A DNA stretch of 64,000 nucleotides from positions 1 to 64,000 of the forward strand of contig NZ_CYSF01000001.1 in NCBI RefSeq assembly GCF_001458435.1. Direction: 5' to 3'. The stretch comes from Thalassovita mediterranea. Its GTDB lineage: Bacteria > Pseudomonadota > Alphaproteobacteria > Rhodobacterales > Rhodobacteraceae. Below the pieces are notes generated by a model. The model did not search any database. It saw nothing but the letters and a program-made list of their open reading frames with translations, and was not told the DNA's origin. The position numbers were made by a program, and so were the translations under genes. Shown one piece after another: positions 1 to 64,000 of this stretch (position 1 is the stretch's first letter; each line of letters opens with the position of its first letter).

Positions 1-102
1 CACCCCGATCCGCCCCCAGTTTGTTTGGTGTCAAACGGACAAACACACAGTCCAACACACTGACACACACCAACGATCACCTCCCCGATCGACCCCGCAA
101 AC

Positions 103-368
103 CTGACTTAGGAGTTAAAAGCATGAACCGTATCGTAACCGCATCCGCCGCCGCCCTGATCGCCCTGACCGGTGCTGCTTCCGCAATGACCGCTGACGTG
201 TCGGGCTACGACGCCGCTCAGATCCGCGCCTTCGCCCCGAACATCGACCTGAGCCTGGTTGACGCCGACGCCGTCAAGAAAGCCGCTTCGGTCATCGAGA
301 ACCTGGAAGACGACGACGCGTCGTTCGCCCAGATCCAGAACAGCGTGCGCCACGTTCTGACCAAGTAA
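103..368 (+). repeat. Tandem direct repeat, unit 1 of 2
   Basis: A unit of about 266 nt, running from the ribosome-binding region through the stop codon of a small secreted protein gene. It recurs 343 nt downstream at 446-711. The two units differ at only a handful of positions, mostly synonymous. The leader with its TTAGGAGTTAA ribosome-binding stretch is conserved along with the coding part. This points to a recent duplication or ongoing gene conversion. A further copy could lie to the left of the window edge. Confidence 0.9.
123..368 (+). CDS. Small secreted protein of unknown function, copy 1 (81 aa)
   Basis: Function not recognised. The protein starts MNRIVTASAAALIALTGAAS, a clear Sec signal peptide with likely cleavage after the SAM or ASA stretch near residues 19-22. 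The mature part is about 60 residues, acidic and Cys-free, with a helical-looking second half that contains a run of acidic residues (LEDDD). The ATG at 123 follows TTAGGAGTTAAAAGC, an excellent ribosome-binding site. That is why the longer frame beginning at 21 is not used. A near-identical copy follows at 466. Export to the periplasm or outside is inferred from the signal peptide alone. Confidence 0.85.
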   Translation: MNRIVTASAAALIALTGAASAMTADVSGYDAAQIRAFAPNIDLSLVDADAVKKAASVIENLEDDDASFAQIQNSVRHVLTK

Positions 369-384
369 ATCCCTCGGGGGCTGA

Positions 385-401
385 GAGGCCACAACGGCCT
401 C
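385..401 (+). terminator. Stem-loop between the two small-protein copies
   Basis: GAGGCC-ACAAC-GGCCTC forms a perfect 6-bp hairpin 16 nt after the first stop codon. It is followed by GCTCCTTCCC rather than a T-run, so it would act as a weak attenuator or an mRNA-stabilising 3' hairpin rather than a full terminator. The second copy may therefore be partly read from the first copy's promoter. Confidence 0.4.
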
Positions 402-445
402 GCTCCTTCCCAAAGGCACCATCCTCCCCATCGTGCCACACAAAA

Positions 446-711
446 CTGACTTAGGAGTTAACAACATGAACCGTATCGTAACCGCATCCGCCGCCGCCCT
501 GATCGCCCTGACCGGTGCTGCTTCTGCAATGACCTCTGACGTATCGGGCTACGACGCCGCCCAGATCCGCGCATTTGCCCCGAACATCGACCTGAGCCTG
601 GTTGATGCCGACGCCGTCAAGAAAGCCGCTTCGGTCATCGAGAACCTGGAAGACGACGACGCGTCCTTTGCCCAGATCCAGAACAGCGTGCGCCACGTTC
701 TGACCAAGTAA
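446..711 (+). repeat. Tandem direct repeat, unit 2 of 2
   Basis: Second unit of the 266-nt duplication described at 103-368. Sequence before 446 and after 711 does not match the flanks of unit 1, so the duplicated segment spans just the ribosome-binding region and the gene. Confidence 0.9.
466..711 (+). CDS. Small secreted protein of unknown function, copy 2 (81 aa)
   Basis: Same length and nearly the same sequence as the protein at 123. The only residue change I can see is A to S two residues after the presumed signal-peptide region (MTSDVSG instead of MTADVSG). Signal peptide, acidic segment and C-terminal HVLTK are the same. The ATG at 466 is preceded by TTAGGAGTTAACAAC. A strong intrinsic terminator follows 40 nt after the stop. 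Function unknown. The strong translation signals and duplication suggest a product needed in high amount (inference). Confidence 0.85.
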   Translation: MNRIVTASAAALIALTGAASAMTSDVSGYDAAQIRAFAPNIDLSLVDADAVKKAASVIENLEDDDASFAQIQNSVRHVLTK

Positions 712-752
712 GCAATACCCCCCAGGATCCCTTGCGATCCCATCACTCACGG

Positions 753-784
753 AAAGCCAGCCCCCATGGGACTGGCTTTTTTTG
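753..784 (+). terminator. Intrinsic terminator after the small-protein pair
   Basis: AAAGCCAG and CTGGCTTT form the stem around a short C/G-rich loop, followed directly by a run of seven T. It ends the transcript of the two secreted mini-proteins and also separates them from the convergent glucokinase gene. Confidence 0.9.
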
Positions 785-803
785 TGGGTGATGCTGGACG
801 ATG

Positions 804-1799
804 TCAGTTGCGCTGTGCCAGCCGTTGACGGGCGAAAGCGCGCGCGCCGTCGAGGCCGAAATTGCCGGAATTCAACAAGTAGAGGCCCAACTGTCCCCGT
901 TTGTCGCTAAAGCGGCCACCGGCGCGGACGTCATTCACAAAATCGCTGTCAAAGAGCCAGGGATTTTTCATTGCGACCCCGCCCACCAGAAACACTGCCC
1001 CAGCACCAAAAGTGAGAGCAAAATCGCCACTGGCCTGAGCGAGGTGGGATTTGAAAAGTGCAATGGTCTGGGTGGCAAAAGGATCGGTGTCATCTCGCGC
1101 TGTTGCCATCAATGTCGGCGCATCAGGTGCGGTGCCGATGCTGCCATGGGTGATGGCCACCGCTTGATAGAGATAGGGTAGGCCAGTGCCGCTGAGTAGG
1201 GCTTCGGCCTCGGCCACAAGGGTGTCTTTGAAAAATACCTCGGGCCAGAGGGTGCGTAGGGCATCGAAAATCGCAACCTCAGAAGCGTAGCGCGGGCCTA
1301 TACCGATGTGGCCGCCTTCGCCGGGGATCGAAGTATACCCATCAGCTGTAAAAGCCAATGCACCGACCCCAAGGCCCGTGCCGGGACCAATCACAAGGCG
1401 TGTACCGTCGGGCGGTGTTGCCGGCCCCTGAAGGTGGATGAGGTCGTTAGGCGCCGGTGCATGGGTCGCCCAAGCCGCGGCAGCGAAGTCGTTAATAATG
1501 TAAGCCTCTGCCGCGCCGGTGGCAGTGCGTAGATCGGCGCCGCAAAGTGTTTGCTGCGCATTGGTCAGGGTGACACGATTGTCGGCAACGGGGCCAGCTG
1601 CAGCGACAACGATGATTTCTGGCCGTGTGGTTTGGGCAGACGCAAATTCCTTGATGAGGTTCAGCAGGGCGCCATCGCTCTTGGTGGAGTACTGTGCCTG
1701 ATCTGTTTTGTGATCACCATGATAGGCGGCCAGCCGGACGTTGGTGCCGCCGATGTCTGCAACAATATAGCTGTAATCAGGCATTGCGGTATCTTTCAT
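804..1799 (-). CDS. glk: Glucokinase (331 aa)
   Basis: ATP-dependent phosphorylation of glucose to glucose 6-phosphate in the cytoplasm. The protein belongs to the bacterial Glk family of the hexokinase/actin fold. The N-terminal phosphate-binding motif VADIGGTNVRLA sits near residues 13-24. The adenosine/phosphate loop IGPGTGLGVGAL lies mid-protein, followed by PGEGGHIGIGPR, the sugar-binding segment. The length of about 320-330 residues is usual for the family. The start could be the Met at 1799 or the Met five codons later at 1784, and neither has a strong ribosome-binding site. The gene stands alone, convergent with the small secreted proteins. Confidence 0.88.
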   Translation of the reverse strand: MKDTAMPDYSYIVADIGGTNVRLAAYHGDHKTDQAQYSTKSDGALLNLIKEFASAQTTRPEIIVVAAAGPVADNRVTLTNAQQTLCGADLRTATGAAEAYIINDFAAAAWATHAPAPNDLIHLQGPATPPDGTRLVIGPGTGLGVGALAFTADGYTSIPGEGGHIGIGPRYASEVAIFDALRTLWPEVFFKDTLVAEAEALLSGTGLPYLYQAVAITHGSIGTAPDAPTLMATARDDTDPFATQTIALFKSHLAQASGDFALTFGAGAVFLVGGVAMKNPWLFDSDFVNDVRAGGRFSDKRGQLGLYLLNSGNFGLDGARAFARQRLAQRN

Positions 1800-1949
1800 G
1801 CATAGTAGGGGCAGGGCTTTATGTTTGCGCTACCATTTTGGCGGTTTGTGAACAAGTTTGTTCTGTCTGGTAAGGGTAATTAGCATTGTCGATAGAAGGA
1901 AGCGGTGTCTATGTTTTGGTATAGTGTGCCGATGTTGGAGTGTTGAGGA

Positions 1950-2831
1950 ATGCGAAATTGGTTGGCTGTGGTCTTTTGTGGGTTGGCTGCAGGGGCGCAG
2001 GCTGAGGGGGGCGATGCGGGTTCCATTCTGTCACACGTGCAGATCGAGGCCCTGTCGCATTCTGCGCCGTATCGTTTTGCAGAGGTGGACACCCCAACCC
2101 GTCGTGGAAAGATCGCTCAGCGGTTTGAGATACGGCACGGCGATTGCGGGGCGTCGCGGAACTGGGATGACTGCTCTTCGGATCGTGGACGGGTGGAAAT
2201 GAAAGAAACCCCCAAGAATGTCATATCGGTTCCAGATCAAGGCGTGTGGTATGGCTATTCGATGCTGATCCCTGCAGATTTTGTCAGCCTTGGGCGGGCA
2301 AATACAGTGCTGGGACAGGTCAAGGCCGAAGGTTGGGGATCCCCGATGTGGTCGCTGACGTTTAATGACAAATCCTATCTGAACTTTCCGGATCAACAGA
2401 AATGTCGACTGGGCGCATTGACGGATTGGGTGGGGCGTTGGGTGGATTTGACGATTTATGCAAACTACAGTTCAGAAGGGCAGGGCCCGTTCTTTGAGCT
2501 TTATAAGGATGGGCAGGTGCTGTGCAGCCGTGACACCCCGTTTGTACCTGCCGAGCTGCGCGATAGACCGCTAAAGCTGGGGCTGAAATATGGCGTCTAT
2601 AGCAGCTACGTGAGCCGGTACCTGGCGCAGCATGGGCGGATCCCGCAGGCAGTCGCTGTGCAAGAACAGAGCAAGGATGCGCGCAGCCCGTCGCAGACGC
2701 CGTTTATCTATGACTGGGGCGTGCAGTTGCCCACGCATGTGATTTATTATGATGAAATGCGGTTTGGCACATCGCGGCAGGATGTTGATGTCCGTTTGTT
2801 GGAACAACGTGGTGTGCCGCCAGTAGATTGA
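1950..2831 (+). CDS. Secreted heparin-lyase-I-like polysaccharide lyase (293 aa)
   Basis: An 18-residue signal peptide ending AGAQA directs export. The mature protein resembles the heparin lyase I-like polysaccharide lyase domain (beta-jelly-roll). It has the typical blocks RFEIRHGDC near residue 50, GVWYGYSMLIP near 95, GQVKAEGWGSPMW near 120 and FELYKDGQVLC near 190. Proteins of this family are common in marine Rhodobacterales and are usually annotated as polysaccharide lyases of unknown substrate. The substrate here cannot be read from the sequence. No PUL, SusC/D or transporter gene lies next to it, so a role in envelope or exopolysaccharide trimming is as likely as feeding. Confidence 0.7.
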   Translation: MRNWLAVVFCGLAAGAQAEGGDAGSILSHVQIEALSHSAPYRFAEVDTPTRRGKIAQRFEIRHGDCGASRNWDDCSSDRGRVEMKETPKNVISVPDQGVWYGYSMLIPADFVSLGRANTVLGQVKAEGWGSPMWSLTFNDKSYLNFPDQQKCRLGALTDWVGRWVDLTIYANYSSEGQGPFFELYKDGQVLCSRDTPFVPAELRDRPLKLGLKYGVYSSYVSRYLAQHGRIPQAVAVQEQSKDARSPSQTPFIYDWGVQLPTHVIYYDEMRFGTSRQDVDVRLLEQRGVPPVD

Positions 2832-2861
2832 CCCCCTGTGGGGAGCATCGACATTTGGGAA

Positions 2862-2884
2862 CGGGTGGGCTTGGCGCCCACCCG
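2862..2884. terminator. Convergent stem-loop
   Basis: CGGGTGGGC and GCCCACCCG form a perfect 9-bp stem with a 5-nt loop. It lies between the polysaccharide lyase stop and the end of the opposing GST gene. There is no clear T-run on either strand, so it may act as a bidirectional block or 3' processing structure. Confidence 0.5.
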
Positions 2885-2903
2885 AATTGGTTTGGCGCGG
2901 CGT

Positions 2904-3599
2904 TTAGGGGCGCGGCGGGATGTTTTTGGCACGCTGCACGGCGGGACGGGCGTTGAAACGGTCCAGATAGGCGACAACGTTGGTGAACTCGGCAAAACCA
3001 AGAGCGTCTTTGGTGCCGTACATTTCCAGCGCGTTCAGCCACGGGCCGATGGCCATGTCTGCGATGGAATAGTCGCCAACAACCCAATCCTTGCCTTCCA
3101 GCGCGCCGTTTAGCACGTTCAGCAGGCGCTTGCCTTCGTTCAGGAAGCGTTCACGGGGACGGGGATCTTCGATCTGTGCACCTGCGAATTTGGTGAAGTA
3201 GCCCAGCTGGCCAAACATCGGGCCAAGGCCACCCATTTGCCACATCAGCCACTGCAGGGTTTCGGCGCGTTTGGCAGGATCGGTGGACAGGAACTTGCCC
3301 GATTTTTCCGCCAGATAGATCAGGATCGCACCGGATTCGAACACGGTGACCGGCTCACCGTCCACGGTGGGATCGATCAGTGCAGGGATCTTGTTGTTGG
3401 GGCTCAGCGACAGGAATTCCGGGCTGCGTACATCAGAATCGGCCAGCGTCACGGTGTGCGGCTCATAGGCCAGACCGCTTTCTTCCAGCATCAGCGACAC
3501 TTTGATGCCGTTCGGGGTCGGGAAGGAGTAGAGCTGTATCACAGACGGATCTTTGGCGGGCCAGCGGTTGTTGATCGGATAGTCGGCGGGGAAGGTCAT
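2904..3599 (-). CDS. Glutathione S-transferase, YfcG/YghU-like (231 aa)
   Basis: Cytoplasmic glutathione-dependent transferase or disulfide reductase. The N-terminal thioredoxin-like half begins around IQLYSFPTPNGIKVSLMLEE. The Thr-x-Asn stretch in place of a catalytic Cys or Ser is typical of the nu-class YfcG/YghU proteins. The helical C-terminal half contains GDYSIADMAIGPWL, the conserved N-capping motif of GSTs. The ATG at 3599 is preceded by TTGGAGCGCTAAC, so the 51-residue upstream extension is rejected. It lies downstream of a peroxiredoxin gene on the same strand, which suggests a shared role in thiol or peroxide stress. Confidence 0.85.
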   Translation of the reverse strand: MTFPADYPINNRWPAKDPSVIQLYSFPTPNGIKVSLMLEESGLAYEPHTVTLADSDVRSPEFLSLSPNNKIPALIDPTVDGEPVTVFESGAILIYLAEKSGKFLSTDPAKRAETLQWLMWQMGGLGPMFGQLGYFTKFAGAQIEDPRPRERFLNEGKRLLNVLNGALEGKDWVVGDYSIADMAIGPWLNALEMYGTKDALGFAEFTNVVAYLDRFNARPAVQRAKNIPPRP

Positions 3600-3809
3600 G
3601 TTAGCGCTCCAATAAATATCGTTGAGAGGAAGATAGGGGCTTTGCCGCAAAGCAAAAGAGGGCAAGCTGTGCAAAAGACGCATCCTCTCTGTGCGCCAAT
3701 GGATGTTGGTCAATATTCCACAAGAAGCTGAAAAGGTGGAACAATCGTTCAAACGCCAAATGCGCCCACTGTTTTAGTCGGCGCATCTGCATTTTGGTGT
3801 GATGTCTGC

Positions 3810-4346
3810 TTAGACGGCGCCAGTGTACTCGCCGCGGGCGGGGTAGTTGTTGGCGATGGCGAAGTCCACCGCGCCCAACAGTTCCGAGAAATGGGGGCGT
3901 ACAAATGGCATGGTCTGAACGGAACCGTAGAACAGGGTCTGCTGTTCGCTGACCAGGAACAGACCAGGCTCGGAGAACAGTGCAGGCTCTTCGATGCCGA
4001 TGGAGGTTTTGCCGCGCGACGTGGAGATGTAGAGACCCCATTCTTTGGCAACGGTCAGCGGCAGATCGTAGGCGAATTTGATCTTGGTGCTTTTGATCTT
4101 GTCTGCCATCGTGCGGGTGCGCTCTTCACCGTCAGAGCTGACAGCAACGCAATCAATGCCGCGCTCTGCGAACTTATCGGCCAGTTTCTCTAGCTCGGTC
4201 AGGTAGTTCGCACACAGCGGGCAGTGCAGGCCGCGATAAAAGCAGACAAGCGTGCCACGCTCGGTGGTCTGGCTGGACAGGTCAAAATCACCGTGGTCCA
4301 GCGTGGGCAGGGAAAGGTTCGGCGTTTTCTGGCGGGGCATCAGCAT
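3810..4346 (-). CDS. AhpC/TSA-type peroxiredoxin-like protein (178 aa)
   Basis: Thioredoxin-fold protein of the AhpC/TSA superfamily, expected to reduce peroxides using cysteine thiols. The active-site segment FYRGLHCPLC holds Cys42 and Cys45 as a CxxC pair. This matches the peroxiredoxin-like subgroup rather than classical 2-Cys AhpC. The segment CVAVSSDGEERTR and the C-terminal block of Pro and aromatic residues fit the fold. Start at the ATG at 4346, preceded by AGAAAGGAAAACACTC. The gene is divergent from an AraC-type regulator across a 123-bp region full of inverted repeats, so control by that regulator is likely (inference). Confidence 0.82.
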   Translation of the reverse strand: MLMPRQKTPNLSLPTLDHGDFDLSSQTTERGTLVCFYRGLHCPLCANYLTELEKLADKFAERGIDCVAVSSDGEERTRTMADKIKSTKIKFAYDLPLTVAKEWGLYISTSRGKTSIGIEEPALFSEPGLFLVSEQQTLFYGSVQTMPFVRPHFSELLGAVDFAIANNYPARGEYTGAV

Positions 4347-4397
4347 GAGTGTTTTCCTTTCTGGCCCGTGAGTGGTGGGCAACAGGGATTGACGTTG

Positions 4398-4436
4398 GAT
4401 ACCTGTATCGTGCAATTTTGCATCGGAAAAATCCGA
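4398..4436. promoter_or_regulatory. Three adjacent inverted repeats in a divergent promoter region
   Basis: Back to back lie GATAC-CT-GTATC (4398-4409), TGCAA-TT-TTGCA (4411-4422) and TCGGA-AAAA-TCCGA (4423-4436). All have perfect 5-bp arms. They occupy the centre of the region between the peroxiredoxin gene and the AraC-type regulator. Candidate operators. A possible promoter for the regulator is TTGACG at 4389 with TGCAAT 16 nt further on, which would overlap the repeats. Confidence 0.45.
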
Positions 4437-4469
4437 ATAAACCGATTTAAACACCGAAAGGCCGCAGTT

Positions 4470-5201
4470 ATGGATCGTCTTAACGCTCTGATGGAACGGT
4501 TCGAGATGGATATTGAACCTGCTGCGCCCGAGGCAGCGAATCTGCTGATCTTGGGGGATGAGGTGGGCCAGCCTTGTCATGTGGTCCTGCGGGGGCAACC
4601 TGACGGGCGCTGTGGGGATAGGGTGGTGTTTGCGGCGCGCGTCAGCTGGGGTGGGATTGCCAACCCATTGATGCAGGCGCTGCCAGCGGCGGTGGAGATG
4701 CCGTTAAAAGACAGTCCTGAACTGGTAGGGTTGATCGCATTTCTGCAGGCCGAAATTGAGGGCAACCATTGTGGTGGCCCTACGGTGCAACGTCGTCTGG
4801 GAGAAGTTCTGATGGTACGCTTATTACGCCATCAGATCAGTCGCGGCAGCACAGAACCGGGAGTGCTGGCAGGGCTGTCCGATCTGCGTGTGGCGCGGGC
4901 GCTTGTTGCTATCCATGATCGCCCTGGCCACGGTTGGACAAACGCGGACCTGGCCCAAGAGGCTGGATTGTCACTTAGTCGGTTTTCAGAACTGTTCGCC
5001 GCGGCCGTTGGCATGACCCCTATGGCCTATCTGCGGCATTGGCGATTGACGGTCGCCCATCAGGATCTGGTGCGCGGCGATAGGGTGGAACAGGTGGCGC
5101 GGCGTTATGGCTACGGATCTAGCGAAGGGTTCAGTCGCGCGTTTCGCGCACGCTTTGGGGTTAATCCGGTCGCGATGCGTCAGCCCCGCGCGGCAGCCTA
5201 A
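4470..5201 (+). CDS. AraC-family transcriptional regulator (243 aa)
   Basis: DNA-binding regulator. The N-terminal 140 residues look like a degenerate cupin_6-type sensor domain. The C-terminal about 100 residues hold the two AraC helix-turn-helix units, seen in WTNADLAQEAGLSLSRFSELFAAAVGMTPMAYL and in VEQVARRYGYGSSEGFSRAFRARFGVNP. The ATG at 4470 follows CGAAAGGCCGCAGTT. It is divergent from the peroxiredoxin gene, the probable target. The same arrangement of a cupin_6-type AraC protein beside a detoxification gene occurs again at 47268. Confidence 0.85.
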   Translation: MDRLNALMERFEMDIEPAAPEAANLLILGDEVGQPCHVVLRGQPDGRCGDRVVFAARVSWGGIANPLMQALPAAVEMPLKDSPELVGLIAFLQAEIEGNHCGGPTVQRRLGEVLMVRLLRHQISRGSTEPGVLAGLSDLRVARALVAIHDRPGHGWTNADLAQEAGLSLSRFSELFAAAVGMTPMAYLRHWRLTVAHQDLVRGDRVEQVARRYGYGSSEGFSRAFRARFGVNPVAMRQPRAAA

Positions 5202-5229
5202 TACAGGCCGCCGCGAAGGGCCTTTGGGT

Positions 5230-6345
5230 TTACTTGATCAGCAGCTGAGGCGAGGTCACGTCGATCCCCAGTGCCTTGCCGACCGCGTAGTAGGTCAGTT
5301 TGCCCGCGTGGACGTTCAGGCCGTTCAGCAGGTGTTCGTCGTCCGCGCAGGCCTGTTTCCAGCCTTTGTTGGCCAGCGCCATCATGAAGGGCATGGTCGC
5401 ATTCCCCAGCGCGATGGTCGACGTGCGCGCAACCGCGCCCGGCATGTTGGCAACGCAGTAGTGCATGATACCATCCACGTCATAGATCGGATCCGCATGG
5501 GTCGTCGCGCGTGAGGTTTCAAAGCAGCCGCCTTGGTCAATCGCCACATCCACCAGTGCCGCACCCGGCTTCATTTCGCCCAGTTGTTCGCGGCTGATCA
5601 ATTTCGGCGCAGCGGCACCGGGGATCAGCACTGCGCCGACAACCATATCGGCCTGACGGACCAGTTCCGCGGTGTTGCCCTTGGACGCGTAGGCGGTCTT
5701 GAACTCGGACCGGAAAGCATCGTCCAGATAGCGCAGACGCGGCAGCGACATGTCCTGAACGGTCACATCTGCGCCCATGCCAGCGGCCACACGGGCAGCC
5801 TGCGTGCCAACAACACCGCCGCCGATGATCACCACATTGGCAGGCGACACACCGGGCACGCCACCCATCAGAACGCCACGGCCGCCGTTGGCCTTTTGCA
5901 GGGTCCATGCGCCCACCTGCGGTGCCAATTTGCCCGCAACTTCGGACATCGGGGCCAGCAGCGGCAGACCGCCGTTGCGATCGGTTACGGTTTCATAGGC
6001 AATCGCCGTACAGCCCGAAGCAATCAGGTCATGGGTTTGGTCGGGATCGGGCGCAAGGTGCAGGTAGGTGAACAGCAGTTGGCCTTCGCGCAGCATTTTA
6101 CGCTCGACCGCTTGGGGTTCTTTGACCTTCACGATCATCTCAGCAGTGGCAAAGATTTCCTCTGCCGTGTCCACGATTGCCGCGCCTGCCGCAGTATAGT
6201 CCGCGTCGGTGAAACCCGCACCAAGGCCTGCACCCGCTTCGATCATCACCTGATGACCTGCGGCGACCGCTTCACGCGCGGCGTTGGGCGTCATACCGAC
6301 GCGGAATTCCTGTGGTTTGATCTCTTTGGGGCATCCGATTTTCAT
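5230..6345 (-). CDS. ald: Alanine dehydrogenase (371 aa)
   Basis: NAD-dependent reversible oxidative deamination of L-alanine to pyruvate and ammonium. The N-terminal AlaDh/PNT catalytic domain starts MKIGCPKEIKPQEFRVGMTP, with the substrate-binding region AIAYETVTDRNGGLPLL. The Rossmann NAD domain has VIIGGGVVGTQAARVAAGMGADVTV. The length of 371 is the family norm. The ATG at 6345 is preceded by TTGAGGAGATGCGCA, a near-perfect ribosome-binding site. A Lrp/AsnC-type regulator is divergently transcribed from the other side of a 144-bp gap, the usual partner of ald (AldR-like), which suggests alanine-responsive control. Confidence 0.95.
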   Translation of the reverse strand: MKIGCPKEIKPQEFRVGMTPNAAREAVAAGHQVMIEAGAGLGAGFTDADYTAAGAAIVDTAEEIFATAEMIVKVKEPQAVERKMLREGQLLFTYLHLAPDPDQTHDLIASGCTAIAYETVTDRNGGLPLLAPMSEVAGKLAPQVGAWTLQKANGGRGVLMGGVPGVSPANVVIIGGGVVGTQAARVAAGMGADVTVQDMSLPRLRYLDDAFRSEFKTAYASKGNTAELVRQADMVVGAVLIPGAAAPKLISREQLGEMKPGAALVDVAIDQGGCFETSRATTHADPIYDVDGIMHYCVANMPGAVARTSTIALGNATMPFMMALANKGWKQACADDEHLLNGLNVHAGKLTYYAVGKALGIDVTSPQLLIK

Positions 6346-6461
6346 TGCGCATCTCCTCAATGGCAGCGATTTCCTAGTTTTTATTTTGCCTGTTTTTTGT
6401 GCAAATCGGTTCGAAACACTGGTGTGTTTGACGTTGGGTCAGAAAGTATCTACGAAGAATT

Positions 6462-6473
6462 GGTAAATTTACC
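6462..6473. promoter_or_regulatory. Palindrome, candidate Lrp-type operator
   Basis: GGTAAATTTACC is a perfect 12-bp palindrome with an AT-rich core. It sits 16 nt before the start of the Lrp-type regulator in the ald/lrp divergent region. Position and base composition fit an autoregulatory site for a Lrp/AsnC dimer (inference). Confidence 0.5.
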
Positions 6474-6489
6474 GAAGGATTTTGCGCAA

Positions 6490-6948
6490 ATGACACTCGA
6501 TGCGACAGATCGCCGTATTCTAACCGTGCTTCAGCGCAAGGGGCGTATGTCGAACGCGGACTTGTCCGAGGCGGTGAACCTCTCGGCCTCGGCCTGTCAC
6601 CGTCGGGTGCAGCGGCTGGAGGCGGACGGGTATATCCGTGACTACGTCGCGCTTCTGGACCCGCGCAAGATTGGGGTGTCGACCACGGTGTTTGTAGAAA
6701 TCACCCTGCAGGGGCAGGCGGATGAGGTGCTAGAGGCCTTTGAAAAAGCGGTGGCGCGTATTCCTGATGTGCTGGAATGTCACCTGATGGCAGGGTCAGC
6801 GGATTATCTGTTGAAGGTGGTTGCCGAAAGCACCGAAGATTTCGCGCGCATCCACCGCCAGCATCTGGCGCGTCTGCCCGGCGTGGCGCAGATGCAGTCC
6901 AGCTTTGCCCTGCGGACGGTGTTCAAAACCACGGCGCTGCCGGTGTGA
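6490..6948 (+). CDS. Lrp/AsnC-family transcriptional regulator, probably of ald (152 aa)
   Basis: Amino-acid-responsive regulator. The N-terminal winged helix-turn-helix is in DRRILTVLQRKGRMSNADLSEAVNLSASACHRRVQRLEADGYI. The C-terminal RAM/AsnC ligand-binding domain contains VFVEITLQGQ and the conserved VLECHLMAGSADYLLKVV stretch. The length of 152 is standard. The ATG at 6490 gives a canonical N-terminus (MTLDATDRRIL). The long upstream in-frame extension is rejected because it would read through the ald gene on the other strand. Divergent placement makes ald the likely target. Confidence 0.92.
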   Translation: MTLDATDRRILTVLQRKGRMSNADLSEAVNLSASACHRRVQRLEADGYIRDYVALLDPRKIGVSTTVFVEITLQGQADEVLEAFEKAVARIPDVLECHLMAGSADYLLKVVAESTEDFARIHRQHLARLPGVAQMQSSFALRTVFKTTALPV

Positions 6949-6973
6949 TCGCACGACAGTCTGATTTAAATAA

Positions 6974-7003
6974 AAACCCCCGGGCGCGAACGACCGGGGG
7001 TTC
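6974..7003. terminator. Bidirectional terminator between lrp and rpsU
   Basis: AAACCCCCGG and CCGGGGGTT form a 9-bp GC stem with a 10-nt loop. On the minus strand the stem is followed by TTTTTATTT, so it is a good intrinsic terminator for rpsU. On the plus strand the trailing TTCTAACTT is weaker, but it also covers the regulator gene. Confidence 0.85.
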
Positions 7004-7045
7004 TAACTTATCCGTTCAAAAGCTCAAAGCCTTTGAGAGAAGATC

Positions 7046-7252
7046 TTAGAGCAGACCCTCGCGCTGGGCTTTCTTGCGTGCCAGTTTGCGGGCACGACGT
7101 ACGGCTTCAGCTTTCTCGCGCGCTTTTTTGACGGACGGCTTCTCGAAATGCTGCTTGAGCTTCATTTCGCGGAAGACACCTTCGCGCTGGAGCTTTTTCT
7201 TCAGAGCGCGGAGCGCCTGATCGACGTTGTTGTCACGAACAGAAACCTGCAT
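7046..7252 (-). CDS. rpsU: 30S ribosomal protein bS21 (68 aa)
   Basis: Small basic ribosomal protein of the 30S platform, located next to the 3' end of 16S rRNA and the anti-Shine-Dalgarno sequence. It matches the family throughout: [20 protein letters not shown] at the N-terminus, [19 protein letters not shown] in the centre, and an Arg/Lys-rich C-terminal helix. The length of 68 is typical for alphaproteobacteria. Transcribed alone, with its own terminator at 6974-7003 and a structured leader upstream. Confidence 0.97.
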
Positions 7253-7305
7253 GTGGTTTTCACCACCTTTCTAGTTAAGTTGCATGAAGTTGCAGGAGGT
7301 GGTCC
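7253..7305 (-). promoter_or_regulatory. rpsU leader with anti-Shine-Dalgarno mimic and two exclusive hairpins
   Basis: Read on the minus strand, 7305-7294 is GGACCACCTCCT, matching 11 of 12 bases of the 16S rRNA 3' tail (GGATCACCTCCT). Its ACCACCT (7303-7297) is a perfect complement of AGGTGGT (7268-7262), which is the core of the rpsU ribosome-binding site AAAGGTGGTGA. The same GGT also lies in GTGGT-GAAA-ACCAC (7266-7253), a perfect 5-bp hairpin with a GNRA tetraloop ending at the start codon. The two pairings exclude each other. The loop between them holds a direct repeat, TGCAACTT twice (7277-7294). Regulatory meaning is inferred. Confidence 0.6.
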
Positions 7306-7381
7306 TTTAGCAAGGAACGCGCTATCTGTCTAGGGTGCCCACGCCCATTACCAATGTGGTGCTTTGCGAAAGGATGACAGC

Positions 7382-8065
7382 ATGACTGAGACCCGCGATG
7401 TAAAGGCTGACCTGTTGGAAGCAGCACTGATGCATGTGCCGTTTGACGGGTGGAGTGATGCAACCTGGGACGCAACGCTGGCGGATGTGGATGTGAATCC
7501 TGTGGTGGCCAATGCCCTGTGCCCGCGCGGGGCTGTTGATCTGGCGGTGGCTTATCATCAGGCAGGCGATGCGGCTATGCTGGCCCGTCTGGCAGAGGCC
7601 GATCTGGCGGACATGCGGTTCCGTGATCGCATTGCAGCGGCTGTGCGGTTCCGGCTGGAAGCTGTTGAGGATAAAGAGCTTGTCCGTCGTGGCATGACCT
7701 TATTTGCCCTGCCGCAATACGCGGCAGAGGGCACGCGGCTGGTCTGGGGCACTGTTGATCAGATCTGGACCGCATTGGGCGACACGTCGGATGATGTGAA
7801 CTGGTACACCAAACGCGCCACCCTGTCGGGGGTCTACACGACCACACTGCTCTATTGGTTGGGCGATGAGAGTGAGGATCACGCCGCGACGTGGGAGTTT
7901 CTGGATCGCCGTATCGACAATGTCATGCAGTTCGAAAAACTGAAGGCAGGCGTGCGTGATAATAAATTGCTGTCCGGTGTGTTGAAGGGGCCGTTGTCGA
8001 TCCTTGATCGAATCAGTGCCCCATCTGCAGCGCGGTCTGATTTGCCCGGGCGTCATAGCAGCTGA
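7382..8065 (+). CDS. COQ9 family protein (227 aa)
   Basis: Resembles COQ9, the lipid-binding TetR-fold accessory factor of ubiquinone biosynthesis that helps present the quinone precursor to the COQ7 hydroxylase. Recognisable blocks are LLEAALMHVPFDGWSDATWDAT near residues 12-33, RFRLEAVEDKELVRRGMTLFALP in the middle, and the COQ9 core from the VWGTVDQIWTALGD segment through WYTKRATLSGVYTTTLLYWLGD to ATWEFLDRRIDNVM. Start at 7382 with AAAGGA eight bases upstream, rather than the Met six codons earlier. A quinone oxidoreductase gene follows 43 nt later on the same strand, likely one transcript. Confidence 0.85.
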   Translation: MTETRDVKADLLEAALMHVPFDGWSDATWDATLADVDVNPVVANALCPRGAVDLAVAYHQAGDAAMLARLAEADLADMRFRDRIAAAVRFRLEAVEDKELVRRGMTLFALPQYAAEGTRLVWGTVDQIWTALGDTSDDVNWYTKRATLSGVYTTTLLYWLGDESEDHAATWEFLDRRIDNVMQFEKLKAGVRDNKLLSGVLKGPLSILDRISAPSAARSDLPGRHSS

Positions 8066-8108
8066 CAGCCTTAAGAATTCCAAAAAACAAACAACAAGGG
8101 AGGACAGC

Positions 8109-9089
8109 ATGGCTGATACAATGCGCGCTGTCGAAATTACCGAGGCCGGTGGGCCGGATGTGTTGAAAACCTGTAATCGGCCCATGCCCATTGCCGCCCC
8201 TGGTGAGGTGGTGATCAAGGTAGCCTATGCCGGTGTGAACCGCCCCGATGCGCTGCAACGCGCGGGCCTTTATGCGCCGCCGCCCACTGCCAGCGATCTG
8301 CCGGGGCTGGAGGCATCGGGCGAGGTTGTGGCGCTGGGCGAGGGTGTTAGCGACCTGTCGATCGGCGATCAGGTCTGTGCCCTGCTGCCCGGTGGTGGCT
8401 ACGCGGAATATGTGGCGACACCTGCCGCCCACTGTCTGCCCGTGCCAGAGGGGATGAGCCTGAAACAGGCCGCGTGTCTGCCGGAAACATTCTTCACCGT
8501 ATGGTCCAATGTGTTCCAGCGTGGCGGGCTTAAGGCGGGGGAACGCTTCCTTGTGCATGGCGGTGCTTCTGGCATCGGCACGACCGCGATCCAACTGGCC
8601 AGTGCGCTAGGCGCCCGTGTGTTCACCACCGTGGGCACGCAGGAAAAGGCCGCTGCCTGTGCCGCCTTGGGGGCAGAGCGGACCATTGTTTACCGCGACG
8701 AGGATTTCGTCGACATCATGCGCGCCGAAGGCGGTGCGAACTTGATCCTCGACATGGTGGGTGGCCTTTATATCCCGCGCAACATCCGTTCACTGGCGGA
8801 TGAGGGGCGTTTGGTGCAGATCGCGTTTCTGCAAGGGCCGAAGGTTGAGTTGAACTTCGCTCAGGTCATGCTGCGCCGTCTGACGATCACTGGCTCTACC
8901 CTGCGCCCGCAAAGCGATCTGGCCAAGGCTGGTATTGCGGCGGAGCTGCGCGAAAACGTTTGGCCGTTGCTGTCTGCGGGCCGTATCGCGCCGGTGATGG
9001 ATAGCGAATATGCGCTTGAGGATGCCAGCGCTGCCCATGCCCATATGGAAAGCAACGCCCATATCGGCAAAATCGTTCTGAAGGTCTGA
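8109..9089 (+). CDS. NAD(P)H:quinone oxidoreductase, zinc-independent MDR family (326 aa)
   Basis: Medium-chain dehydrogenase/reductase of the quinone oxidoreductase (QOR/PIG3-like) group, using NADPH to reduce quinones or enones. The N-terminal GroES-like domain has VKVAYAGVNRPDALQRAG-type sequence and YAPPP, then GLEASGEVVALGEG. The Rossmann motif is FLVHGGASGIGTTAIQLASALGARV, the AxGxxG variant typical of QOR. No zinc-binding Cys/His set is present. Starts at the ATG at 8109 behind AAGGGAGGACAGC. Downstream of COQ9, consistent with a quinone-related function, though the substrate is not determined. Confidence 0.88.
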   Translation: MADTMRAVEITEAGGPDVLKTCNRPMPIAAPGEVVIKVAYAGVNRPDALQRAGLYAPPPTASDLPGLEASGEVVALGEGVSDLSIGDQVCALLPGGGYAEYVATPAAHCLPVPEGMSLKQAACLPETFFTVWSNVFQRGGLKAGERFLVHGGASGIGTTAIQLASALGARVFTTVGTQEKAAACAALGAERTIVYRDEDFVDIMRAEGGANLILDMVGGLYIPRNIRSLADEGRLVQIAFLQGPKVELNFAQVMLRRLTITGSTLRPQSDLAKAGIAAELRENVWPLLSAGRIAPVMDSEYALEDASAAHAHMESNAHIGKIVLKV

Positions 9090-9103
9090 TCGACCCTGAA
9101 ATC

Positions 9104-9132
9104 ATGGAGGGCGCGACTGGCGCGCCTTCCAT
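9104..9132. terminator. Convergent stem-loop
   Basis: ATGGAGGGCGCG and CGCGCCTTCCAT pair over 12 positions (one G-U) around ACTGG, between the quinone oxidoreductase stop and the end of the opposing RNase T2 gene. No T-run follows on either strand, but the position and strength suggest a shared transcript end. Confidence 0.55.
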
Positions 9133-9149
9133 ACGCTTGTGCATGTTCC

Positions 9150-9824
9150 TTAGCGTACCGGATCCAGCAGCGCGTCTTTCATCTGGCAGTCGCGCACCAC
9201 ATCCTGTCCACAGGGCACCGGATCCAGATCCTTGGACAGGCACACCCGCACCTCTTGGATACGGCCGGATCGGCAGGTCACGGTGACCATATCCGGTTCA
9301 AAGGCGGGGTTTGCCTTCAGGAACGCCTCTTCGACCACGCGGGCGGGTAGCTTCACCGACTTTTCCAACTTGCGGAACACTTCTGGGCGGGTCACGCGGC
9401 CATAGGCCTCCCGCGACAGATCGTAGTAGGCGCGGGCGGACAGGCCGCTGCAGGTGCCGTGCTTTTTCCATTGATGCCAGGCCAGACCGGGGGTGCCCAT
9501 GATATCGGCCATCTCTGCGGTCATTTGGCGGCTGGGATGGCGTTCCACCGTGGGGCAATAGGCGGGCCAGCCGCGATGAAACTGTGGCCAGACCCCGTGC
9601 AGAACCCAACCGAAGTCGGCAGCATCGTCACATTGTGGCGACTGGCGCGCATCGCCCTCCAGCGCGCACCATGTGGGCGACCAGCTGAGTGCCATGACGT
9701 AATAGTCAAACTCCCCCGACCGTTCGCCATCGGCCATGACAGCGGGGGCGCTTAGGCCGACCGCGAGGGCGGTGGTCAGACCGCATAGAGCGGCGACAGT
9801 TCGGCGCAGCAGGGCAAAACGCAT
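9150..9824 (-). CDS. Periplasmic ribonuclease T2 family protein (224 aa)
   Basis: Exported endoribonuclease that cleaves RNA through 2',3'-cyclic phosphates. The signal peptide covers about residues 1-31 (hydrophobic core, then APAVMA). The catalytic segment CAS I is LHGVWPQ with His76. CAS II is HQWKKHGTC with His117, Lys121 and His122. Several cysteines fit periplasmic disulfides. The start used is the ATG at 9824 with AAGGAAAGAGAGA upstream. An upstream Met at 9848 adds eight charged residues before the signal and is less likely. Comparable to E. coli RNase I, used for scavenging RNA as a nutrient source. Confidence 0.9.
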   Translation of the reverse strand: MRFALLRRTVAALCGLTTALAVGLSAPAVMADGERSGEFDYYVMALSWSPTWCALEGDARQSPQCDDAADFGWVLHGVWPQFHRGWPAYCPTVERHPSRQMTAEMADIMGTPGLAWHQWKKHGTCSGLSARAYYDLSREAYGRVTRPEVFRKLEKSVKLPARVVEEAFLKANPAFEPDMVTVTCRSGRIQEVRVCLSKDLDPVPCGQDVVRDCQMKDALLDPVR

Positions 9825-9952
9825 TCTCTCTTTCCTTATCACTTGCAAAAGACTATACAGGGGCCAAGTTCCCCCAAAAAGGTGATCCGTTCCGAAAATC
9901 GGGACAGCCTGCTTTCAGGCGCCGGGGAAGTTGTAAGTTAAGGAGACATGCA

Positions 9953-10699
9953 ATGTCCAAGCCGATTATGGCCAAAGCCACCGCTGTCTGGCTGATCGAC
10001 AACACCACGATCAGCTTCAAGCAGATCGCCGATTTTGTCGGCATGCACGAGCTGGAAATTCAAGGCATCGCTGATGGCGATGTTGCCCCCGGCGTGAAGG
10101 GGTTTGATCCCGTCACCAACAACCAGCTGACGCAAGAAGAGATTGATGCAGCCGAAAAGAACCCGCTGCACAAACTGAAGCTGAAGTTTAACGCCGCCGC
10201 CGTGGGCGAGGAAAAGCGCCGTGGTCCGCGTTACACCCCGCTGTCCAAGCGTCAGGACCGTCCGGCGTCGATCTACTGGTTGGTGAAATTCCACCCCGAA
10301 CTGGCAGATTCGCAGATCGCTAAGCTGGTGGGCACCACCAAGCCGACCATTCAGGCGATTCGTGAACGCACCCACTGGAACATCGCCAACATTCAGCCGG
10401 TTGATCCGGTGGCGCTGGGCCTGTGTAAGCAGTCCGAACTGGACGCTGCCGTTCAGAAAGCCGTCGCCAAGAAAGCTGCCGAAGGCGGCGTGATGAGCGA
10501 TGATGAACGCCGCAAGCTGGTCAGCACCGAACAGTCGCTGGCCATGGAAGAAGAGGCGCCGAAAATCCCGACCGCGATCGAAGGTCTGGAAACCTTCAGC
10601 CTCGGCGGGGATGAGCCCGAAGAGAAAGAAGAAGAGATTATCGACGCGGATAGCTTCTTCAACCTGCCGGGCGGCTCGGACGACGACGAACAGCCCTAA
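9953..10699 (+). CDS. trcR: TrcR/DUF1013 cell-cycle transcriptional regulator (248 aa)
   Basis: Alphaproteobacteria-specific DUF1013 protein, named TrcR in Caulobacter/Brucella-type organisms, where it is linked to cell-cycle transcription. The first 60 residues and the region RQDRPASIYWLVKFHPELADSQIAKLVGTTKPTIQAIRERTHWN look like helix-turn-helix units. The C-terminal third is acidic (EEEAPK, EPEEKEEEIIDADSFF, DDDE). The ATG at 9953 follows TTAAGGAGACATGCA. It is monocistronic with its own terminator. The family name is certain. The molecular role rests on published homologues. Confidence 0.88.
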   Translation: MSKPIMAKATAVWLIDNTTISFKQIADFVGMHELEIQGIADGDVAPGVKGFDPVTNNQLTQEEIDAAEKNPLHKLKLKFNAAAVGEEKRRGPRYTPLSKRQDRPASIYWLVKFHPELADSQIAKLVGTTKPTIQAIRERTHWNIANIQPVDPVALGLCKQSELDAAVQKAVAKKAAEGGVMSDDERRKLVSTEQSLAMEEEAPKIPTAIEGLETFSLGGDEPEEKEEEIIDADSFFNLPGGSDDDEQP

Positions 10700-10727
10700 G
10701 GCTGCGCCCCTTTGGCATAAAAAATTG

Positions 10728-10760
10728 AAAACCCCGGTGGCACGTCGCCCCGGGGTTTTT
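10728..10760. terminator. Terminator between trcR and recR
   Basis: AACCCCGG and CCGGGGTT form an 8-bp stem around a 12-nt loop, followed by TTTTTCTAT on the plus strand. On the minus strand the stem is followed by TTTTCAATTTTT, so it serves the convergent recR gene too. Confidence 0.88.
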
Positions 10761-10786
10761 CTATGCCTGCTATCAGGTGTGGGGGA

Positions 10787-11386
10787 TTAGATCTGGCGTC
10801 GTGCGTTCAACGCCGCGGTGATCGTGCCTTCGTCCAGATAGTCCAGCTCGCCCCCAATCGGCACACCCTGCGCCAGCGAGGTTAGCGTGACCCGCCCTTC
10901 CAGCTGATCCGCGATGTAATGGGCGGTGGTTTGGCCGTCGATTGTGGCGTTCAGCGCCAGAATAACTTCGGTTACGTTTTCAGACGTCACGCGGTCCACC
11001 AATTGCGGGATGCGCAATTCCTCTGGCCCAACAGCGTCCAGCGCCGACAGGGTGCCGCCCAGAACGTGATAGCGGCCCTTGAACACAGCCGCCCGTTCCA
11101 TCGCCCACAGATCGGCTACATCCTCTACCACGCAGAGGATGCCATTGCCGCGCGCCTCATTGGCGCAGATATCGCAAACGTCCGCCGTGCCGACATTGCC
11201 GCAGTTCAGGCATTCGCGCGCGGTTTCGGCGACCCGCTGCATTTGATCGGCCAGCGGGGTCAGCAGGATCGACCGTTTGCGGATCATGTGCAGCACTGCG
11301 CGCCGCGCCGAACGGGGGCCAAGGCCAGGCAGTTTTGCCAGCAGCTCAATCAGCGTGTCGATGTCTTTGGGGGCGTGGTCAGTCAT
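10787..11386 (-). CDS. recR: Recombination mediator protein RecR (199 aa)
   Basis: Works with RecF and RecO to load RecA at gapped DNA. N-terminal helix-hairpin-helix [24 protein letters not shown] near residues 11-34. The four-cysteine zinc finger is in [16 protein letters not shown] near residues 57-72. The Toprim domain has [15 protein letters not shown] with its conserved Glu, then [16 protein letters not shown]. Complete at the family's usual length. Usually found beside dnaX and ybaB. Here those lie just upstream but are cut off by a terminator at 11444-11470. Confidence 0.97.
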
Positions 11387-11443
11387 AGGGGGACGATACG
11401 CTGGGCGCTGGCCGTTGAACAGGGCAATGCGTGGGGCGGATAC

Positions 11444-11470
11444 GAAAAAGGGCCCGCGCCTGCGGACCCT
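11444..11470 (-). terminator. Terminator after ybaB
   Basis: On the minus strand GGGTCCGC and GCGGGCCC (one G-U pair) flank AGGC and are followed by TTTTTCG. It lies 23 nt beyond the ybaB stop and before recR, so recR must have its own promoter. Confidence 0.8.
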
Positions 11471-11492
11471 TCGGTAACCTATGGTGCTGGGA

Positions 11493-11837
11493 TCAGAACG
11501 GCAGTTTGACGTCCGCAGGCAGGCCCAGACCTTCGGTCAGTTTGGACATTTCTTCCTGCGCCTTGGCGGTTGCCTTGGTCTGTGCGTCCTTGATCGCGGC
11601 AAGGATCAGGTCCTCCACCACTTCTTTTTCATCGGGGTGGAAGATCGACGGATCGATGTCCAGACCGTTCAGAATACCTTTGGCGGTGCAGCTGGCCTTG
11701 ACCAGACCGGCGCCGGATTCGCCGATAACGGTCATGTTTGCCAGTTCCTCTTGCAGGTCGGCCATTTTGCCCTGCATTTCCTGTGCTTTTTTCATCATCT
11801 TGGCCATATCGCCAAGACCGCCGAGACCTTTGAGCAT
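11493..11837 (-). CDS. YbaB/EbfC nucleoid-associated protein (114 aa)
   Basis: Small dimeric DNA-binding protein of the YbaB/EbfC family. Typical features are the N-terminal helix [24 protein letters not shown], the [21 protein letters not shown] sheet region, and the C-terminal helix [16 protein letters not shown]. Length 114 fits. The leading stretch [11 protein letters not shown] is the usual alphaproteobacterial N-terminus. It lies downstream of dnaX with a PhzF-like gene in between, all on one strand. Confidence 0.95.
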
Positions 11838-11929
11838 GGGTATCTCCTGAGAAGTTGTTGGCCCCTAGATACGGACTGGTGGACGTTGCGGCAAGTGCTG
11901 GGTTGCAGCAAGCGCAGTCAAAGTCGCTG

Positions 11930-12778
11930 TTAGAGCGTGACCTGACCATCAATCAGCACGTTGACCGCACCACCAATCAGCACCTCATCGCCCCGTTTGC
12001 GGTAGCTGACCCGTCCGGGGCGGTTGATCGCGGTACCCTGCGCCACGGTCATCTGGTCGGGCAGGCGATCCGTGGCGGCCAGCCAGTGCGCAATGGCGGC
12101 GTTGAGGGATCCGGTGATCGGATCCTCTACCATCCCGCTGGAGGGGGCGATGTTGCGGACCTCATAGGCACAGGGTGCGTTCGTGGGATGAGCACCGATG
12201 AGTGACAGGCCCGCGTGATCGGGCGAATGGGTCAGGCTGGCGTTTACCGCCAACACCTGCCCGGCGTCGTGCAGTTCAAACAGGTTCCACGCTGGCCCGT
12301 TGTTGAGGCAAATGGTGTTTTTGACCCAAGCGGGATCAATCTGCATCGCCGCGATCAAACGGTCGCGCTCTGCTTCTGGCATCGGGATGATTTCGGTTGG
12401 TGGGGCGACAAAGGCGGGGTGTTTGGCGCTTAGGTCCACCTCAACCAAACCGATATCGCATTCCTGCATTAACCGCCCGGCATCGCGCGGCACACCGCCA
12501 CAATGCAGCCAGCTGATCGCGCTGCCCAGTGTCGGATGACCGGCAAAGCGCATTTCTTTGGCGGGGGTAAAAATCCTCACGCGGTAATCCGCTGCGGGAT
12601 CCTCGGGGGGCAGCAGAAAGGTGGTTTCCGCAAGATTGGTCCAAGCGGCGAAATCCTGCATCTGCTGGGTGCTGAGCCCATCGGCATCCACCACGACCGC
12701 CAGCCCATTGCCCTTGGCCGGCTGATCGCAGAACACATCGACCTGCAGAAAACGGCGTGGGCGTGGACGTGGGGACAT
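11930..12778 (-). CDS. PhzF-family isomerase/epimerase (282 aa)
   Basis: PhzF fold protein related to diaminopimelate epimerase, with two similar halves. Conserved parts are the N-terminal FLQVDVFCDQPAKGNGLAVVVDADGLS, LAETTFLLPPEDPAADYRVRIFTPAKEMRFAGHPTLGSA with the family's Glu and the GHPTLG loop, and the C-terminal MVEDPITGSLNAAIAHWL. The substrate is not predictable. Nothing nearby suggests phenazine synthesis. The ATG at 12778 sits 7 nt from the dnaX stop and uses a GAGGAG site inside the dnaX end, so the two are translationally close. Its insertion between dnaX and ybaB is not the standard order. Confidence 0.88.
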   Translation of the reverse strand: MSPRPRPRRFLQVDVFCDQPAKGNGLAVVVDADGLSTQQMQDFAAWTNLAETTFLLPPEDPAADYRVRIFTPAKEMRFAGHPTLGSAISWLHCGGVPRDAGRLMQECDIGLVEVDLSAKHPAFVAPPTEIIPMPEAERDRLIAAMQIDPAWVKNTICLNNGPAWNLFELHDAGQVLAVNASLTHSPDHAGLSLIGAHPTNAPCAYEVRNIAPSSGMVEDPITGSLNAAIAHWLAATDRLPDQMTVAQGTAINRPGRVSYRKRGDEVLIGGAVNVLIDGQVTL

Positions 12779-12785
12779 CACAGGC

Positions 12786-14588
12786 TCACTCCTCCTCGAA
12801 GGGATCCCATTCGTCCTCAACCTCTTGCAGCGCGTCTTCTTGCGCTTGGGCGGCCAGTTCTTCGGGGGTGCGGATCTTGGTGATGCGCGACTGGGGGAAG
12901 GACGCGCGGATGGCCTGCATCATCGGGTGTGCCTCTGCCTCGGCCTTGAGGGCGTTTAGCTTGGCGTTGCGTTTTTCATCGATGGTCTCAGCGCCGCCTT
13001 CATTGACCAATGTGATCACCCAGCGGCTGCCGGTCCAGCTTTGTAGCGCTTGGCCCAAACGGCTGGCCAGATCCTGCGGGGCGTCTGATGTGGGCTGATA
13101 GGCAATGCGGCCCGGCTGATAGTTGGCCAGTCGCATATAGGTTTCCACCTGCACCAGCAGCTTCATATCGCGGCGTTCGCGGATCAGTTCGACCACATGT
13201 TCAAAGGTCGGGTAGCGGGCCAGCGCGTTTTGCACGTCCTGCGCCAAAGCCGCCTGCGGTCCCCCACTGCCCATCGGGCCACCACCCATCGGGGCGCCAC
13301 CCATGGGCGCACCTTGGGCATTGGTCATGCCGCCACCCATGCCGCCCTGTGCCTGCGGTGCATAACTGCCACCACCACCGCTCGGACCCATCGGGGCGCC
13401 ACCGCCTGGCATTGGCGGAGGTGTGGCATCCTTCAGCCGTTTGACCAATTCCTCTGGGCTGGGCAGGTCGGCCACATGGGTCAGGCGGATCACAGCCATT
13501 TCGGCGGCCATCATCGCGTTGGGGGCGCTGGCGACTTCATCCAGTGCTTTCAGCAACATCTGCCACATGCGGGTCATGGATCGCATCGGCAGTGCCTCTG
13601 CCATCGCTTGCCCACGTGCGCGTTCATCTGGGCTGACGGTGGGATCTTCTGCTGCTTCGGGCGTGATTTTCACCACGGAAATCCAATGGGTGATCTCTGC
13701 CAGATCGCGCAGCACCGCCATTGGGTCTGCACCATCGGCGTATTGCGATCCCAATTCGGTCAGAGCGGCTGCCGCGTCGCCCTTCATGATCATATCATAA
13801 AGGTCCAGAACCCGGCCGCGATCGGCCAGACCCAGCATGGCACGCACCTGATCGGCGCTGGTTTCACCCGCCCCGTGGCTGATCGCCTGATCCAGTAGCG
13901 AGGTTGCGTCACGCGCAGACCCTTCGGCGGCGCGGGTGATCAAGGCCAGCGCGTCATCGCTGATCTGCGCGTTTTCAGCGCCAGCGATTTTGCGTAAGAG
14001 CCCGATCATCTGTTCCGGTTCAATCCGGCGCAGGTCAAAGCGCTGACAACGGCTGAGGACGGTGACCGGTACCTTGCGAATTTCGGTGGTGGCAAAGATG
14101 AACTTCACATGCGCTGGCGGTTCTTCCAGCGTTTTGAGCAGCGCGTTGAAGGCGCTGGTCGAAAGCATGTGAACCTCATCGATGATGTAGATTTTATAGC
14201 GGGCCGAGGCCGCGCGATAATGGACCGAGTCGATGATTTCGCGGATGTCATTCACACCGGTGCGCGATGCGGCGTCCATTTCCATTACATCAACATGGCG
14301 ACCTTCCATGATCGCGGTGCAATGTTCGCACTGGCCACAGGGTTCGGTGGTCGGTCCGCCGGTGCCGTCGGGGCCGATACAGTTCATCCCCTTGGCAATG
14401 ATCCGCGCGGTGGTGGTTTTGCCGATGCCGCGAATGCCCGTCATCACAAAGGCCTGCGCGATCCGGTCCGCCTCAAACGCATTTTTCAGCGTGCGCACCA
14501 TCGCATCCTGTCCCACCAGATCGGCAAAGGTTTCCGGACGGTATTTGCGGGCCAGCACCTGATAGGCGGGGGTATTGGTGTCGCTCAT
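12786..14588 (-). CDS. dnaX: DNA polymerase III subunit gamma/tau (600 aa)
   Basis: Clamp-loader ATPase of the replisome. N-terminal AAA+ module with Walker A GIRGIGKTTTAR near residues 51-62, the four-cysteine zinc site Cys70, Cys84, Cys87, Cys90, Walker B YIIDEVHML near 133-141, and sensor regions through ATTEIRKVPVTVLSRCQRFD. A Gly/Met/Pro-rich linker (about 390-445) joins the tau-specific C-terminal domain. No A-rich slippery heptamer of the E. coli type is visible, so a frameshifted gamma form is not supported by sequence. First gene of a dnaX-phzF-ybaB transcript. Confidence 0.96.
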   Translation of the reverse strand: MSDTNTPAYQVLARKYRPETFADLVGQDAMVRTLKNAFEADRIAQAFVMTGIRGIGKTTTARIIAKGMNCIGPDGTGGPTTEPCGQCEHCTAIMEGRHVDVMEMDAASRTGVNDIREIIDSVHYRAASARYKIYIIDEVHMLSTSAFNALLKTLEEPPAHVKFIFATTEIRKVPVTVLSRCQRFDLRRIEPEQMIGLLRKIAGAENAQISDDALALITRAAEGSARDATSLLDQAISHGAGETSADQVRAMLGLADRGRVLDLYDMIMKGDAAAALTELGSQYADGADPMAVLRDLAEITHWISVVKITPEAAEDPTVSPDERARGQAMAEALPMRSMTRMWQMLLKALDEVASAPNAMMAAEMAVIRLTHVADLPSPEELVKRLKDATPPPMPGGGAPMGPSGGGGSYAPQAQGGMGGGMTNAQGAPMGGAPMGGGPMGSGGPQAALAQDVQNALARYPTFEHVVELIRERRDMKLLVQVETYMRLANYQPGRIAYQPTSDAPQDLASRLGQALQSWTGSRWVITLVNEGGAETIDEKRNAKLNALKAEAEAHPMMQAIRASFPQSRITKIRTPEELAAQAQEDALQEVEDEWDPFEEE

Positions 14589-14801
14589 GTCGGCCTTTCA
14601 CGGGTGGCTTGCGGCGGTCGCATTGGACGCGCGGATTCGTCTGCCGCTTAGGGTAGGCCAAGGGCGCTGGCGCGTCTACCGGATAGGCTAGGTGCGGGGT
14701 CGATCACAGAGGCTTGCACCGTTTTCCAATGCGCCCCATCATAGCCTTATTGATTATCCAGTTTCTTCGCCCGCGTTTCGGCCCGATGGGAGGCAACGCC
14801 A

Positions 14802-15302
14802 ATGTCTGATTTTGTTGTGCATGCCCTGACCGTGGGCGGCGGCATTCTTGCGCTCTGCCCGTTGCCGGGGCGGGGTGGGGCCTATGCTGCGGATCTGGCG
14901 CATCTGAAAGAATGGAAACCGTCGATGCTGATTTCCCTCGTCACCGAGGTGGAATTTCTGGCCGAGGGCGCGACCACATTAGGCGCTGATATCTCGGACG
15001 CGGGCAGCCGCTGGGCACATTTGCCGATCACAGACTACGGCGTGCCGGATGAGGCGTTCATCGAACAATGGCCAGAGGTGCGCGATGCCGCATTGGCCGC
15101 CTTGCGCGGTGGTGGACGTGTGCTGGTGCATTGCATGGGCGGCTGTGGCCGATCCGGCATGGTGATGCTGCGATTGATGATCGAGGCGGGGGAAGCCCCT
15201 GATCAGGCGTTGGCGCGGCTGCGGCAGGCACGGCCCTGCGCGATCGAGACAGAGGCGCAGATGCATTGGGCCAAAACCGGGCGGCTGTTGCGCGGTGGTT
15301 AA
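14802..15302 (+). CDS. Dual-specificity/tyrosine phosphatase-like protein (166 aa)
   Basis: Cysteine-based phosphatase of the PTP/DSP superfamily. The P-loop is VHCMGGCGRSGM, with nucleophile Cys111 and Arg117 in the C-x5-R pattern. An upstream Asp in LPITDYGVPDE (Asp78 or Asp83) is the candidate general acid. The N-terminal part GGGILALCPLPGRGG is typical of the short bacterial cyclin-dependent-kinase-inhibitor-3-like members. Starts at the ATG at 14802 behind GGGAGGCAACGCCA. Its end lies 3 nt from the end of the opposing rsgA gene. The substrate is unknown. Confidence 0.83.
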   Translation: MSDFVVHALTVGGGILALCPLPGRGGAYAADLAHLKEWKPSMLISLVTEVEFLAEGATTLGADISDAGSRWAHLPITDYGVPDEAFIEQWPEVRDAALAALRGGGRVLVHCMGGCGRSGMVMLRLMIEAGEAPDQALARLRQARPCAIETEAQMHWAKTGRLLRGG

Positions 15303-15305
15303 GCC

Positions 15306-16463
15306 TTAGCGGTTGCGCCCCTTGCCGCGTCCTTTGCCACCCTTGCTTTTGCTGCCTTTGCTGTTGCCTTCGGTTGGCTGGCGTTTGCCCTTCATCCGAT
15401 ATTGCGCCTCTAGCGTTGCTTTGTGCTGGCGGGTGATCTCCTTGGCGCGCCGCCGCGTCTGCCCCATGGTTTGGGAATTTAGCTGATCCTCGGCATGCAG
15501 TTTGCGCCAGCGGTCCAGCCGTGCCTCTGATATTTCGCCCGCATCCATTGCGGCCAGAACGGCGCAGCCGGGTTCTGACACATGGGCGCAATTGCGAAAC
15601 TTGCAGGCGGCGGCTAGGTCGGTGATATCATCGAACAGTTCGGCAATGCCGCTGGCCACGTCGTGCAGACCCAGTTCCCGCATTCCCGGCATGTCGATCA
15701 CCATGCCGCCCGCATTGGCAAAATGCAGCGAGCGGGAGGTTGTGGTGTGCCGCCCCTTGGCATCGGTTTCACGGATACCAGCGGTGGCCTGCGCCGCCTC
15801 TGTCAGCGAATTGATCAGCGTCGATTTTCCCACGCCGGAGGACCCGACAAAGGCCACCGTCTGACCCGCGCCGCACCAGCGTTCCAGCGTGGCGACACCA
15901 TCGGTGGCGGTGGCGTTGATGCACAAGACGTCGGCAAACTTGGGCGAAATACCCTGCGCTTCTTTCAGGTAGCGATCAGCTTCATCGGTGAGGTCGGATT
16001 TGGTCAGCACCAGCACCGGCGTCACATCTGCATCCAGTGCCAGCACCAGATAGCGTTCGATACGGGCGGGATTGAAATCTTCGTTGCAGGAGGTGGTAAT
16101 GAACAGCGTGTCCAGATTGGCAACCAGCAGTTGCGATTTCGCCTCTACCCCCGCCGCGCGACGGCTGAGTTTTGAATGCCGGTCCAGAACGCGGCGGATC
16201 ATATGGGTTTCTGGGTCGATCAGGATCCAGTCGCCCACGGCTAGATCCGAGGCGCTGATGTCATTTGGAAAGACCAGCCGTGTCAGCCCATCCGCGCCCA
16301 GTCCACGAGCCAGACTGCGCTGTACTGTGGCGGCGCGCACAGGGATCAGGCCGGATTCGGTTTGGCCCGAATCGGCCTCCGCCTCGATTTGATCGGCGAA
16401 AAACGGGCTCCACCCCAGATCTGCAAGGTTATGGACGCTCACGGGAACCTCTTGGTTGCGCAT
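15306..16463 (-). CDS. rsgA: Small ribosomal subunit biogenesis GTPase RsgA (385 aa)
   Basis: Circularly permuted GTPase that checks late 30S assembly. N-terminal OB domain, then G4 LTKSDLT, G1 GSSGVGKSTLINSL and G3 in VIDMPGMREL, in the permuted order of the family. A C-terminal zinc-binding knuckle is formed by CKFRNCAHVSEPGC. The last about 25 residues are a Lys/Gly/Ser-rich basic tail. The ATG start at 16463 has a poor ribosome-binding site. The GTG seven codons in (16442), preceded by AAGAGGTTCCC, is an equally plausible start. Confidence 0.93.
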   Translation of the reverse strand: MRNQEVPVSVHNLADLGWSPFFADQIEAEADSGQTESGLIPVRAATVQRSLARGLGADGLTRLVFPNDISASDLAVGDWILIDPETHMIRRVLDRHSKLSRRAAGVEAKSQLLVANLDTLFITTSCNEDFNPARIERYLVLALDADVTPVLVLTKSDLTDEADRYLKEAQGISPKFADVLCINATATDGVATLERWCGAGQTVAFVGSSGVGKSTLINSLTEAAQATAGIRETDAKGRHTTTSRSLHFANAGGMVIDMPGMRELGLHDVASGIAELFDDITDLAAACKFRNCAHVSEPGCAVLAAMDAGEISEARLDRWRKLHAEDQLNSQTMGQTRRRAKEITRQHKATLEAQYRMKGKRQPTEGNSKGSKSKGGKGRGKGRNR

Positions 16464-16563
16464 CGGTCAGTGCTGCGCAGCATGCGTGTTTTGCCCGCAA
16501 GCGCAAGCAAATGCACGGCCGCGCTGCGGCGTATGCCAAATTCACTGCGTTTGGGGGAAGTAG

Positions 16564-16661
16564 GTGAGAGGCTGGACAACGACCCAAGCGGGGCTCGTTA
16601 CGGCTGCTTCCTTCCGGATCTGACCGGGTTGGCGAGGCGCTCGCCCGCGCCAACCTCTCAA
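16564..16661 (-). ncRNA. ffs: Signal recognition particle RNA, small bacterial (4.5S) type
   Basis: The minus strand contains GGTCAGATCCGGAAGGAAGC at 16607-16626, the universally conserved SRP RNA apical loop core that binds Ffh (GGTCAGGTCCGGAAGGAAGC in E. coli). The flanks pair. The 5' end GAGAGGTTGGC matches the 3' end CAGCCTCTC to close a hairpin of about 98 nt. This is the Alu-less form expected in Proteobacteria. The ends are placed by the pairing of the termini and could shift by a few bases. Confidence 0.95.
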
Positions 16662-16666
16662 GGGCG

Positions 16667-16695
16667 ATATAGGTCAGGCAGACGCCTGTTGCAAG
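16667..16695 (-). promoter_or_regulatory. Promoter of the SRP RNA gene
   Basis: On the minus strand CTTGCA (16695-16690) and CTATAT (16672-16667) are separated by exactly 17 nt. The -10 hexamer ends 5 nt before the predicted SRP RNA 5' end. This is a good sigma-70-type match for an alphaproteobacterium. Confidence 0.65.
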
Positions 16696-16751
16696 AGCTT
16701 GTATTTCGTTCAGTCAACAGCTGGGAACAGCTTTCCTTGCATCTGTCTTAG

Positions 16752-18641
16752 CTAGATATGCAGTTTCAGTGTCAGAGTGCCCGGCGGCTGGGAGGCCTTC
16801 AATTCGGGTTTGAGATGGGAGATTTCGTGCACATATGGCAGGCACGTGACCAGATTGGGGACGGTGACAGACGTGGCGCCAATACGGCAGAACTGCCAGA
16901 TTGGTTCGGGACGAAGATGTTGGGTCCGCGATGGATCTTTGGCGATATAATTGGCCACTATGTCAGTGATGTTCTGATCCGACGTAGCCAGCCAATGGTC
17001 GGGGCCCAGATGTGTAACACCGCCCGCGCCACCCATGCGGAAGCTGTTGCTGGCGACGATTACCGTCTGATTGTCGGCGAGCGGCATGCCTTGCCAAGTG
17101 ATTTCCTGCACTCGCCCGCCCATCGGTGGCAAGGTCAGGTCGAAACAGTAGTTAAGCCCCCAAAAGTGGTCAAACATGTGACCTGGTCGGGTAAAATCCA
17201 GCAACGGCTGATCGGGAATGCCCGGCTTTATGGTGTTGAAATTCTGGGCGCTACTTTCGATCCAAAGACGCAATTCGCGGCCCGTTAACTTCGCCAGGCA
17301 CAGCTGATCGCGAAACGGGTACAGTTGATCTAGATGATGATGTTTCAGGGCGCCTGCGGGGATGTTCAGGAAATGCTCATCACCGGCCAGACCACCGGAT
17401 TTGAAACAGGACGCGGCCGCAATCAGCGGCAACTCAGCTTCGGGGCGCCCTTGCAGTAGGGGCTGTGCGGCATGGGCCAATGCACGGGCAACCAGTTGAA
17501 CGCTGGCATCGTTGTGGAAACGGCCAAAGTGGGTGTGTAGCGGTGCATCTGTGATGGCAATCGCTGGGGCAGATCTTTGGCGCGCTGCCTGATGATAGGG
17601 CGCAATCAGGTGTTGGTATTCGGCGGCAAACTCCTGCGCTGCAAGCAATGCGCAGTTTGATGATTGAATGCGCCAGCCTGCCTCAGTCTTTTGTAGTGTC
17701 AGGTCGATTTGGCCCAAATGGCTGCCATAGGCGCCGGGCATGGTGGCAGGCCGTCCGGCCAGACGTCCGCGTGTGTAGTTGATGTGTGCATAGCGGGCGC
17801 GATCTGTCCGACCCACATCAGGAAAGAGATGATGCTGATGGCCGCACAATAGGACGTCGACATCGGCCGTTTGCGCCACATCCAACGCCGAGGTGTCTGG
17901 TGGGCCGATTGTGGTTGACCCAACCCCTATTCCTGAATGTGTCAAAGCGACAATCACATCAGCCCCCGCCTGACGTAGCTGTTGCGCTGTGCTTTGTGCG
18001 GCTTCTGCGATCGGGGCGAGTTTCAGGCATTCTTGATGTCTGGGCAGCGACCATTGCGGTGTGTGTTCCGGAGTTAGTCCCAGAACGCCAATCTTCACCT
18101 CTCTGGTCGTTCCGTCGCTGCATCGCACGGTACGCCGTAGCATCAATTGATCAGGCAGGTGGCGCAGCGGTTTTGCCGCGCCCTCGGCGCAGATCAAATT
18201 GCTGAGGAGCAGCGGAAACGTCATTTGATGCAAAGCCGCAGGAAGCGCCCCAAGGCCGTGATCAAATTCATGATTCCCCAACGCCGCAGCGTCGAAACCC
18301 AGTCGGTTCATCATGCCGATAATCGGGTGTCGCCCCAGTGGTTGTTGGGCACGCGCGATTTGATCTGCGGCACGAGGGGCGCTGATCGGATTGCCAAAGA
18401 GGAAATCACCGCTGTCAAACAGCAAACAACAGTCCACCTCATCGCGTTGACGATGGATCAGATGGGCAAGATGCGCCAAACCGCGATTGTTGCCATCGCG
18501 GTCTTGGTCATAGTCATATCCGTGCAATTGCCCATGCAAGTCTGCAGTGTGCAAAATCCGGATCTCGCCGGTTGGCGGCATTAAAGCATCATAAGATTTG
18601 TCCGACGCGGGTGCGGCGGAGGGCGTGGGGGTCGGGGTCAA
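16752..18641 (-). CDS. 5'-nucleotidase / 2',3'-cyclic phosphodiesterase family protein (629 aa)
   Basis: Two-domain metallophosphatase of the UshA/CpdB family. The N-terminal calcineurin-like domain shows the metal-ligand motifs ILHTADLHGQL, LFDSGDFLFG, ALGNHEFDHG, VALTHSG and LLCGHQHHLF. The C-terminal 5'-nucleotidase domain has AASCFKSGG, LYPFRDQLCLAKLTGRELRLWIE and the substrate stack region near VIVASNSFRMGGAGGV. Expected to hydrolyse nucleotides or cyclic nucleotides. The start is a TTG at 18641 behind TTTTAGGATTAAATCA. The first in-frame ATG is 20 codons later. No signal peptide is visible with either start, which is odd for this normally periplasmic family. Confidence 0.85.
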   Translation of the reverse strand: MTPTPTPSAAPASDKSYDALMPPTGEIRILHTADLHGQLHGYDYDQDRDGNNRGLAHLAHLIHRQRDEVDCCLLFDSGDFLFGNPISAPRAADQIARAQQPLGRHPIIGMMNRLGFDAAALGNHEFDHGLGALPAALHQMTFPLLLSNLICAEGAAKPLRHLPDQLMLRRTVRCSDGTTREVKIGVLGLTPEHTPQWSLPRHQECLKLAPIAEAAQSTAQQLRQAGADVIVALTHSGIGVGSTTIGPPDTSALDVAQTADVDVLLCGHQHHLFPDVGRTDRARYAHINYTRGRLAGRPATMPGAYGSHLGQIDLTLQKTEAGWRIQSSNCALLAAQEFAAEYQHLIAPYHQAARQRSAPAIAITDAPLHTHFGRFHNDASVQLVARALAHAAQPLLQGRPEAELPLIAAASCFKSGGLAGDEHFLNIPAGALKHHHLDQLYPFRDQLCLAKLTGRELRLWIESSAQNFNTIKPGIPDQPLLDFTRPGHMFDHFWGLNYCFDLTLPPMGGRVQEITWQGMPLADNQTVIVASNSFRMGGAGGVTHLGPDHWLATSDQNITDIVANYIAKDPSRTQHLRPEPIWQFCRIGATSVTVPNLVTCLPYVHEISHLKPELKASQPPGTLTLKLHI

Positions 18642-18792
18642 TGATTTAATCCTAAAATACCACCATTAGTAGTAATGTGGTGGGCGCAAGAAAGTCTAGG
18701 TGTATTTGCAAAAGCCCACTCGCCCTAGAGCGGAGTGGCCTTGACCGCGCTTTGTTTCTTTCCCTTCGGTGTGACTGCGCATAGGGTCGGCT

Positions 18793-19788
18793 ATGCGACG
18801 AATAGGGGGCCTAGGGGGGAAACGGGTGAAACTAGCAGAGACAGTGACCTTTGGTGGTTCCGGACTAGATCGTGCGGCGGCACAACGTGGTGAGGTCGAT
18901 GCACTGCTGCGTGCTGTAACCAGCCGCACAATTGTTTTGTGGCGTGGCAAACCGTTGGTTTTAGACCCTGATGGGGACGCTCAGGTGTTGCGGCTGCCTT
19001 TGGATCATCCCGCTTTGCACATGGCCGAAGAGGCCCCGATCTTTTTGGGCATCGAAGAAGGCGGCGCGGCGATTTTTGCGCAGGATATCTCCAGTTGGCA
19101 CCCCATTGGCGCCGAAGATGCTGCGATTGATGCATTTGCGGATCGTTCACGCCAACAGCACCCCGAACTGCCGGATGCGCTGTTTGTTGAGTTGCGCATG
19201 GTCATGTCAGCTCTGTCGTCGCGTGATGCGGAATTGGTGGCGACAGCGCTTGCTCTTTTCAACTGGCACCGCAGCCATGGTTTCTGTGCGCGTTGCGGTG
19301 CTCCCAGTCATGTGGTGCAGGCAGGGTGGCAGCGCAATTGCGATAGTTGCGGCGCCTATCATTTCCCCCGCACTGATCCGGTTGTCATTATGCTGATCAC
19401 GCGCGGCAATCAGGTGCTGATGGGCCGGTCACCGGGCTGGCCAGAGGGGATGTATTCGCTGCTAGCGGGGTTTGTCGAACCGGGCGAAACCATCGAAGCG
19501 GCCGTGCGCCGCGAAGTTTGGGAAGAGGCTGCGGTAAAGGTTGGGGTGGTCCAATATGTGGCCAGTCAGCCCTGGGCTTTTCCGAATTCTCTGATGATGG
19601 GATGTGCGGGCGAAGCGCTGAGTGAAGAGATCACGATCGACCCTAACGAGATCGAGGATGCCTGTTGGTTCAGCAGAGAAGAGATCATGCAGGCATTCGC
19701 AGGACGTCATCCGCATCTGAAACCAGCGCGAGAAGGTGCAATTGCACATTTTATGTTGCGAAACTGGCTTGCAGATCGCATGGATTGA
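18793..19788 (+). CDS. nudC: NADH pyrophosphatase / NAD-decapping hydrolase NudC (331 aa)
   Basis: Nudix hydrolase that cleaves NADH and removes NAD caps from RNA 5' ends. Central zinc ribbon FCARCGAP and CDSCGAYHFPRTDP. The Nudix box GFVEPGETIEAAVRREVWEEAAV fits Gx5Ex7REUxEE. It is followed by SQPWAFPNSLMMG, the motif that sets the NudC branch apart from other Nudix proteins. The start is uncertain: the ATG at 18793, or a GTG at 18826 that has a purine-rich GGGGGGAAACG just upstream. The SRPBCC gene follows 54 nt later. Confidence 0.93.
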   Translation: MRRIGGLGGKRVKLAETVTFGGSGLDRAAAQRGEVDALLRAVTSRTIVLWRGKPLVLDPDGDAQVLRLPLDHPALHMAEEAPIFLGIEEGGAAIFAQDISSWHPIGAEDAAIDAFADRSRQQHPELPDALFVELRMVMSALSSRDAELVATALALFNWHRSHGFCARCGAPSHVVQAGWQRNCDSCGAYHFPRTDPVVIMLITRGNQVLMGRSPGWPEGMYSLLAGFVEPGETIEAAVRREVWEEAAVKVGVVQYVASQPWAFPNSLMMGCAGEALSEEITIDPNEIEDACWFSREEIMQAFAGRHPHLKPAREGAIAHFMLRNWLADRMD

Positions 19789-19842
19789 TCGGAAACTTCG
19801 TCCCGCGACACGTCGAAACACAAGCGAACAGTAGGCAATTTA

Positions 19843-20310
19843 ATGATTTTTTCTGCCAAAGAAGATGTGAATGTACCGATTGACCACGTCTTTGCCATGA
19901 TGACAGAGTTTGAGACATTCGAACGCGCTGCGCTGCGCCGTGGGATCGAGGTTGAACGCCGTGATATGTTGCCTGCCACTGGTGAGGGGATGGAATGGGA
20001 TGTCACCTTTGACTACCGTGGCAAACTGCGCGAAGGGCGTTTGACGCTGACCGAATTCGATGCGCCGAATGTCCTGCGGTTCAAAATGGATGGGCAGGGT
20101 CTGGGTGGCCGTGTTGACATCGAACTGGTGGCGATGTCGCGTGATCGCACCCGTCTATCGCTGGAATTGGTGCTGGAAGCACACACACTGTCGGCACGTT
20201 TGCTGCTGCAATCGATGAAGCTTGCACGCACCAAGCTGAACAAGGGGTTCCACACCCGCGTCGCAGGGATGGCGACCGATCTGGAAGAGCGTTTCCGCGC
20301 CATCGCATGA
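19843..20310 (+). CDS. SRPBCC-fold protein (155 aa)
   Basis: Looks like a START/polyketide-cyclase-like (SRPBCC) domain. It opens with MIFSAKEDVNVPIDHVFAMMTEFETFER, the usual first strand and helix. The strands run through EWDVTFDYRGKLREGRLTLTEFDAP and VDIELVAMSRDRTRLSLELVLEA, and the long C-terminal helix is rich in Lys and Arg. Such proteins bind small hydrophobic ligands. The ligand here is unknown. Probably co-transcribed with nudC. Terminated by the hairpin at 20341. Confidence 0.78.
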   Translation: MIFSAKEDVNVPIDHVFAMMTEFETFERAALRRGIEVERRDMLPATGEGMEWDVTFDYRGKLREGRLTLTEFDAPNVLRFKMDGQGLGGRVDIELVAMSRDRTRLSLELVLEAHTLSARLLLQSMKLARTKLNKGFHTRVAGMATDLEERFRAIA

Positions 20311-20340
20311 TGGTTTGGCAGGTAATGCAACAGAGAGGAG

Positions 20341-20365
20341 AGGCGGCAGTTTTGCCGCCTTTTTT
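20341..20365. terminator. Terminator between the SRPBCC gene and the FadR-type regulator
   Basis: AGGCGGCA-GTTT-TGCCGCCT is a perfect 8-bp stem followed by TTTTTAGTTT on the plus strand. It terminates nudC/SRPBCC transcripts. It ends 4 nt from the convergent regulator gene. Confidence 0.9.
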
Positions 20366-20368
20366 AGT

Positions 20369-21136
20369 TTAGCGCGATTGTTCGTGCTGGAACCGCTGCT
20401 GAGCGACCCGTTCGTTGCGTTCGCTTTTGTTCAGATCCTGCAGCGTGGTACGGACGTAATCCAAATGCGCCTCAACCGCGCGACGTGCGCCTTCGGCATC
20501 GCGGGACTGTAGTGCATTGTTGATTGCGCGGTGCTGGGTCAGCAGGGTGTCACGGGTAGTGCGCTGTTTGAACATCATCTTGCGGTTATAAAAAACGCCT
20601 TCACGCAGCAGCTGATACATCGACCGCATCATGTGCAGCATGATCACGTTATGGCTGGCTTCGATGATCGACAGATGGAAGTCCGCATCCAGTTGCGCTT
20701 CGTCATCCGGATTGCGTTTGGAATGGGCACCTTCCATTTTGTTGAAAATGGTTTGGATCACTTTCAAATCGGTGTCTGATGCCAGTCGCGCCGCGCGTTC
20801 GGCGGCCAGTCCTTCCATGTCACGGCGGAAAGAGATGTAGTCAAACACCGCCTCATCATGGTTGGCAAACAGCTTGACCAGTGCATCAGAAAATGCCGAT
20901 CCCAGCACGTCCGCAACATAGATCCCGGATCCCGCCTTAGAGGTCAGCAAGCCCTTGTCCTGCAGGTCCGAAATCGCCTCGCGCAGCGATGGGCGTGACA
21001 CGCCCAATCGGTCGGCCAACTCGCGCTCAGCAGGCAGTCGTTCGCCCGGGCGCAGGATGCCACGCAGGATCAACAGTTCGATCTGCCGCGTCACCGCGGT
21101 GGAGAGTTTTTCGGGCTGAACTTTCTGGAAGGGCAT
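20369..21136 (-). CDS. FadR/PdhR-subfamily GntR transcriptional regulator (255 aa)
   Basis: GntR-type repressor. The N-terminal winged helix reads VTRQIELLILRGILRPGERLPAERELADRLGVSRPSLREAISDLQDKGLL. The all-helical FCD effector domain has the metal/effector residues in DADFHLSIIEASHN and the late helix TQHRAINNALQSRDAEGARRAVEAHLDYV. Closest by appearance to PdhR/LldR-type regulators of pyruvate or lactate metabolism. The true effector is unknown. A perfect palindromic half-site pair lies just upstream of the gene (21155-21173), suggesting autoregulation. Confidence 0.88.
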   Translation of the reverse strand: MPFQKVQPEKLSTAVTRQIELLILRGILRPGERLPAERELADRLGVSRPSLREAISDLQDKGLLTSKAGSGIYVADVLGSAFSDALVKLFANHDEAVFDYISFRRDMEGLAAERAARLASDTDLKVIQTIFNKMEGAHSKRNPDDEAQLDADFHLSIIEASHNVIMLHMMRSMYQLLREGVFYNRKMMFKQRTTRDTLLTQHRAINNALQSRDAEGARRAVEAHLDYVRTTLQDLNKSERNERVAQQRFQHEQSR

Positions 21137-21154
21137 CTGTCACCTTTTAGCAAT

Positions 21155-21173
21155 TGGTCAATTTATATGACCA
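21155..21173. promoter_or_regulatory. Operator-like palindrome for the FadR/PdhR-type regulator
   Basis: TGGTCA-ATTTATA-TGACCA is a 19-bp inverted repeat with an AT-rich spacer, 19 nt before the regulator start. FadR/PdhR-family proteins typically bind TGGTnnnACCA-type or TTGGTC-type palindromes, so this is a good autoregulatory operator candidate (family knowledge plus position). Confidence 0.6.
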
Positions 21174-21255
21174 GCATTGGTGGCTGACAAGCAGGGGATT
21201 GGTCAGGTGCGCATCGGATGTGGTGCGCACCTTGGGTTTGTTCGTTCGGGAGCGC

Positions 21256-21864
21256 TTAAAACTCCACCCCGATCTGTGCCTTGATACCTGCGCGGAAGGG
21301 GTGTTTGACCAGCTCCATCTCAGTCACCAGATCGGCGGCTTCGATCAGTTCTTCTTTGGCGTTGCGACCGGTCAGGACCACGTGGGTCATGTGCGGTTTT
21401 TCTTCCTCAAGGAATTTCACCACCTCGTTTACGTCGATGTAGTCATAGCGCAGCGCGATGTTGATTTCGTCCAGCAACACCATCTTGTGGCTGTCATCGC
21501 GGATCAGCTCTTTGGCCTTTTCCCACGCGGCCTGCGCCATTTCCACGTCGCGGTCACGGTCCTGCGTTTCCCAGGTGAACCCTTCGCCCATGGTGTGGAA
21601 GGAACAGGTGTCGGAAAACTTGCCCAGAATCAGATCACGTTCGCCAGTGCTCATCCCGCCTTTGATGAACTGCACCACGGCGCATTTCATGTCGTGGGCA
21701 ATGCAGCGGAAGATCATGCCAAACGCGGCAGAACTTTTGCCCTTGCCCTTGCCTGTGTTGACGATGATCAGACCTTTTTCGTCGGTCTTGGTGGCCATGA
21801 TCTTGTCACGGGCGGCCTTTTTCTTGGCCATTTTCATTGCGTGACGGTCGCTGTCGGCAGTCAT
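21256..21864 (-). CDS. cobO: Cob(I)yrinic acid a,c-diamide adenosyltransferase (202 aa)
   Basis: CobO/BtuR-type ATP:corrinoid adenosyltransferase, adding the 5'-deoxyadenosyl group to the corrin cobalt. P-loop IIVNTGKGKGKSSAAFGMIFR near residues 35-55. Family motifs include VQFIKGGMSTGERDL, LLDEINIALRYDYID and HVVLTGRNAKEELIEAADLVTEM. C-terminal KHPFRAGIKAQIGVEF is characteristic. Starts at the ATG at 21864 with AGGAGATCGAGCTG ahead. First cobalamin gene met in the window. It is on the opposite strand from most of the others and separated from them by smc. Confidence 0.96.
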   Translation of the reverse strand: MTADSDRHAMKMAKKKAARDKIMATKTDEKGLIIVNTGKGKGKSSAAFGMIFRCIAHDMKCAVVQFIKGGMSTGERDLILGKFSDTCSFHTMGEGFTWETQDRDRDVEMAQAAWEKAKELIRDDSHKMVLLDEINIALRYDYIDVNEVVKFLEEEKPHMTHVVLTGRNAKEELIEAADLVTEMELVKHPFRAGIKAQIGVEF

Positions 21865-21962
21865 CAGCTCGATCTCCTGTCGCGTGTATTTACTGTTCGC
21901 GGTGGAGTGTGGTGTGTTTGGCGCAGGGGCGCAAGAGCCAAAGCTGCGCTACCCCCGGTAGG

Positions 21963-22340
21963 TCATTCGGTGGTTTTCACCGGAAAGCGTTGGCCATCCG
22001 CCGTCAGCACAACCAACCGGTCGCTGCTTTCCACGATGCGGTCGCAGCGCGTCACCTCGGTGATGAAATCGACGCAGACCACACTGCCCTCCATCGTGCG
22101 CCACATGCCGTGCCAATCGCCGCCACCGGCATAGGTCCATTGATAGGTGCCATCACGTTTATAAGCAGAGGTGCCGCCGTCAAAAAACACCAGCGTGCGG
22201 CCTGTGAGCCTGTCCTGTAGGTCGGATTGGCTGAGCAACGTATCGCTGTCGCGGTCAGGCCAGACCTGGTCCTGCGCTAGTATCGGGCCTGCCATCAGCG
22301 CGGCCACAGCGGCCCATTTCACTGTGTTCAATATCTGCAT
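21963..22340 (-). CDS. Secreted protein of unknown function (125 aa)
   Basis: Not recognised as a named family. A signal peptide covers about residues 1-23 (MQILNTVKWAAVAALMAGPILA), so the product is periplasmic or secreted. The mature part of about 100 residues has a run of aromatic residues (TYQWTYAGGGDWHGMW) and two cysteines close together (VVCVDFITEVTRC) that could form a disulfide. The beta-rich pattern suggests a small barrel. The ATG at 22340 follows CAGGAGGTGGAGA, a strong site. Lies between cobO and smc with about 100 nt free on each side. Confidence 0.75.
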   Translation of the reverse strand: MQILNTVKWAAVAALMAGPILAQDQVWPDRDSDTLLSQSDLQDRLTGRTLVFFDGGTSAYKRDGTYQWTYAGGGDWHGMWRTMEGSVVCVDFITEVTRCDRIVESSDRLVVLTADGQRFPVKTTE

Positions 22341-22433
22341 TCTCCACCTCCTGTTCCCAATGATCCTGACACGAGTTGAGGCGAAATAGGGTCACAATAC
22401 GGTGACGTCGGGGTGATGGCGATGCAGGATCGA

Positions 22434-25400
22434 TTAGGCGACCAGCGCTTCGGCTTTCTTCAGATCAACACTCACCAATTGGCTGACGCCCTGTTCCTGC
22501 ATGGTGACGCCGAACAGGCGATCCATCCGTGCCATAGTGACCGCGTGGTGGGTGATGATCAGGAAGCGGGTGTCGGTGCGGCGGCACATTTCATCCAGCA
22601 AATCACAGAAGCGCGTCACGTTCGCATCATCCAGCGGCGCGTCCACCTCGTCCAGCACACAGATCGGCGCAGGGTTGGCGAGGAACACGGCAAAGATCAG
22701 CGCCATCGCGGTTAGCGTCTGTTCCCCACCAGACAGCAGCGACAGCGTCGACAGTTTCTTGCCCGGCGGTTGGCACATGATTTCTAGCCCCGCGTCCAGC
22801 GGATCGTCGCTTTCGATCAGTTCCAGATTGGCCTCGCCGCCGCCAAAAAGGTGGGTGAACAGCAGTGAGAAGTTGGAGTTTACCTGTTCAAACGCTGTCA
22901 GTAGCCGTTCGCGCCCCTCTTTGTTGAGGTTGGCAATGCCCGACCGCAGCGCTTTGATCGCCTCTTCGAGATCGGCTTTTTCATCGACCAGCGACCCGTG
23001 CTCTTCGCGCACTTCCTTGGCATCTTCCTCCGCGCGCAGGTTGACCGCGCCGAGGGCGTCGCGCTGGCGTTTCAGGCGGTTTACGTCCTGTTCCAATGCC
23101 TCGGCATCGGCCATGTCGTCGGGGTTTACATCCAGCGTTTGCAGCAGCGCCTGCGGCGTGACCTGCATCACCTCATCAATACGTTCAACGGTCAGGGCAA
23201 CGGTTTCGCGGGCGGCCTCTGCGCGGGCCTCTGACCCTGCGCGGGCTTCGCGGGCATCCGATGCGGCGCGTTCCGCGTCGCGCTCGCCCTGTTCGGCCAG
23301 TCGCAGGGCATTTTCCGCCTCTGCCAACACATCTGCGGCTTGTTTGCGACGATCCTCTGCAGTTTCAATCGCCTCGCCCAACTCCTCGCGCTTTTCCGCG
23401 ATCTCTTCGGGCATGGCCATGGCTTCGGCCAGTTCTTCTTCGCTTTCTTCCTTGCGCTCTGCCAATTCGGTGCTGCGCTTGGAGGCGGTTTCCAGCCGGT
23501 GTTTCCAACCAGAGATTTCTTTGGTCACCTCTTGGGTCCGACGCAAACGCGCTTCACCCTCGCGGCGCACCTCATCATGGGCGGAGCGTTTGGTCATCAT
23601 GGTCATCCGCGCGGCCTCAACCGTCAGCTTCAGATCCTCGATCGCGGCGCGGGCCTCTGTTAGATCGTCCAGATCCTCCATCGCCTCTTCGGCCTCAACC
23701 ACACGCTCGCGCGCTTCCATCGCCTCATCCTCATGGCGTTCCACCGCCATGCCGAGGCTTTCGAGTTTTGAGCCCGCCAATGTCATATCCGCCTCTGCCC
23801 GCGACAGTTTGCGGGAGGCTTCATTCACCAGACGATCCGCATCACGGCGCGCCTGACGCGCGGCCTGATCGGCGTTGGTCAGGTCGGCCAAACGCTGTGT
23901 CAGCGCTTCATGGGCGGCACGGGCGGCGTCGGCACGACTGTTGGCGTGTTCGGATTGCTGCTTCAATTCTTCCAGTCGGTTCAGCTGTTGCAGGCGCAGC
24001 GCGGCTGCCGACGGCGCATCCTCGGCCCAGGCGCGGTAGCCGTCCCAACGCCACAGGTCACCCTCCATCGACACAAGGCGCTGACCAGGCTGCAATAGGG
24101 GTTGCAGACGCGGCGCATCCTCTGGTTCGATCAAACCGATTTGATCCATCCGGCGGGCCAGAACATCAGGGACCGAGACATGGTTGGACAGCGCAGGCAC
24201 TCCGTCGGGCAGAGGCTGCACCACCTCATAATCCGGCAATTCCGTCCAGCCAGAGGGGCCATCCCCCTCTACCTGCGGGGCGCGCAGATCATCGGCAAGG
24301 GCCGCGCCCAGTGCCTTTTCAAAGCCCATTTCCACCTGCAGACGGTCAAGGATCTGGCCACCCTCTGCCGTGTCACGCTCCAGCAGCTTCGCCAGCGCCG
24401 TGACCTCTGCCCGTAGTGCGTTCAGCTCACCCTCTGCCTCAGACCGTTCGGCGCGCACATCCGCTTCGCGCGCTTGGGTTTCGGCGCGGGCGGTCTCTGC
24501 CTCCAGTAGGGTCTCTTCGGCGTTCTCAGCCGTGGCCTGCGCGATCTCTGCCTCTTCCTCAGCGGTGGCGAAATTCGCCTCTGCCTGCTCCGACGCCTGC
24601 TGTGCGGCGGTGACGGCATCGCGGGCTTTCATCGCCTCCGCCTCGGACCGCGCCAGCGTGCGGCGCACATCATCCAGCAGGCGCTGCGCCGATTGGTGAC
24701 GGGCGGACAGGCGCGCAACATCTTCGGTTTGTTGCGACATCTCTGCCTCACGCTCTTGCAGGATGGCAGCGGCCTCTTGCGCCATCTCTGACGCGATCTC
24801 TAGCTTGTCCTCATGACCTTCGCTGGCCTTTTGCAACTCCCGCGCTTCCCACTCCAGACGTTCGATCGTTTCGCCAGCGTCACGGTTCAGGCCCGCCTCA
24901 CGCTCGATATCCTTAGCCATCTGCAGGATGCGGTTTTTCAGCGTCTCAATAGATTGCAGCGCTTGGGCTTCCTGATCCTTTAGCGTGTCACGCTGCACCA
25001 TAAGGCGTTGCAGGATCGCGGCGGCAATCGCCTCTTCCTCCCGCAAAGGGGGCAGGCCTGCGTCCAGTTCTTCGCGCATCTTGGCGATTTTGCGCGCCTC
25101 GGCCTCAGCCTGTGCAGCGGCGGTCACGCGGGACCGCAGCTCTTCCTCAGCCGCCAATCGCGCTTCATCCGCTTCGCGCCAGCGACGGTAGAGAAGCAGA
25201 CCTTCTGCCTTGCGCAGTTCCTCACCAATGGTCCGATAGCGGGCCGCCTGTCGGGCCTGACGGTCCAGCGTCGCCAGTTGGCTGGCCAGTTGATCCACCA
25301 CGTCATCGACGCGGGCCAGATTCTGCTCCGCGCCCTTCAGTTTCAGTTCCGCCTCATGGCGCCGCTGATAAAGGCCAGAAATGCCCGCCGCCTCTTCCAG

Positions 25401-25889
25401 AATGCGCCGCCGCGCCTTTGGTTTGGCGTTGATCAGTTCCGAAATTTGCCCCTGCCGAACCAGTGCAGGCGAATGCGCCCCGGTGGAGGCATCGGCGAAC
25501 AGCATCTGCACGTCACGGGCGCGCACGTCCTTGGTGTTCACCTTATAGGCAGATCCCACATCGCGGGTGATCCGGCGGACGATTTCCAGCTGGTCGTCAT
25601 CGTTAAACCCCGCAGGCGCCAAGCGTTGCGAGTTGTCGATGACAAGGCTGACCTCTGCATAGTTTCGCGCCGGACGGGACGAGGCGCCGGCGAAAATCAC
25701 ATCCTCCATCCCGCCGCCGCGCATGGCCTTGGGGCGGGTTTCACCCATCACCCAGCGCAGCGCCTCCAGCAGGTTCGACTTGCCACAACCGTTCGGCCCA
25801 ACCACACCGGTCAACCCGTCCTTGATCAACAGATCGGTCGGATCGACGAAGCTTTTGAAGCCGGTCAGTCTGAGTTTCGAAAACAGCAA
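22434..25889 (-). CDS. smc: Chromosome segregation protein SMC (1151 aa)
   Basis: Condensin ATPase that organises the chromosome. N-terminal head with Walker A GPNGCGKSNL at residues 31-40. Long coiled-coil arms of Glu/Ala/Arg-rich repeats run from about 170 to 490 and 650 to 930, around a hinge that includes VPALSNHVSVPDVLARRMD. The C-terminal head has the ABC signature LLSGGEQTLTAMAL near 1051-1064 and Walker B ICVLDEVDAPLDD near 1076-1088. The only usable start is a TTG at 25889, because a stop codon lies nine codons upstream in frame. The resulting N-terminus MLFSKLRLTGFKSF matches the family. Confidence 0.96.
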   Translation of the reverse strand: MLFSKLRLTGFKSFVDPTDLLIKDGLTGVVGPNGCGKSNLLEALRWVMGETRPKAMRGGGMEDVIFAGASSRPARNYAEVSLVIDNSQRLAPAGFNDDDQLEIVRRITRDVGSAYKVNTKDVRARDVQMLFADASTGAHSPALVRQGQISELINAKPKARRRILEEAAGISGLYQRRHEAELKLKGAEQNLARVDDVVDQLASQLATLDRQARQAARYRTIGEELRKAEGLLLYRRWREADEARLAAEEELRSRVTAAAQAEAEARKIAKMREELDAGLPPLREEEAIAAAILQRLMVQRDTLKDQEAQALQSIETLKNRILQMAKDIEREAGLNRDAGETIERLEWEARELQKASEGHEDKLEIASEMAQEAAAILQEREAEMSQQTEDVARLSARHQSAQRLLDDVRRTLARSEAEAMKARDAVTAAQQASEQAEANFATAEEEAEIAQATAENAEETLLEAETARAETQAREADVRAERSEAEGELNALRAEVTALAKLLERDTAEGGQILDRLQVEMGFEKALGAALADDLRAPQVEGDGPSGWTELPDYEVVQPLPDGVPALSNHVSVPDVLARRMDQIGLIEPEDAPRLQPLLQPGQRLVSMEGDLWRWDGYRAWAEDAPSAAALRLQQLNRLEELKQQSEHANSRADAARAAHEALTQRLADLTNADQAARQARRDADRLVNEASRKLSRAEADMTLAGSKLESLGMAVERHEDEAMEARERVVEAEEAMEDLDDLTEARAAIEDLKLTVEAARMTMMTKRSAHDEVRREGEARLRRTQEVTKEISGWKHRLETASKRSTELAERKEESEEELAEAMAMPEEIAEKREELGEAIETAEDRRKQAADVLAEAENALRLAEQGERDAERAASDAREARAGSEARAEAARETVALTVERIDEVMQVTPQALLQTLDVNPDDMADAEALEQDVNRLKRQRDALGAVNLRAEEDAKEVREEHGSLVDEKADLEEAIKALRSGIANLNKEGRERLLTAFEQVNSNFSLLFTHLFGGGEANLELIESDDPLDAGLEIMCQPPGKKLSTLSLLSGGEQTLTAMALIFAVFLANPAPICVLDEVDAPLDDANVTRFCDLLDEMCRRTDTRFLIITHHAVTMARMDRLFGVTMQEQGVSQLVSVDLKKAEALVA

Positions 25890-26118
25890 GTGGCGCGGTA
25901 TCCCTGCGGTGGCCTAAATATGATTCCAATGATCATTGATCCTGAGTGGTCACGAAGGCGTGAGTCAACGCAATGCCCCTGTATTTCGACTTATCCTGCC
26001 AGTTATCCACAAAATATTGCGGTTTTGCGGGAAAACCCCTGCGAATGGACGTCGTTTTTAGTCCCCGACGTTGCGCAAACACGCTTGACCTCTGGGGCGC
26101 ATTCACGCGATCAAATGC

Positions 26119-26312
26119 CTCGTATGGTTTCTGTGCGCCGCTGTCGCGTGCAGGACGAAGAGGGAATGTGGAACGGGCGATCCAAGTCGGAGCCTGCGAC
26201 CACAGCCGCCCCCGCGACTGTCCGCGGTGAGCCACTGTCACACTGCCACTGAGCATCCGCTTGGGAAGGCGACAGCGGTGTTGATCCGCCAGCCAGGAGA
26301 CCTGCCATGCGC
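26119..26312 (+). promoter_or_regulatory. Cobalamin (AdoCbl) riboswitch
   Basis: Conserved landmarks in the right order: AGGGAA near 26160, GGCGATCC near 26176, GCCGCCCCCGCGACTGT at 26205-26221 (the P6-loop core), GCCACTG at 26231-26237 and again at 26245-26251 (B12 box), GGGAAGGCG at 26263-26271, and the 3' end AGCCAGGAGACCTGCC at 26291-26306. It lies upstream of cobW and is expected to shut off cobW and the genes behind it when adenosylcobalamin is abundant. The 5' boundary is approximate. Confidence 0.93.
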
Positions 26313-26356
26313 AGATATAACCTGATCCGTCGGGGATGACGGGTGACGAGGGAAGA

Positions 26357-26394
26357 CGCCCGAAGGTCGCACGTCTGCGCGACCGCTTTGGGCG
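26357..26394 (+). promoter_or_regulatory. Long hairpin in the riboswitch expression platform
   Basis: CGCCC-GAAG-GTCGC pairs with GCGAC-CGCTTT-GGGCG around an ACGTCTGC loop, with a small bulge. It lies 45 nt downstream of the riboswitch aptamer and about 105 nt before cobW. There is no T-run, so Rho-dependent or RNase-based control is more likely than intrinsic termination. The first GGTCGC can also pair with a later GGCGACC-proximal segment, so alternatives exist. Confidence 0.4.
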
Positions 26395-26498
26395 ACCAAC
26401 CTCTGGCGCCGCACCCCCGCACTGATTACATAGCCGAAAACCGGTCTGCACGCCGCAGGTTCCGCAGTCATTGCCGCCCAAAGAGAGGGAACAGAAAT

Positions 26499-27593
26499 AT
26501 GCCCGCCAAGATCCCCGCCACCGTTGTCACAGGTTTCCTGGGCGCCGGGAAAACCACCCTGATCCGCAACATGCTGGCCAATGCCAACGGCAAACGCATT
26601 GCGCTGATCATCAACGAATTCGGCGACCTGGGCGTGGATGGCGATATCCTGAAGGGCTGCGGCGATGAAACCTGCACCGAAGATGATATCATGGAACTGT
26701 CGAACGGTTGCATCTGCTGCACCGTGGCCGAAGATTTCATCCCAACGCTGGAAAAGCTGCTGGACCGTGATCAGAAGCCGGACCACATCGTCATCGAAAC
26801 CTCTGGCCTTGCGCTGCCGCAGCCGCTGGTCCGCGCCTTTAACTGGCCCGAAATTTCGACCCGCGTGACCGTCGATGGCGTTGTGACCGTGGTGGACGGC
26901 CGTGCCGTGCATGACGGTCAGTTCGCCCACAACGTCGCCGCGGTGGATGCGCAGCGCAAGATGGACGAAAACCTAGATCATGAAACGCCGCTGTCGGAAC
27001 TGTTTGCCGATCAGGTCACCTGTGCCGACATGATCGTGGTCAACAAATCCGACCTGCTGAGTGAGGATGAGGCATCCGAGCTGACCGCCAAGCTGAAATC
27101 CGAAAGCCGCTCTGGCGTGCAGGTTGTCAAAGCGTCGATGGGTGCGTTGCCGGTGGATGTGCTGTTGGGCCAAGGCGTGGGGGCAGAGGGCGACATGGAC
27201 GCCCGCCACGAAAGCCACCACCATCACCACCATGATGACAATCATCACCACGACGATGACCATCATGATGATCACGACCATGATCACCATCACCACCACG
27301 ATCATGACCACGACGCCTTTGAAAGTTTCGTTGTGGAACGCGCCGAAGTGGCCGACCCCAAGGCGTTTGCTGATCAGGTGGTGTCCGTCATCCGCGACCA
27401 CGGCATCTTGCGCCTGAAAGGTTTCGCCGCGGTCGAAGGCAAACCCATGCGTCTGACCCTGCAGGCTGTTGGCCCGCGCATCGATACCTATTTCGACCAA
27501 CCCTTCGGCAGTGCGCCGCGCCAGACCCGTCTGGTGGTGATTGGTGAATCCGGCCTGGACCGCGCCGCAATTGAAAAGGCGCTGCAGGCATGA
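26499..27593 (+). CDS. cobW: Cobalamin biosynthesis metallochaperone CobW (364 aa)
   Basis: G3E-family GTPase thought to deliver Co(II) to the cobaltochelatase. Walker A GFLGAGKTT at residues 12-20. The metal-binding CxCC motif is NGCICC (Cys71, Cys73, Cys74). GTP-specificity NKSD sits in VVNKSDLL. A strongly His/Asp-rich stretch spans about residues 237-273, a likely cobalt reservoir. The C-terminal CobW_C domain follows from about FESFVVERAEV. The ATG at 26499 is preceded by AGAGAGGGAACAGAAAT. First gene behind the cobalamin riboswitch. It overlaps the next gene by ATGA. Confidence 0.95.
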   Translation: MPAKIPATVVTGFLGAGKTTLIRNMLANANGKRIALIINEFGDLGVDGDILKGCGDETCTEDDIMELSNGCICCTVAEDFIPTLEKLLDRDQKPDHIVIETSGLALPQPLVRAFNWPEISTRVTVDGVVTVVDGRAVHDGQFAHNVAAVDAQRKMDENLDHETPLSELFADQVTCADMIVVNKSDLLSEDEASELTAKLKSESRSGVQVVKASMGALPVDVLLGQGVGAEGDMDARHESHHHHHHDDNHHHDDDHHDDHDHDHHHHHDHDHDAFESFVVERAEVADPKAFADQVVSVIRDHGILRLKGFAAVEGKPMRLTLQAVGPRIDTYFDQPFGSAPRQTRLVVIGESGLDRAAIEKALQA

Positions 27594-28057
27594 TCGAAAT
27601 CGCGCAGGAATCACCGCTGACCGATGACGGGCGCGCCCTGCTGGCCGGGTCCGACGCGGCCCTGCGCGCGGTCTATTCGGCTGACGAATGCTTCACCCTC
27701 GATCCAGAGGAACTGGTGGATGACAAAATCACCTTCCTCGTCGCCCGTGAGGGCGGCGCGGCATTGGGGTGTGTGGCATTGGTAAATTGTGGCGACTATG
27801 GCGAGGTCAAACGCCTGTTCGTCACGCCCGAAGCACGCGGCAAGCAATTGGCCCAACATCTGATGGACACGCTGGAAAGTCGCGCCATCGCGCTGGGGCA
27901 CACATCTGTCAAACTGGAAACCGGTGACAAACTGGTTCCGGCGGTCGCGCTATACAAACGTCTGGGCTACAGCGTTTGCGGCCCGTTCGGGGACTACCCC
28001 GAACATCCCGCCAGCCTGTTTATGACAAAACCGCTGGTGCCGGCGGTGGTTGCCTGA
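27590..28057 (+). CDS. GNAT-family N-acetyltransferase (155 aa)
   Basis: Acetyl-CoA-dependent acetyltransferase fold. The coenzyme-A-binding motif A is VKRLFVTPEARGKQLAQHLMDTLESRAIALG, with the (R/Q)xxGx(G/A)-type turn in ARGKQLA. The C-terminal LYKRLGYSVCGPFGDYPEHPASLFMTK is typical of the small single-domain members. The start codon overlaps the cobW stop (ATGA), so the gene is translationally coupled to cobW and should share its riboswitch control. The substrate is unknown. An involvement in cobalamin synthesis is suggested only by the coupling. Confidence 0.85.
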   Translation: MIEIAQESPLTDDGRALLAGSDAALRAVYSADECFTLDPEELVDDKITFLVAREGGAALGCVALVNCGDYGEVKRLFVTPEARGKQLAQHLMDTLESRAIALGHTSVKLETGDKLVPAVALYKRLGYSVCGPFGDYPEHPASLFMTKPLVPAVVA

Positions 28058-28114
28058 GGCATGGGCGCGCCTGCCTCAGCAACACTTGCGTTGAATATCA
28101 TAGGGGCTGAACAC

Positions 28115-28285
28115 TCAGCCCTTATGCTCTTTCTCAGGCGCTTTGCCCTCTTCGGCGGCCTTCTTCATCCGGGCCAGCAGCGCAGCCTTGTCGGTGCCCT
28201 TGTCGTTGTTGCGGTTATCGTTCTTGTTGCGGGGCTTGTTTTTGCCATATGTGGGCTTCACCCCGCCCATTCTGCTGTAATCCAT
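28115..28285 (-). CDS. Small basic protein of unknown function (56 aa)
   Basis: A short gene between the GNAT gene and cobN on the opposite strand. It translates as MDYSRMGGVKPTYGKNKPRN, then a Lys/Asn/Asp-rich stretch (KNDNRNNDKGTDKAALL), and ends ARMKKAAEEGKAPEKEHKG. It is highly charged, Cys-free and without a signal or membrane segment, so probably cytoplasmic and partly disordered. The ATG at 28285 is preceded by AAAGAGGGATAAG, a clear ribosome-binding site. The stop lies inside a GGGCTGA/TCAGCCC hairpin (28104-28120) that may terminate it. I do not recognise the family. It is divergent from cobN across 72 nt. Confidence 0.72.
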   Translation of the reverse strand: MDYSRMGGVKPTYGKNKPRNKNDNRNNDKGTDKAALLARMKKAAEEGKAPEKEHKG

Positions 28286-28357
28286 CTTATCCCTCTTTCA
28301 CTGGTTCTGACGGCTCATGCCGCACTCTACCACAAAGCTCAAGCAAAGGACTGCTAG

Positions 28358-31300
28358 ATGCATCTTCTCGCTGCGACCCCCGGCTCTATTGATGATGGGC
28401 AGGAACCTGTGGATCTGGGCCAGACACCGGCCGAAGTGGTATTCATTTCCGCCGCCGATACAGAACTGGCGTCGCTGAGTCAGGCGCGTCAGGATCTGGA
28501 GGACGCGCCGGAACTGCGTCTGGCGAACCTGACCCACCTGCAGCACCCAATGTCGGTGGACCTGCATCTGGACAATTGCGCGACCAAGTCGAAACTGGTG
28601 ATCGCGCGGATCCTTGGTGGTGCGGGCTACTGGAAATACGGGTTCCAGCAATACGCCGCGCGTCTGGCAGAGGCGGGCGTGCCTTTCGTGGCGCTACCGG
28701 GCGATGACAAACCCGACGCAGAACTGCGCGAGCTGTCGACTGTGTCCGCCGCCGATTACGATGCGCTGTGGGCCTATATGGTTGAGGGCGGGCCGGACAA
28801 TGCGCTGAACTTTCTGTCCTATGCCCGTTGGATGCTGGCGGATCATGAGGGCGAGGCGCCGCAGGCTGCCGCGCCGCTGTTGCGGGCGGGTGTCTATTGG
28901 CCGGGCGCGGGCGTTGCGGATCTCTCTGCTGCGCAAACAGCGTGGCGTGAGGGGCAGCCGGTGGTTCCGCTGATCTTCTACCGCGCTTTGGTGCAGGGTG
29001 CGGGTCTGAACCCGATCAATCGCATGGTGAAATCCCTGCTGCGTCAGGGGCTGAACCCGCTGCCGGTTTTTGTTGCCTCGCTCAAGGATCCGGTGTCGGT
29101 CGCCACGCTGGAAACCCTGTTCTCCGCAGCGCCACCCTCGGTCATCCTGAACGCCACATCCTTTGCCGTCGGCAGTCCGCACGCGGGCGACACCAGCCCC
29201 GACAACCCGCTGGTCATGCCCGCCGCCGATGAGGCGCCCGTATTTCAAGTCGTGCTGGCAGGAAGCAACGAACAGTCTTGGGCCGAAGGACTGACCGGCC
29301 TGTCGGCGCGTGACATCGCAATGAACGTCGCCCTGCCAGAGGTGGACGGCCGCGTGCTGTCCCGCGCCATCAGCTTCAAGGATGAGGCCTATTTTGATGA
29401 GGCCACCGAATGCCCCATCGCCACCTATCGCGCCCAAGGCGACCGGATCGAATTTGTCGCCTCCCTCGCCGCGAACTGGGCCCGTCTGCGTCATGCGCCT
29501 ATCGCGGATCGCAAAGTCGCGATGGTTCTGGCGAACTATCCTAACAAGGACGGCCGTCTGGCCAATGGCGTTGGCCTCGACACGCCCGCCGCTGCGGTCA
29601 ACATGCTGCAAACGCTGGATCAGGCAGGCTACGCGGTGACGGATGCGCCCGCTGACAGTGATGCGCTGATGCAGACGATTATGGCCGGCCCGACCAACTG
29701 GTTGACCGACCGCGCCGCGCGGGAAGGTGGTGTGACGCTTTCCTTGGCCGACTACAAACGGTTCTATGATGCCCTGCCGTGGGACGTGCGCGAACCGATG
29801 GAGGCGCGCTGGGGCCAGCCGGAGGACGATCCGTTCTTCACGGCCGACACAGGCTTCGCCCTGTCGATCTTCCCCTTCGGCAATGCGCTGATCGGGGTGC
29901 AGCCTGCGCGTGGCTATAACATCGATCCGACGGATACCTACCATTCGCCCGATCTGGTGCCGCCGCACAACTATCTGGCCTTCTATTTCTACCTGCGTCA
30001 CGTCTTTGGCGCCCATGCGATCGCGCATATGGGCAAGCACGGCAATATGGAATGGCTGCCGGGCAAGGCGCTGGCGCTGTCGTCGACCTGCTGGCCCGAG
30101 GTGGTTTTTGGCCCCACGCCGCACCTTTATCCCTTCATCGTCAATGATCCGGGCGAAGGCACGCAGGCCAAACGTCGTGCCCAAGCGGTGATCATCGACC
30201 ACCTGACGCCGCCCCTGACCCGCGCCGAAAGCTATGGCCCGATGAAGGATCTGGAGGCGCTGGTGGATGAGTATTACGAAGCAGCGGGCGTTGATCCCCG
30301 TCGCATCGAACATCTGCGCCGTGAAATCCTATCGCTGACCTCTGCCACCGGCATTGGCGAGGATGCGGGCCTGAAGGGCGAGGATGAAGAGAGCGATCTG
30401 GCCAAGCTCGACGCCTACCTCTGCGATCTGAAAGAGGCGCAGATTCGCGATGGCCTCCACATTTTCGGCACCTCGCCAGAGGGCGTGCAGGCCCGCGATT
30501 TGGCCATTGCGCTGGCCCGTGTGCCGCGCGGGCAGGGCAAGGGTGCGGAAAACTCGCTGATCCGCGCCTTGGCAACCGATCTGGGGTTGGCGTTTGATCC
30601 GCTCGATTGTGACATGGCTGCGCCGTGGACGGGGGCACGCCCCGACCTTTTGGCCGCACTGGACGAAACAACATGGCGCAGCACCGGCGACACGGTAGAA
30701 CGGTTGGAGCTACTGGCGATCACGCTGGTTGGCACTGGTGCTGATGCGCCCGGCGAACAGTCGGCAGAGATTCTGGCCCATCTGCGCGATGTGATCATTC
30801 CAACGCTGGACGCCTGTGGTCCGGCCGAACGTGACGGTTTCCTCAAGGTGCTGGGCGGCCGCTTCCTGCCCCCCGGCCCCTCTGGCGCACCGACGCGCGG
30901 GCGGCTGGACACGCTGCCGACAGGGCGCAATTTCTATTCCGTCGACAGCCGCGCAGTGCCGACGCCGACCGCGTGGGCGCTGGGGTGGAAATCTGCGAAC
31001 CTGTTGATCGAAAAACACCTGCAAGACCACGGCGACTGGCCGCGCAGCATGCTGGTCACTGCCTGGGGCACCGCCAACATGCGCACCGGCGGCGACGACA
31101 TCGCGCAGGCGTTGGCCCTGATGGGGGTCAAACCGAAATGGGACAGTGCCAACCGTCGTGTGACGGGGTTTGAGATCCTGCCCGAAGGGGTGCTGGGCCG
31201 TCCGCGTGTGGATGTGACGCTGCGCATCTCTGGCTTCTTCCGCGATGCCTTCCCGCAGCTGATTGCGTTGGTGGACAGTGCTGCACGCGCGGTTCAGGCG

Positions 31301-32059
31301 CTGGATGAAAGCGATGATCAGAACCCCGCCGCCGCTCGTGCGCGGGCGGGCGAAGGGACGGCGCGTGTCTTTGGCTCCAAACCCGGCGCCTATGGCGCGG
31401 GTCTGCAAGCGTTGATTGATGAACGCATCTGGAACGACACCGCTGATTTTGCCGAGGCCTATCTGGAATGGGGCGGCTATTCCTATGGTGCCGGTGGGGA
31501 GGGTCAACGCGACCGCGCCGGATTTGAACAGCGCCTCAGCCAGACAGAAGCGATCGTTCAGAACCAGGACAACCGCGAACACGATCTGCTGGACAGTGAC
31601 GACTACTACCAGTTTGAAGGTGGCGCAGCCGCGGCGGTGAAGACGCTGCAAGGCGAGGCGCGTCCGATTTATCATAACGACCATTCCCGTCCCGAACGCC
31701 CCGTGATCCGCACTTTGGATGAGGAAATCGGCCGCGTTCTACGGTCGCGTGTGGTGAATCCCAAATGGATCGATGGCGTGAAGCGCCACGGCTACAAAGG
31801 CGCGTTCGAGATCGCGGCGACGGTCGACTACCTGTTTGCCTTTGCCGCTACGACGGGTGTGGTGAAACACCACCACTTCGACATGGTGCACGCCGCCTTC
31901 CTCGAGGATGACGATACCCGCGAATTTATCGCTGATCACAACGCCCCCGCCCTGCGCGAGATTGCCGAACGTTTGAAAGAAGCGATGGATCGCGGCCTTT
32001 GGGTTCCGCGGTCAAATTCGGCCCGCGCGTTTATCGACGGATTGCTTGGCGGCAGCTAA
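28358..32059 (+). CDS. cobN: Aerobic cobaltochelatase large subunit CobN (1233 aa)
   Basis: Large Mg-chelatase-H-like subunit that, with CobS and CobT, inserts Co(II) into hydrogenobyrinic acid a,c-diamide using ATP. Typical blocks are NYPNKDGRLANGVGLDTPAA near residues 395-415, HMGKHGNMEWLPGKALALS near 560 (family hallmark of the substrate/metal site), GTQAKRRAQAVIIDHLTPPLTRAESYG near 615, PTGRNFYSVDSRAVPT near 857 and the C-terminal KWIDGVKRHGYKGAFEIAATVDYLF. The length is in the family range. The ATG at 28358 follows AAAGGACTGCTAG. cobS and cobT are not in the window. Confidence 0.97.
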   Translation: MHLLAATPGSIDDGQEPVDLGQTPAEVVFISAADTELASLSQARQDLEDAPELRLANLTHLQHPMSVDLHLDNCATKSKLVIARILGGAGYWKYGFQQYAARLAEAGVPFVALPGDDKPDAELRELSTVSAADYDALWAYMVEGGPDNALNFLSYARWMLADHEGEAPQAAAPLLRAGVYWPGAGVADLSAAQTAWREGQPVVPLIFYRALVQGAGLNPINRMVKSLLRQGLNPLPVFVASLKDPVSVATLETLFSAAPPSVILNATSFAVGSPHAGDTSPDNPLVMPAADEAPVFQVVLAGSNEQSWAEGLTGLSARDIAMNVALPEVDGRVLSRAISFKDEAYFDEATECPIATYRAQGDRIEFVASLAANWARLRHAPIADRKVAMVLANYPNKDGRLANGVGLDTPAAAVNMLQTLDQAGYAVTDAPADSDALMQTIMAGPTNWLTDRAAREGGVTLSLADYKRFYDALPWDVREPMEARWGQPEDDPFFTADTGFALSIFPFGNALIGVQPARGYNIDPTDTYHSPDLVPPHNYLAFYFYLRHVFGAHAIAHMGKHGNMEWLPGKALALSSTCWPEVVFGPTPHLYPFIVNDPGEGTQAKRRAQAVIIDHLTPPLTRAESYGPMKDLEALVDEYYEAAGVDPRRIEHLRREILSLTSATGIGEDAGLKGEDEESDLAKLDAYLCDLKEAQIRDGLHIFGTSPEGVQARDLAIALARVPRGQGKGAENSLIRALATDLGLAFDPLDCDMAAPWTGARPDLLAALDETTWRSTGDTVERLELLAITLVGTGADAPGEQSAEILAHLRDVIIPTLDACGPAERDGFLKVLGGRFLPPGPSGAPTRGRLDTLPTGRNFYSVDSRAVPTPTAWALGWKSANLLIEKHLQDHGDWPRSMLVTAWGTANMRTGGDDIAQALALMGVKPKWDSANRRVTGFEILPEGVLGRPRVDVTLRISGFFRDAFPQLIALVDSAARAVQALDESDDQNPAAARARAGEGTARVFGSKPGAYGAGLQALIDERIWNDTADFAEAYLEWGGYSYGAGGEGQRDRAGFEQRLSQTEAIVQNQDNREHDLLDSDDYYQFEGGAAAAVKTLQGEARPIYHNDHSRPERPVIRTLDEEIGRVLRSRVVNPKWIDGVKRHGYKGAFEIAATVDYLFAFAATTGVVKHHHFDMVHAAFLEDDDTREFIADHNAPALREIAERLKEAMDRGLWVPRSNSARAFIDGLLGGS

Positions 32060-32066
32060 ATCAGTT

Positions 32067-32096
32067 CGGGTGTGGCCCTCTTCAGGGTCGCACCCG
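32067..32096 (+). terminator. Stem-loop after cobN
   Basis: CGGGTGTGGCCCT and AGGGTCGCACCCG pair almost fully around a short CTT loop just after the cobN stop. No T-run follows, so it could be a transcript-end stabiliser or Rho-assisted terminator. Confidence 0.55.
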
Positions 32097-32134
32097 CGAT
32101 CTAGGCATATGTACTGCTGCGAGTTGGATAGGTG

Positions 32135-32527
32135 TTAGTCCAACTTGAGGCATAGCGATGATGATCCCTGTTCCCCCTGTGGGAGGCAGCGATAGGTTCC
32201 CCCTAGCGCAAGTGCAGAGAGATCCCTGCCGCGGGGGCATTTCAATTCAGCCAGCGCTACGGCCACGTCACCGCCAATTTTGTGTACCCGGCATCCGGTC
32301 ATTGCTTCTATTGCGCTGCCAGCTAGGAAACTGACCCGATCCATGCGCGGACGCGCCATGGTATTGGTGCGAATCGCCTCTACCTGATCGCCCGCGGCAC
32401 GCATGGTGAAGTGCATTTCGCCGATTTGAATGCGGGTCGCAGTGAGGCCGCGAAATCCATGCCCCGCCATGTCACACGCGGAAAGGGTGCAAGCCAGAGT
32501 GAGGTAAATTGCTGTGATATAACGCAT
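32135..32527 (-). CDS. Putative lipoprotein of unknown function (130 aa)
   Basis: Not a recognised family. The N-terminus MRYITAIYLTLACTLSACD is a lipoprotein signal with lipobox LSAC, so Cys18 would be lipidated. The mature part of about 110 residues carries a beta-rich core (ATRIQIGEMHFTMRAAGDQVEAIR) and three further cysteines (MTGCRV, ELKCPRG and RCLPQG, plus one near the end), enough for disulfides. It lies alone between cobN and a multi-pass membrane protein. Confidence 0.72.
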   Translation of the reverse strand: MRYITAIYLTLACTLSACDMAGHGFRGLTATRIQIGEMHFTMRAAGDQVEAIRTNTMARPRMDRVSFLAGSAIEAMTGCRVHKIGGDVAVALAELKCPRGRDLSALALGGTYRCLPQGEQGSSSLCLKLD

Positions 32528-32667
32528 AAATCGAATGCTATCCGATATCGGTTAACAGCGGGTTAATGGCAGGCACGGTGGGCGGTGGGCTGCCCCAAAG
32601 CATCCTGTTGCATTCTGATTTCTGAATATTGTATATATTCGGTAATTGGAATGTATTGGAGGCCATT

Positions 32668-33882
32668 ATGGCATCGCAATTGAAACGCCCCGCCGACAGC
32701 TACAACCCGCTTTACTTTCTCGCCTCTTTGGGCGCCGGTGGGTTGTCTGTCACGTTCTTTATGTACCTGATGTTCTGGGTGCCTCATCCCGATCAACCGG
32801 TCCCGCTGTTCGCGGACATCGCCCGTGCCTTTCAAACTGGGACCTTGATGCTGCAGGCAGCAATTGTGATCGCTGTCCTGGGAATTGCATTTTTTGCGTT
32901 CCTCAACATTAAAACCTTGCTGTGGAACCTGAGCGCACTGCGCCAATTCCAAATGACCGAAGGGTACAAAACGCTGACCTCGTCGAACGCCGAGGCAACG
33001 CTGCTGGCTGCACCGCTGGCCATGGCAATGACCGTGAACGCATTGTTCATTGTCGGAATGGTCTTTGTGCCGAACCTGTGGTCCGTGGTGGAATATCTGT
33101 TCCCGATGGCGCTGCTGGCTTTTTCGTTGATCGGCATCTGGGCGCTGCGTCTGATGGGCCGCTATCTGGGCCGTGTTTTTGGGGCTGCAGGCCAGTTTAG
33201 TCTGGCTGGCCACAACTCCTTCGCGCAGTTGATGCCTGCTTTCGCCCTGTCGATGGTTGGCGTTGGTATGTCCGCCCCTGCCGCGATGAGCCACAATCAG
33301 ATGATCGTGATCATTGCGCTGCTGCTTTCGACCTTCTTCGCTGTTGTGGCAGTGATCTATGCGCTGTTCGCCGCGATCACCGCTGTCAGTGCCATGCTGC
33401 AACACGGCACTGCCAAGGAGGCTGGGCCAACCTTGATGGTTATCGTGCCGCTGATGACGGTTTTGGGCATCCTGTCCTTCCGCCAAAGTCACGGCCTGCA
33501 CACGACTTTCGGGTCGCACGGTGATGCCGCCGACGGGATGATGTTCTTTGCCCGTATGCTGAGCGTTCAGTTGACCTTCCTTGGTCTGGGCATGGTTGTG
33601 CTGCTGCGTCAGGGGTATTTCAAGGACTATGTCTTTGGTCGCCAGACCTCGCCCGGTTCTTATGCGCTGATCTGTCCCGGTGTGGCGCTGTCGGTGATGA
33701 TCCACTTCTTCCTAAACAAAGGGCTGGTGGCCGCAGGCGCGGTGGACAAGTTCAGCCTGACTTACTGGGCGGTGACCGCATTGGCGTTGGCTGCACAGTT
33801 TGCGATGATCGCGCTGGTTCTACGTTTGAATCGCCAGCATTTCCGCGGTCAGGAAACGCCGCAAGCCGTTCCTGCTGAATAA
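32668..33882 (+). CDS. Multi-pass membrane protein, TsoY-like (404 aa)
   Basis: About ten hydrophobic segments make this an integral inner-membrane protein (for example LASLGAGGLSVTFFMYLMFW, LQAAIVIAVLGIAFFAFL, IVIIALLLSTFFAVVAVIY). From memory it resembles the family annotated as TsoY (seleno)protein, whose members can carry Sec or Cys. The only cysteine here is Cys336 in LICPG, encoded TGT. Conserved-looking His residues occur in SFRQSHGLHTTFGSHGD and SVMIHFF. The fold is vaguely reminiscent of TehA/SLAC1-type proteins. The ATG at 32668 follows TTGGAGGCCATT. The transported substrate, if any, is unknown. Confidence 0.7.
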   Translation: MASQLKRPADSYNPLYFLASLGAGGLSVTFFMYLMFWVPHPDQPVPLFADIARAFQTGTLMLQAAIVIAVLGIAFFAFLNIKTLLWNLSALRQFQMTEGYKTLTSSNAEATLLAAPLAMAMTVNALFIVGMVFVPNLWSVVEYLFPMALLAFSLIGIWALRLMGRYLGRVFGAAGQFSLAGHNSFAQLMPAFALSMVGVGMSAPAAMSHNQMIVIIALLLSTFFAVVAVIYALFAAITAVSAMLQHGTAKEAGPTLMVIVPLMTVLGILSFRQSHGLHTTFGSHGDAADGMMFFARMLSVQLTFLGLGMVVLLRQGYFKDYVFGRQTSPGSYALICPGVALSVMIHFFLNKGLVAAGAVDKFSLTYWAVTALALAAQFAMIALVLRLNRQHFRGQETPQAVPAE

Positions 33883-33907
33883 GGCGGATCGCTAGATACA
33901 GCGCAAA

Positions 33908-33934
33908 AAAACGGCCCCGTCTGGGGCCGTTTTC
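33908..33934. terminator. Convergent terminator
   Basis: AACGGCCCC-GTCT-GGGGCCGTT forms a 9-bp stem followed by TTCC on the plus strand. On the minus strand it is followed by TTTTTTGCGC, a good T-run. It ends both the membrane-protein gene and the lytic transglycosylase transcript. Confidence 0.8.
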
Positions 33935-33955
33935 CATTGGAGATACCTGAACCTA

Positions 33956-35131
33956 TCAGAGTGCGTTAAGCAAAGCTCGCGTTGGCCATGCGTCCGCTGG
34001 CAGACCCAGACGTTTCTGTTCCGCCTGCGTTGCGGCGCGGGTGCCTGCGCCAAGGATGCCGTCGATCTTGCCGACGTCATGTCCACGTGCCGCCAATTTG
34101 CGCTGCAGTGCCTTCATGTCAGCCCCTTCCAGACCGGGTTCGGGATTGCCCGCATCAAACACCGGGCCACCCATCAGTCGGGTGCCGAAATAGGCGGCGG
34201 TCAGAACGTAGGTAAAGCTCTGATTCCATTCGAAATAAACGTCGAAGTTCGGATAGGCGACAAAGGCTGGGCCTTTGCGCCCCTGTGGCAGGATCAGCTT
34301 GGCCTTCAGCCCCTTGCCGTCCCACGCGCCCGATCGTGGGCGCACGCCCATCGCCTGCCATTTGCTGATCGGCAGCGCCTGCGCTGTGCCGCTGAGGGAC
34401 CAGTCCATATCGGCAGGCACCTGCACCTCTTGCAGCCACGGTTCCCCCGCGCGCCAGCCGAGGTGTTGCAGCATCTTGCCGCCCGACATCAGCGCATCAG
34501 TGGCGGAGGTTTTCAGCGACACCTTGCCATCGCCGTCACCATCGACGCCGTTTTCCAGAATGTCGGCGGGCAGCATCTGCACCATGCCGATTTCCCCCGC
34601 CCATGCACCGGTGGTGCGTTGCGGGTCGAAATTGCCCTGACGGTACAATTCCAGCGCGGCAAAGACCTGCGGGCGGAACAGTTCAGGGCGGCGGCAGTCA
34701 TGGGCCAACGTGACCAGCGCGTTCAGCGTGTTGATGTCGCCCTGAAATCCGCCGTAATCCGTTTCAAACGCCCAAAAGGCCAAGAGGACACCGCGCGACA
34801 CGCCATAGTCACGCTCAATCCGATCGAAAACGGCGCTGTATTCCTGTGCCTTGCGTTTGCCGGTGTTGATCCGGCCCTGCGATATTAGGCGGCGGGAAAA
34901 GCTGGTGAAATCCATCTGGAACACGCCTTGGCGGCGGTCGGCGGCCAGCACGTTCTGATCCTGTCGCACATTGGCGAAGAAGCGTTTGGTTAGGCCAGCG
35001 TCATATCCGTTGGCCTGCGCCTCTTTGCGTAGGTCTTTGACAAAAGCGTTGAAATTGCCGCCACATTCGCTGGCGTATGCGGGAGCGGATAGACCTGCAA
35101 TCAGTGCAAGTGTCGTAAGGGCGCGTTTCAT
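33956..35131 (-). CDS. Lytic murein transglycosylase, MltB-like with peptidoglycan-binding domain (391 aa)
   Basis: Cleaves the glycan strands of peptidoglycan in the periplasm. Signal peptide residues 1-20 (ending APAYA). MltB/SLT-type catalytic domain with Glu123 in FWAFETDYGGF, followed by GEIGMVQMLPADILENGVDGDGDG, which contains the family's motif and a Ca-loop-like Asp stretch. The C-terminal about 60 residues (ADMKALQRKLAARGHDVGKIDGILGAGTRAATQAEQ) are a PG_binding_1 domain. The ATG at 35131 follows CGAGGCATTT. Confidence 0.93.
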   Translation of the reverse strand: MKRALTTLALIAGLSAPAYASECGGNFNAFVKDLRKEAQANGYDAGLTKRFFANVRQDQNVLAADRRQGVFQMDFTSFSRRLISQGRINTGKRKAQEYSAVFDRIERDYGVSRGVLLAFWAFETDYGGFQGDINTLNALVTLAHDCRRPELFRPQVFAALELYRQGNFDPQRTTGAWAGEIGMVQMLPADILENGVDGDGDGKVSLKTSATDALMSGGKMLQHLGWRAGEPWLQEVQVPADMDWSLSGTAQALPISKWQAMGVRPRSGAWDGKGLKAKLILPQGRKGPAFVAYPNFDVYFEWNQSFTYVLTAAYFGTRLMGGPVFDAGNPEPGLEGADMKALQRKLAARGHDVGKIDGILGAGTRAATQAEQKRLGLPADAWPTRALLNAL

Positions 35132-35198
35132 AAATGCCTCGTGTTTAATCGGTTATATGGCGCCTAACATCTTCGGCGCCGTCTGGGTTAGAAATGAC

Positions 35199-36107
35199 TC
35201 AGATCGCTGCGCCGATCAACGCCAGTGCGAGGACAACGCCCCACACGCGCCACAGAGCGGTGCAAGCGGCATCTACATGGTTCGGGCTTGCGTCATGGCT
35301 GCCCTCGACGTTCACGTAAGCGAAATCCTGCATCTCCCCCTCGTAGGAACGCGGACCGGCGAGGGCCACATCCAGTGCGCGGGCCATTGCGGCTTCCGGC
35401 CAGCCGGCGTTGGGGGATCTGTGGCGGCGTGCGTCCTGCACCAGTAGCGGCCAGCCTTGGTAAACGCGGTGGGTCAGGGCGATCAGCACAGCAGTCAGGC
35501 GGGCAGGAATCAGGTTTAGCAGATCGTCAAACTTGGCCGCAGCCCAGCCGAAATCCTCATGCCGCTCGGTGCGATAGCCGATCATGCTGTCGGCGGTGTT
35601 GGTAATTTTATAGAGCAGCAATCCCGGCAGTCCGAGGATCGCATACCAGAAAATCGGCGCAATCACCCCGTCGGAGAAGTTTTCCGCCGCGCTCTCAATC
35701 GCGGCGCGGCTGATCGCCGGGCCGTCCATTTCGGATGTGTCGCGCCCGACAATACGGGCGACCATCAGGCGGCCATCGCCGACCGACAGACGCAGGGCAT
35801 TGCCCACGTCGCGCACATGATCCACCAGCGAGCGTTGCGCCAGCAGCGCCGCCAGAACGAGGATTTCGACGATGGGCCCAAAGCTGGCCAGGATCCAACC
35901 CAGCACCAGCGCACCAAGGCCAAGTGCGGCCATGGTCAGCACACCCTTTTCGCGGCGGCGTTCATAGCCGTCCTCATCATCGTTGAACCGATTGTCGGCC
36001 CAACCGATCAGCCGTCCCATCAAAACGGCGGGGTGGGGGATGCGATTGTAGATCGCTTTGGGTTCGCCAAGGGCGGCGTCCAGCAACATGGCAAGGAACA
36101 GGGTCAT
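35199..36107 (-). CDS. cobD: Adenosylcobinamide-phosphate synthase CobD/CbiB (302 aa)
   Basis: Integral membrane enzyme attaching the aminopropanol arm to adenosylcobyric acid. Typical features are the N-terminal [32 protein letters not shown], the hydrophobic region [65 protein letters not shown] (family hallmark), and [20 protein letters not shown]. The ATG at 36107 follows TGGAGGCCGCGCT and overlaps the cobC stop by ATGA, so the two are coupled. Together with cobC and the DUF1636 gene it forms a three-gene minus-strand unit. Confidence 0.96.
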
Positions 36108-37042
36108 AGCGCGGCCTCCAGCCGGTGCCATTGGTCAGGCGCAGGTAGGCCCAGACGGATGAAATTACGCGAATAGGGGAAGATGCGGGTCCAGATTTTG
36201 GCGCGTGCAAAACGGTCCTGCCACAGGGCGGCATCATCGACCTCGTAGAGGCGAAACAGGGTGGTGCCGCCGTGTAACGTGGCACCTGCGCGGGCCATCA
36301 TCTGATCCAGTCGGTCACTGTCGGATTGCAGGCGCACGCGGATGGTATCGGCCCATGCGTAATCTTGCAGCGCGGCCGTGCCGATGCGCAGGGCGGGGCC
36401 GGCTACGGGCCACGGACCCAGCATCTGTTCAAGCTGCGAAATCAAGGCTGGGTCGCCAATGGCAAACCCGAGGCGCAGACCAGCGAGACCCCAGAATTTA
36501 CCAAAGCTTTTCAGGATGATGGCGCCTTCGTTGGTTGCGCGATCGATCAGCGTCGCATCTGGCGTTACATCGCAGAAGCTTTCGTCAATGATATGCAGAT
36601 CAGAACAATACGGCTCCGTATGGTATAGATGGCCAGTGGGGTTGTTTGGATGGACGATCACGCGGGCGCTGGCGCCTTCCGCCCCCATTTTCCACCCAGC
36701 CGCGGCAAAGGCGGCAGCGTGTTCGTTGTAGGTGGGCGTAGGGATGTCCACGCGGCCCGCAGGGCGCAACGCCGGAATGCGCGCGATCAGGGAGGAGGCA
36801 CCAGGCGCGGCCAAAACTGCGGCGTCTTCGGGCACGTTCCAGAACTGCCGCGCCGCTGCGATCAACGCTTGCTGTGCGCCCTTGTCAGGCAGGGCGTTCC
36901 AGGCGTCGGCCTCGATCACGCCGATAGGGTAGGGCACCGGATTGATGCCTGTCGAAAGGTCCAGCCAATCCGACCGGACGCCACCGTATGTTTTGGCGGC
37001 AGCATCCACGCCGCCGCCGTGATCGCGGGCCTCTTGGATCAT
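36104..37042 (-). CDS. cobC: Threonine-phosphate decarboxylase CobC (312 aa)
   Basis: PLP-dependent fold-type I enzyme that makes (R)-1-amino-2-propanol O-2-phosphate, the substrate for CobD. Key sites are [12 protein letters not shown] at the N-terminus, [13 protein letters not shown], the [10 protein letters not shown] motif near 131-140, DESFCD near 153-158, and [15 protein letters not shown] with the PLP-binding Lys182. The length is near that of related class I/II aminotransferases. Directly abuts the DUF1636 gene upstream (stop adjacent to the start) and overlaps cobD downstream. Confidence 0.95.
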
Positions 37043-37423
37043 TTATTCCGCCTCATCTGTCGGCAGCGGTGGATGGCGGGTGACAAAATGCCCCTTCACC
37101 CCCTGCGGCCACTGGCGGAACGGCACCTGACCGGATTTGCTTTCGGCGTGTAGGGCGGCGTATTCAACGATCGCTTCTGCCGCCTCTTCGGCAGGGTCAA
37201 AACGGCCCAATGTGTAGGCCAGCTTGCCCTCGCCCTGAATGGCGACGTTGCAGCCGTGATTGCAGCCCATCAGGCAGGACACGCGGCGGGTTTTCACATC
37301 TGCGCGGTCACTGGCGCAGGCCTCAACCAGTTCGGCCAGCACTTCGCCGTCTTTTTGTTCGCGGCCCGAGGCCTCCCAGTCTTCGGTTTTGCAGGTGTCA
37401 CACACCGTAATCCAAGTTGTCAT
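37043..37423 (-). CDS. DUF1636 thioredoxin-fold ferredoxin-like protein (126 aa)
   Basis: DUF1636 members are small proteins often encoded in cobalamin clusters and resemble thioredoxin-like 2Fe-2S ferredoxins. The cysteines sit as CDTC near residues 8-11 and SCLMGCNHGC near 49-58, a set suited to an Fe-S cluster or metal. Basic and aromatic residues follow (HFVTRHPPLP). The ATG at 37423 has AGAGGAGCGCGCGA ahead. First gene of the minus-strand DUF1636-cobC-cobD unit. A redox or cobalt-handling role in the pathway is likely but unproven. Confidence 0.85.
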   Translation of the reverse strand: MTTWITVCDTCKTEDWEASGREQKDGEVLAELVEACASDRADVKTRRVSCLMGCNHGCNVAIQGEGKLAYTLGRFDPAEEAAEAIVEYAALHAESKSGQVPFRQWPQGVKGHFVTRHPPLPTDEAE

Positions 37424-37484
37424 TCGCGCGCTCCTCTATCGGGGGCAGAGAAAGCCGAAAATCGACGCTGGCACAAGTGGGCAA

Positions 37485-38468
37485 TCACGCCATCGGGTCA
37501 CGTCCGTGTGGTGCCAGATAGTCCAACACCGGATTGATCGGCAGGATGCGATGCGGATTGATGCTTTCGTGGCTGTAATGATAGTGGCGCACGATGTGAT
37601 CCATTTTCACCGTCTCGGCCACGCCTTTTGTCTGGTATAGATCGCGGGTATAGGCCCAGAGGTTGGGGTAGTCGATGATCCGCGCGCGGTTGCATTTGAA
37701 ATGCAGGTGATAGACCGGATCAAACCGGATCAGCGTGGTGAACAGGCGCCAGTCGGCCTCTGTCTGCTTGTCCCCCATCAGATAGCGCGAGGTGCTGAGG
37801 CGCTGTTCCAACCAATCCAGCGTGTCAAACAGCGGATGGATCGCGGCGTCATAGGCAGATTGCGTCGTGGCAAAGCCCGCTTTGTAGACGCCATTGTTCA
37901 GCGTGTCGTAGATGCGCGCGTTCACTTCTTCGATCGCACCCCGCTGATCGGCGGGCCAGTAGTCGTCCGTATTGCCGGTGATGCCGTCAAAGGCACTGTT
38001 CAGCATGCGGATGATCTCGGAACTTTCGTTCGACACGATGGTTTCGCGCTGCTTGTCCCACAGGACCGGCACCGTGACGCGACCCGACATATCCGGCAGG
38101 GCCTTCAGGTAGACATCGCGCATGAACGGCAGCCCATAGAGCGTATCACCTGTTGCGTCGTCAAAGTCGGTGCCGAAATGCCAGCCGTCTGACAGCATGT
38201 CGGGATGCACGGCAGATACGGTGATATGATCGCTCAAGCCCTTGAGTGCGCGAAAGATCAGTGCGCGGTGCGCCCATGGGCAGGCATAAGACACATAAAG
38301 GTGGTAGCGACCGCTTTCGGCCTCGAACCCGCCTTCGCCAGACGGTCCGGCAGAACCATCAGCGGTAATCCAGTTGCGGAACGCGGCTTCTGACCGTTTG
38401 AACGCCCCGCCAGAGGATTTGGTGTCATACCAGACGTCGTGCCAGACACCGTCGATCAGTTTGCCCAT
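37485..38468 (-). CDS. Glutathionyl-hydroquinone reductase (327 aa)
   Basis: Omega-like/Xi-class glutathione transferase (YqjG/ECM4 family) that reduces glutathionylated hydroquinones. The N-terminal lid MGKLIDGVWHDVWYDTKSSGGAFKR is the family signature. Catalytic Cys63 in YVSYACPWAHRALIFRALKGL. Further hallmarks are SNESSEIIRMLNSAFD (glutathione site) and YLMGDKQTEADWRLFTTLIRFDPVYHLHFKCN in the C-terminal helical domain. Starts at the ATG at 38468 after AAAGGACCGCAAC. The 31-residue extension upstream is not supported. Lies between two cob units without evident connection to them. Confidence 0.93.
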   Translation of the reverse strand: MGKLIDGVWHDVWYDTKSSGGAFKRSEAAFRNWITADGSAGPSGEGGFEAESGRYHLYVSYACPWAHRALIFRALKGLSDHITVSAVHPDMLSDGWHFGTDFDDATGDTLYGLPFMRDVYLKALPDMSGRVTVPVLWDKQRETIVSNESSEIIRMLNSAFDGITGNTDDYWPADQRGAIEEVNARIYDTLNNGVYKAGFATTQSAYDAAIHPLFDTLDWLEQRLSTSRYLMGDKQTEADWRLFTTLIRFDPVYHLHFKCNRARIIDYPNLWAYTRDLYQTKGVAETVKMDHIVRHYHYSHESINPHRILPINPVLDYLAPHGRDPMA

Positions 38469-38841
38469 GTTGCGGTCCTTTCCATTGGTTCTGGCGACTG
38501 TAGCGGTGCAGTTGCGGCAAGAGTACACGCCTGCGAGCGCAAGTCTCCTGCAGTAGCGCACAGCTCTTGGAGGGGAGGAGTGTATGCGTCGGCATGCAAA
38601 ATTTCGCCGTGAGGTCGCAGTCCGTCATTTTTGCGTCGGCTTTGGAGGCATCAGTGCCGCGAACTGCATTGCGGCATTGGGGTGTCGGCCTTATACCAAC
38701 GCCCAGACGAGTCCCCAAGAGGAGGGGGCCAGAGAGGTGTGTTTGTGCGGTCGACCCATATCGGGGATCAGGAGCAAACGTCGTCAGATGCCCGAACCCG
38801 GGCATTCTCTCTATTTGATGAGGTTGAACTGGGGGAACGGT
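38469..38841. other. Intergenic region without a recognisable gene
   Basis: This 373-nt stretch separates the divergent hydroquinone reductase and the cbiX unit. Several overlapping frames are open, but none has a plausible ribosome-binding site, codon pattern or recognisable protein. I looked for cobalamin riboswitch landmarks on both strands and found none. Two small hairpins are visible: TGCCGC/GCGGCA at 38655-38676 and ATGCCCG-AACC-CGGGCAT at 38788-38805, the latter followed by TCTCTCTATTTG. Promoters for both flanking units must lie here. Confidence 0.6.
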
Positions 38842-39075
38842 ATGAAAGCCATCTATTCAATTGCAGCCCTGTTTTGGGCAACAACAGCGCAGGCGCACAT
38901 CGGCCATTTGGGGGATGTGGCGGGCCATGATCACTGGATTGCGCTGGGCGCTTTGGGCGCGGCGGGGGTGATTGCCCTGATCGCGGGCCTGAAGGGCAAA
39001 AAGACAGACACAGAGGCAGCCGATGCCGCCTCGGACGAAGACGCGACCCACGACGAAGAATTGCAGGAAGCCTGA
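38842..39075 (+). CDS. Small DUF6732-like secreted/membrane protein (77 aa)
   Basis: A short protein with signal peptide MKAIYSIAALFWATTAQAHIGH, then a His-rich patch (HIGHLGDVAGHDHW). One transmembrane segment follows (IALGALGAAGVIALIAGL), then a charged acidic tail (KKTDTEAADAASDEDATHDEELQEA). It matches my memory of the DUF6732 proteins found beside cobalamin genes in Rhodobacterales. The His patch would face the periplasm, suggesting cobalt sensing or uptake help (inference). The ATG at 38842 follows GGGGGAACGGT. It ends 4 nt before cbiX. Confidence 0.75.
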   Translation: MKAIYSIAALFWATTAQAHIGHLGDVAGHDHWIALGALGAAGVIALIAGLKGKKTDTEAADAASDEDATHDEELQEA

Positions 39076-39079
39076 AGTC

Positions 39080-40354
39080 ATGAGCAAAACTGGTGTAATG
39101 ATCTGCGGCCACGGGTCGCGCAGCCAAGCCGCAGTGGATGAATTTTCTGTCCTCGCTGAAAAACTGCCCGCCCTGTTGCCGCAGGATTGGCTGGTGGAAT
39201 ATGGCTATCTGGAATTCGCCAACCCGGTGATCCGTGACGGTCTGGACAAACTGCGCGAAGCTGGCTGCGATCGTATCCTGGCGGTGCCGGGCATGCTGTT
39301 TGCGGCGATGCACTCGAAAAACGATATTCCCACCGTGCTGAACACCTATGCTGCCAAGCATGGCATTGAGGTGTCCTATGGCCGTGAGCTGGGCGTTGAC
39401 CCCAAAATGGTCGCTGCCGCCGGTGCCCGCATTCAGGAAGCGGTGGAGAAGGCCAACGCAGACCATGGTGAGGTCGCGCTGCATGACACCTGCCTTGTGG
39501 TGATTGGCCGTGGTGCGTCGGACCCCGATGCCAACGCCAACGTCTCGAAAATCGCCCGCCTGTTGCAAGAGGGCATGGGCTTTGGCTGGCTTGAGGTCGG
39601 CTATTCCGGCGTGACCTTCCCATTGGTGGAACCCTGCCTGCGCCACACCAGCAAGCTGGGCTATAAACGTGTCATCGTCTTCCCCTACTTCCTGTTCACC
39701 GGCATTCTGATCGACCGGATCTATGGCTTCACCGATAAGGTTGCCGCCGATCACCCCGAAATCCAGTTTGTGAAGGCAGGCTACCTGAACGATCACGAAC
39801 AGGTTCTGGCGACCTTTGCCGAACGGATCACCGAACAGGCGGGCGCTGTACCGCCGCCGAACTGTGGCACCTGCCTGTTCCGCACGCAGGAACTGGCGAT
39901 GGAGGACGGCAAGGTTGTCATCACCGCCGAAGACCGCGCCAAAGCCGCCGAAGGCACCGCGCATCCCGCGCTGGCCTCTGTGCCGCCGCCGACCTGTGTG
40001 ATGTGCAAATACCGCGTTCAGGTTCTGGGCTTTGAGGCCGAGGTTGGATCGGTACAGGAAAGCCATCACCACCATGTTGAGGGGCAAGGCGCCTCTGCGC
40101 CCGGCTCAAACGTGTCGGATTGTAAGCTGTGTGATCTGTTCTGCACCGGCGAATGCCGTCTGGATATGGGGCATCACCATCATCACCACGACCATTCGCA
40201 TGATCACCACCATCATGACCACGATCACGGGCACAGCCACGATCACAGCCATGACCATGGGCATCACCACCACCATGATCATGACCACGTGCACGCGGAA
40301 TATCCGCACGCCAAACACCCGCTTGGTCCAGAAAGTGCGCGTCGCAAAGGCTAA
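39080..40354 (+). CDS. cbiX: Long-form sirohydrochlorin cobaltochelatase CbiX with His-rich tail (424 aa)
   Basis: Class II chelatase that inserts metal (Co2+ or Fe2+) into sirohydrochlorin. Two repeated CbiX halves: GVMICGHGSRSQAAVDEF at the start, with the catalytic His in CGHGS, and CLVVIGRGASDPDANANVSKIARLL from about 135. Further conserved segments are GYLEFANPVIRDGL, VPGMLFAAMHSKNDIP and FPYFLFTGILIDRI. After about residue 255 come CxxC motifs (CGTC, CVMC, CKLC) plus CTGEC, likely an Fe-S or metal site, then a His/Asp tail at about 362-407. Start at the ATG at 39080. Related long CbiX forms occur in Bacillus. Next to cobH-cobL-cobI-cobJ-cobM on one strand. Confidence 0.9.
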   Translation: MSKTGVMICGHGSRSQAAVDEFSVLAEKLPALLPQDWLVEYGYLEFANPVIRDGLDKLREAGCDRILAVPGMLFAAMHSKNDIPTVLNTYAAKHGIEVSYGRELGVDPKMVAAAGARIQEAVEKANADHGEVALHDTCLVVIGRGASDPDANANVSKIARLLQEGMGFGWLEVGYSGVTFPLVEPCLRHTSKLGYKRVIVFPYFLFTGILIDRIYGFTDKVAADHPEIQFVKAGYLNDHEQVLATFAERITEQAGAVPPPNCGTCLFRTQELAMEDGKVVITAEDRAKAAEGTAHPALASVPPPTCVMCKYRVQVLGFEAEVGSVQESHHHHVEGQGASAPGSNVSDCKLCDLFCTGECRLDMGHHHHHHDHSHDHHHHDHDHGHSHDHSHDHGHHHHHDHDHVHAEYPHAKHPLGPESARRKG

Positions 40355-40358
40355 CCGT

Positions 40359-40393
40359 CTTTCAATGTTCCTGAAAATACTCCCGCCGGAGGC
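40359..40393 (-). repeat. Candidate Rhodobacterales intergenic repeat element
   Basis: The minus strand reads GCCTCCGGCGGGAGTATTTT then CAGGAACATTGAAAG. I recall GCCTCCGGCGGGAGTATTT-type stretches as recurrent between genes in Rhodobacter and Roseobacter genomes. The CGCCGG part can pair with CCGGCG a few bases on (40384-40407), giving a hairpin. Only one copy is present in this window, so repeat status depends on genome-wide copies. Confidence 0.45.
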
Positions 40394-40428
40394 ATTCACC
40401 GGCGGCCACACGTACAGAGGTTGGCCAG

Positions 40429-41067
40429 ATGCGACCCTATGAAAAAGACCCCTCGGCCATCTACGCCGAAAGCTTTGCCACCGTGCGCCGTGAGGCGAAA
40501 CTGGACCGGTTTGATCCAGGCATGCAGCGACTTGCCATCCGGCTGATCCACGCCTGCGGCATGGTTGAGGTTGCCGACCGCCTAGCTTTTTCCCCTGATG
40601 TCTATGCAGCGGGCAACGCGGCATTGAAGGCGGGCAAACCGATCCTGTGTGATTGCGAAATGGTCGGCGCGGGCATCATCCGTCGCTACCTGCCTGCGGA
40701 GAATGAGGTCATCGTCACCCTAAACGATCCTCGCACCCCGCCTTTGGCGGCAGAGATTGGTAACACCCGTTCCGCCGCTGCGGTCGAGCTGTGGGCGGAT
40801 CATCTGGACGGCGCTGTTGTCGCCATCGGCAACGCCCCCACCGCGCTGTTCCACCTGCTGGAACTGCTGGATCAGGGCGCGCCCAAACCTGCGGCGATCC
40901 TTGGCTTCCCCGTCGGCTTCGTCGGCGCGGCAGAGAGCAAGGCAGAACTGGCCGCCAACCCGCGTGGCTGTGATTTCGTTGCCCTGCGCGGGCGTCGTGG
41001 CGGGTCCGCAATCGCCTCTGCCGCCGTCAACGCGCTGGCCGCTGGCCTGCCCGAGGAGAAGGCCTGA
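40429..41067 (+). CDS. cobH: Precorrin-8X methylmutase CobH (212 aa)
   Basis: Moves the C11 methyl group to C12, turning precorrin-8X into hydrogenobyrinic acid. The catalytic His is His41 in RLIHACGMVEVADRLAF. Other conserved segments are CDCEMVGAGIIRR, SAAAVELWADHLDGAVVAIGNAPTALFHLLELL and GFPVGFVGAAESKAEL. The length is the family norm. The ATG at 40429 has CAGAGGTTGGCCAG upstream. Its stop overlaps the cobL start (ATGA), so the run cobH-cobL-cobI-cobJ is tightly coupled. Confidence 0.97.
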   Translation: MRPYEKDPSAIYAESFATVRREAKLDRFDPGMQRLAIRLIHACGMVEVADRLAFSPDVYAAGNAALKAGKPILCDCEMVGAGIIRRYLPAENEVIVTLNDPRTPPLAAEIGNTRSAAAVELWADHLDGAVVAIGNAPTALFHLLELLDQGAPKPAAILGFPVGFVGAAESKAELAANPRGCDFVALRGRRGGSAIASAAVNALAAGLPEEKA

Positions 41068-42281
41068 TGACAGCCCCCAAGGTCGATCCCTGGCTGCATA
41101 TCGTCGGCATTGGCGAGGATGGCATGGACGGGCTGATGCCCGCCACCCGCGCCGTTGTTGAGGCGGCGGAGGTGATCGTGGGCGGTGAGCGTCACCACGA
41201 ATTGTCCGCCGCTGTAACCGCCGAACGTCTGGCGTGGCCTTCACCTTTCAATGCGCTGATTGGCATGTTGAAGGGGCTGAAAGGCAAACGTGTGGTGGTT
41301 CTGGCCACTGGCGATCCCCTTTGGTTCTCGGTCGGTGCCAGCATTGGCCGCCAGATGGATCCGGCCGAACTGGTCTATCACCCGCAGGTGGGGGCGTTTC
41401 AGCTGGCTGCGGCACGGCTGGGCTGGTCGATGGCGGATCTGGAAACCCTGACGGTGCATGGCCGTCCGGTCGAACAGATGATCGCCTTTATTCAGCCATC
41501 GGCGCGTTTGTTGATCCTGACAACGGGGTCCGAAACACCGACCAAGATCGCGGCCTTCCTAACAGATCGCGGTTTCGGAAAATCGCGGATGACGGTGCTG
41601 TCCAATATGGGCGGCGCGGATGAGGCACGCTTTGAAGGTGTGGCAGAGGCGTGGGATCACGACGTGCCGCCGTTCAACACATTGGCGGTTGAATGCGTTG
41701 CCGCACCCGATGCGGCGCTGCTGCCACGTGTTCCCGGACTGGCGGATGAGCTGTTCCAAAACGACGGCACCATGACCAAGCAAGAGGTGCGCGCCGCCAC
41801 ATTGGCCAAGCTGATGCCGATGCGCGGGGCGCTGTTGTGGGACATCGGTACTGGCTGTGGATCGGTGGCGGTGGAATGGATGCGCGCTGCGGCTTATGCC
41901 CGCGCCATCGGTATCGAACCGCGTGCAGATCGCCGCGCCCTAGCGGCGGCAAACGCATTGGCGCTGGGCGTGCCCAAGCTGCAATTGGTGGAGGGCAAGG
42001 TGCCCGACGCACTGGACGGCTTGCCTGCGCCCGATGCGGTGTTCATCGGTGGCGGCCTCAGCCGTGAAACCTTTGAACATGCGTGGAATGCCCTGCGTCC
42101 CCTTGGCCGTTTGGTTGCCAATGCGGTCACAATTGAAAGCGAGACAACGCTTGTTGCCTTGCAGAAAGAATTTGGCGGTGAGCTGGTCAAAATTTCAGTC
42201 CAGCGTGCCGAGGCGATCGGCCCCTTGAGTGGTTGGAAACCCCTGCGCACCGTCACACAATGGAGTCTGATCAAACGATGA
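41067..42281 (+). CDS. cobL: Precorrin-6Y C5,15-methyltransferase (decarboxylating) CobL (404 aa)
   Basis: Bifunctional enzyme with two SAM-dependent domains. The N-terminal half (about 1-210) is CbiE-like, beginning WLHIVGIGEDGMDGL and including LATGDPLWFSVGASI and LTTGSETPTKIAAFL. The C-terminal half (about 230-404) is CbiT-like, with the Rossmann SAM motif LLWDIGTGCGSVAVEWMRA. It methylates C5 and C15 and decarboxylates the C12 acetate. Overlaps cobH before it and cobI after it by ATGA on both sides. Confidence 0.97.
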   Translation: MTAPKVDPWLHIVGIGEDGMDGLMPATRAVVEAAEVIVGGERHHELSAAVTAERLAWPSPFNALIGMLKGLKGKRVVVLATGDPLWFSVGASIGRQMDPAELVYHPQVGAFQLAAARLGWSMADLETLTVHGRPVEQMIAFIQPSARLLILTTGSETPTKIAAFLTDRGFGKSRMTVLSNMGGADEARFEGVAEAWDHDVPPFNTLAVECVAAPDAALLPRVPGLADELFQNDGTMTKQEVRAATLAKLMPMRGALLWDIGTGCGSVAVEWMRAAAYARAIGIEPRADRRALAAANALALGVPKLQLVEGKVPDALDGLPAPDAVFIGGGLSRETFEHAWNALRPLGRLVANAVTIESETTLVALQKEFGGELVKISVQRAEAIGPLSGWKPLRTVTQWSLIKR

Positions 42282-42991
42282 CTGCAAAACCTAGCGGTAA
42301 ACTCTATGGCGTCGGTCTGGGGCCGGGGGATCCCGACCTGATGACCCTGCGCGCCCATCGCCTGATTTCAAACGCAGCGGTGGTGGCCTACCCTGCATTG
42401 GCAGGCGGCGACAGTTTCGCCCGCGCCATCGCGGCGGATGTGATCCCCGCAGGCGCGCGTGAGATCGTGATGGACGTGCCGATGACCGTAGAACGCGGCC
42501 CTGCACAGGCCGCCTATGACCAAGGCGCGGCTGAAATTGCCGAGGCGCTGGCAGGTGGTCAGGACGTGATCTGCCTGTGTGAGGGCGATCCGTTTTTCTA
42601 CGGCTCGTTCATGTACCTCTTTGCCCGCCTGTCTGAACAGTTTGAGGTCGAGGTGGTGCCGGGCGTCACGTCGATCACCACATGTGCCGCCCGTGCCGGT
42701 GTGCCGCTGGTGGCGCGCAACGAACGGCTGACCGTCCTGCCGGGCCCCTTGCCCGAGGCGGAGCTGCGCGCACGCATCGAAGGTGCGGAAAGCGTGGCAA
42801 TCATGAAGGTCGGCCGCCATCTGGACAAGATTCGCGCGGTGATTGCGGACCTCGGCCTGACTGACAAAGCCAAGTATATCGAGCGTGCAAGCCTGCCCGA
42901 AGAGGTGGTTTGCCCGCTGAGCGAGGCGCCGGAGAAGGCGCCGTATTTCTCTATGATCCTACTCGTAAAAGGGGGCGACCCATGGCTGTGA
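42278..42991 (+). CDS. cobI: Precorrin-2 C20-methyltransferase CobI (237 aa)
   Basis: SAM-dependent methylation of precorrin-2 at C20. Tetrapyrrole methylase fold with LYGVGLGPGDPDLMTLRAHRLI at the N-terminus, the SAM-binding CEGDPFFYGSFMYLFARL near the middle, and VEVVPGVTSITTCAARAGVPLV. The C-terminal part has KVGRHLDKIRAVIADLGL. Start chosen at the ATG at 42278 overlapping the cobL stop, giving the canonical N-terminus. The end overlaps the cobJ start by 10 nt. Confidence 0.97.
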   Translation: MTAKPSGKLYGVGLGPGDPDLMTLRAHRLISNAAVVAYPALAGGDSFARAIAADVIPAGAREIVMDVPMTVERGPAQAAYDQGAAEIAEALAGGQDVICLCEGDPFFYGSFMYLFARLSEQFEVEVVPGVTSITTCAARAGVPLVARNERLTVLPGPLPEAELRARIEGAESVAIMKVGRHLDKIRAVIADLGLTDKAKYIERASLPEEVVCPLSEAPEKAPYFSMILLVKGGDPWL

Positions 42992-44835
42992 CCGCCGGAA
43001 ATGAAAACGTAAAGCCGGTTGTACTGGCGTTGAGCGCCTCGGGCGAAGCGGTGGCGCGCAAGGTTGCCGATCTGCTGGGTGCTGAATTGCATGGCCGCGA
43101 GGGCCGGGTGGCAGAGGCCGATGCCTTCTTCCCGAACGCATTGGATCACGCGCGTGATCTGTTCACCGCTGGCGTTCCCGTTGTGGGCGTCTGTGCCTCG
43201 GGCATCCTGATCCGCGCCGTGGCCCCGATGCTGAGTGACAAACGTGCAGAGCCCCCCGTTGTGTCGGTTTCCGATGACGGGTCTGTTGTGGTGCCGCTGC
43301 TGGGTGGTCATCGCGGTGCCAACCGTCTGGCCGGTCAGATCGCTGAGGCGCTGAACGCCACCGCCGCTGTTACCACCGCTGGCGACGTGGCAATGGGTGT
43401 TGCGCTGGATGAACCGCCCCAAGGCTGGGTTCTGGCCAACCCTGACAATGCCAAGGCGGCAATGGCTGCGCTGTTGTCCGGTGCAGGTGCATCTGTTGTG
43501 GGTGAGGCGGCAGAGGCTGCTGATTGGCTGTCCGGCCTGCCCAAGGGTGATGGTGTGACCATTCACGCCACTGTTGCGCCCGTTGAAGTGACGGATGAAA
43601 CCACGCTGGTCTTCCACCCGCAACATGCGGTTCTGGGCGTCGGCTGTTCGCGCAACTGTCCGGCGGAGGAGCTGGATGGTCTGGTGGCAGAGCTGCTGTC
43701 TGACGCCGGTGTTGCAAGCGGTGCGCTGGCGGCGATTGCCACGGCAGATCTGAAGGCAGATGAGCCCGCGATGAACGCGCTGGCGGCGAAATTCAACGTG
43801 CCGCTGCGCCTGTTCACCGCGGCAGAGTTGGACGCGGAAACGCCGCGCTGTGCAACCTCGTCCGACGTGGTTTTTGCCGAAATTGGCACCCACGGTGTGG
43901 CCGAAAACGCCGCGCTGGCCGCAGGCGGCGCTGCCGTCACCCTGACAGAGCCGAAGCGTAAAACCGCAATGGGCACCGCCGCGCTGGCGATGGCTGTTTC
44001 ACCGGTGCTGGATATCGCGGGCCGCGCCCGTGGTCGCCTGTCTGTCGTTGGCATCGGCCCCGGCCAATCCGCATGGCGCACGCCCGAGGTGTCGCGTCTG
44101 GTGGCGGAGGCTGAAGAGCTGGTGGGCTATGGCCTCTACATTGATCTGCTGGGCCCGCTGGCGGCTGGCAAAGAACGTTCCGACTTCCCGCTGGGCGGCG
44201 AAGAGGCGCGTTGCCGTTACGCGCTGGAACAGGCGGCGAAGGGTAAGAACGTCGCGCTGGTTTGTTCCGGTGATGCAGGCATCTACGCGATGGGCGCGCT
44301 GGTCTTTGAACTGTTGGACCGTGGGCCGGATGAACATGGTGTATCCGACGCCGCGCATCGGGTTGAGGTTGTCTGTTCGCCGGGTGTGTCTGCGCTGCAA
44401 GGCGCTGCGGCCCGTGCGGGCGCGCCTTTGGGTCACGACTTCTGCACCATCTCGCTGTCGGATCTGCTGACCCCGCGCGATGATATTCTGCGCCGCCTGA
44501 AAGCGGCTGCCGAGGGCGATTTTGTCATCGCCTTCTACAATCCGGTGTCGAAAACCCGCCGCACCCTGCTGGCAGAGGCGCGCGATATCCTGCTGCAACA
44601 CCGTCCGGCCGATACGCCAGTGATGCTGGCATCGTCGCTGGGCCGTCCAGAGGAATATGTGCGCTACCGCCGTCTGGACCAGCTGGAGGTGGATGAGGTT
44701 GACATGCTGACCGTGGTTCTGATCGGCTCCAGCAACTCGCGTCTGGCGGAACTGGGCGAAGGCCCGCGCATGTTCACGCCGCGTGGCTACGCGCGCAAAA
44801 TCGACGGCGATCTGTCTGGCAAGGCAGCGAAATGA
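42982..44835 (+). CDS. cobJ: CbiG-CobJ fusion: precorrin-3B C17-methyltransferase (617 aa)
   Basis: Two enzymes in one chain. Residues 1 to about 340 form a complete CbiG-like part. The CbiG_N motif is GILIRAVAPMLSDKRAEPPVVSVSDDG then LLGGHRGANRLAG. A middle segment follows, then the CobE-like C-terminal domain VLGVGCSRNCPAEELDGLV and ATADLKADEP. Residues about 350-617 are CobJ/CbiH: LSVVGIGPGQSAWRTPEV, VALVCSGDAGIYAMGALVFEL, VEVVCSPGVSALQGAAARAGAPLGHDFCTISLSDLLTP and FYNPVSKTRR. It contracts the ring and methylates C17. The ATG at 42982 follows AAAGGGGGCGACCC. Confidence 0.95.
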   Translation: MAVTAGNENVKPVVLALSASGEAVARKVADLLGAELHGREGRVAEADAFFPNALDHARDLFTAGVPVVGVCASGILIRAVAPMLSDKRAEPPVVSVSDDGSVVVPLLGGHRGANRLAGQIAEALNATAAVTTAGDVAMGVALDEPPQGWVLANPDNAKAAMAALLSGAGASVVGEAAEAADWLSGLPKGDGVTIHATVAPVEVTDETTLVFHPQHAVLGVGCSRNCPAEELDGLVAELLSDAGVASGALAAIATADLKADEPAMNALAAKFNVPLRLFTAAELDAETPRCATSSDVVFAEIGTHGVAENAALAAGGAAVTLTEPKRKTAMGTAALAMAVSPVLDIAGRARGRLSVVGIGPGQSAWRTPEVSRLVAEAEELVGYGLYIDLLGPLAAGKERSDFPLGGEEARCRYALEQAAKGKNVALVCSGDAGIYAMGALVFELLDRGPDEHGVSDAAHRVEVVCSPGVSALQGAAARAGAPLGHDFCTISLSDLLTPRDDILRRLKAAAEGDFVIAFYNPVSKTRRTLLAEARDILLQHRPADTPVMLASSLGRPEEYVRYRRLDQLEVDEVDMLTVVLIGSSNSRLAELGEGPRMFTPRGYARKIDGDLSGKAAK

Positions 44836-44869
44836 GTATTTGGGGAACATTGAAAGAGGGGCGCGGCGC

Positions 44870-45661
44870 ATGACCGTTTACTTTATCGGGGCGGGTCCGG
44901 GGGACCCTGAACTGCTGACCAAGAAGGCCGAACGGGTGATCGGTGAGTGTCCTGTGTGCCTCTACGCAGGCTCTCTGGTGCCGCCAGAGGTGGTGGCCTG
45001 TGCGCCCGAAGGCGCGCGCGTGTTGGACACTGCGCCAATGACGCTGGACGATACCCATGCTGAAATTGTTGCTGCGCATGAACGCGGTGAAGATGTGGCG
45101 CGGGTGCATTCGGGCGATCCGTCGCTCTATGGTGCGATCGCCGAACAGATCCGCCGCCTGAAGGCAGATGGCATCGCCTATGAGGTGATCCCCGGCGTGC
45201 CAGCCTACGCGGCGATGGCCGCGGCTCTGGGCCAAGAGCTGACCATCCCAGAAGTGGCGCAGTCGATCATCCTGACCCGTGTATCGATGAAATCCACCTC
45301 GATGCCCGAGGGTGAGACGCTGGAAAACTTTGCACGCACCGGTGCGACGCTGGCGATCCACCTTGGCATCCGCAACCTGCGTGAGATTGAGCGCCAATTG
45401 GTGCCTTACTACGGCGAGGATTGTCCGGTTGTGGTCGGCTACCGCGTCGGCTGGCCGGATGAGATGTTCATAAAAGGCACGCTGAGCGACATCCGCAAGA
45501 AAGTGCGCGCGGAAAAGATCACCCGCACCGCGCTGATTCTGGTGGGGCCTGCATTGGGTAATGTGCGTGATTTCAAAGATTCCGCGCTCTACGATCCGTC
45601 CATGCCGCATGTTCTGCGCCCCGTCGAAGGCGCTGTACTGGAAGAGCCGATCGACCAGTAA
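44870..45661 (+). CDS. cobM: Precorrin-4 C11-methyltransferase CobM (263 aa)
   Basis: SAM-dependent methylation at C11. N-terminal VYFIGAGPGDPELLTKKAERVI, the catalytic/SAM segment VARVHSGDPSLYGAIAEQIRRL, VIPGVPAYAAMAAALGQELTIPEVAQSIILTRVS (highly conserved in CobM/CbiF), and VVVGYRVGWPDE. Length 263 is typical. The ATG at 44870 is 34 nt after cobJ, with GAAAGAGGGGCGCGGCGC ahead. Last gene of the run that begins with the small secreted protein at 38842. A terminator-like hairpin follows. Confidence 0.97.
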   Translation: MTVYFIGAGPGDPELLTKKAERVIGECPVCLYAGSLVPPEVVACAPEGARVLDTAPMTLDDTHAEIVAAHERGEDVARVHSGDPSLYGAIAEQIRRLKADGIAYEVIPGVPAYAAMAAALGQELTIPEVAQSIILTRVSMKSTSMPEGETLENFARTGATLAIHLGIRNLREIERQLVPYYGEDCPVVVGYRVGWPDEMFIKGTLSDIRKKVRAEKITRTALILVGPALGNVRDFKDSALYDPSMPHVLRPVEGAVLEEPIDQ

Positions 45662-45674
45662 GGTATGATCCGAC

Positions 45675-45715
45675 GCTTGACCACGCGGCATGAAATGCTG
45701 CGTCGTCAAAGCTTT
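45675..45715 (+). terminator. Terminator-like hairpin after cobM
   Basis: GCTTGACCACGCGGCA and TGCTGCGTCGTCAAAGC pair with few mismatches around TGAAA, then TTTACTTG. The stem is long and begins 13 nt after the cobM stop, so it probably ends the cob transcript. Confidence 0.6.
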
Positions 45716-45721
45716 ACTTGA

Positions 45722-45752
45722 CCTCTAGGGGGCGAAATGGTCACCCTAGAGG
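45722..45752 (+). promoter_or_regulatory. Perfect 9-bp inverted repeat in the leader of the next gene
   Basis: CCTCTAGGG and CCCTAGAGG flank a 13-nt spacer, ending 5 nt before the AGAGGAG ribosome-binding site of the gene at 45771. It could be an mRNA leader hairpin or an operator. A TTGACC at 45718-45723 overlaps its left arm and may be a promoter element. Confidence 0.4.
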
Positions 45753-45770
45753 ACAAGAGGAGAACGCGAC

Positions 45771-46127
45771 ATGACAACATATGTGCCCAAAGAGGTTCAG
45801 GCTGGTCTGGATGCCGCACGCAAAAAAGATCAGAAGCGCAAAAGCAAAATGCTGGTGGAAGCAGACGGTCAGACCTATCGTGTGCTGCGGTTTTGGGACA
45901 CTGGATTTGCGCTGGATGCGGAAACTGCACCCCACCTGCGCGGGTATGTTGACCTCTATGATCGTGGCGAACACCTCTATCAGTGTTTGATCCTCGCCTG
46001 TGCCGAAGAGGCGGGCCAGATGTGCTATGAATTCAAACGGCTGACTGCGATCAGTGGCAAACAGCCGTCTGATTTTGTGGAAGAAGAAATTGAGGTCAGC
46101 GGTTTGATCGAGGCGCCGCGCCTCTAA
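45771..46127 (+). CDS. Conserved hypothetical protein (118 aa)
   Basis: No named family recognised. The sequence is typical of small conserved Rhodobacterales proteins. It has a basic N-terminal segment (DAARKKDQKRKSKM) and then a beta-rich core (YRVLRFWDTGFALDAETAPHLRGYVDLYDRGEHLYQCLI). The end is acidic (SDFVEEEIEVSGLIEAP). Two cysteines occur (YQCLILACAEE, then another at QMCYEF). No signal or membrane segment, so cytoplasmic. The ATG at 45771 sits behind GGACAAGAGGAGAACGCGAC, an excellent ribosome-binding site. Followed by a strong terminator, so monocistronic. Confidence 0.82.
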   Translation: MTTYVPKEVQAGLDAARKKDQKRKSKMLVEADGQTYRVLRFWDTGFALDAETAPHLRGYVDLYDRGEHLYQCLILACAEEAGQMCYEFKRLTAISGKQPSDFVEEEIEVSGLIEAPRL

Positions 46128-46154
46128 GTGGCGGGGTCTATCAACTGTGATTTG

Positions 46155-46182
46155 AAAAGCGGGCCCTAAGGCCCGCTTTGTC
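46155..46182 (+). terminator. Intrinsic terminator
   Basis: AAAGCGGGCC-CTAA-GGCCCGCTTT is a perfect 10-bp stem ending in TTTGTCGTT. It lies about 28 nt after the stop of the conserved hypothetical gene. Confidence 0.9.
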
Positions 46183-46305
46183 GTTCTGGTGGATTGTCTG
46201 GGGAGACAGGTTCACAGTGGCCGCGCGCGGCCAAACCAGACCGACATCCAAAGTCCGCGGCGGCGGAGTGGGTGCTGCCGCGGATCGGGATGCTGTGTGT
46301 TGCGA

Positions 46306-47157
46306 TCAGGCCGCAGCGTTGATCTGTGCAACCGCTTCTTCGGTGCTCCAGACCGCGTTGGCCATGTAGCGGAAGTTGATCAGCGCGGCGAGGTAACCGT
46401 CGCCTTCGGGCACTTTGGCGGCGGCAGTGGCGTCTTTGACCACGGCAACCTCGAACCCGTCTTCCAGCAGTTCACGCATGTGCGATTCTACGCAGAGGTT
46501 CGCGGACATGCCGGCCAGAATCACCTGATCCACACCACGTTTGCGCAGCTGCAGGCTGAGGTCGTTGGTGTCGTTGCCATAGACCTTGTGCGGCGAGGTG
46601 ACGATGGTTTTGCCATCTTCGATGTACTGTTTGTACTGCGGCATCCAGTCGGCACCCGATCCTTCGAACCCGTCCAGATCCAGCGGGCCCGCGCGGTTGA
46701 ACATGCCGATTTTGTGCATCAGCTTTTCCAGTGCGCCCTCAAACTTCCACGAATGGTCGGTGGGGTAGTAGTAGTGCGGCGACACGGCGGTGGTGATGTC
46801 GTGCTGCTTGGCCGATTTGAACAGGGTTTCGATGTTCTGCACGGTGTTGTGCTCTTCGACGCTCGGGCCGATGACACCCCAGGTCACGCCTTTGGGGTGG
46901 AGGAAGTCGATTTGCGGATCGATCACCACCAGTGCCGCGCGGCTAAGGTCCAGTTTCATGTCCGACGGGGGCAGGGCAGGTTCTGCTGGCTCCGCGTAGG
47001 GGCTCTTGTCCATTGCTGCGGCGCCTTGCGCGCTGGCAAAGGTTGCGGCCGCTGCAGCGGTGGTGGCGGCAAAGCCCCCACGCAGGGCAGCGCGGCGGGT
47101 CATGCCGTGGGCGGGCTGGTTTGCCTTTTTCGGGTCGTGATCATGGCAATTGCACAT
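46306..47157 (-). CDS. Tat-exported isochorismatase-like cysteine hydrolase (283 aa)
   Basis: Cysteine hydrolase of the isochorismatase/nicotinamidase superfamily. The catalytic triad is Asp80 (VVIDPQIDF), Lys191 (SPHKVYGND) and Cys222 (SANLCVESH). The N-terminus has a twin-arginine motif (MTRRAALRGGFAAT, Arg21-Arg22) with a hydrophobic Ala-rich core ending AQGAAA, so the folded enzyme should be exported to the periplasm. Ahead of the Tat motif lies an unusual Cys/His-containing stretch MCNCHDHDPKK. The ATG at 47157 follows TTGGAGGAATGACTG. Divergent AraC-type regulator at 47268. The substrate is unknown. Confidence 0.85.
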   Translation of the reverse strand: MCNCHDHDPKKANQPAHGMTRRAALRGGFAATTAAAAATFASAQGAAAMDKSPYAEPAEPALPPSDMKLDLSRAALVVIDPQIDFLHPKGVTWGVIGPSVEEHNTVQNIETLFKSAKQHDITTAVSPHYYYPTDHSWKFEGALEKLMHKIGMFNRAGPLDLDGFEGSGADWMPQYKQYIEDGKTIVTSPHKVYGNDTNDLSLQLRKRGVDQVILAGMSANLCVESHMRELLEDGFEVAVVKDATAAAKVPEGDGYLAALINFRYMANAVWSTEEAVAQINAAA

Positions 47158-47267
47158 CAGTCATTCCTCCAATGAGTTACAGTGTTCATAGAGGTACGGG
47201 AGGTGATGTGCCTTTTCGTCCGTATGGCGTGCCCTTGATGTGAAAAAGGTGCCCAACCGTCCAGCAG

Positions 47268-48191
47268 ATGCTACAAGCCGATATGCGTTACGACAATCTG
47301 TTCAATGATCTTGAGATCACCACCGATCCCTTCGCCCTGTGCGAGCTGAAGGGCGAATGCAACATTGGCCTGTCGCAGGATGCGTCGGCTACATTGCATT
47401 ATATCCTGTCTGGTGAGGGGGAAATTGCCTTTGGCAATCAACCGCCGTTGCGGGTGGCGCGGGGATCACTGGTGCTGATCCCTGCGTTGCAGCACCATTC
47501 CTTGCGCAGCTACGGCACCTCCCGCGATCCGGTGCCGGAATGCCAGCCGGCGCAGTTGCATCTGGCACGGTTGATGGCAGGCGAAGGTCCGGCAGGGGGC
47601 GATCAGATGACCGCGCTATGTGGGCGCATCCGCGTGGGGCTGCGTGGTGTCAGTGATGTGATCGACCTGATCCGTGAACCATTGGTGGAACGGATCGGTG
47701 AAACCAGTGCCATGCAGGGTGCGTTGCAGGGGCTATTGTGTGAGATTTCAAACCCCAAGATGGGCAGCCGCGCGATGATCCGCGCCCTACTGACCCAATG
47801 CGTGATCGAGATGCTGCGCAAACGTCTGGCAACAGGACGGCAGCTGGAATGGATGGCGGCACTGGCGGATCCGATGTTGTGGAACGCTCTGCGGGCGATG
47901 CTGGATGAACCCGGCGCCAACCATTCGGTTGAGAGCTTGGCTGAAAGCGTGTTCATGAGCCGCTCCGCCTTTGCCAAACGCTTTACCGAGGCCTACGGGT
48001 CTGGTCCAATGGACCTGCTGCGGGCCCTGCGGATGCGCCAGGCGGCGGGGTTATTGCGCGATACGGATCTGCCGGTGAAACGGATTGCGGAAATGGTCGG
48101 CTTTGCCTCCCGCAGTGCGTTTACCCGCAGTTTTGAGGCCAACACAGACCTGTCACCGCGTGCCTTCCGCCAACTGCATCGCGGTGGGTAG
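47268..48191 (+). CDS. AraC-family regulator with cupin sensor domain (307 aa)
   Basis: N-terminal AraC-type cupin_6 domain, with the beta-barrel strand ATLHYILSGEGEIAF followed by LRVARGSLVLIPALQHHSLR. The C-terminal DNA-binding domain has ESLAESVFMSRSAFAKRFTEAYGSGPMDLLRALRMRQAAGLL and then VKRIAEMVGFASRSAFTRSFEANTDLSPRAFR, the two HTH units. Start ambiguous between the ATGs at 47268 and 47283, neither with a strong ribosome-binding site. Divergent from the Tat-exported isochorismatase gene, its likely target (inference). Confidence 0.87.
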   Translation: MLQADMRYDNLFNDLEITTDPFALCELKGECNIGLSQDASATLHYILSGEGEIAFGNQPPLRVARGSLVLIPALQHHSLRSYGTSRDPVPECQPAQLHLARLMAGEGPAGGDQMTALCGRIRVGLRGVSDVIDLIREPLVERIGETSAMQGALQGLLCEISNPKMGSRAMIRALLTQCVIEMLRKRLATGRQLEWMAALADPMLWNALRAMLDEPGANHSVESLAESVFMSRSAFAKRFTEAYGSGPMDLLRALRMRQAAGLLRDTDLPVKRIAEMVGFASRSAFTRSFEANTDLSPRAFRQLHRGG

Positions 48192-48192
48192 A

Positions 48193-48213
48193 CGCCCTGC
48201 GAACGGCAGGGCG
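48193..48213. terminator. Convergent stem-loop
   Basis: CGCCCTGC-GAACG-GCAGGGCG is a perfect 8-bp stem 2 nt after the AraC-type gene and 14 nt before the end of the opposing C-S lyase gene. No T-run. Confidence 0.55.
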
Positions 48214-48226
48214 CCCAACTGTCATA

Positions 48227-49396
48227 TCATTGCAGATCGCCAAAGGCGGCCTGCATGCGCTTCACCGCTTCCTCCACATGGGCGCGGGGGGTGGCGAGGT
48301 TGAAGCGCAAGAAGTTATCACCGCCGGAGCCGAACGTCGGGCCGTGGTTGACGGCGATCTTGGCGTCTTTCTCCACCCGTTTGGTGAACTCGCCCATCGA
48401 CATACCGGTGCCGGAAAAATCGACCCAGGCCAGATAGGTGGCCTCCATCGGCATAGAGGCAAGGCCGGGAATGGCGTTGATCCCTTCGTCGAACAGTTTG
48501 CGATTGCCGTCGATATAGTCCAGCACCGCATCGGCCCATTTGGCCCCCTCGGGGGAATAGGCGGCTTCGGTCGCGTGCAGGCCGAAGGCGTTAGGGGACA
48601 GGCCTAGGGCGGCCATACGGCTCGCAAATTTGGCGCGCAGTTTGGTGTCGGGAATGATCACCTGACCACAATGGGTGCCTGCGATGTTGAAGGTTTTGGA
48701 GGGCGAAGTCATCATCACCAGCCGCTCCTCTGCACCGTCGATATTGGCCATCGGAATGTGTGTGGCACCGGGGAACACCAGATCATGGTGGATCTCATCA
48801 GACACCAGAATGAGGTCATGACGCTTGGCAAAGGCCAGAACGCCTTCCAGCTCTTCGCGGGTCCAGACGCGGCCACCGGGGTTATGCGGCGAACACAGGA
48901 TCAGCATCTTTTCCGAACCGTCCATCTGCTGATCCCAGGCGTCGAAATCCATTTCGTAGCGGCCATTGTCATTGCGCAGATCGCATTCGACCACGCGGCG
49001 GCCAGCGGCGGTGATGACGCGGGCGAAGGCGTGGTAAACCGGTGCCATCAGCACCACGCCATCGCCTTCTTGGGTAAAGGCATCAACACAGACGCCTGTG
49101 CCGTTCACCAGACCATGAGTGGTGAAGATTGACGCCGGATCGACCGTCCAGCCGTGGCGGTTTTCCATCCACCAACAGATCGCCGCACGATAGCTGGCAT
49201 CGTCGCCGTAGTAGCCGAAAATGCCGTGATCCAACATTGCCTTCAGCGCGTTCTGGATTGGTTCGGCCGCTTGGAAATCCATATCCGCCACCCACATGGA
49301 CAGCCCGTCCTCAGGCGAAACGCCATAGAGCATTTCCATCATGTCCCACTTGACGGAATGGGTGCCAACGCGGTTGTGGATTTCGTCGAAATTCAT
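48227..49396 (-). CDS. PatB/MalY-type PLP-dependent C-S lyase (389 aa)
   Basis: Fold-type I PLP enzyme of the MalY/PatB cystathionine beta-lyase group, which cleaves carbon-sulfur bonds of cysteine conjugates. Characteristic parts are SVKWDMMEMLYGVSPEDGLSMWVADMDFQ at the N-terminus, FTTHGLVNGTGVCVDAFTQEGDGVVLMAPVYHAF, LCSPHNPGGRVWTREEL and SDEIHHDLVFPG. The PLP-Lys region is MTSPSKTFNIAGTHCGQVII. The ATG at 49396 follows CGAAGGGAACATTC. The neighbouring genes do not reveal its role. Some roseobacters use such enzymes in sulfur metabolism. Confidence 0.9.
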   Translation of the reverse strand: MNFDEIHNRVGTHSVKWDMMEMLYGVSPEDGLSMWVADMDFQAAEPIQNALKAMLDHGIFGYYGDDASYRAAICWWMENRHGWTVDPASIFTTHGLVNGTGVCVDAFTQEGDGVVLMAPVYHAFARVITAAGRRVVECDLRNDNGRYEMDFDAWDQQMDGSEKMLILCSPHNPGGRVWTREELEGVLAFAKRHDLILVSDEIHHDLVFPGATHIPMANIDGAEERLVMMTSPSKTFNIAGTHCGQVIIPDTKLRAKFASRMAALGLSPNAFGLHATEAAYSPEGAKWADAVLDYIDGNRKLFDEGINAIPGLASMPMEATYLAWVDFSGTGMSMGEFTKRVEKDAKIAVNHGPTFGSGGDNFLRFNLATPRAHVEEAVKRMQAAFGDLQ

Positions 49397-49649
49397 GAAT
49401 GTTCCCTTCGGAGTATCTTGTCGCTGCAATTTAGGTTCTCAGCGGTTCTGAGGGCGGAGCCTAGGGCCAAGACGGGGGCGGGAACAAGCGCGCAATGCCC
49501 GCTTTCTTGTGGATTGGCGCACAGGCGGCGCCGGAACTGGCAGTAATCGCACAAGTGGGGGCGAATTCTCCGTAAAAACACGGGAAAACGCGTTGTTGTG
49601 GCATGCAGGGACCATTGCGCCGCAAGTCGCCTTGGCCTACATCCACACC

Positions 49650-50165
49650 ATGAAACGTAAGATCCTGATCCACCCCGACCCGCGCCTGAAAAAGCTTTGT
49701 GATCCCGTTGCGGATATGAGTGATGAATTGCGTGTGCTGGCGGACGACATGCTGGAAACCATGTATGACGCGCCAGGCATCGGTCTAGCCGCGCCGCAGA
49801 TCGGTGTGCTGCATCGGGTGATCACGCTGGATTGCACCGCACAGGAAGAGGCAGATCAGCCGCTGGTGATGTTCAATCCTGAAATCATCGCGCGTTCAGA
49901 TGAAATGTCCTCTTATGACGAGGGCTGCCTGTCGATCCCCGATCAGTTTGCCGAGGTGATCCGCCCTGCAGAGGTGACCGTGCGTTGGATGGACCGCGAC
50001 GGGGCAGAGCAGGAAGACACCTTCCGCGATCTCTGGGCGACCTGTGTGCAGCATGAAATTGACCACCTCGATGGCAAGCTGTTCATCGACTATCTGAAGC
50101 CGCTGAAACGGCAGATGATCACCCGCAAGATGCAGAAGCTGAAACGCGAACTGGCGCGTGGCTGA
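49650..50165 (+). CDS. def: Peptide deformylase 1 (171 aa)
   Basis: Metallo-hydrolase removing the formyl group from N-terminal fMet of new proteins. All three family motifs are intact: GIGLAAPQ (43-50), EGCLSIP (91-97, metal ligand Cys93), and QHEIDHLDG (134-142, metal ligands His135 and His139, catalytic Glu136). This makes it the housekeeping enzyme of the three-gene array. The ATG at 49650 gives the standard N-terminus MKRKILIHPDPRL. The in-frame 47-residue extension upstream lacks family similarity. First of def-def-def-fmt. Confidence 0.96.
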   Translation: MKRKILIHPDPRLKKLCDPVADMSDELRVLADDMLETMYDAPGIGLAAPQIGVLHRVITLDCTAQEEADQPLVMFNPEIIARSDEMSSYDEGCLSIPDQFAEVIRPAEVTVRWMDRDGAEQEDTFRDLWATCVQHEIDHLDGKLFIDYLKPLKRQMITRKMQKLKRELARG

Positions 50166-50167
50166 TC

Positions 50168-50668
50168 ATGGCGGTGCTCGAGGTTCTGCACTGGCCTGAC
50201 CCGCGATTGCAGCAGGTTTGCGATCCGGTGCCAGAGGGTGCGGATTTGCGGGGGCTGGCCGCTGATATGCTGGACACGATGTATGCCGCGCCGGGCCGTG
50301 GTCTGGCCGGTCCGCAGGTGGGTGTGATGCAGCGGATTTTCGTGATGGATTGCGATTGGAAAGAGGGCGTGCGCGCGCCGCAGGTTCTGATCAATCCTGA
50401 GATAGTCTCGGCCTCTGATAACTTGGTGGGCGGTGTTGAGGGCTGTTTGTCTATCCCCGATGTGCCGATGGACGTGTCCCGCCCGGCCTCGGTTGTGATG
50501 ACATGGCTTGACCTCGACGGACAGCACCACCGACGTGAGATGACAGGCTTTGAAGCAAAATGCGCCCAGCATGAACTAGACCACCTGAACGGCAAGGTGA
50601 TTTTTGACCACTTGTCGCCCGATGACCGCACCCGGCTGGAAGCCGCATATAAGGAGGCGCAGCAATGA
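50168..50668 (+). CDS. def: Peptide deformylase 2, motifs mostly intact (166 aa)
   Basis: Second deformylase, 2 nt behind the first. Motif I is GRGLAGPQ instead of GIGLAAPQ: Arg at the second position and Gly for the second Ala near the oxyanion region. Motif II EGCLSIP (Cys93) and motif III QHELDHLNG (His135, Glu136, His139) are complete, so metal binding and chemistry should work, with possibly altered substrate pocket. It ends overlapping the third copy by ATGA. Likely a paralogue with different N-terminal substrate preference (inference). Confidence 0.92.
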   Translation: MAVLEVLHWPDPRLQQVCDPVPEGADLRGLAADMLDTMYAAPGRGLAGPQVGVMQRIFVMDCDWKEGVRAPQVLINPEIVSASDNLVGGVEGCLSIPDVPMDVSRPASVVMTWLDLDGQHHRREMTGFEAKCAQHELDHLNGKVIFDHLSPDDRTRLEAAYKEAQQ

Positions 50669-51159
50669 CCGTGCGCAAATGTATTCCCTGGCCCGACAAA
50701 CGCCTGCGCACTGCGGCGGAACCTGTGGCTGAAATCACCGATCACGTGCGTCAGGTCTGGGATGATCTGATCGATACGATGTACGCGATGCCCGGTGTCG
50801 GTATGGGCGCGAACCAGATTGGTGAAATGCTGCGCTTGATTGTGGTGGACGCGACGGAGGAGGGCAATCAGCCCGTCCGTATGGCTAACCCAGAGATCCT
50901 GCATGCCTCCGTCCAGCCGCGCGAGCATGATGAGGCCAGCCCGAACTTGGTGGGCGTATCTGCCAAAATCTCGCGCCCGCGTACGGTGACGGTGCGCTTC
51001 ATGAACGAACAGGGTGAGATGGAAGAGCGAGATTTTGTCGGCCTTTGGGCGACCTCGGTGCAGCACCAGATCGACCACATCAACGGCAAGATGTATTTCG
51101 ATCATCTTAGCAAAACCAAACGCGACATGCTGATCCGCAAGTCGCGCAAAGCACGCTAA
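50665..51159 (+). CDS. Degenerate peptide deformylase paralogue, probably inactive (164 aa)
   Basis: Clearly a deformylase by length and overall alignment (DTMYAMPGVGMGANQIGEMLRLIVVDATEEG, RPRTVTVRFMNEQGE). But the key sites have changed. Motif I is GVGMGANQ. Motif II, normally EGCLSxP with a metal-ligand Cys, reads SPNLVGVSAK, so that Cys is absent. Motif III is QHQIDHING, with the catalytic Glu replaced by Gln135, although His134 and His138 remain. It is intact as a gene and coupled to copy 2 by ATGA overlap, with the ATG at 50665 after AAGGAGGCGCAGCA. Expected to lack classical deformylase activity. Confidence 0.9.
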   Translation: MTVRKCIPWPDKRLRTAAEPVAEITDHVRQVWDDLIDTMYAMPGVGMGANQIGEMLRLIVVDATEEGNQPVRMANPEILHASVQPREHDEASPNLVGVSAKISRPRTVTVRFMNEQGEMEERDFVGLWATSVQHQIDHINGKMYFDHLSKTKRDMLIRKSRKAR

Positions 51160-51195
51160 GCCAGACAGGTTGAGACAGATAAGGGAGCAGGGGTA

Positions 51196-52101
51196 ATGCG
51201 GGTCGTCTTTATGGGAACGCCGGAGTTTTCGGTTCCGGTTCTGGATGCGCTGGTTGAGGCGGGCCATGACATTGCAGCCGTCTACTGCCAACCCCCGCGT
51301 CAGGCAGGCCGCGGCAAAAAAGAGCGTCCAACCCCCGTTCACGCCCGTGCGTTGGAGCTGGGTTTGGACGTGCGCCATCCTGTGTCGCTGAAAGGTGCTG
51401 AGGAACAGGCAGAATTTGCTGCCCTCAACGCCGATGTGGCGGTCGTTGTCGCCTATGGCCTGCTGCTGCCGCAGGCCATTCTGGATGCGCCTGCGCGGGG
51501 CTGTCTGAATATCCACGCCTCCCTCCTGCCGCGCTGGCGCGGGGCGGCGCCGATCCATCGGGCGATCATGTCCGGTGACGCAGAAACCGGCATCTGCATC
51601 ATGCAGATGGAGGCGGGTCTGGACACTGGTCCTGTGTTGCTGCGTGACGCCACCGCGATTGAGGCCGAAGAAACCACCGCGCAATTGCATGACCGCCTGT
51701 CCGTCATGGGCTCTAGCCTGATTGTTGAGGCCCTGTCGCGTCTGCCTGATCTGACGCCTGAGGTTCAGCCGGAGGAGGGCGTGACCTACGCCAGCAAGAT
51801 CGACAAGGCCGAGGCGGCGATTGACTGGTCCGCGCCTGCGGCTGAGGTAGATCGCAAAATTCGTGGCCTATCGCCCTTCCCGGGTGCGTTTGTGGAATAT
51901 GAGGGGCAGCGGATCAAACTGCTGGCTTCGCGTCTGGCGGATGGCAGCGGCGCGGCAGGCACTGTGCTGGATGATGCGCTGACTGTGGCTTGCGGTGAGG
52001 GTGCGGTGCAACTGTTGCGCTTGCAACGTGCGGGCAAAGCGGCCCAAGATGCCGAGGTGTTCCTGCGCGGTCTACCGCTGCCCAAGGGCACACAGCTGTA
52101 A
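51196..52101 (+). CDS. fmt: Methionyl-tRNA formyltransferase (301 aa)
   Basis: Transfers formyl from 10-formyltetrahydrofolate to initiator Met-tRNA. N-terminal catalytic domain [42 protein letters not shown]. The formyl-folate site is [30 protein letters not shown], with the conserved Asn-His and the later Asp in [11 protein letters not shown]. The C-terminal tRNA-binding domain starts near [26 protein letters not shown]. The ATG at 51196 follows AAGGGAGCAGGGGTA. It closes the def-fmt operon, so formylation and deformylation are encoded together. Confidence 0.97.
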
Positions 52102-52117
52102 CCGGAGGGCACGTGCC

Positions 52118-52354
52118 ATGTTTCCAACCCTGATCGGCACCGTGGTGATCGCGGGTATCCTTGGCTATCTGGTGGAAAAAACCGGCTTCACTCACAACGG
52201 TATTCTGCCGTCGATCATCATCTGTGTCGGCGGCGCGTTCCTGTTTTACTTCGTGCGGATCATGTTCGGCATCAGCTTCGGCCCGCCGGGCGTGGATGCG
52301 ATCCTTGCCTCTATCGGGGCGCTGATCATCGTGCCAACGCGCTGGCGCAAGTAA
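52118..52354 (+). CDS. Small membrane protein (78 aa)
   Basis: Two or three hydrophobic segments (MFPTLIGTVVIAGILGYLVE, LPSIIICVGGAFLFYFVRIMFG, VDAILASIGALIIVPTRW) in a 78-residue protein. Resembles the GlsB/YeaQ/YmgE (transglycosylase-associated) small membrane family, though less clearly than its neighbour. The ATG at 52118 follows CCGGAGGGCACGTGCC. It sits 16 nt after fmt and 12 nt before a second small membrane protein, so the three could be one transcript. Function unknown. Confidence 0.75.
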   Translation: MFPTLIGTVVIAGILGYLVEKTGFTHNGILPSIIICVGGAFLFYFVRIMFGISFGPPGVDAILASIGALIIVPTRWRK

Positions 52355-52366
52355 GAGGGGATCGCG

Positions 52367-52600
52367 ATGCCTGTTTTGTTTCTGATCATCGTCGGTGCGG
52401 CCGCTGGCCTGATCGCCACGCGGGTGATGCGGGTCGAGGCATCGTTGATGGCCACCATAGGGATTGGCATTGCGGGGGCGTTGATTGGCGGGCTGGTGCT
52501 GCGCTTTCTGTTGGTGGTGTCTGGCATGGCGGCGGGACTGATCGGCGCCGTTCTGGGCGCGATGCTGCTGATCTGGATCTACCAACAGTTTCGCCGTTAG
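52367..52600 (+). CDS. GlsB/YeaQ/YmgE-like small membrane protein (77 aa)
   Basis: Gly-rich hydrophobic helices MPVLFLIIVGAAAGLIATRVMRVEAS, TIGIGIAGALIGGLVLRFLLV and GMAAGLIGAVLGAMLLIWIYQ have the Gly spacing (IGIGIAGALIGG) of the Transgly_assoc family. The C-terminus is short and basic (QQFRR). Homologues respond to envelope or osmotic stress in some species, but the mechanism is unclear. The ATG at 52367 follows AGAGGGGATCGCG. Paired with the related protein encoded just upstream. Confidence 0.8.
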   Translation: MPVLFLIIVGAAAGLIATRVMRVEASLMATIGIGIAGALIGGLVLRFLLVVSGMAAGLIGAVLGAMLLIWIYQQFRR

Positions 52601-52610
52601 CACGGCGCGC

Positions 52611-53246
52611 TTACTGACGGGGTGGCCGGCTTTTGTAGACGGGCAGCGCCCAGCCGAAATGCAGCGATCCAGCACGCAGTGCCCATGTTGCCACACCGCC
52701 AGCGATCAGGGCAGGACCACCGCCAAAGCCCACCATAGTTACAATGATTGTGGCCAATGCCCCAAGGGCGGCAGCTGTCACATACAGCTCTCCCTGTTTC
52801 AGGATTAGCGGCACTTCGTTGCAGACCACATCGCGCATCAGCCCGCCAAAGGTGCCGGTTGCCACGCCCATGACCACCACAATGGCCCAATGACTGCCCA
52901 GATCCAGCGCCACAGCCGCACCCGCAGGCACCGCAACAGCGAGGGCTAGGCTGTCCAGCCACAGCAGCGCGCGATAGCGGCTCTCCAGCAGGTGGGCCGT
53001 GAAAAACACCAAGGTGGCGGCAAACACCGCAACGCCCAGAAACCACGGCGCGCCGATCCAGAACAGCGGGTTGCGGTCCAACAACACATCGCGCAAAGTG
53101 CCGCCGCCCAATGCGGTGAGGGCCGCGATGAACAAAAAACCGATCAGATCCAGCTGCGCTCGCGATGCCACCAATGCGCCGGTAAGCGCAAAGATCAGCA
53201 CAGACGCGGTGTCCAGCAGCACCTGAAGGGTCAGTGCCTCTGGCAT
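52611..53246 (-). CDS. Trimeric intracellular cation channel family protein (UPF0126/TRIC, 211 aa)
   Basis: Seven-helix membrane protein of the TRIC/YadS (UPF0126) family, forming trimeric K+-conducting channels in characterised homologues. Family repeats are visible: FALTGALVASRAQLDLIGFLFIAALTALGGGTLRDVLLDRNP in the first half and VMGVATGTFGGLMRDVVCNEVPLILKQGELYVTAAALGAL in the second, each with the Gly-rich pore segment followed by RDV. Start at the ATG at 53246 just after the rnhA stop. The 41-residue upstream extension would overlap rnhA. The second half of the rnhA-TRIC pair. Confidence 0.9.
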   Translation of the reverse strand: MPEALTLQVLLDTASVLIFALTGALVASRAQLDLIGFLFIAALTALGGGTLRDVLLDRNPLFWIGAPWFLGVAVFAATLVFFTAHLLESRYRALLWLDSLALAVAVPAGAAVALDLGSHWAIVVVMGVATGTFGGLMRDVVCNEVPLILKQGELYVTAAALGALATIIVTMVGFGGGPALIAGGVATWALRAGSLHFGWALPVYKSRPPRQ

Positions 53247-53250
53247 CGGA

Positions 53251-53703
53251 TCAGTCTTTGAACGGCGCCATGCCGGCGCGGGCCAGCTCATCAGCGCGTT
53301 CGTTTTCGGGGTGGCCCGCGTGGCCTTTGACCCATTGCCATGTGACGGTGTGGCGGCTTTGCGCGGCATCCAGCCGTTGCCACAGCTCGACGTTTTTCAC
53401 CGGCTTCTTGTTCGAGGTTTTCCAGCCGTTCCGCTTCCAGCCGAAGATCCAGCCGGTGACACCGTTTTTCACATAGGCGCTGTCGGTCACAACGGTCAGG
53501 GTCGAGGGGCGCTCCAACGCTTCAAGCGCCGAGATTGCCGCCATCAGTTCCATCTGGTTGTTGGTGGTAGCCGCCTCGCCCCCTTTCAACTCGCGCTCTT
53601 TCAGCACGGTGTCCCCATCCATTGCCCGCAGCAACACACCCCAGCCGCCGGGGCCGGGATTGCCGGAGCACGCTCCATCGGTATACGCAAAGAGTTCAGC
53701 CAT
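53251..53703 (-). CDS. rnhA: Ribonuclease HI (150 aa)
   Basis: Degrades RNA in RNA-DNA hybrids. Catalytic carboxylates are in the expected places: Asp in [17 protein letters not shown] near residue 7, Glu in [14 protein letters not shown], Asp in [11 protein letters not shown], and the late His/Asp in [18 protein letters not shown]. The Trp/Lys-rich handle [20 protein letters not shown] is present as in E. coli RNase HI. Start at the ATG at 53703 giving [10 protein letters not shown]. Four nucleotides separate its stop from the TRIC channel gene start. Confidence 0.97.
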
Positions 53704-53734
53704 ACCCGCGCAGTGCCAGCGCTGGCGCGGGGCG

Positions 53735-54181
53735 TCAAGGGGTTTGGCCAAGGCCGATGAGGATCAGAGCCGCCAGAACAACGGCGCTGATCATGAGCCG
53801 CAAACGTAACCACCACGGGGGTGCGAGTGCTGATCGTTGCAATAGGGCGTCTATCGGCAACAGTGCGGCAAAGAGCGCGGTGAGGATCCAGTGGCGCGCA
53901 ACCGCCCCAATCGCGATGGGGGCCATTGCATGATCCGTCAGCAGGAAAAATGCTGCCAGCGCAGGTAGAACGCTGAGGGCATAACCCCACCAGACAGCTG
54001 CCCGCGCGGCAAATCCCCAGTGTGTGCCTGCCATGAAACACAGGATCACCAGACCGTAGCTTTGTGACAGTTGCAGCGCTGTTTGAGCGTCCACTGGACC
54101 CAGTGCCGCAAAGAGAAAGGGTAAAGTGCCCGCTAGTCCAAGTACAAGGGCAGGGCGAGGTATGGAGGTGGGCGCAGGCAT
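53735..54181 (-). CDS. DUF3429 membrane protein (148 aa)
   Basis: Four predicted transmembrane helices ([72 protein letters not shown]). The motifs GLAGTLPFL and MAGTHWGF identify DUF3429, a family without known function. The ATG at 54181 is chosen because the family starts just before the first helix. The ribosome-binding site is weak. Lies between ispH and rnhA on the same strand with a 91-nt gap upstream, so possibly co-transcribed with ispH. Confidence 0.83.
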
Positions 54182-54272
54182 TGGGCAAGTCTCGGTAGCT
54201 GTTGGAACCTTGCCCAGCCTAGCTAGCGCGTCACGGGCGTTGGTCACGCTTGATCTGTAGGCGTTGACGACT

Positions 54273-55223
54273 TTATCCCGGAACGCGCAGAACCCGTGGC
54301 ACTTTGAATTCCACGTTCTCCTTGGCGGTTTCCACCTCTTTGACGGTGACCTCATAGCGGGCTTTGATGGCGTCGATGACTTCGTTCACCAGAACCTCCG
54401 GGGCGGATGCGCCGGCGGTGATGCCGATGGATGTGATCCCGTCCAGCGCGCGCCAGTCGATATCGGTGTCACGTTGCACCAGTTGCGCATAGGCGCAGCC
54501 GTTGCGCGCGCCCACCTCAACCAAACGACGCGAGTTTGATGAGTTTGGCGCGCCAACAACCAGCAGCGCATCGATGTGGGCGGAAATGGCTTTCACCGAT
54601 TCCTGACGGTTTGTGGTGGCGTAGCAGATGTCTTCTTTGTGCGGACCTTGGATCGCGGGGAAGCGCGCCTCTAGCGCGGCAACGATATCCTTGGTGTCGT
54701 CCACTGACAGCGTGGTTTGGGTCACAAAAGCCAGCTGTTCAGGATCGCGCACGTCTACGGTGGCGACATCTTCGACTGTTTCGACCAACAGAACCTCACC
54801 ATCGGGCAACTGCCCCATGGTGCCGATGGTTTCAGGGTGGCCGTCGTGACCGATCATGATGATTTGCAGACCGTTTTCAGAATGGCGCTCTGCCTCGATG
54901 TGGACCTTGGATACCAGCGGGCAGGTGGCATCGACATAGATCATTTCACGCGCTTCGGCGGCGGCAGGTACGGATTTTGGTACGCCATGCGCAGAGAAAA
55001 TCACTGGCCGGTCATCGGGGCAATCTGTCAGCTCTTCGACAAAGACCGCGCCCTGTGCCTTCAGGCTGTCGACGACAAATTTGTTGTGCACAATCTCGTG
55101 CCGCACATAGACCGGTGCGCCCCATTTCTGGATCGCCATTTCCACGATTTTGATGGCCCGATCGACACCGGCGCAAAAGCCGCGGGGTGCGGCGAGGTAG
55201 AGGTCAAGGGGCGGTTTGGTCAT
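54273..55223 (-). CDS. ispH: 4-hydroxy-3-methylbut-2-enyl diphosphate reductase (316 aa)
   Basis: Last step of the MEP isoprenoid pathway, an Fe-S enzyme giving IPP and DMAPP. Three cluster-binding cysteines are in [12 protein letters not shown] near residue 16, [11 protein letters not shown] near 100 and [16 protein letters not shown] near 200. Other hallmarks are [35 protein letters not shown] and [14 protein letters not shown]. The start used is the ATG at 55223 behind ACAGAGGAAACCAGCC, not the 30-residue upstream extension. The length is normal. Confidence 0.97.
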
Positions 55224-55337
55224 GGCTGGTTTCCTCTGTCGCTTGGGGCAGAGGTAAGGCGCATTGCCGCGCGGGTAAAGGGGGCTTGACCTTCCTATGC
55301 TGGAAGGTGGCACCCTTTATTGATAGGAGGATGCTCT

Positions 55338-55823
55338 ATGCACAGAAAAACAAAGAGGGTGATATTGGCTGCAGGCGCCCTGTGTGGCGTCGCGATCGTC
55401 ATGGCCCTTGGATATGGGCAGGATGTGCAGAACCGTGTCGACGGTTTTTTACCCTACACAGATACAGCCGCTGTTGCGCGCGGGGGGCAGTTGTATGCGG
55501 ACTATTGTGCCAGTTGTCATGGTGCCAATCTGGAAGGACAGGCGAACTGGCGCGACCGGGATGCGGATGGTTATCTGCCCGCCCCGCCGCATGATGCCAG
55601 CGGGCACACTTGGCACCATCCCGACGCCCAATTGTTCATGATTACTAAATTCGGGACCGAAGCGATTGTGGGCAACGGGTATCGCAGCCGGATGGCAGGG
55701 TATCAGGATATGTTAACGGATGCTCAGATTGCCGAAGTGTTGGCCTTCATCAAAAGCACTTGGCCCAAACAGATCATTGAGGCGCACAATAAACGGAATG
55801 CCGTTGCTGCACTGACAAATTGA
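55338..55823 (+). CDS. Membrane-anchored class I cytochrome c (161 aa)
   Basis: One heme c site CASCH (Cys57, Cys60, His61) and a plausible axial Met in GNGYRSRMAGYQDMLTDAQIAEVLAFIKS, as in class I cytochromes. The N-terminus MHRKTKRVILAAGALCGVAIVMALGYG is a single uncleaved anchor or signal. The protein should face the periplasm. The ATG at 55338 follows GATAGGAGGATGCTCT, which decides against the Met six codons earlier. Monocistronic with its own terminator. The electron-transfer partner cannot be deduced. Confidence 0.88.
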   Translation: MHRKTKRVILAAGALCGVAIVMALGYGQDVQNRVDGFLPYTDTAAVARGGQLYADYCASCHGANLEGQANWRDRDADGYLPAPPHDASGHTWHHPDAQLFMITKFGTEAIVGNGYRSRMAGYQDMLTDAQIAEVLAFIKSTWPKQIIEAHNKRNAVAALTN

Positions 55824-55853
55824 TCTTGTCGTCGTCGCCGCAAGAGAAAATGA

Positions 55854-55890
55854 AAAAAACCGGAGCCTGCAGAGACTCCGGTTTTTGTTT
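55854..55890. terminator. Terminator between the cytochrome c and NYN-domain genes
   Basis: AAACCGGAG and CTCCGGTTT form a 9-bp stem around CCTGCAGAGA, followed by TTTGTTTTTC on the plus strand. On the minus strand a run of T also follows (TTTTTTTCATTTTC), so it works in both directions. Confidence 0.9.
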
Positions 55891-55943
55891 TTCATAAACC
55901 ACCCAGTGTCGGCATCCCCTCCGATTGGGGTGGGATGCGAATG

Positions 55944-56513
55944 TTATGGCGCAGTGTAGGCCAGATCGCGTTCGGCCGGGGTTTCTCGAGGTGGGCGACC
56001 GATCACTTCTTTCAGTTCATCCAGCTCGATGAAGTTGTCAGCCTGGCGGCGCAGTTCGTCTGCGATCATCGGCGGTTCGCTGCGGATGGTCGAAACGACC
56101 GAGACGCGCACGCCTTGACGCTGCAGGCTCTCAACCAGCGGACGGAAATCGCCGTCGCCGGAGAACAGAACAATGTGATCCACACGCGGTGCCAGTTCCA
56201 TGGCATCGACGGTCAGTTCGATGTCCATGTTGCCCTTAACCTTACGGCGGCCTTGGCTGTCGGTGTATTCTTTGGCGGGTTTAGTCACCATCGTGAAGCC
56301 GTTGTAATTCAGCCAATCAACGAGAGGCCGAATCGGCGAATATTCAACGTTTTCCAGCAGTGCGGTGTAGTAAAACGCACGCAGCAGTTTTCCCCGGCGC
56401 ATGAATTCCTGACGCAGCAGTTTGTAATCAATATCAAAGCCTAATGCCTTGGCTGCAGCGTACAAGTTCGATCCATCGATGAACAGCGCCAGCCGTTCGT
56501 CTTTGTAGAACAT
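55944..56513 (-). CDS. NYN-domain (LabA-like) PIN-fold protein (189 aa)
   Basis: PIN-like nuclease fold of the LabA/NYN group. Predicted acidic active-site residues are in LALFIDGSNLYAAAKALGFDIDY near residues 8-30, KGNMDIELTVDAMELA near 93-108 and HIVLFSGDGDFRPLVESLQRQGVRVSVV near 113-140. The length of about 190 is usual for the stand-alone bacterial members. Probably acts on RNA, but the substrate is unknown. The ATG at 56513 follows TCGGAAGGAAATTTT. Confidence 0.9.
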   Translation of the reverse strand: MFYKDERLALFIDGSNLYAAAKALGFDIDYKLLRQEFMRRGKLLRAFYYTALLENVEYSPIRPLVDWLNYNGFTMVTKPAKEYTDSQGRRKVKGNMDIELTVDAMELAPRVDHIVLFSGDGDFRPLVESLQRQGVRVSVVSTIRSEPPMIADELRRQADNFIELDELKEVIGRPPRETPAERDLAYTAP

Positions 56514-56650
56514 AAAATTTCCTTCCGATTAACTAGCGCGTAGCGATCCGTGAGTGAGTAAAAATGTGTGCCACACAGCTATTGATCAAAAATAAGTTGT
56601 CGTCCAAACGGACGCAAGGGATGCCTCATGTTCAAAAGGATAGGGTATAA

Positions 56651-57217
56651 ATGGTTAAAAATCATCAAATTTTGATCGCTTTTGGCGGCAATATACCTCT
56701 TGAAGGCGAAAGTCCGCTTGCCTTTATTCCCCGCGCGCTGACCCGCCTTGCAGAGCTGGGCTTGCAGGGGCAGGTTTGCAGCCCCTTGTATCAGACTCCT
56801 TGTTTTCCTGCAGGGGCCGGTCCTGACTACGTGAATGGCGCTTTGGCTTGTCAGGCAGACCTAACGCCCGATGCAGTTCTTGAAATTCTACATCAGGTAG
56901 AAGAGGAGTTCGGTCGCGCCCGTACGTCACGTTGGGCAGGGCGCACTTTGGACCTTGATTTGTTGGCGGTTGACCAAACCCTATGCCCAGACGAAAAAAC
57001 GGTCCGAAGCTGGGTTGAGCTGCCGTTGGAGGTGCAAAAACAACGAGCACCTGAACAACTGATTCTCCCGCATCCGCGGATTCAGGATCGGGCTTTCGTC
57101 CTCGTGCCGCTGCGAGAGGTGGCTCCAGATTGGATGCATCCGCTGTTGGGTAAGACGGTCGCAGAAATGTGCGCCGAGTTGCCGGAAGACGCCGTTTCAG
57201 AGGTGATTTGCCTTTGA
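56651..57217 (+). CDS. folK: 2-amino-4-hydroxy-6-hydroxymethyldihydropteridine pyrophosphokinase (188 aa)
   Basis: HPPK of folate synthesis, transferring pyrophosphate from ATP to the pterin. Conserved parts are [19 protein letters not shown] at the N-terminus, [22 protein letters not shown], the catalytic [24 protein letters not shown], and [25 protein letters not shown]. The length is slightly above E. coli FolK. The ATG at 56651 follows AAAGGATAGGGTATAA. First gene of a plus-strand series that leads into rpoZ and rsh. Confidence 0.95.
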
Positions 57218-57290
57218 TTATCCCTTGTCAATCCTGCGTGTCCGCAGTAAAAGCCGCCTTTCTAGCCCTTTCCATGATCGGAGTGTCGTA

Positions 57291-57647
57291 ATGGCCCGCG
57301 TTACCGTTGAAGATTGCGTAGACAAGGTTCCGAACCGTTTTGAACTGGTGATGCTGGCATCGCATCGCGCCCGTGAAATCGCTTCCGGTGCGCCGCTGAC
57401 CGTCGATCGCGACAACGACAAAAACGCCGTTGTGGCCCTGCGCGAGATTGCGGATGAAACCCAGTCTGCCGACGGCCTGCGCGAGCGTCTGATCGAAAAC
57501 AACCAGACCCAGATCGAAGTGGATGAGCCCGAAGAAGATTCGATGGCCCTGCTGATGGGTGGCGGTGAAGCTGACAAACCAGCAGAGGACGACATGTCCG
57601 AAGAAATGCTGCTGCGTCAGCTGATGGAAGCACAAGGCCAGGGCTAA
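57291..57647 (+). CDS. rpoZ: DNA-directed RNA polymerase subunit omega (118 aa)
   Basis: Smallest RNA polymerase subunit, assisting beta' folding and forming part of a ppGpp site. [54 protein letters not shown] is the full family signature. The C-terminal part is a typically alphaproteobacterial acidic tail ([21 protein letters not shown]). The ATG at 57291 after TCGGAGTGTCGTA is used instead of the upstream in-frame Met. It precedes rsh by 32 nt, the classic rpoZ-rsh pairing. Confidence 0.97.
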
Positions 57648-57679
57648 GACCCCAGCTATAGGTTAAGGACGCGGAAGGT

Positions 57680-59842
57680 ATGATTGCGGTTGACGATCTG
57701 ATCGCACTGGTTCGCAACTATAACCCCAAAACCAATGAAAAATTGCTGCGCGAGGCCTATGATTATGGCCTTGCGATGCATGAGGGACAATTTCGTCACT
57801 CGGGTGAGCCGTATTTCACCCACCCTATCGCCGTCGCTGCCATTCTGACTGAGCAGCGGCTGGACGACGCCACCATCATCACCGCCCTGCTGCACGACAC
57901 GATCGAGGATACCAAAGCCTCGTATTCCGAGGTGGCTGAACGCTTCGGCACCGATGTAGCTGATCTGGTCGATGGTGTGACCAAGCTGACCAACCTGCAG
58001 CTGTCCAGTTCCGAGACGAAACAGGCGGAAAACTTCCGCAAGCTGTTTATGGCCATGTCCAAGGACCTGCGGGTGATCTTGGTGAAGCTGGCCGACCGTC
58101 TGCACAACATGCGTACGATCAAGGCGATGCGCCCTGAAAAGCAGGCGCAGAAGGCCCGTGAAACCATGGATATCTTTGCCCCGCTGGCGGGCCGCATGGG
58201 TATGCAGTGGATGCGCGAAGAGCTGGAAGATCTGGCGTTCAAGGTGCTGAACCCGGATGCGCGCGCGTCGATCATGCGGCGGTTTGTGATGCTGCAGAAA
58301 GAAACCGGGGATGTGATCCACCGCATTACCGGCGATATGCGGTCTGAATTTGAAAACGCAGGACTAGAGGCGCAGGTTTTTGGCCGCGCCAAAAAGCCCT
58401 ATTCGATCTGGCGCAAGATGTCGGAAAAGGACGTCGGCTTCTCACGCCTGTCGGACGTCTACGGCTTCCGTGTAATCACGGATAGCGAGGATGATTGTTA
58501 CCGCGCCCTCGGTCAAATCCACCAGCGCTGGCGCGCCGTGCCGGGCCGGTTCAAGGATTATATCAGCCAGCCGAAATCAAACGGGTACCGTTCGATCCAC
58601 ACCACTGTGTCGGGCCGTGACGGCAAACGGGTAGAGGTGCAGATTCGCACCCGCCAGATGCACGATGTGGCGGAAACCGGTGTTGCCGCGCATTGGTCCT
58701 ACCGTGACGGTGTGCGGTCAATGAACCCCTTTGCGGTGGATCCGGCAAAATGGCTGGCGGGTCTGACGGAACAGTTCGATGCGGAGGAGGACCACGATGC
58801 CTTCCTCGAAGCGGTCAAGCTGGAGATGTATTCCGATAAGGTGTTCTGCTTCACCCCGAAAGGTGAAGTCGTGAAGCTGCCCAAAGGCGCGACGCCACTG
58901 GATTTCGCCTATGCGATCCACACCCGTATCGGCAACGCCTGTGTTGGTGCCAAGGTGGACGGCATGCGCGTACCCCTGTGGACACGGGTGAAGAACGGCC
59001 AGTCGATCACAATCATCACCGCCGAAGGCCAAATCCCGCAGGCTACTTGGCTGGATATTGCCATCACCGGCAAGGCCAAAACGGCCATTCGCCGCGCGCT
59101 GCGTGAGATCGACAAAGAGCGCTACGGCAAGTTGGGTCGTGAATTGGTGCGTTCGGTCTTTGAGCATGCCGATAAAAAGGCCACGGATAAGGTTTTGGAA
59201 ACTGCAGCCCGTAATCTACGGGTTGAAGATGTTGAAACCCTTCTGGCCCGTCTGGGCAGCGCTGAAATCACTGCGTCGGACGTGTTGCATTCGGTTTACC
59301 CCGAACTGAAAGAGACCGAAGTCGACAATATTGAGCCGCGCCGTGCGGTCGTCGGCCTGTCGCCGGATCAAAGCTTTGACATCGCTAAGTGCTGCCAGCC
59401 GTTGCCTGGCGAACGGATCGTTGGCATCGGCAGTCGGGGCAAGGGCGTGATGGTCCACGCAATCGACTGCGAATCGTTGCAGGCCTATGAACACCAGATG
59501 AACCGCTGGCTGGATCTGCACTGGCATGCGGGCAAGCACCCGGCCATCCACCATTCCACGCTAGAATTGACCATTGGCAATGACGCCGGCGTATTGGGAC
59601 GAATTTGCACATTGATTGGTCAGTGCAAGGCCAATATCTCGGATCTCGAGTTCATTGATCGCAAGCCGGATTTCTTCCGGATCAGGGTCGATATCGAATT
59701 GCGCGATGCCGAACATCTGCACACTGTCATGTCCGCCGTCGAAGCGGAAAGTGACGTTGCCGAAATTGCGCGGTTCAGGGATCCGTCGCGTGCCAATCAG
59801 GCCAGCACCCCCGGTGGCCAAGAACAGGCAAGTGGTGAGTAG
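57680..59842 (+). CDS. rsh: Bifunctional (p)ppGpp synthetase/hydrolase Rsh (720 aa)
   Basis: RelA/SpoT homologue that makes and degrades the stringent-response alarmone. Order of domains: HD hydrolase with FTHPIAVAAILTEQRLDDATIITALLHDTIEDT near residues 45-77; synthetase with YSIWRKMSEKDVGFSRLSDVYGFRVI and YISQPKSNGYRSIHTTV near 235-315; TGS domain KVFCFTPKGEVVKLPKGATPLDFAYAIHT near 390-418; a helical segment and CCQPLPGERIVGI; and a C-terminal ACT domain with LELTIGNDAGVLGRICTLI. All hydrolase residues appear intact, as expected for a single Rsh per genome. Follows rpoZ. Confidence 0.97.
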   Translation: MIAVDDLIALVRNYNPKTNEKLLREAYDYGLAMHEGQFRHSGEPYFTHPIAVAAILTEQRLDDATIITALLHDTIEDTKASYSEVAERFGTDVADLVDGVTKLTNLQLSSSETKQAENFRKLFMAMSKDLRVILVKLADRLHNMRTIKAMRPEKQAQKARETMDIFAPLAGRMGMQWMREELEDLAFKVLNPDARASIMRRFVMLQKETGDVIHRITGDMRSEFENAGLEAQVFGRAKKPYSIWRKMSEKDVGFSRLSDVYGFRVITDSEDDCYRALGQIHQRWRAVPGRFKDYISQPKSNGYRSIHTTVSGRDGKRVEVQIRTRQMHDVAETGVAAHWSYRDGVRSMNPFAVDPAKWLAGLTEQFDAEEDHDAFLEAVKLEMYSDKVFCFTPKGEVVKLPKGATPLDFAYAIHTRIGNACVGAKVDGMRVPLWTRVKNGQSITIITAEGQIPQATWLDIAITGKAKTAIRRALREIDKERYGKLGRELVRSVFEHADKKATDKVLETAARNLRVEDVETLLARLGSAEITASDVLHSVYPELKETEVDNIEPRRAVVGLSPDQSFDIAKCCQPLPGERIVGIGSRGKGVMVHAIDCESLQAYEHQMNRWLDLHWHAGKHPAIHHSTLELTIGNDAGVLGRICTLIGQCKANISDLEFIDRKPDFFRIRVDIELRDAEHLHTVMSAVEAESDVAEIARFRDPSRANQASTPGGQEQASGE

Positions 59843-59856
59843 GAGGGCGTAACGCC

Positions 59857-60516
59857 TTGGTTTTTAAACGCCGCGACAGACGACCGATCTGGAGGATCGT
59901 GTTTGAGTTCTTCTGGCCGCGTGGCGGCTGGGGGCGGGCCGCGCGTTACGTAAAACACCGTTTGCACCGTCTGCCTGGATCTCCGGAAAAGATTGCGCGT
60001 GGCATTTTTGCAGGTGTTTTCACGACTTTTAGTCCGTTTTACGGGTTACATTTTGTGGTTGCCGCGCTGTTGGCGACTTTGATGCGCGGAAACGTTCTGG
60101 CGGCGCTTCTGGCGACGTTTTTCGGCAACCCTCTGACCTATGTGCCGATTGTGATGACCTCTATGCGCACGGGCTATTGGCTCTTGGGGATGGATGGTGA
60201 TCCCGAGGACGGCGCCGCGACGATTGGTGAGCAGTTTTTTGATGCGGGAAACGCCATTTGGCATAATCTGAAGGCCCCGTTCACTGGTGCGCCAACGGAT
60301 TGGACGGATCTGTCGGTGTTCTACGATCAGGTCTTTTATCCCTTTATGATCGGTGGCATCGCGCCCGGGATTATCGCCGGTGCGATTTCCTATTTCATCT
60401 CTGTCCCGCTGATCCGCGCCTATCAAAATCGCCGAAAAGGCGTGTTGAAGGCGAAGTTGGACGCGCTGAAGAAAAAAGCGCATCTGAAGGGCGACGGTAG
60501 TTCCAAACCGGACTGA
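59857..60516 (+). CDS. DUF2062 membrane protein (219 aa)
   Basis: DUF2062 family, with the hallmark GSPEKIARGIFAGVFTTFSPFYGLHFVVAALLATLMRGNVLAALLATFFGNPLTYVPI, two or three helices that include the FxGNP motif, and another membrane segment in GGIAPGIIAGAISYFISVPLI. The C-terminal tail is basic (KLDALKKKAHLKG). The start is a TTG at 59857 with AGGAGG ten bases upstream. No closer ATG or GTG fits the family N-terminus. Located in the conserved rsh-DUF2062-pdxJ order. Function unknown. Confidence 0.85.
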   Translation: MVFKRRDRRPIWRIVFEFFWPRGGWGRAARYVKHRLHRLPGSPEKIARGIFAGVFTTFSPFYGLHFVVAALLATLMRGNVLAALLATFFGNPLTYVPIVMTSMRTGYWLLGMDGDPEDGAATIGEQFFDAGNAIWHNLKAPFTGAPTDWTDLSVFYDQVFYPFMIGGIAPGIIAGAISYFISVPLIRAYQNRRKGVLKAKLDALKKKAHLKGDGSSKPD

Positions 60517-60570
60517 CCCGCACTAGGTTGTGCGAAGACGGGGATCTCTCTAACGAAGGAGAAGAAGGCG

Positions 60571-61320
60571 ATGGAGCCTTTGGGAAAACTGCGCCTTGGC
60601 GTGAATATCGACCATGTGGCCACTGTGCGCAACGCACGCGGCGGTGCCTATCCTGACCCACTGCGGGCCGCAAAGCTGGCCGAAGAGGCGGGCGCCGACG
60701 GTATCACTGCGCACCTGCGCGAAGATCGCCGCCACATCTCGGACGCTGATATCGATGGCCTGATGGAGGTGCTGTCGGTCCCGTTGAACTTTGAGATGGC
60801 GGCGACCGATGAAATGCAGGCGATTGCCCTGCGTCACAAACCCCACGCCGTCTGCATCGTCCCCGAAAAGCGCGAAGAGCGCACGACCGAGGGCGGCCTG
60901 GAAGTGGCGCGTGAGGAAAACAAGCTGGCCCATTTCATCGCGCCCCTGCGTGAAGCAGGCTGCCGTGTGTCGATCTTTATCGCCGCCGATCGCAAACAGA
61001 TCGAAGCGGCTGCGCGCATCGGGGCAGAGGTGATCGAGCTGCACACCGGTGCCTACTGCGACTATTCCGCCGAGGGCAACCACGACAAAGCACAGGAAGA
61101 GCTGAAGGCACTGCGTGATATGTCGGCCTATGCCCATTCGCTGGGCCTAGAGGTGCATGCCGGCCACGGTCTGACCTATGACACCGTGAAACCCGTCGCT
61201 GCCTTCCCTGAGGTGATGGAGTTGAACATCGGCCACTTCCTCATTGGTGAGGCGATTTTCCGCGGCATGACCCCCGCGATTGCTGAAATGCGCCGCCTGA
61301 TGGATGAGGCGCGGGCATGA
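60571..61320 (+). CDS. pdxJ: Pyridoxine 5'-phosphate synthase (249 aa)
   Basis: Condenses 1-deoxyxylulose 5-phosphate with 3-amino-2-oxopropyl phosphate to make vitamin B6 phosphate. TIM-barrel enzyme with [48 protein letters not shown] at the N-terminus, then [45 protein letters not shown] and [12 protein letters not shown]. Complete length. The ATG at 60571 follows GAAGGAGAAGAAGGCG. It overlaps the LysE gene start by ATGA. Confidence 0.97.
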
Positions 61321-61946
61321 TCACAGCTGAATTTGCGGCGATCTGGATTGCATGGATGTTGGCCGGGGCGTCGCCCGGGCCAGCGACCATGGGGATTGCA
61401 GGCACCGCAATGTCAGCGGGTCGGACCTCTGCGCTGGCCTTTGCGGCTGGTATTTTGGCGGGATCGGCCAGTTGGGGCATTGCGGCAGCGCTGGGATTGT
61501 CGGCAGTGATGCTGGCCAATGTCTGGCTGTTTGAGGTGCTGCGCTATGTCGGTGCCGCTTACTTGGGCTGGCTGGCGCTAAAGGCACTGCGCCGCGCGTT
61601 GCAGCCCAACGGGGCCGCCGCCGCTGGCACACCGTTTTCCGGCAGTGCCCGCACCCTGTTTGCCAAAGGCATGGCAGTTCACCTAACCAACCCCAAAGCG
61701 ATCCTCAGCTGGGGGTCGATCTACGCACTGGTGGCGCCTGCGGATGCGACGCCTGCAACGCTGTTTGGCTATTTCGGCCTGCTTTATGCGGGGTCGTTTA
61801 TCATTTTCCCAGGCTACGCTCTCCTGTTCTCATCCGACCGCGTGGTGCGGGGCTATCGCCGTGCCAGCCGCTGGTTTGATTTGGCTTTTGCTGGCTTCTT
61901 CGGTTTTGCGGGTTACAAAATCCTGACCGCACGGTTCGCGAGCTGA
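61317..61946 (+). CDS. LysE/RhtB-family amino-acid exporter (209 aa)
   Basis: Integral membrane exporter of the LysE/RhtB family. It starts [47 protein letters not shown], the ASPGP signature with a Gly-rich second helix. [14 protein letters not shown] and [23 protein letters not shown] are further hallmarks. About six helices. Its start overlaps the pdxJ stop by ATGA, so it is coupled to pdxJ, although a B6-related export function is only a guess. The substrate is unknown. Confidence 0.9.
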
Positions 61947-61949
61947 CCC

Positions 61950-62363
61950 ATGATCCTTGGTATCGGCACCGACCTTGCGAACATTGACCGGATCGCTGGC
62001 ACGCTGGAACGGTTTGGCGATCGATTCCGCAACCGCGTTTTTACCGATCTGGAACAGGCCAAGGCCGAACGCCGCCGCGATGTGGCGGGCACCTATGCTA
62101 AACGCTGGGCCGCGAAAGAGGCCTGTTCCAAGGCGCTTGGAACAGGTCTGGCGATGGGCATCGCGTGGAAGGATATGTCGGTTAAAAACCTTTCCACCGG
62201 GCAGCCGGTGATGGAGGTGACGGGCTGGGCGCGCGAGCGGCTGGATGAAATGACTCCGCCGGGGCATGAGGCGATTATTCATGTCACCCTGACCGATGAT
62301 CATCCTTGGGCGCAGGCCTTTGTGGTGATCGAAGCGCGGCCAATCGTTCCGTCAGAGGGTTGA
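61950..62363 (+). CDS. acpS: Holo-[acyl-carrier-protein] synthase (137 aa)
   Basis: Attaches the 4'-phosphopantetheine arm of coenzyme A to acyl carrier protein. N-terminal [31 protein letters not shown], with the Mg-binding Asp in GTD, and [22 protein letters not shown] with the second metal Glu in KEA. The length is normal for the trimeric AcpS type. The ATG at 61950 is 3 nt after the LysE gene. In the conserved order pdxJ-acpS-lepB-rnc with the LysE exporter inserted. Confidence 0.97.
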
Positions 62364-62462
62364 AAGCGGGCGGTTCACCGCCTGTTGCCTTGACAGCACT
62401 GGCGCAACCGCTCATCTACCAAACAGCTAATCTATTCAGTTGTTTTGCAGGAGTGAGCACAG

Positions 62463-63284
62463 ATGGCATCAGAGGCCAAAAAGGGCAACGCGGTGGTTGA
62501 GACCATCAAAACGGTGGTCTGGGCGCTGGTCATCGCCGGTGTGTTCCGCACACTGTTCTTTCAGCCATTCTGGATCCCATCGGGTTCGATGAAATCGACG
62601 CTGCTGATCGGTGACTTCTTGTTCGTGAACAAAATGGCCTATGGCTATTCCTATGCGTCTTGCCCGAACATCCGCCCGCTGGGCCTAGATGCGAAGAACA
62701 TCTGTGGGTTTCTGGATAATGAAAATACCCGTGTCTGGGGCGCAGAGCCCGAGCGCGGTGATGTCATCGTATTCCGCCATCCGGTGTCTGGGCAGGATTA
62801 CATTAAGCGTGTGATCGGTCTGCCAGGGGATACCGTGCAGGTCCAAAACGGTATCGTCTATCTGAATGGTGAAGCTCTGCCGCAGGAGCCGACTGAAGAT
62901 TTCGTTGAGGTCGCCGAACTGCAGGGGCCGCACCGTTTGAGCCCGCGTTGCAACAAGCCAGTTGGTGCCGGCGGCGATTGCCACAAGGAAGCGGCGATTG
63001 AAACCATGCCCGATGGTCGTAGCTACACGGTGCTGAACATTGGCAATCGTGGTGCTGATAACACCACCGTTTTCACCGTGGGTGAAGGTGAATACTTCTT
63101 TATGGGCGACAATCGCGACAATTCCACCGACAGCCGAGTGCCGAAACTGGCTGGCGGCGTTGGCATGGTGCCTTATGAAAATCTGATCGGGCGCGCGGAT
63201 CGCATCATGTTCTCTTCTGGTGGGACGTCGATGTTTGCCTTCTGGACCTGGCGCGGGGATCGTTTCTTTAAGGCTGTGGAATGA
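62463..63284 (+). CDS. lepB: Signal peptidase I (273 aa)
   Basis: Membrane serine protease that removes Sec and Tat signal peptides. One N-terminal transmembrane anchor ([16 protein letters not shown]), catalytic Ser in [20 protein letters not shown], and the general-base Lys in [21 protein letters not shown]. The C-terminal box is [17 protein letters not shown]. Length and layout fit the alphaproteobacterial enzyme. The ATG at 62463 follows GCAGGAGTGAGCACAG. Overlaps rnc by ATGA. Confidence 0.97.
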
Positions 63285-63958
63285 AGATATCAGCAGAACT
63301 AGACGCCTTTCAGGGGCGCATCGGCTATCAGTTTAAACAGCCCGAACTTCTGGTTCGGGCTGTTACCCATTCGTCCAAGTCTTCGCCCACGCGTGAGGAT
63401 AACCAGCGGCTGGAATTCCTAGGCGACCGCGTGCTGGGTCTGGTGATGTCCGAGGCGTTGTTGGCCCGTGACAAAGGCGCAAGCGAAGGCCAGCTGGCCC
63501 CGCGTTTCAACGCCTTGGTGCGCAAAGAGGCCTGCGCCGATGTGGCCAAGGCGATTGATCTGGGTGCGGTGCTGAAATTGGGCCGGTCTGAACAGATGTC
63601 GGGTGGTCGGCGCAAGCAGGCGCTGCTCGGCGACGCGATGGAGGCGGTGATTGCCGCCGTCTATCTGGATGCGGATTTCGAAACCGCCAAAGCGCTGGTG
63701 CTTCGGCTGTGGGGCGACCGGATTGATACCGTCGAATCCGATGCCCGCGACCCCAAAACCGCGCTGCAGGAATGGGCGCAGGCGCGCAAACAGACCCCGC
63801 CCAGCTATGTTGAACTGGCCCGTTCCGGCCCCGACCACGCGCCGGTCTTTACCATTGCCGTCACCCTGCAAAGCGGGGAAAGCGAACAGGCCACCGCCGC
63901 ATCGAAACGGCAGGCGCAGCAGGCCGCCGCCAAGGCGCTGCTGGACCGTTTGACCTAA
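63281..63958 (+). CDS. rnc: Ribonuclease III (225 aa)
   Basis: Double-strand RNA endonuclease for rRNA and mRNA processing. RNase III domain with the signature [20 protein letters not shown] near residues 40-60 and [22 protein letters not shown] near 115-136 (Mg-binding Asp/Glu). A C-terminal double-strand RNA-binding domain runs from about [22 protein letters not shown] to [21 protein letters not shown]. Complete. Its start overlaps the lepB stop. The era gene usually follows in this order but lies beyond the window. Confidence 0.97.
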
Positions 63959-64000
63959 GAAAAACGTGGTTCTGGCCGAATCCTACAGGATCGGCTAGAT

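Follow-up and report, generated by a model that had tools for sequence, protein, structure and literature searches.

The stretch of Thalassovita mediterranea DNA analysed here (contig NZ_CYSF01000001.1, 64,000 nucleotides; hereafter the window) carries three peptide deformylase (PDF) genes side by side, and the third of them, def3, encodes a protein in which the catalytic motifs are altered. What would such a copy be kept for? Deformylase is an essential enzyme and a drug target. Clustering of def genes in the Rhodobacterales is already known: it has been described in 98.1% of the reference species, three PDF genes lying together in 62.5% of these genomes, and the rationale for it has been called elusive (PMC12690207). 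The catalytic loss in the third copy appears to be new. The accessible text of PMC12690207 includes no statement that one of the clustered copies is catalytically altered, that of PMC3024229 has nothing on def3, and we found no report of third-copy catalytic loss in the open literature, a body of work that excludes most subscription journals.

The third deformylase gene in the window

The four genes of the cluster lie on the same strand in the order def1-def2-def3-fmt (Table 1). The 3' neighbour of def3 is presumably fmt, encoding methionyl-tRNA formyltransferase, a name given from its position. The start codon of def3 is located inside the def2 stop codon, in an ATGA overlap. The third gene had been described in the original prediction as intact and coupled through this overlap to an active-looking copy, and both points are borne out, the product of def2 retaining EGCLS and HELDH. 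When Def3 was used as a query against the window's own genome, the three PDF genes of this cluster were the only matches at E 0.001.

Table 1. Features of the def cluster in the window. Def3 residues are counted from the start of the open reading frame.
Feature	Position	Strand	Description
def1	49650..50165	+	canonical peptide deformylase; GIGLAAPQ / EGCLS / HEIDH; basic C-terminal helix
def2	50168..50668	+	deformylase with unaltered EGCLS and HELDH; motif I carries Arg (GRGLAGPQ); basic C-terminal helix lost
def3	50665..51159	+	putative pseudo-deformylase, 164 aa; ATG start, frame intact
def3 motif I	50794..50820	+	residues 44-52, GVGMGANQI; Gln51 (E. coli Gln50) kept
def3 altered motif II	50932..50955	+	residues 90-97, EASPNLVG; Ser92 for Cys90, Pro93 for Leu91
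def3 altered motif III	51064..51078	+	residues 134-138, HQIDH; Gln135 for Glu133
def3 basic C-terminal helix	51112..51156	+	residues 150-164; Lys152, Lys159 and Lys162 equivalent to E. coli Lys150, Lys157 and Lys160
fmt	51196..52101	+	presumed methionyl-tRNA formyltransferase
small hydrophobic protein	52118..52354	+	78 aa; 3' of fmt

Def3 passes the general family profiles, with 125.7 bits against Pfam PF01327 (cut-off 22.8) and 120.7 against TIGR00079 (cut-off 103.95). It falls below the cut-off of NF001159 (115.7 vs. 125), which Def1 and Def2 both exceed. NCBIfam holds no model specific to Def3, the best being NF009484 (129.6 vs. a cut-off of 190). The label 'peptide deformylase-like' exists in databases for some alphaproteobacterial copies. 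In an alignment of the three neighbours, Def3 and Def1 of the window share 44% identity. The AlphaFold2 model of Def3 (mean pLDDT 92.3) includes a C-terminal helix at residues 150-163 and matches the E. coli PDF structures 1xen and 4az4 with a TM score of 0.94 and 32% identity (rmsd 1.1 for 1xen), while 3k6l_C, the weakest E. coli entry among the matches listed, has a TM score of 0.88. The fold predicted by this model is that of a type-1-like peptide deformylase. With type 1 enzymes (PF01327, TIGR00079), Def3 has in common the fold, the length, the Gln of motif I, both His residues of motif III and the basic C-terminal helix.

Catalytic residues of Def3

Conservation was evaluated in 94 distinct Def3 sequences from 94 genomes of the family Rhodobacteraceae (80 genus codes), together with 112 Def1 and 57 Def2 sequences. 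These genomes are not a random sample, being drawn from the window's own genus, from the best-scoring, from deliberately low-scoring and from very complete genomes. A further 80 loci were fetched with patterns that included EASPNL, and the 61 additional distinct Def3 sequences which they contain were for this reason kept outside the 94. Sequences were labelled Def3 if their best match was Def3 or if they carried the Ser/Gln pair, and the label is hence partly circular; as a check, all 154 rows with Def3 as best match lack both the Cys and the Glu. One sequence with Def1 as its best BLAST match (L080) was placed with Def3 for its Ser and Gln, and another (L222, from genome G374), assigned to Def1 on its best match, is the sole Def1 row without the Cys. 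The latter is a lone PDF-like gene reading EGSLS (Cys to Ser) and HEIDQ (last His to Gln), and no fmt was found nearby.

In the window alignment, motif II of Def3 reads EASPNLVG where Def1 and Def2 read EGCLSIPD, motif III reads HQIDH in place of HEIDH (Def1) or HELDH (Def2), and motif I, GVGMGANQ, retains its Gln. A replaced motif II and an HQIDH sequence had already been noted for this gene, and the description holds for 94/94 Def3. Relative to type 1 PDF, five substitutions stand out. Position 92, the equivalent of E. coli Cys90, is Ser in 93/94 and Pro in 1/94, and never Cys; position 93 (Leu91) is Pro in 94/94; position 94 (Ser92) is Asn in 88/94 and Cys in 6/94; position 131, corresponding to the second active-site cysteine (Cys129), is Ser in 93/94 and Pro in 1/94; and position 135 (Glu133) is Gln in 94/94. 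These counts cover Gln135 and the first three residues of the SPNLVG segment, whose conservation the original prediction had marked for checking. The six sequences with Asn94 changed to Cys (among them L055, L057, L066, L069 and L078) read SPCLPG, an unusual swap by which a cysteine comes to lie two residues away from where the ligand was lost. The equivalent of E. coli Gly89 is Ala in 79/94. At the same time, His134, His138, Gln51 (E. coli Gln50) and Glu90 (E. coli Glu88) are each present in 94/94, and motif I conforms to G-Phi-G-Phi-A-A-x-Q with some drift, the Gln and the second Gly being found in all 94, the first Gly in 92, and the two Ala positions being Gly in 24/94 and 7/94.

The equivalent columns of Def1 have Glu in 112/112, Cys in 111/112 and Leu in 112/112, and those of Def2 have Glu in 56/57, Cys in 56/57 and Leu in 57/57. 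The mean number of cysteines per protein is 3.62 in Def1, 3.68 in Def2 and 1.01 in Def3. The Cys of EGCxS and the Glu of HExxH, both expected of a functional deformylase, occur in 0/94 Def3 each. Orthologues that keep Cys and Glu would have spoken against the original prediction, and none of the 155 distinct Def3 sequences retains either residue, including the 61 from the motif-based and therefore biased fetch, all of which have Ser and Gln. Sequencing error or chance as the source of the changes is ruled out, since 94/94 Def3 share them.

Glu133 is the general base of deformylation, and its change to Gln removes that base. The backbone amide of Leu91 helps to hold and stabilise the formyl oxygen during the reaction, a function missing in Def3 because proline has no such NH. 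With Cys90, Glu133 and Leu91 all replaced, Def3 therefore lacks three distinct elements of the reaction. In the Salmonella PDF, Cys90 is required for activity and a change of the second Cys to Ser approximately halves it (PMC7683392). Altered PDF motifs alone are no proof of inactivity (PMC12690207), and we consider it very probable, from the residues involved, that Def3 is not a classical deformylase.

It is unlikely that Def3 is still a hydrolase acting through another metal set (the two His with a different ligand or water) or on another substrate, for instance as an oxidation-tolerant form in which both active-site cysteines are gone. Such an activity would be in keeping with the invariance of both His, Gln50 and Glu88 and with the low cysteine content, and altered PDFs have been suggested to use other cofactors under stress (PMC12690207). 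However, the presence of Pro at position 92 in one orthologue (L063) rules out Ser92 as a new nucleophile or required ligand. The absence of the general base and of the Leu91 NH also argues against a hydrolase.

Weak or inactive PDFs of type 3 are described from archaea and trypanosomatids and as second copies in S. aureus and S. pneumoniae (PMC5591237, PMC12690207). Def3 resembles them in having catalytic-motif substitutions and, like the bacterial examples, in being kept beside an active copy. As described in these sources, however, type 3 proteins are changed in motifs I and II and have a C-terminus of no conserved length, whereas Def3 is changed in motifs II and III and keeps the motif I Gln and the basic helix.

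Distribution, ancestry and selection

A search of 394 Rhodobacteraceae genomes (393 genus codes) gave a PDF match in 382. Among the 347 good genomes, i.e., those at least 90% complete and at most 5% contaminated, Def3 is present in about 304, a count made from the best-match table with E < 1e-43 as the threshold and with the addition of two genomes (G231 and G383) whose loci showed Def3. Of the other 43 or so, 3 had no match and 40 matched more weakly; 17 of these 40 were opened and all were without Def3, the remaining 23 being called on E value alone. At 15 of the 17 opened loci, fmt comes next after def1 (or after def1 plus def2), no more than about 960 bases away; at the other two (G062 and G374) no fmt was found on the opened stretch. 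Def3 is therefore dispensable in some lineages. It was also found in 61/61 genomes of a second, partly shared set of very complete family genomes, with a best E value of 4.1e-69 or lower. Named genera with Def3 include Thalassovita, Shimia, Salipiger, Ruegeria, Leisingera and Roseovarius.

Whether or not Def2 is present, Def3 has its place in the formyl-Met gene cluster. The gene order is def1-def2-def3-fmt in 50 of the 94 genomes, def1-def3-fmt in 39, and def1-def2-def3 in 5, fmt having gone undetected within the fetched stretch in these last cases. A strict dependence of Def3 on Def2 is unlikely in view of the 39 genomes without Def2 in the cluster, though Def3 may act as a regulatory subunit of active copies, a role suggested in the original prediction. 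An overlap of 4 bases joins def1 to def3 in 14 of these 39, and def3 to fmt in 21/89.

Among 385 genomes of the class Alphaproteobacteria searched with the Def3 profile, five family genomes scored at least 268 bits and all others at most 172, and the 25 class matches outside the family that were opened keep Cys and Glu without exception. In 398 genomes of the phylum Pseudomonadota searched at E 1e-49, the matches were 26 family genomes and the canonical PDF that had scored 172 bits in the class. Genuine Def3 within the family can score just 174.6 bits (G383), and a diverged copy elsewhere could therefore escape these thresholds. Searches of phages and plasmids gave matches below 60% identity, except for one Pseudorhodobacter turbinis replicon at 72.5%.

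In a tree of 133 rows, which includes 36 of the 94 Def3, and with 25 loci from outside the family (L113-L137) as the outgroup, Def3 forms one clade (SH-aLRT 100) with no Def1 or Def2 row inside it. Def2 forms another (99), and Def1 and the outgroup are not separated from each other.

The dN/dS check that the original prediction had proposed gave low values for Def3. Between the window and its three nearest relatives, dN/dS (NG86) is 0.030, 0.044 and 0.048 for Def3, compared with 0.052, 0.096 and 0.090 for Def1 and 0.131, 0.166 and 0.159 for Def2 in the same pairs; fmt gives 0.033-0.079 against the three nearest relatives. The contrast with Def1 is not uniform, since Def3 is the higher of the two in the pairs G007-G002 (0.033 vs. 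0.025), G001-G004 (0.120 vs. 0.060) and G001-G003 (0.183 vs. 0.133). Thus, Def3 is under purifying selection comparable to that on Def1 and mostly stronger than that on Def2. Distant pairs reach 0.256 for Def3, but dS is near saturation at such distances, and for this reason mainly close pairs are quoted. Gln135 is encoded by CAG in 85 sequences and by CAA in 9, and either codon differs from a Glu codon by a single base. Ser92 is encoded by AGY in 75 and TCN in 18. The residues thus persist though the codons change.

Could Def3 be the decaying relic of a duplication? The loss of catalytic residues and the roughly 43 good genomes without the gene would fit, but the idea is extremely improbable and was rejected on the low dN/dS against the nearest relatives; moreover, the new motif SP(N/C)L is nearly fixed, Def3 forms one clade, and its sequences come from 80 genus codes. 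The single clade, the fixed catalytic loss, the low dN/dS and the presence in about 304 of 347 genomes all lend support to the earlier suggestion that Def3 is kept for another role.

A basic C-terminal helix and a putative role at the ribosome

The C-terminal helix of the E. coli PDF contacts uL22 and the 23S rRNA through Leu149, Lys150, Arg153, Lys157, Lys160 and Arg163 (PMC12690207), and its contact with L22 is also described in PMC8712518. Because this region aligns ungapped with a solved PDF, E. coli positions were converted into Def3 numbering with an offset of +2. Lys or Arg is found at the equivalents of Lys150, Lys157 and Lys160 in 94/94, 94/94 and 93/94 Def3, respectively, and in 111/112, 111/112 and 112/112 Def1; the corresponding values for Def2 are 1/57, 4/57 and 4/57. 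From residue 148 on, the mean net charge is +6.6 in Def3, +8.0 in Def1 and -0.9 in Def2, and a net charge of +4 or more occurs in 94/94, 112/112 and 1/57, respectively. As the end of Def2 is not basic, the PDF fold does not require a basic C-terminus. Two of the E. coli contact residues are mostly not reproduced: the Arg153 equivalent is Arg in 5/94 Def3 (Met in 84) and also in only 1/112 Def1, and the Leu149 equivalent is Leu in 15/94 Def3 vs. 76/112 Def1. Judged by the conserved basic helix, Def3 likely docks on the ribosome, in agreement with the binding at the ribosome exit that had been listed among its possible roles. A family-wide protein in which three elements of catalysis are lost and the helix is kept would be a natural case of docking uncoupled from catalysis.

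On this basis we propose, giving the idea about an even chance, that Def3 is a ribosome-docked pseudoenzyme which has lost classical metal-dependent deformylation, is kept across the family, and delays or meters N-terminal processing. Its helix would dock at uL22 beside the tunnel exit, like that of the E. coli PDF, and the docked protein would occupy the site of the active Def1 and of methionine aminopeptidase. The sites of PDF and methionine aminopeptidase on the ribosome overlap, and the two enzymes compete for them (PMC8712518); a competitor that does not cut would therefore shift the timing of both. Def3 might either compete for the site or hold the nascent N-terminus uncut in its remodelled pocket, and the outcome would be that deformylation and methionine removal are delayed or metered. 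The three copies would thereby divide the labour, Def1 being docked and active, Def2 active and undocked, and Def3 docked and inactive. The invariant His pair, Gln50 and Glu88 suggest that a ligand, a metal or a chain end is still bound in the pocket; pure competition for the site would not need such binding, and this counts against that form of the proposal. Overall, Def3 probably works as a binder or regulator and not as an enzyme, and it offers a testable lead on why the Rhodobacterales keep clustered def genes.

A quite unlikely arrangement is a split enzyme, in which Def3 docks and Def2 catalyses, similar to heterodimers with one dead subunit. Def2 has the Cys and the Glu (56/57) and no basic helix, and Def3 is its mirror image; the two genes share an overlap of exactly 4 bases in 39 of the 55 genomes with both, and just 2 of the 57 genomes with Def2 are without Def3. 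Nevertheless, solved PDFs of this type generally function as single chains, and 39/94 clusters with Def3 have no Def2. Furthermore, on an fmt tree of 102 family genomes, which approximates the species tree but has many weakly supported branches and in which the 14 genomes without Def3 were chosen for their low match scores, the presence of Def2 needs 25 changes and that of Def3 only 8.

In another alternative, which we regard as decidedly improbable, Def3 would be an fMet/N-recognin of this family, reading nascent chains that begin with N-formyl-Met and passing undeformylated proteins to a protease. A ribosome-associated fMet/N-recognin has been postulated (PMC4745127), and its identification continues to figure among the open questions of the field (PMC13234167). 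Def3 would bring to this function a docking helix, the lack of classical catalysis, and a P1' wall close to that of Def1 (Leu or Ile at position 127 in 90/94, Thr at 130 in 79/94). However, its pocket is remodelled, with Leu91 to Pro in all sequences, Gly89 to Ala in most, and Asn or Cys for E. coli Ser92, and the fold has no added protease-binding segment. In addition, the degron was described in E. coli, where FtsH has been implicated (PMC13234167), and no Def3 was found outside the family in the class and phylum draws. A lineage-specific version, in which a ribosome-docked Def3 reads formyl-Met without cutting and marks or holds the chains missed by Def1, is equally doubtful. Def3 offers a specific candidate for a formyl-Met binder associated with the ribosome.

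The accessory Def2 of Vibrio is similar in that its ribosome-binding helix and pocket are unlike those of the canonical copy (PMC12690207). The Vibrio protein is active, in contrast to what is predicted for Def3, and the window's Def2 looks the better analogue. Family Def2 sequences carry Arg for a hydrophobic residue in motif I (GRGLA) in 57/57, Gly at Ile86 in 28/57 and Phe at Leu125 in 35/57, and the changes at Ile86 and Leu125 are shared by the actinonin-tolerant Vibrio Def2 (PMC12690207). The Def2 of the window may be an undocked, inhibitor-tolerant deformylase. One family Def2 (L033, from genome G134) has lost both the Cys and the Glu, with NALS in motif II and QQVMDH in motif III, and represents a second, separate case of PDF decay.
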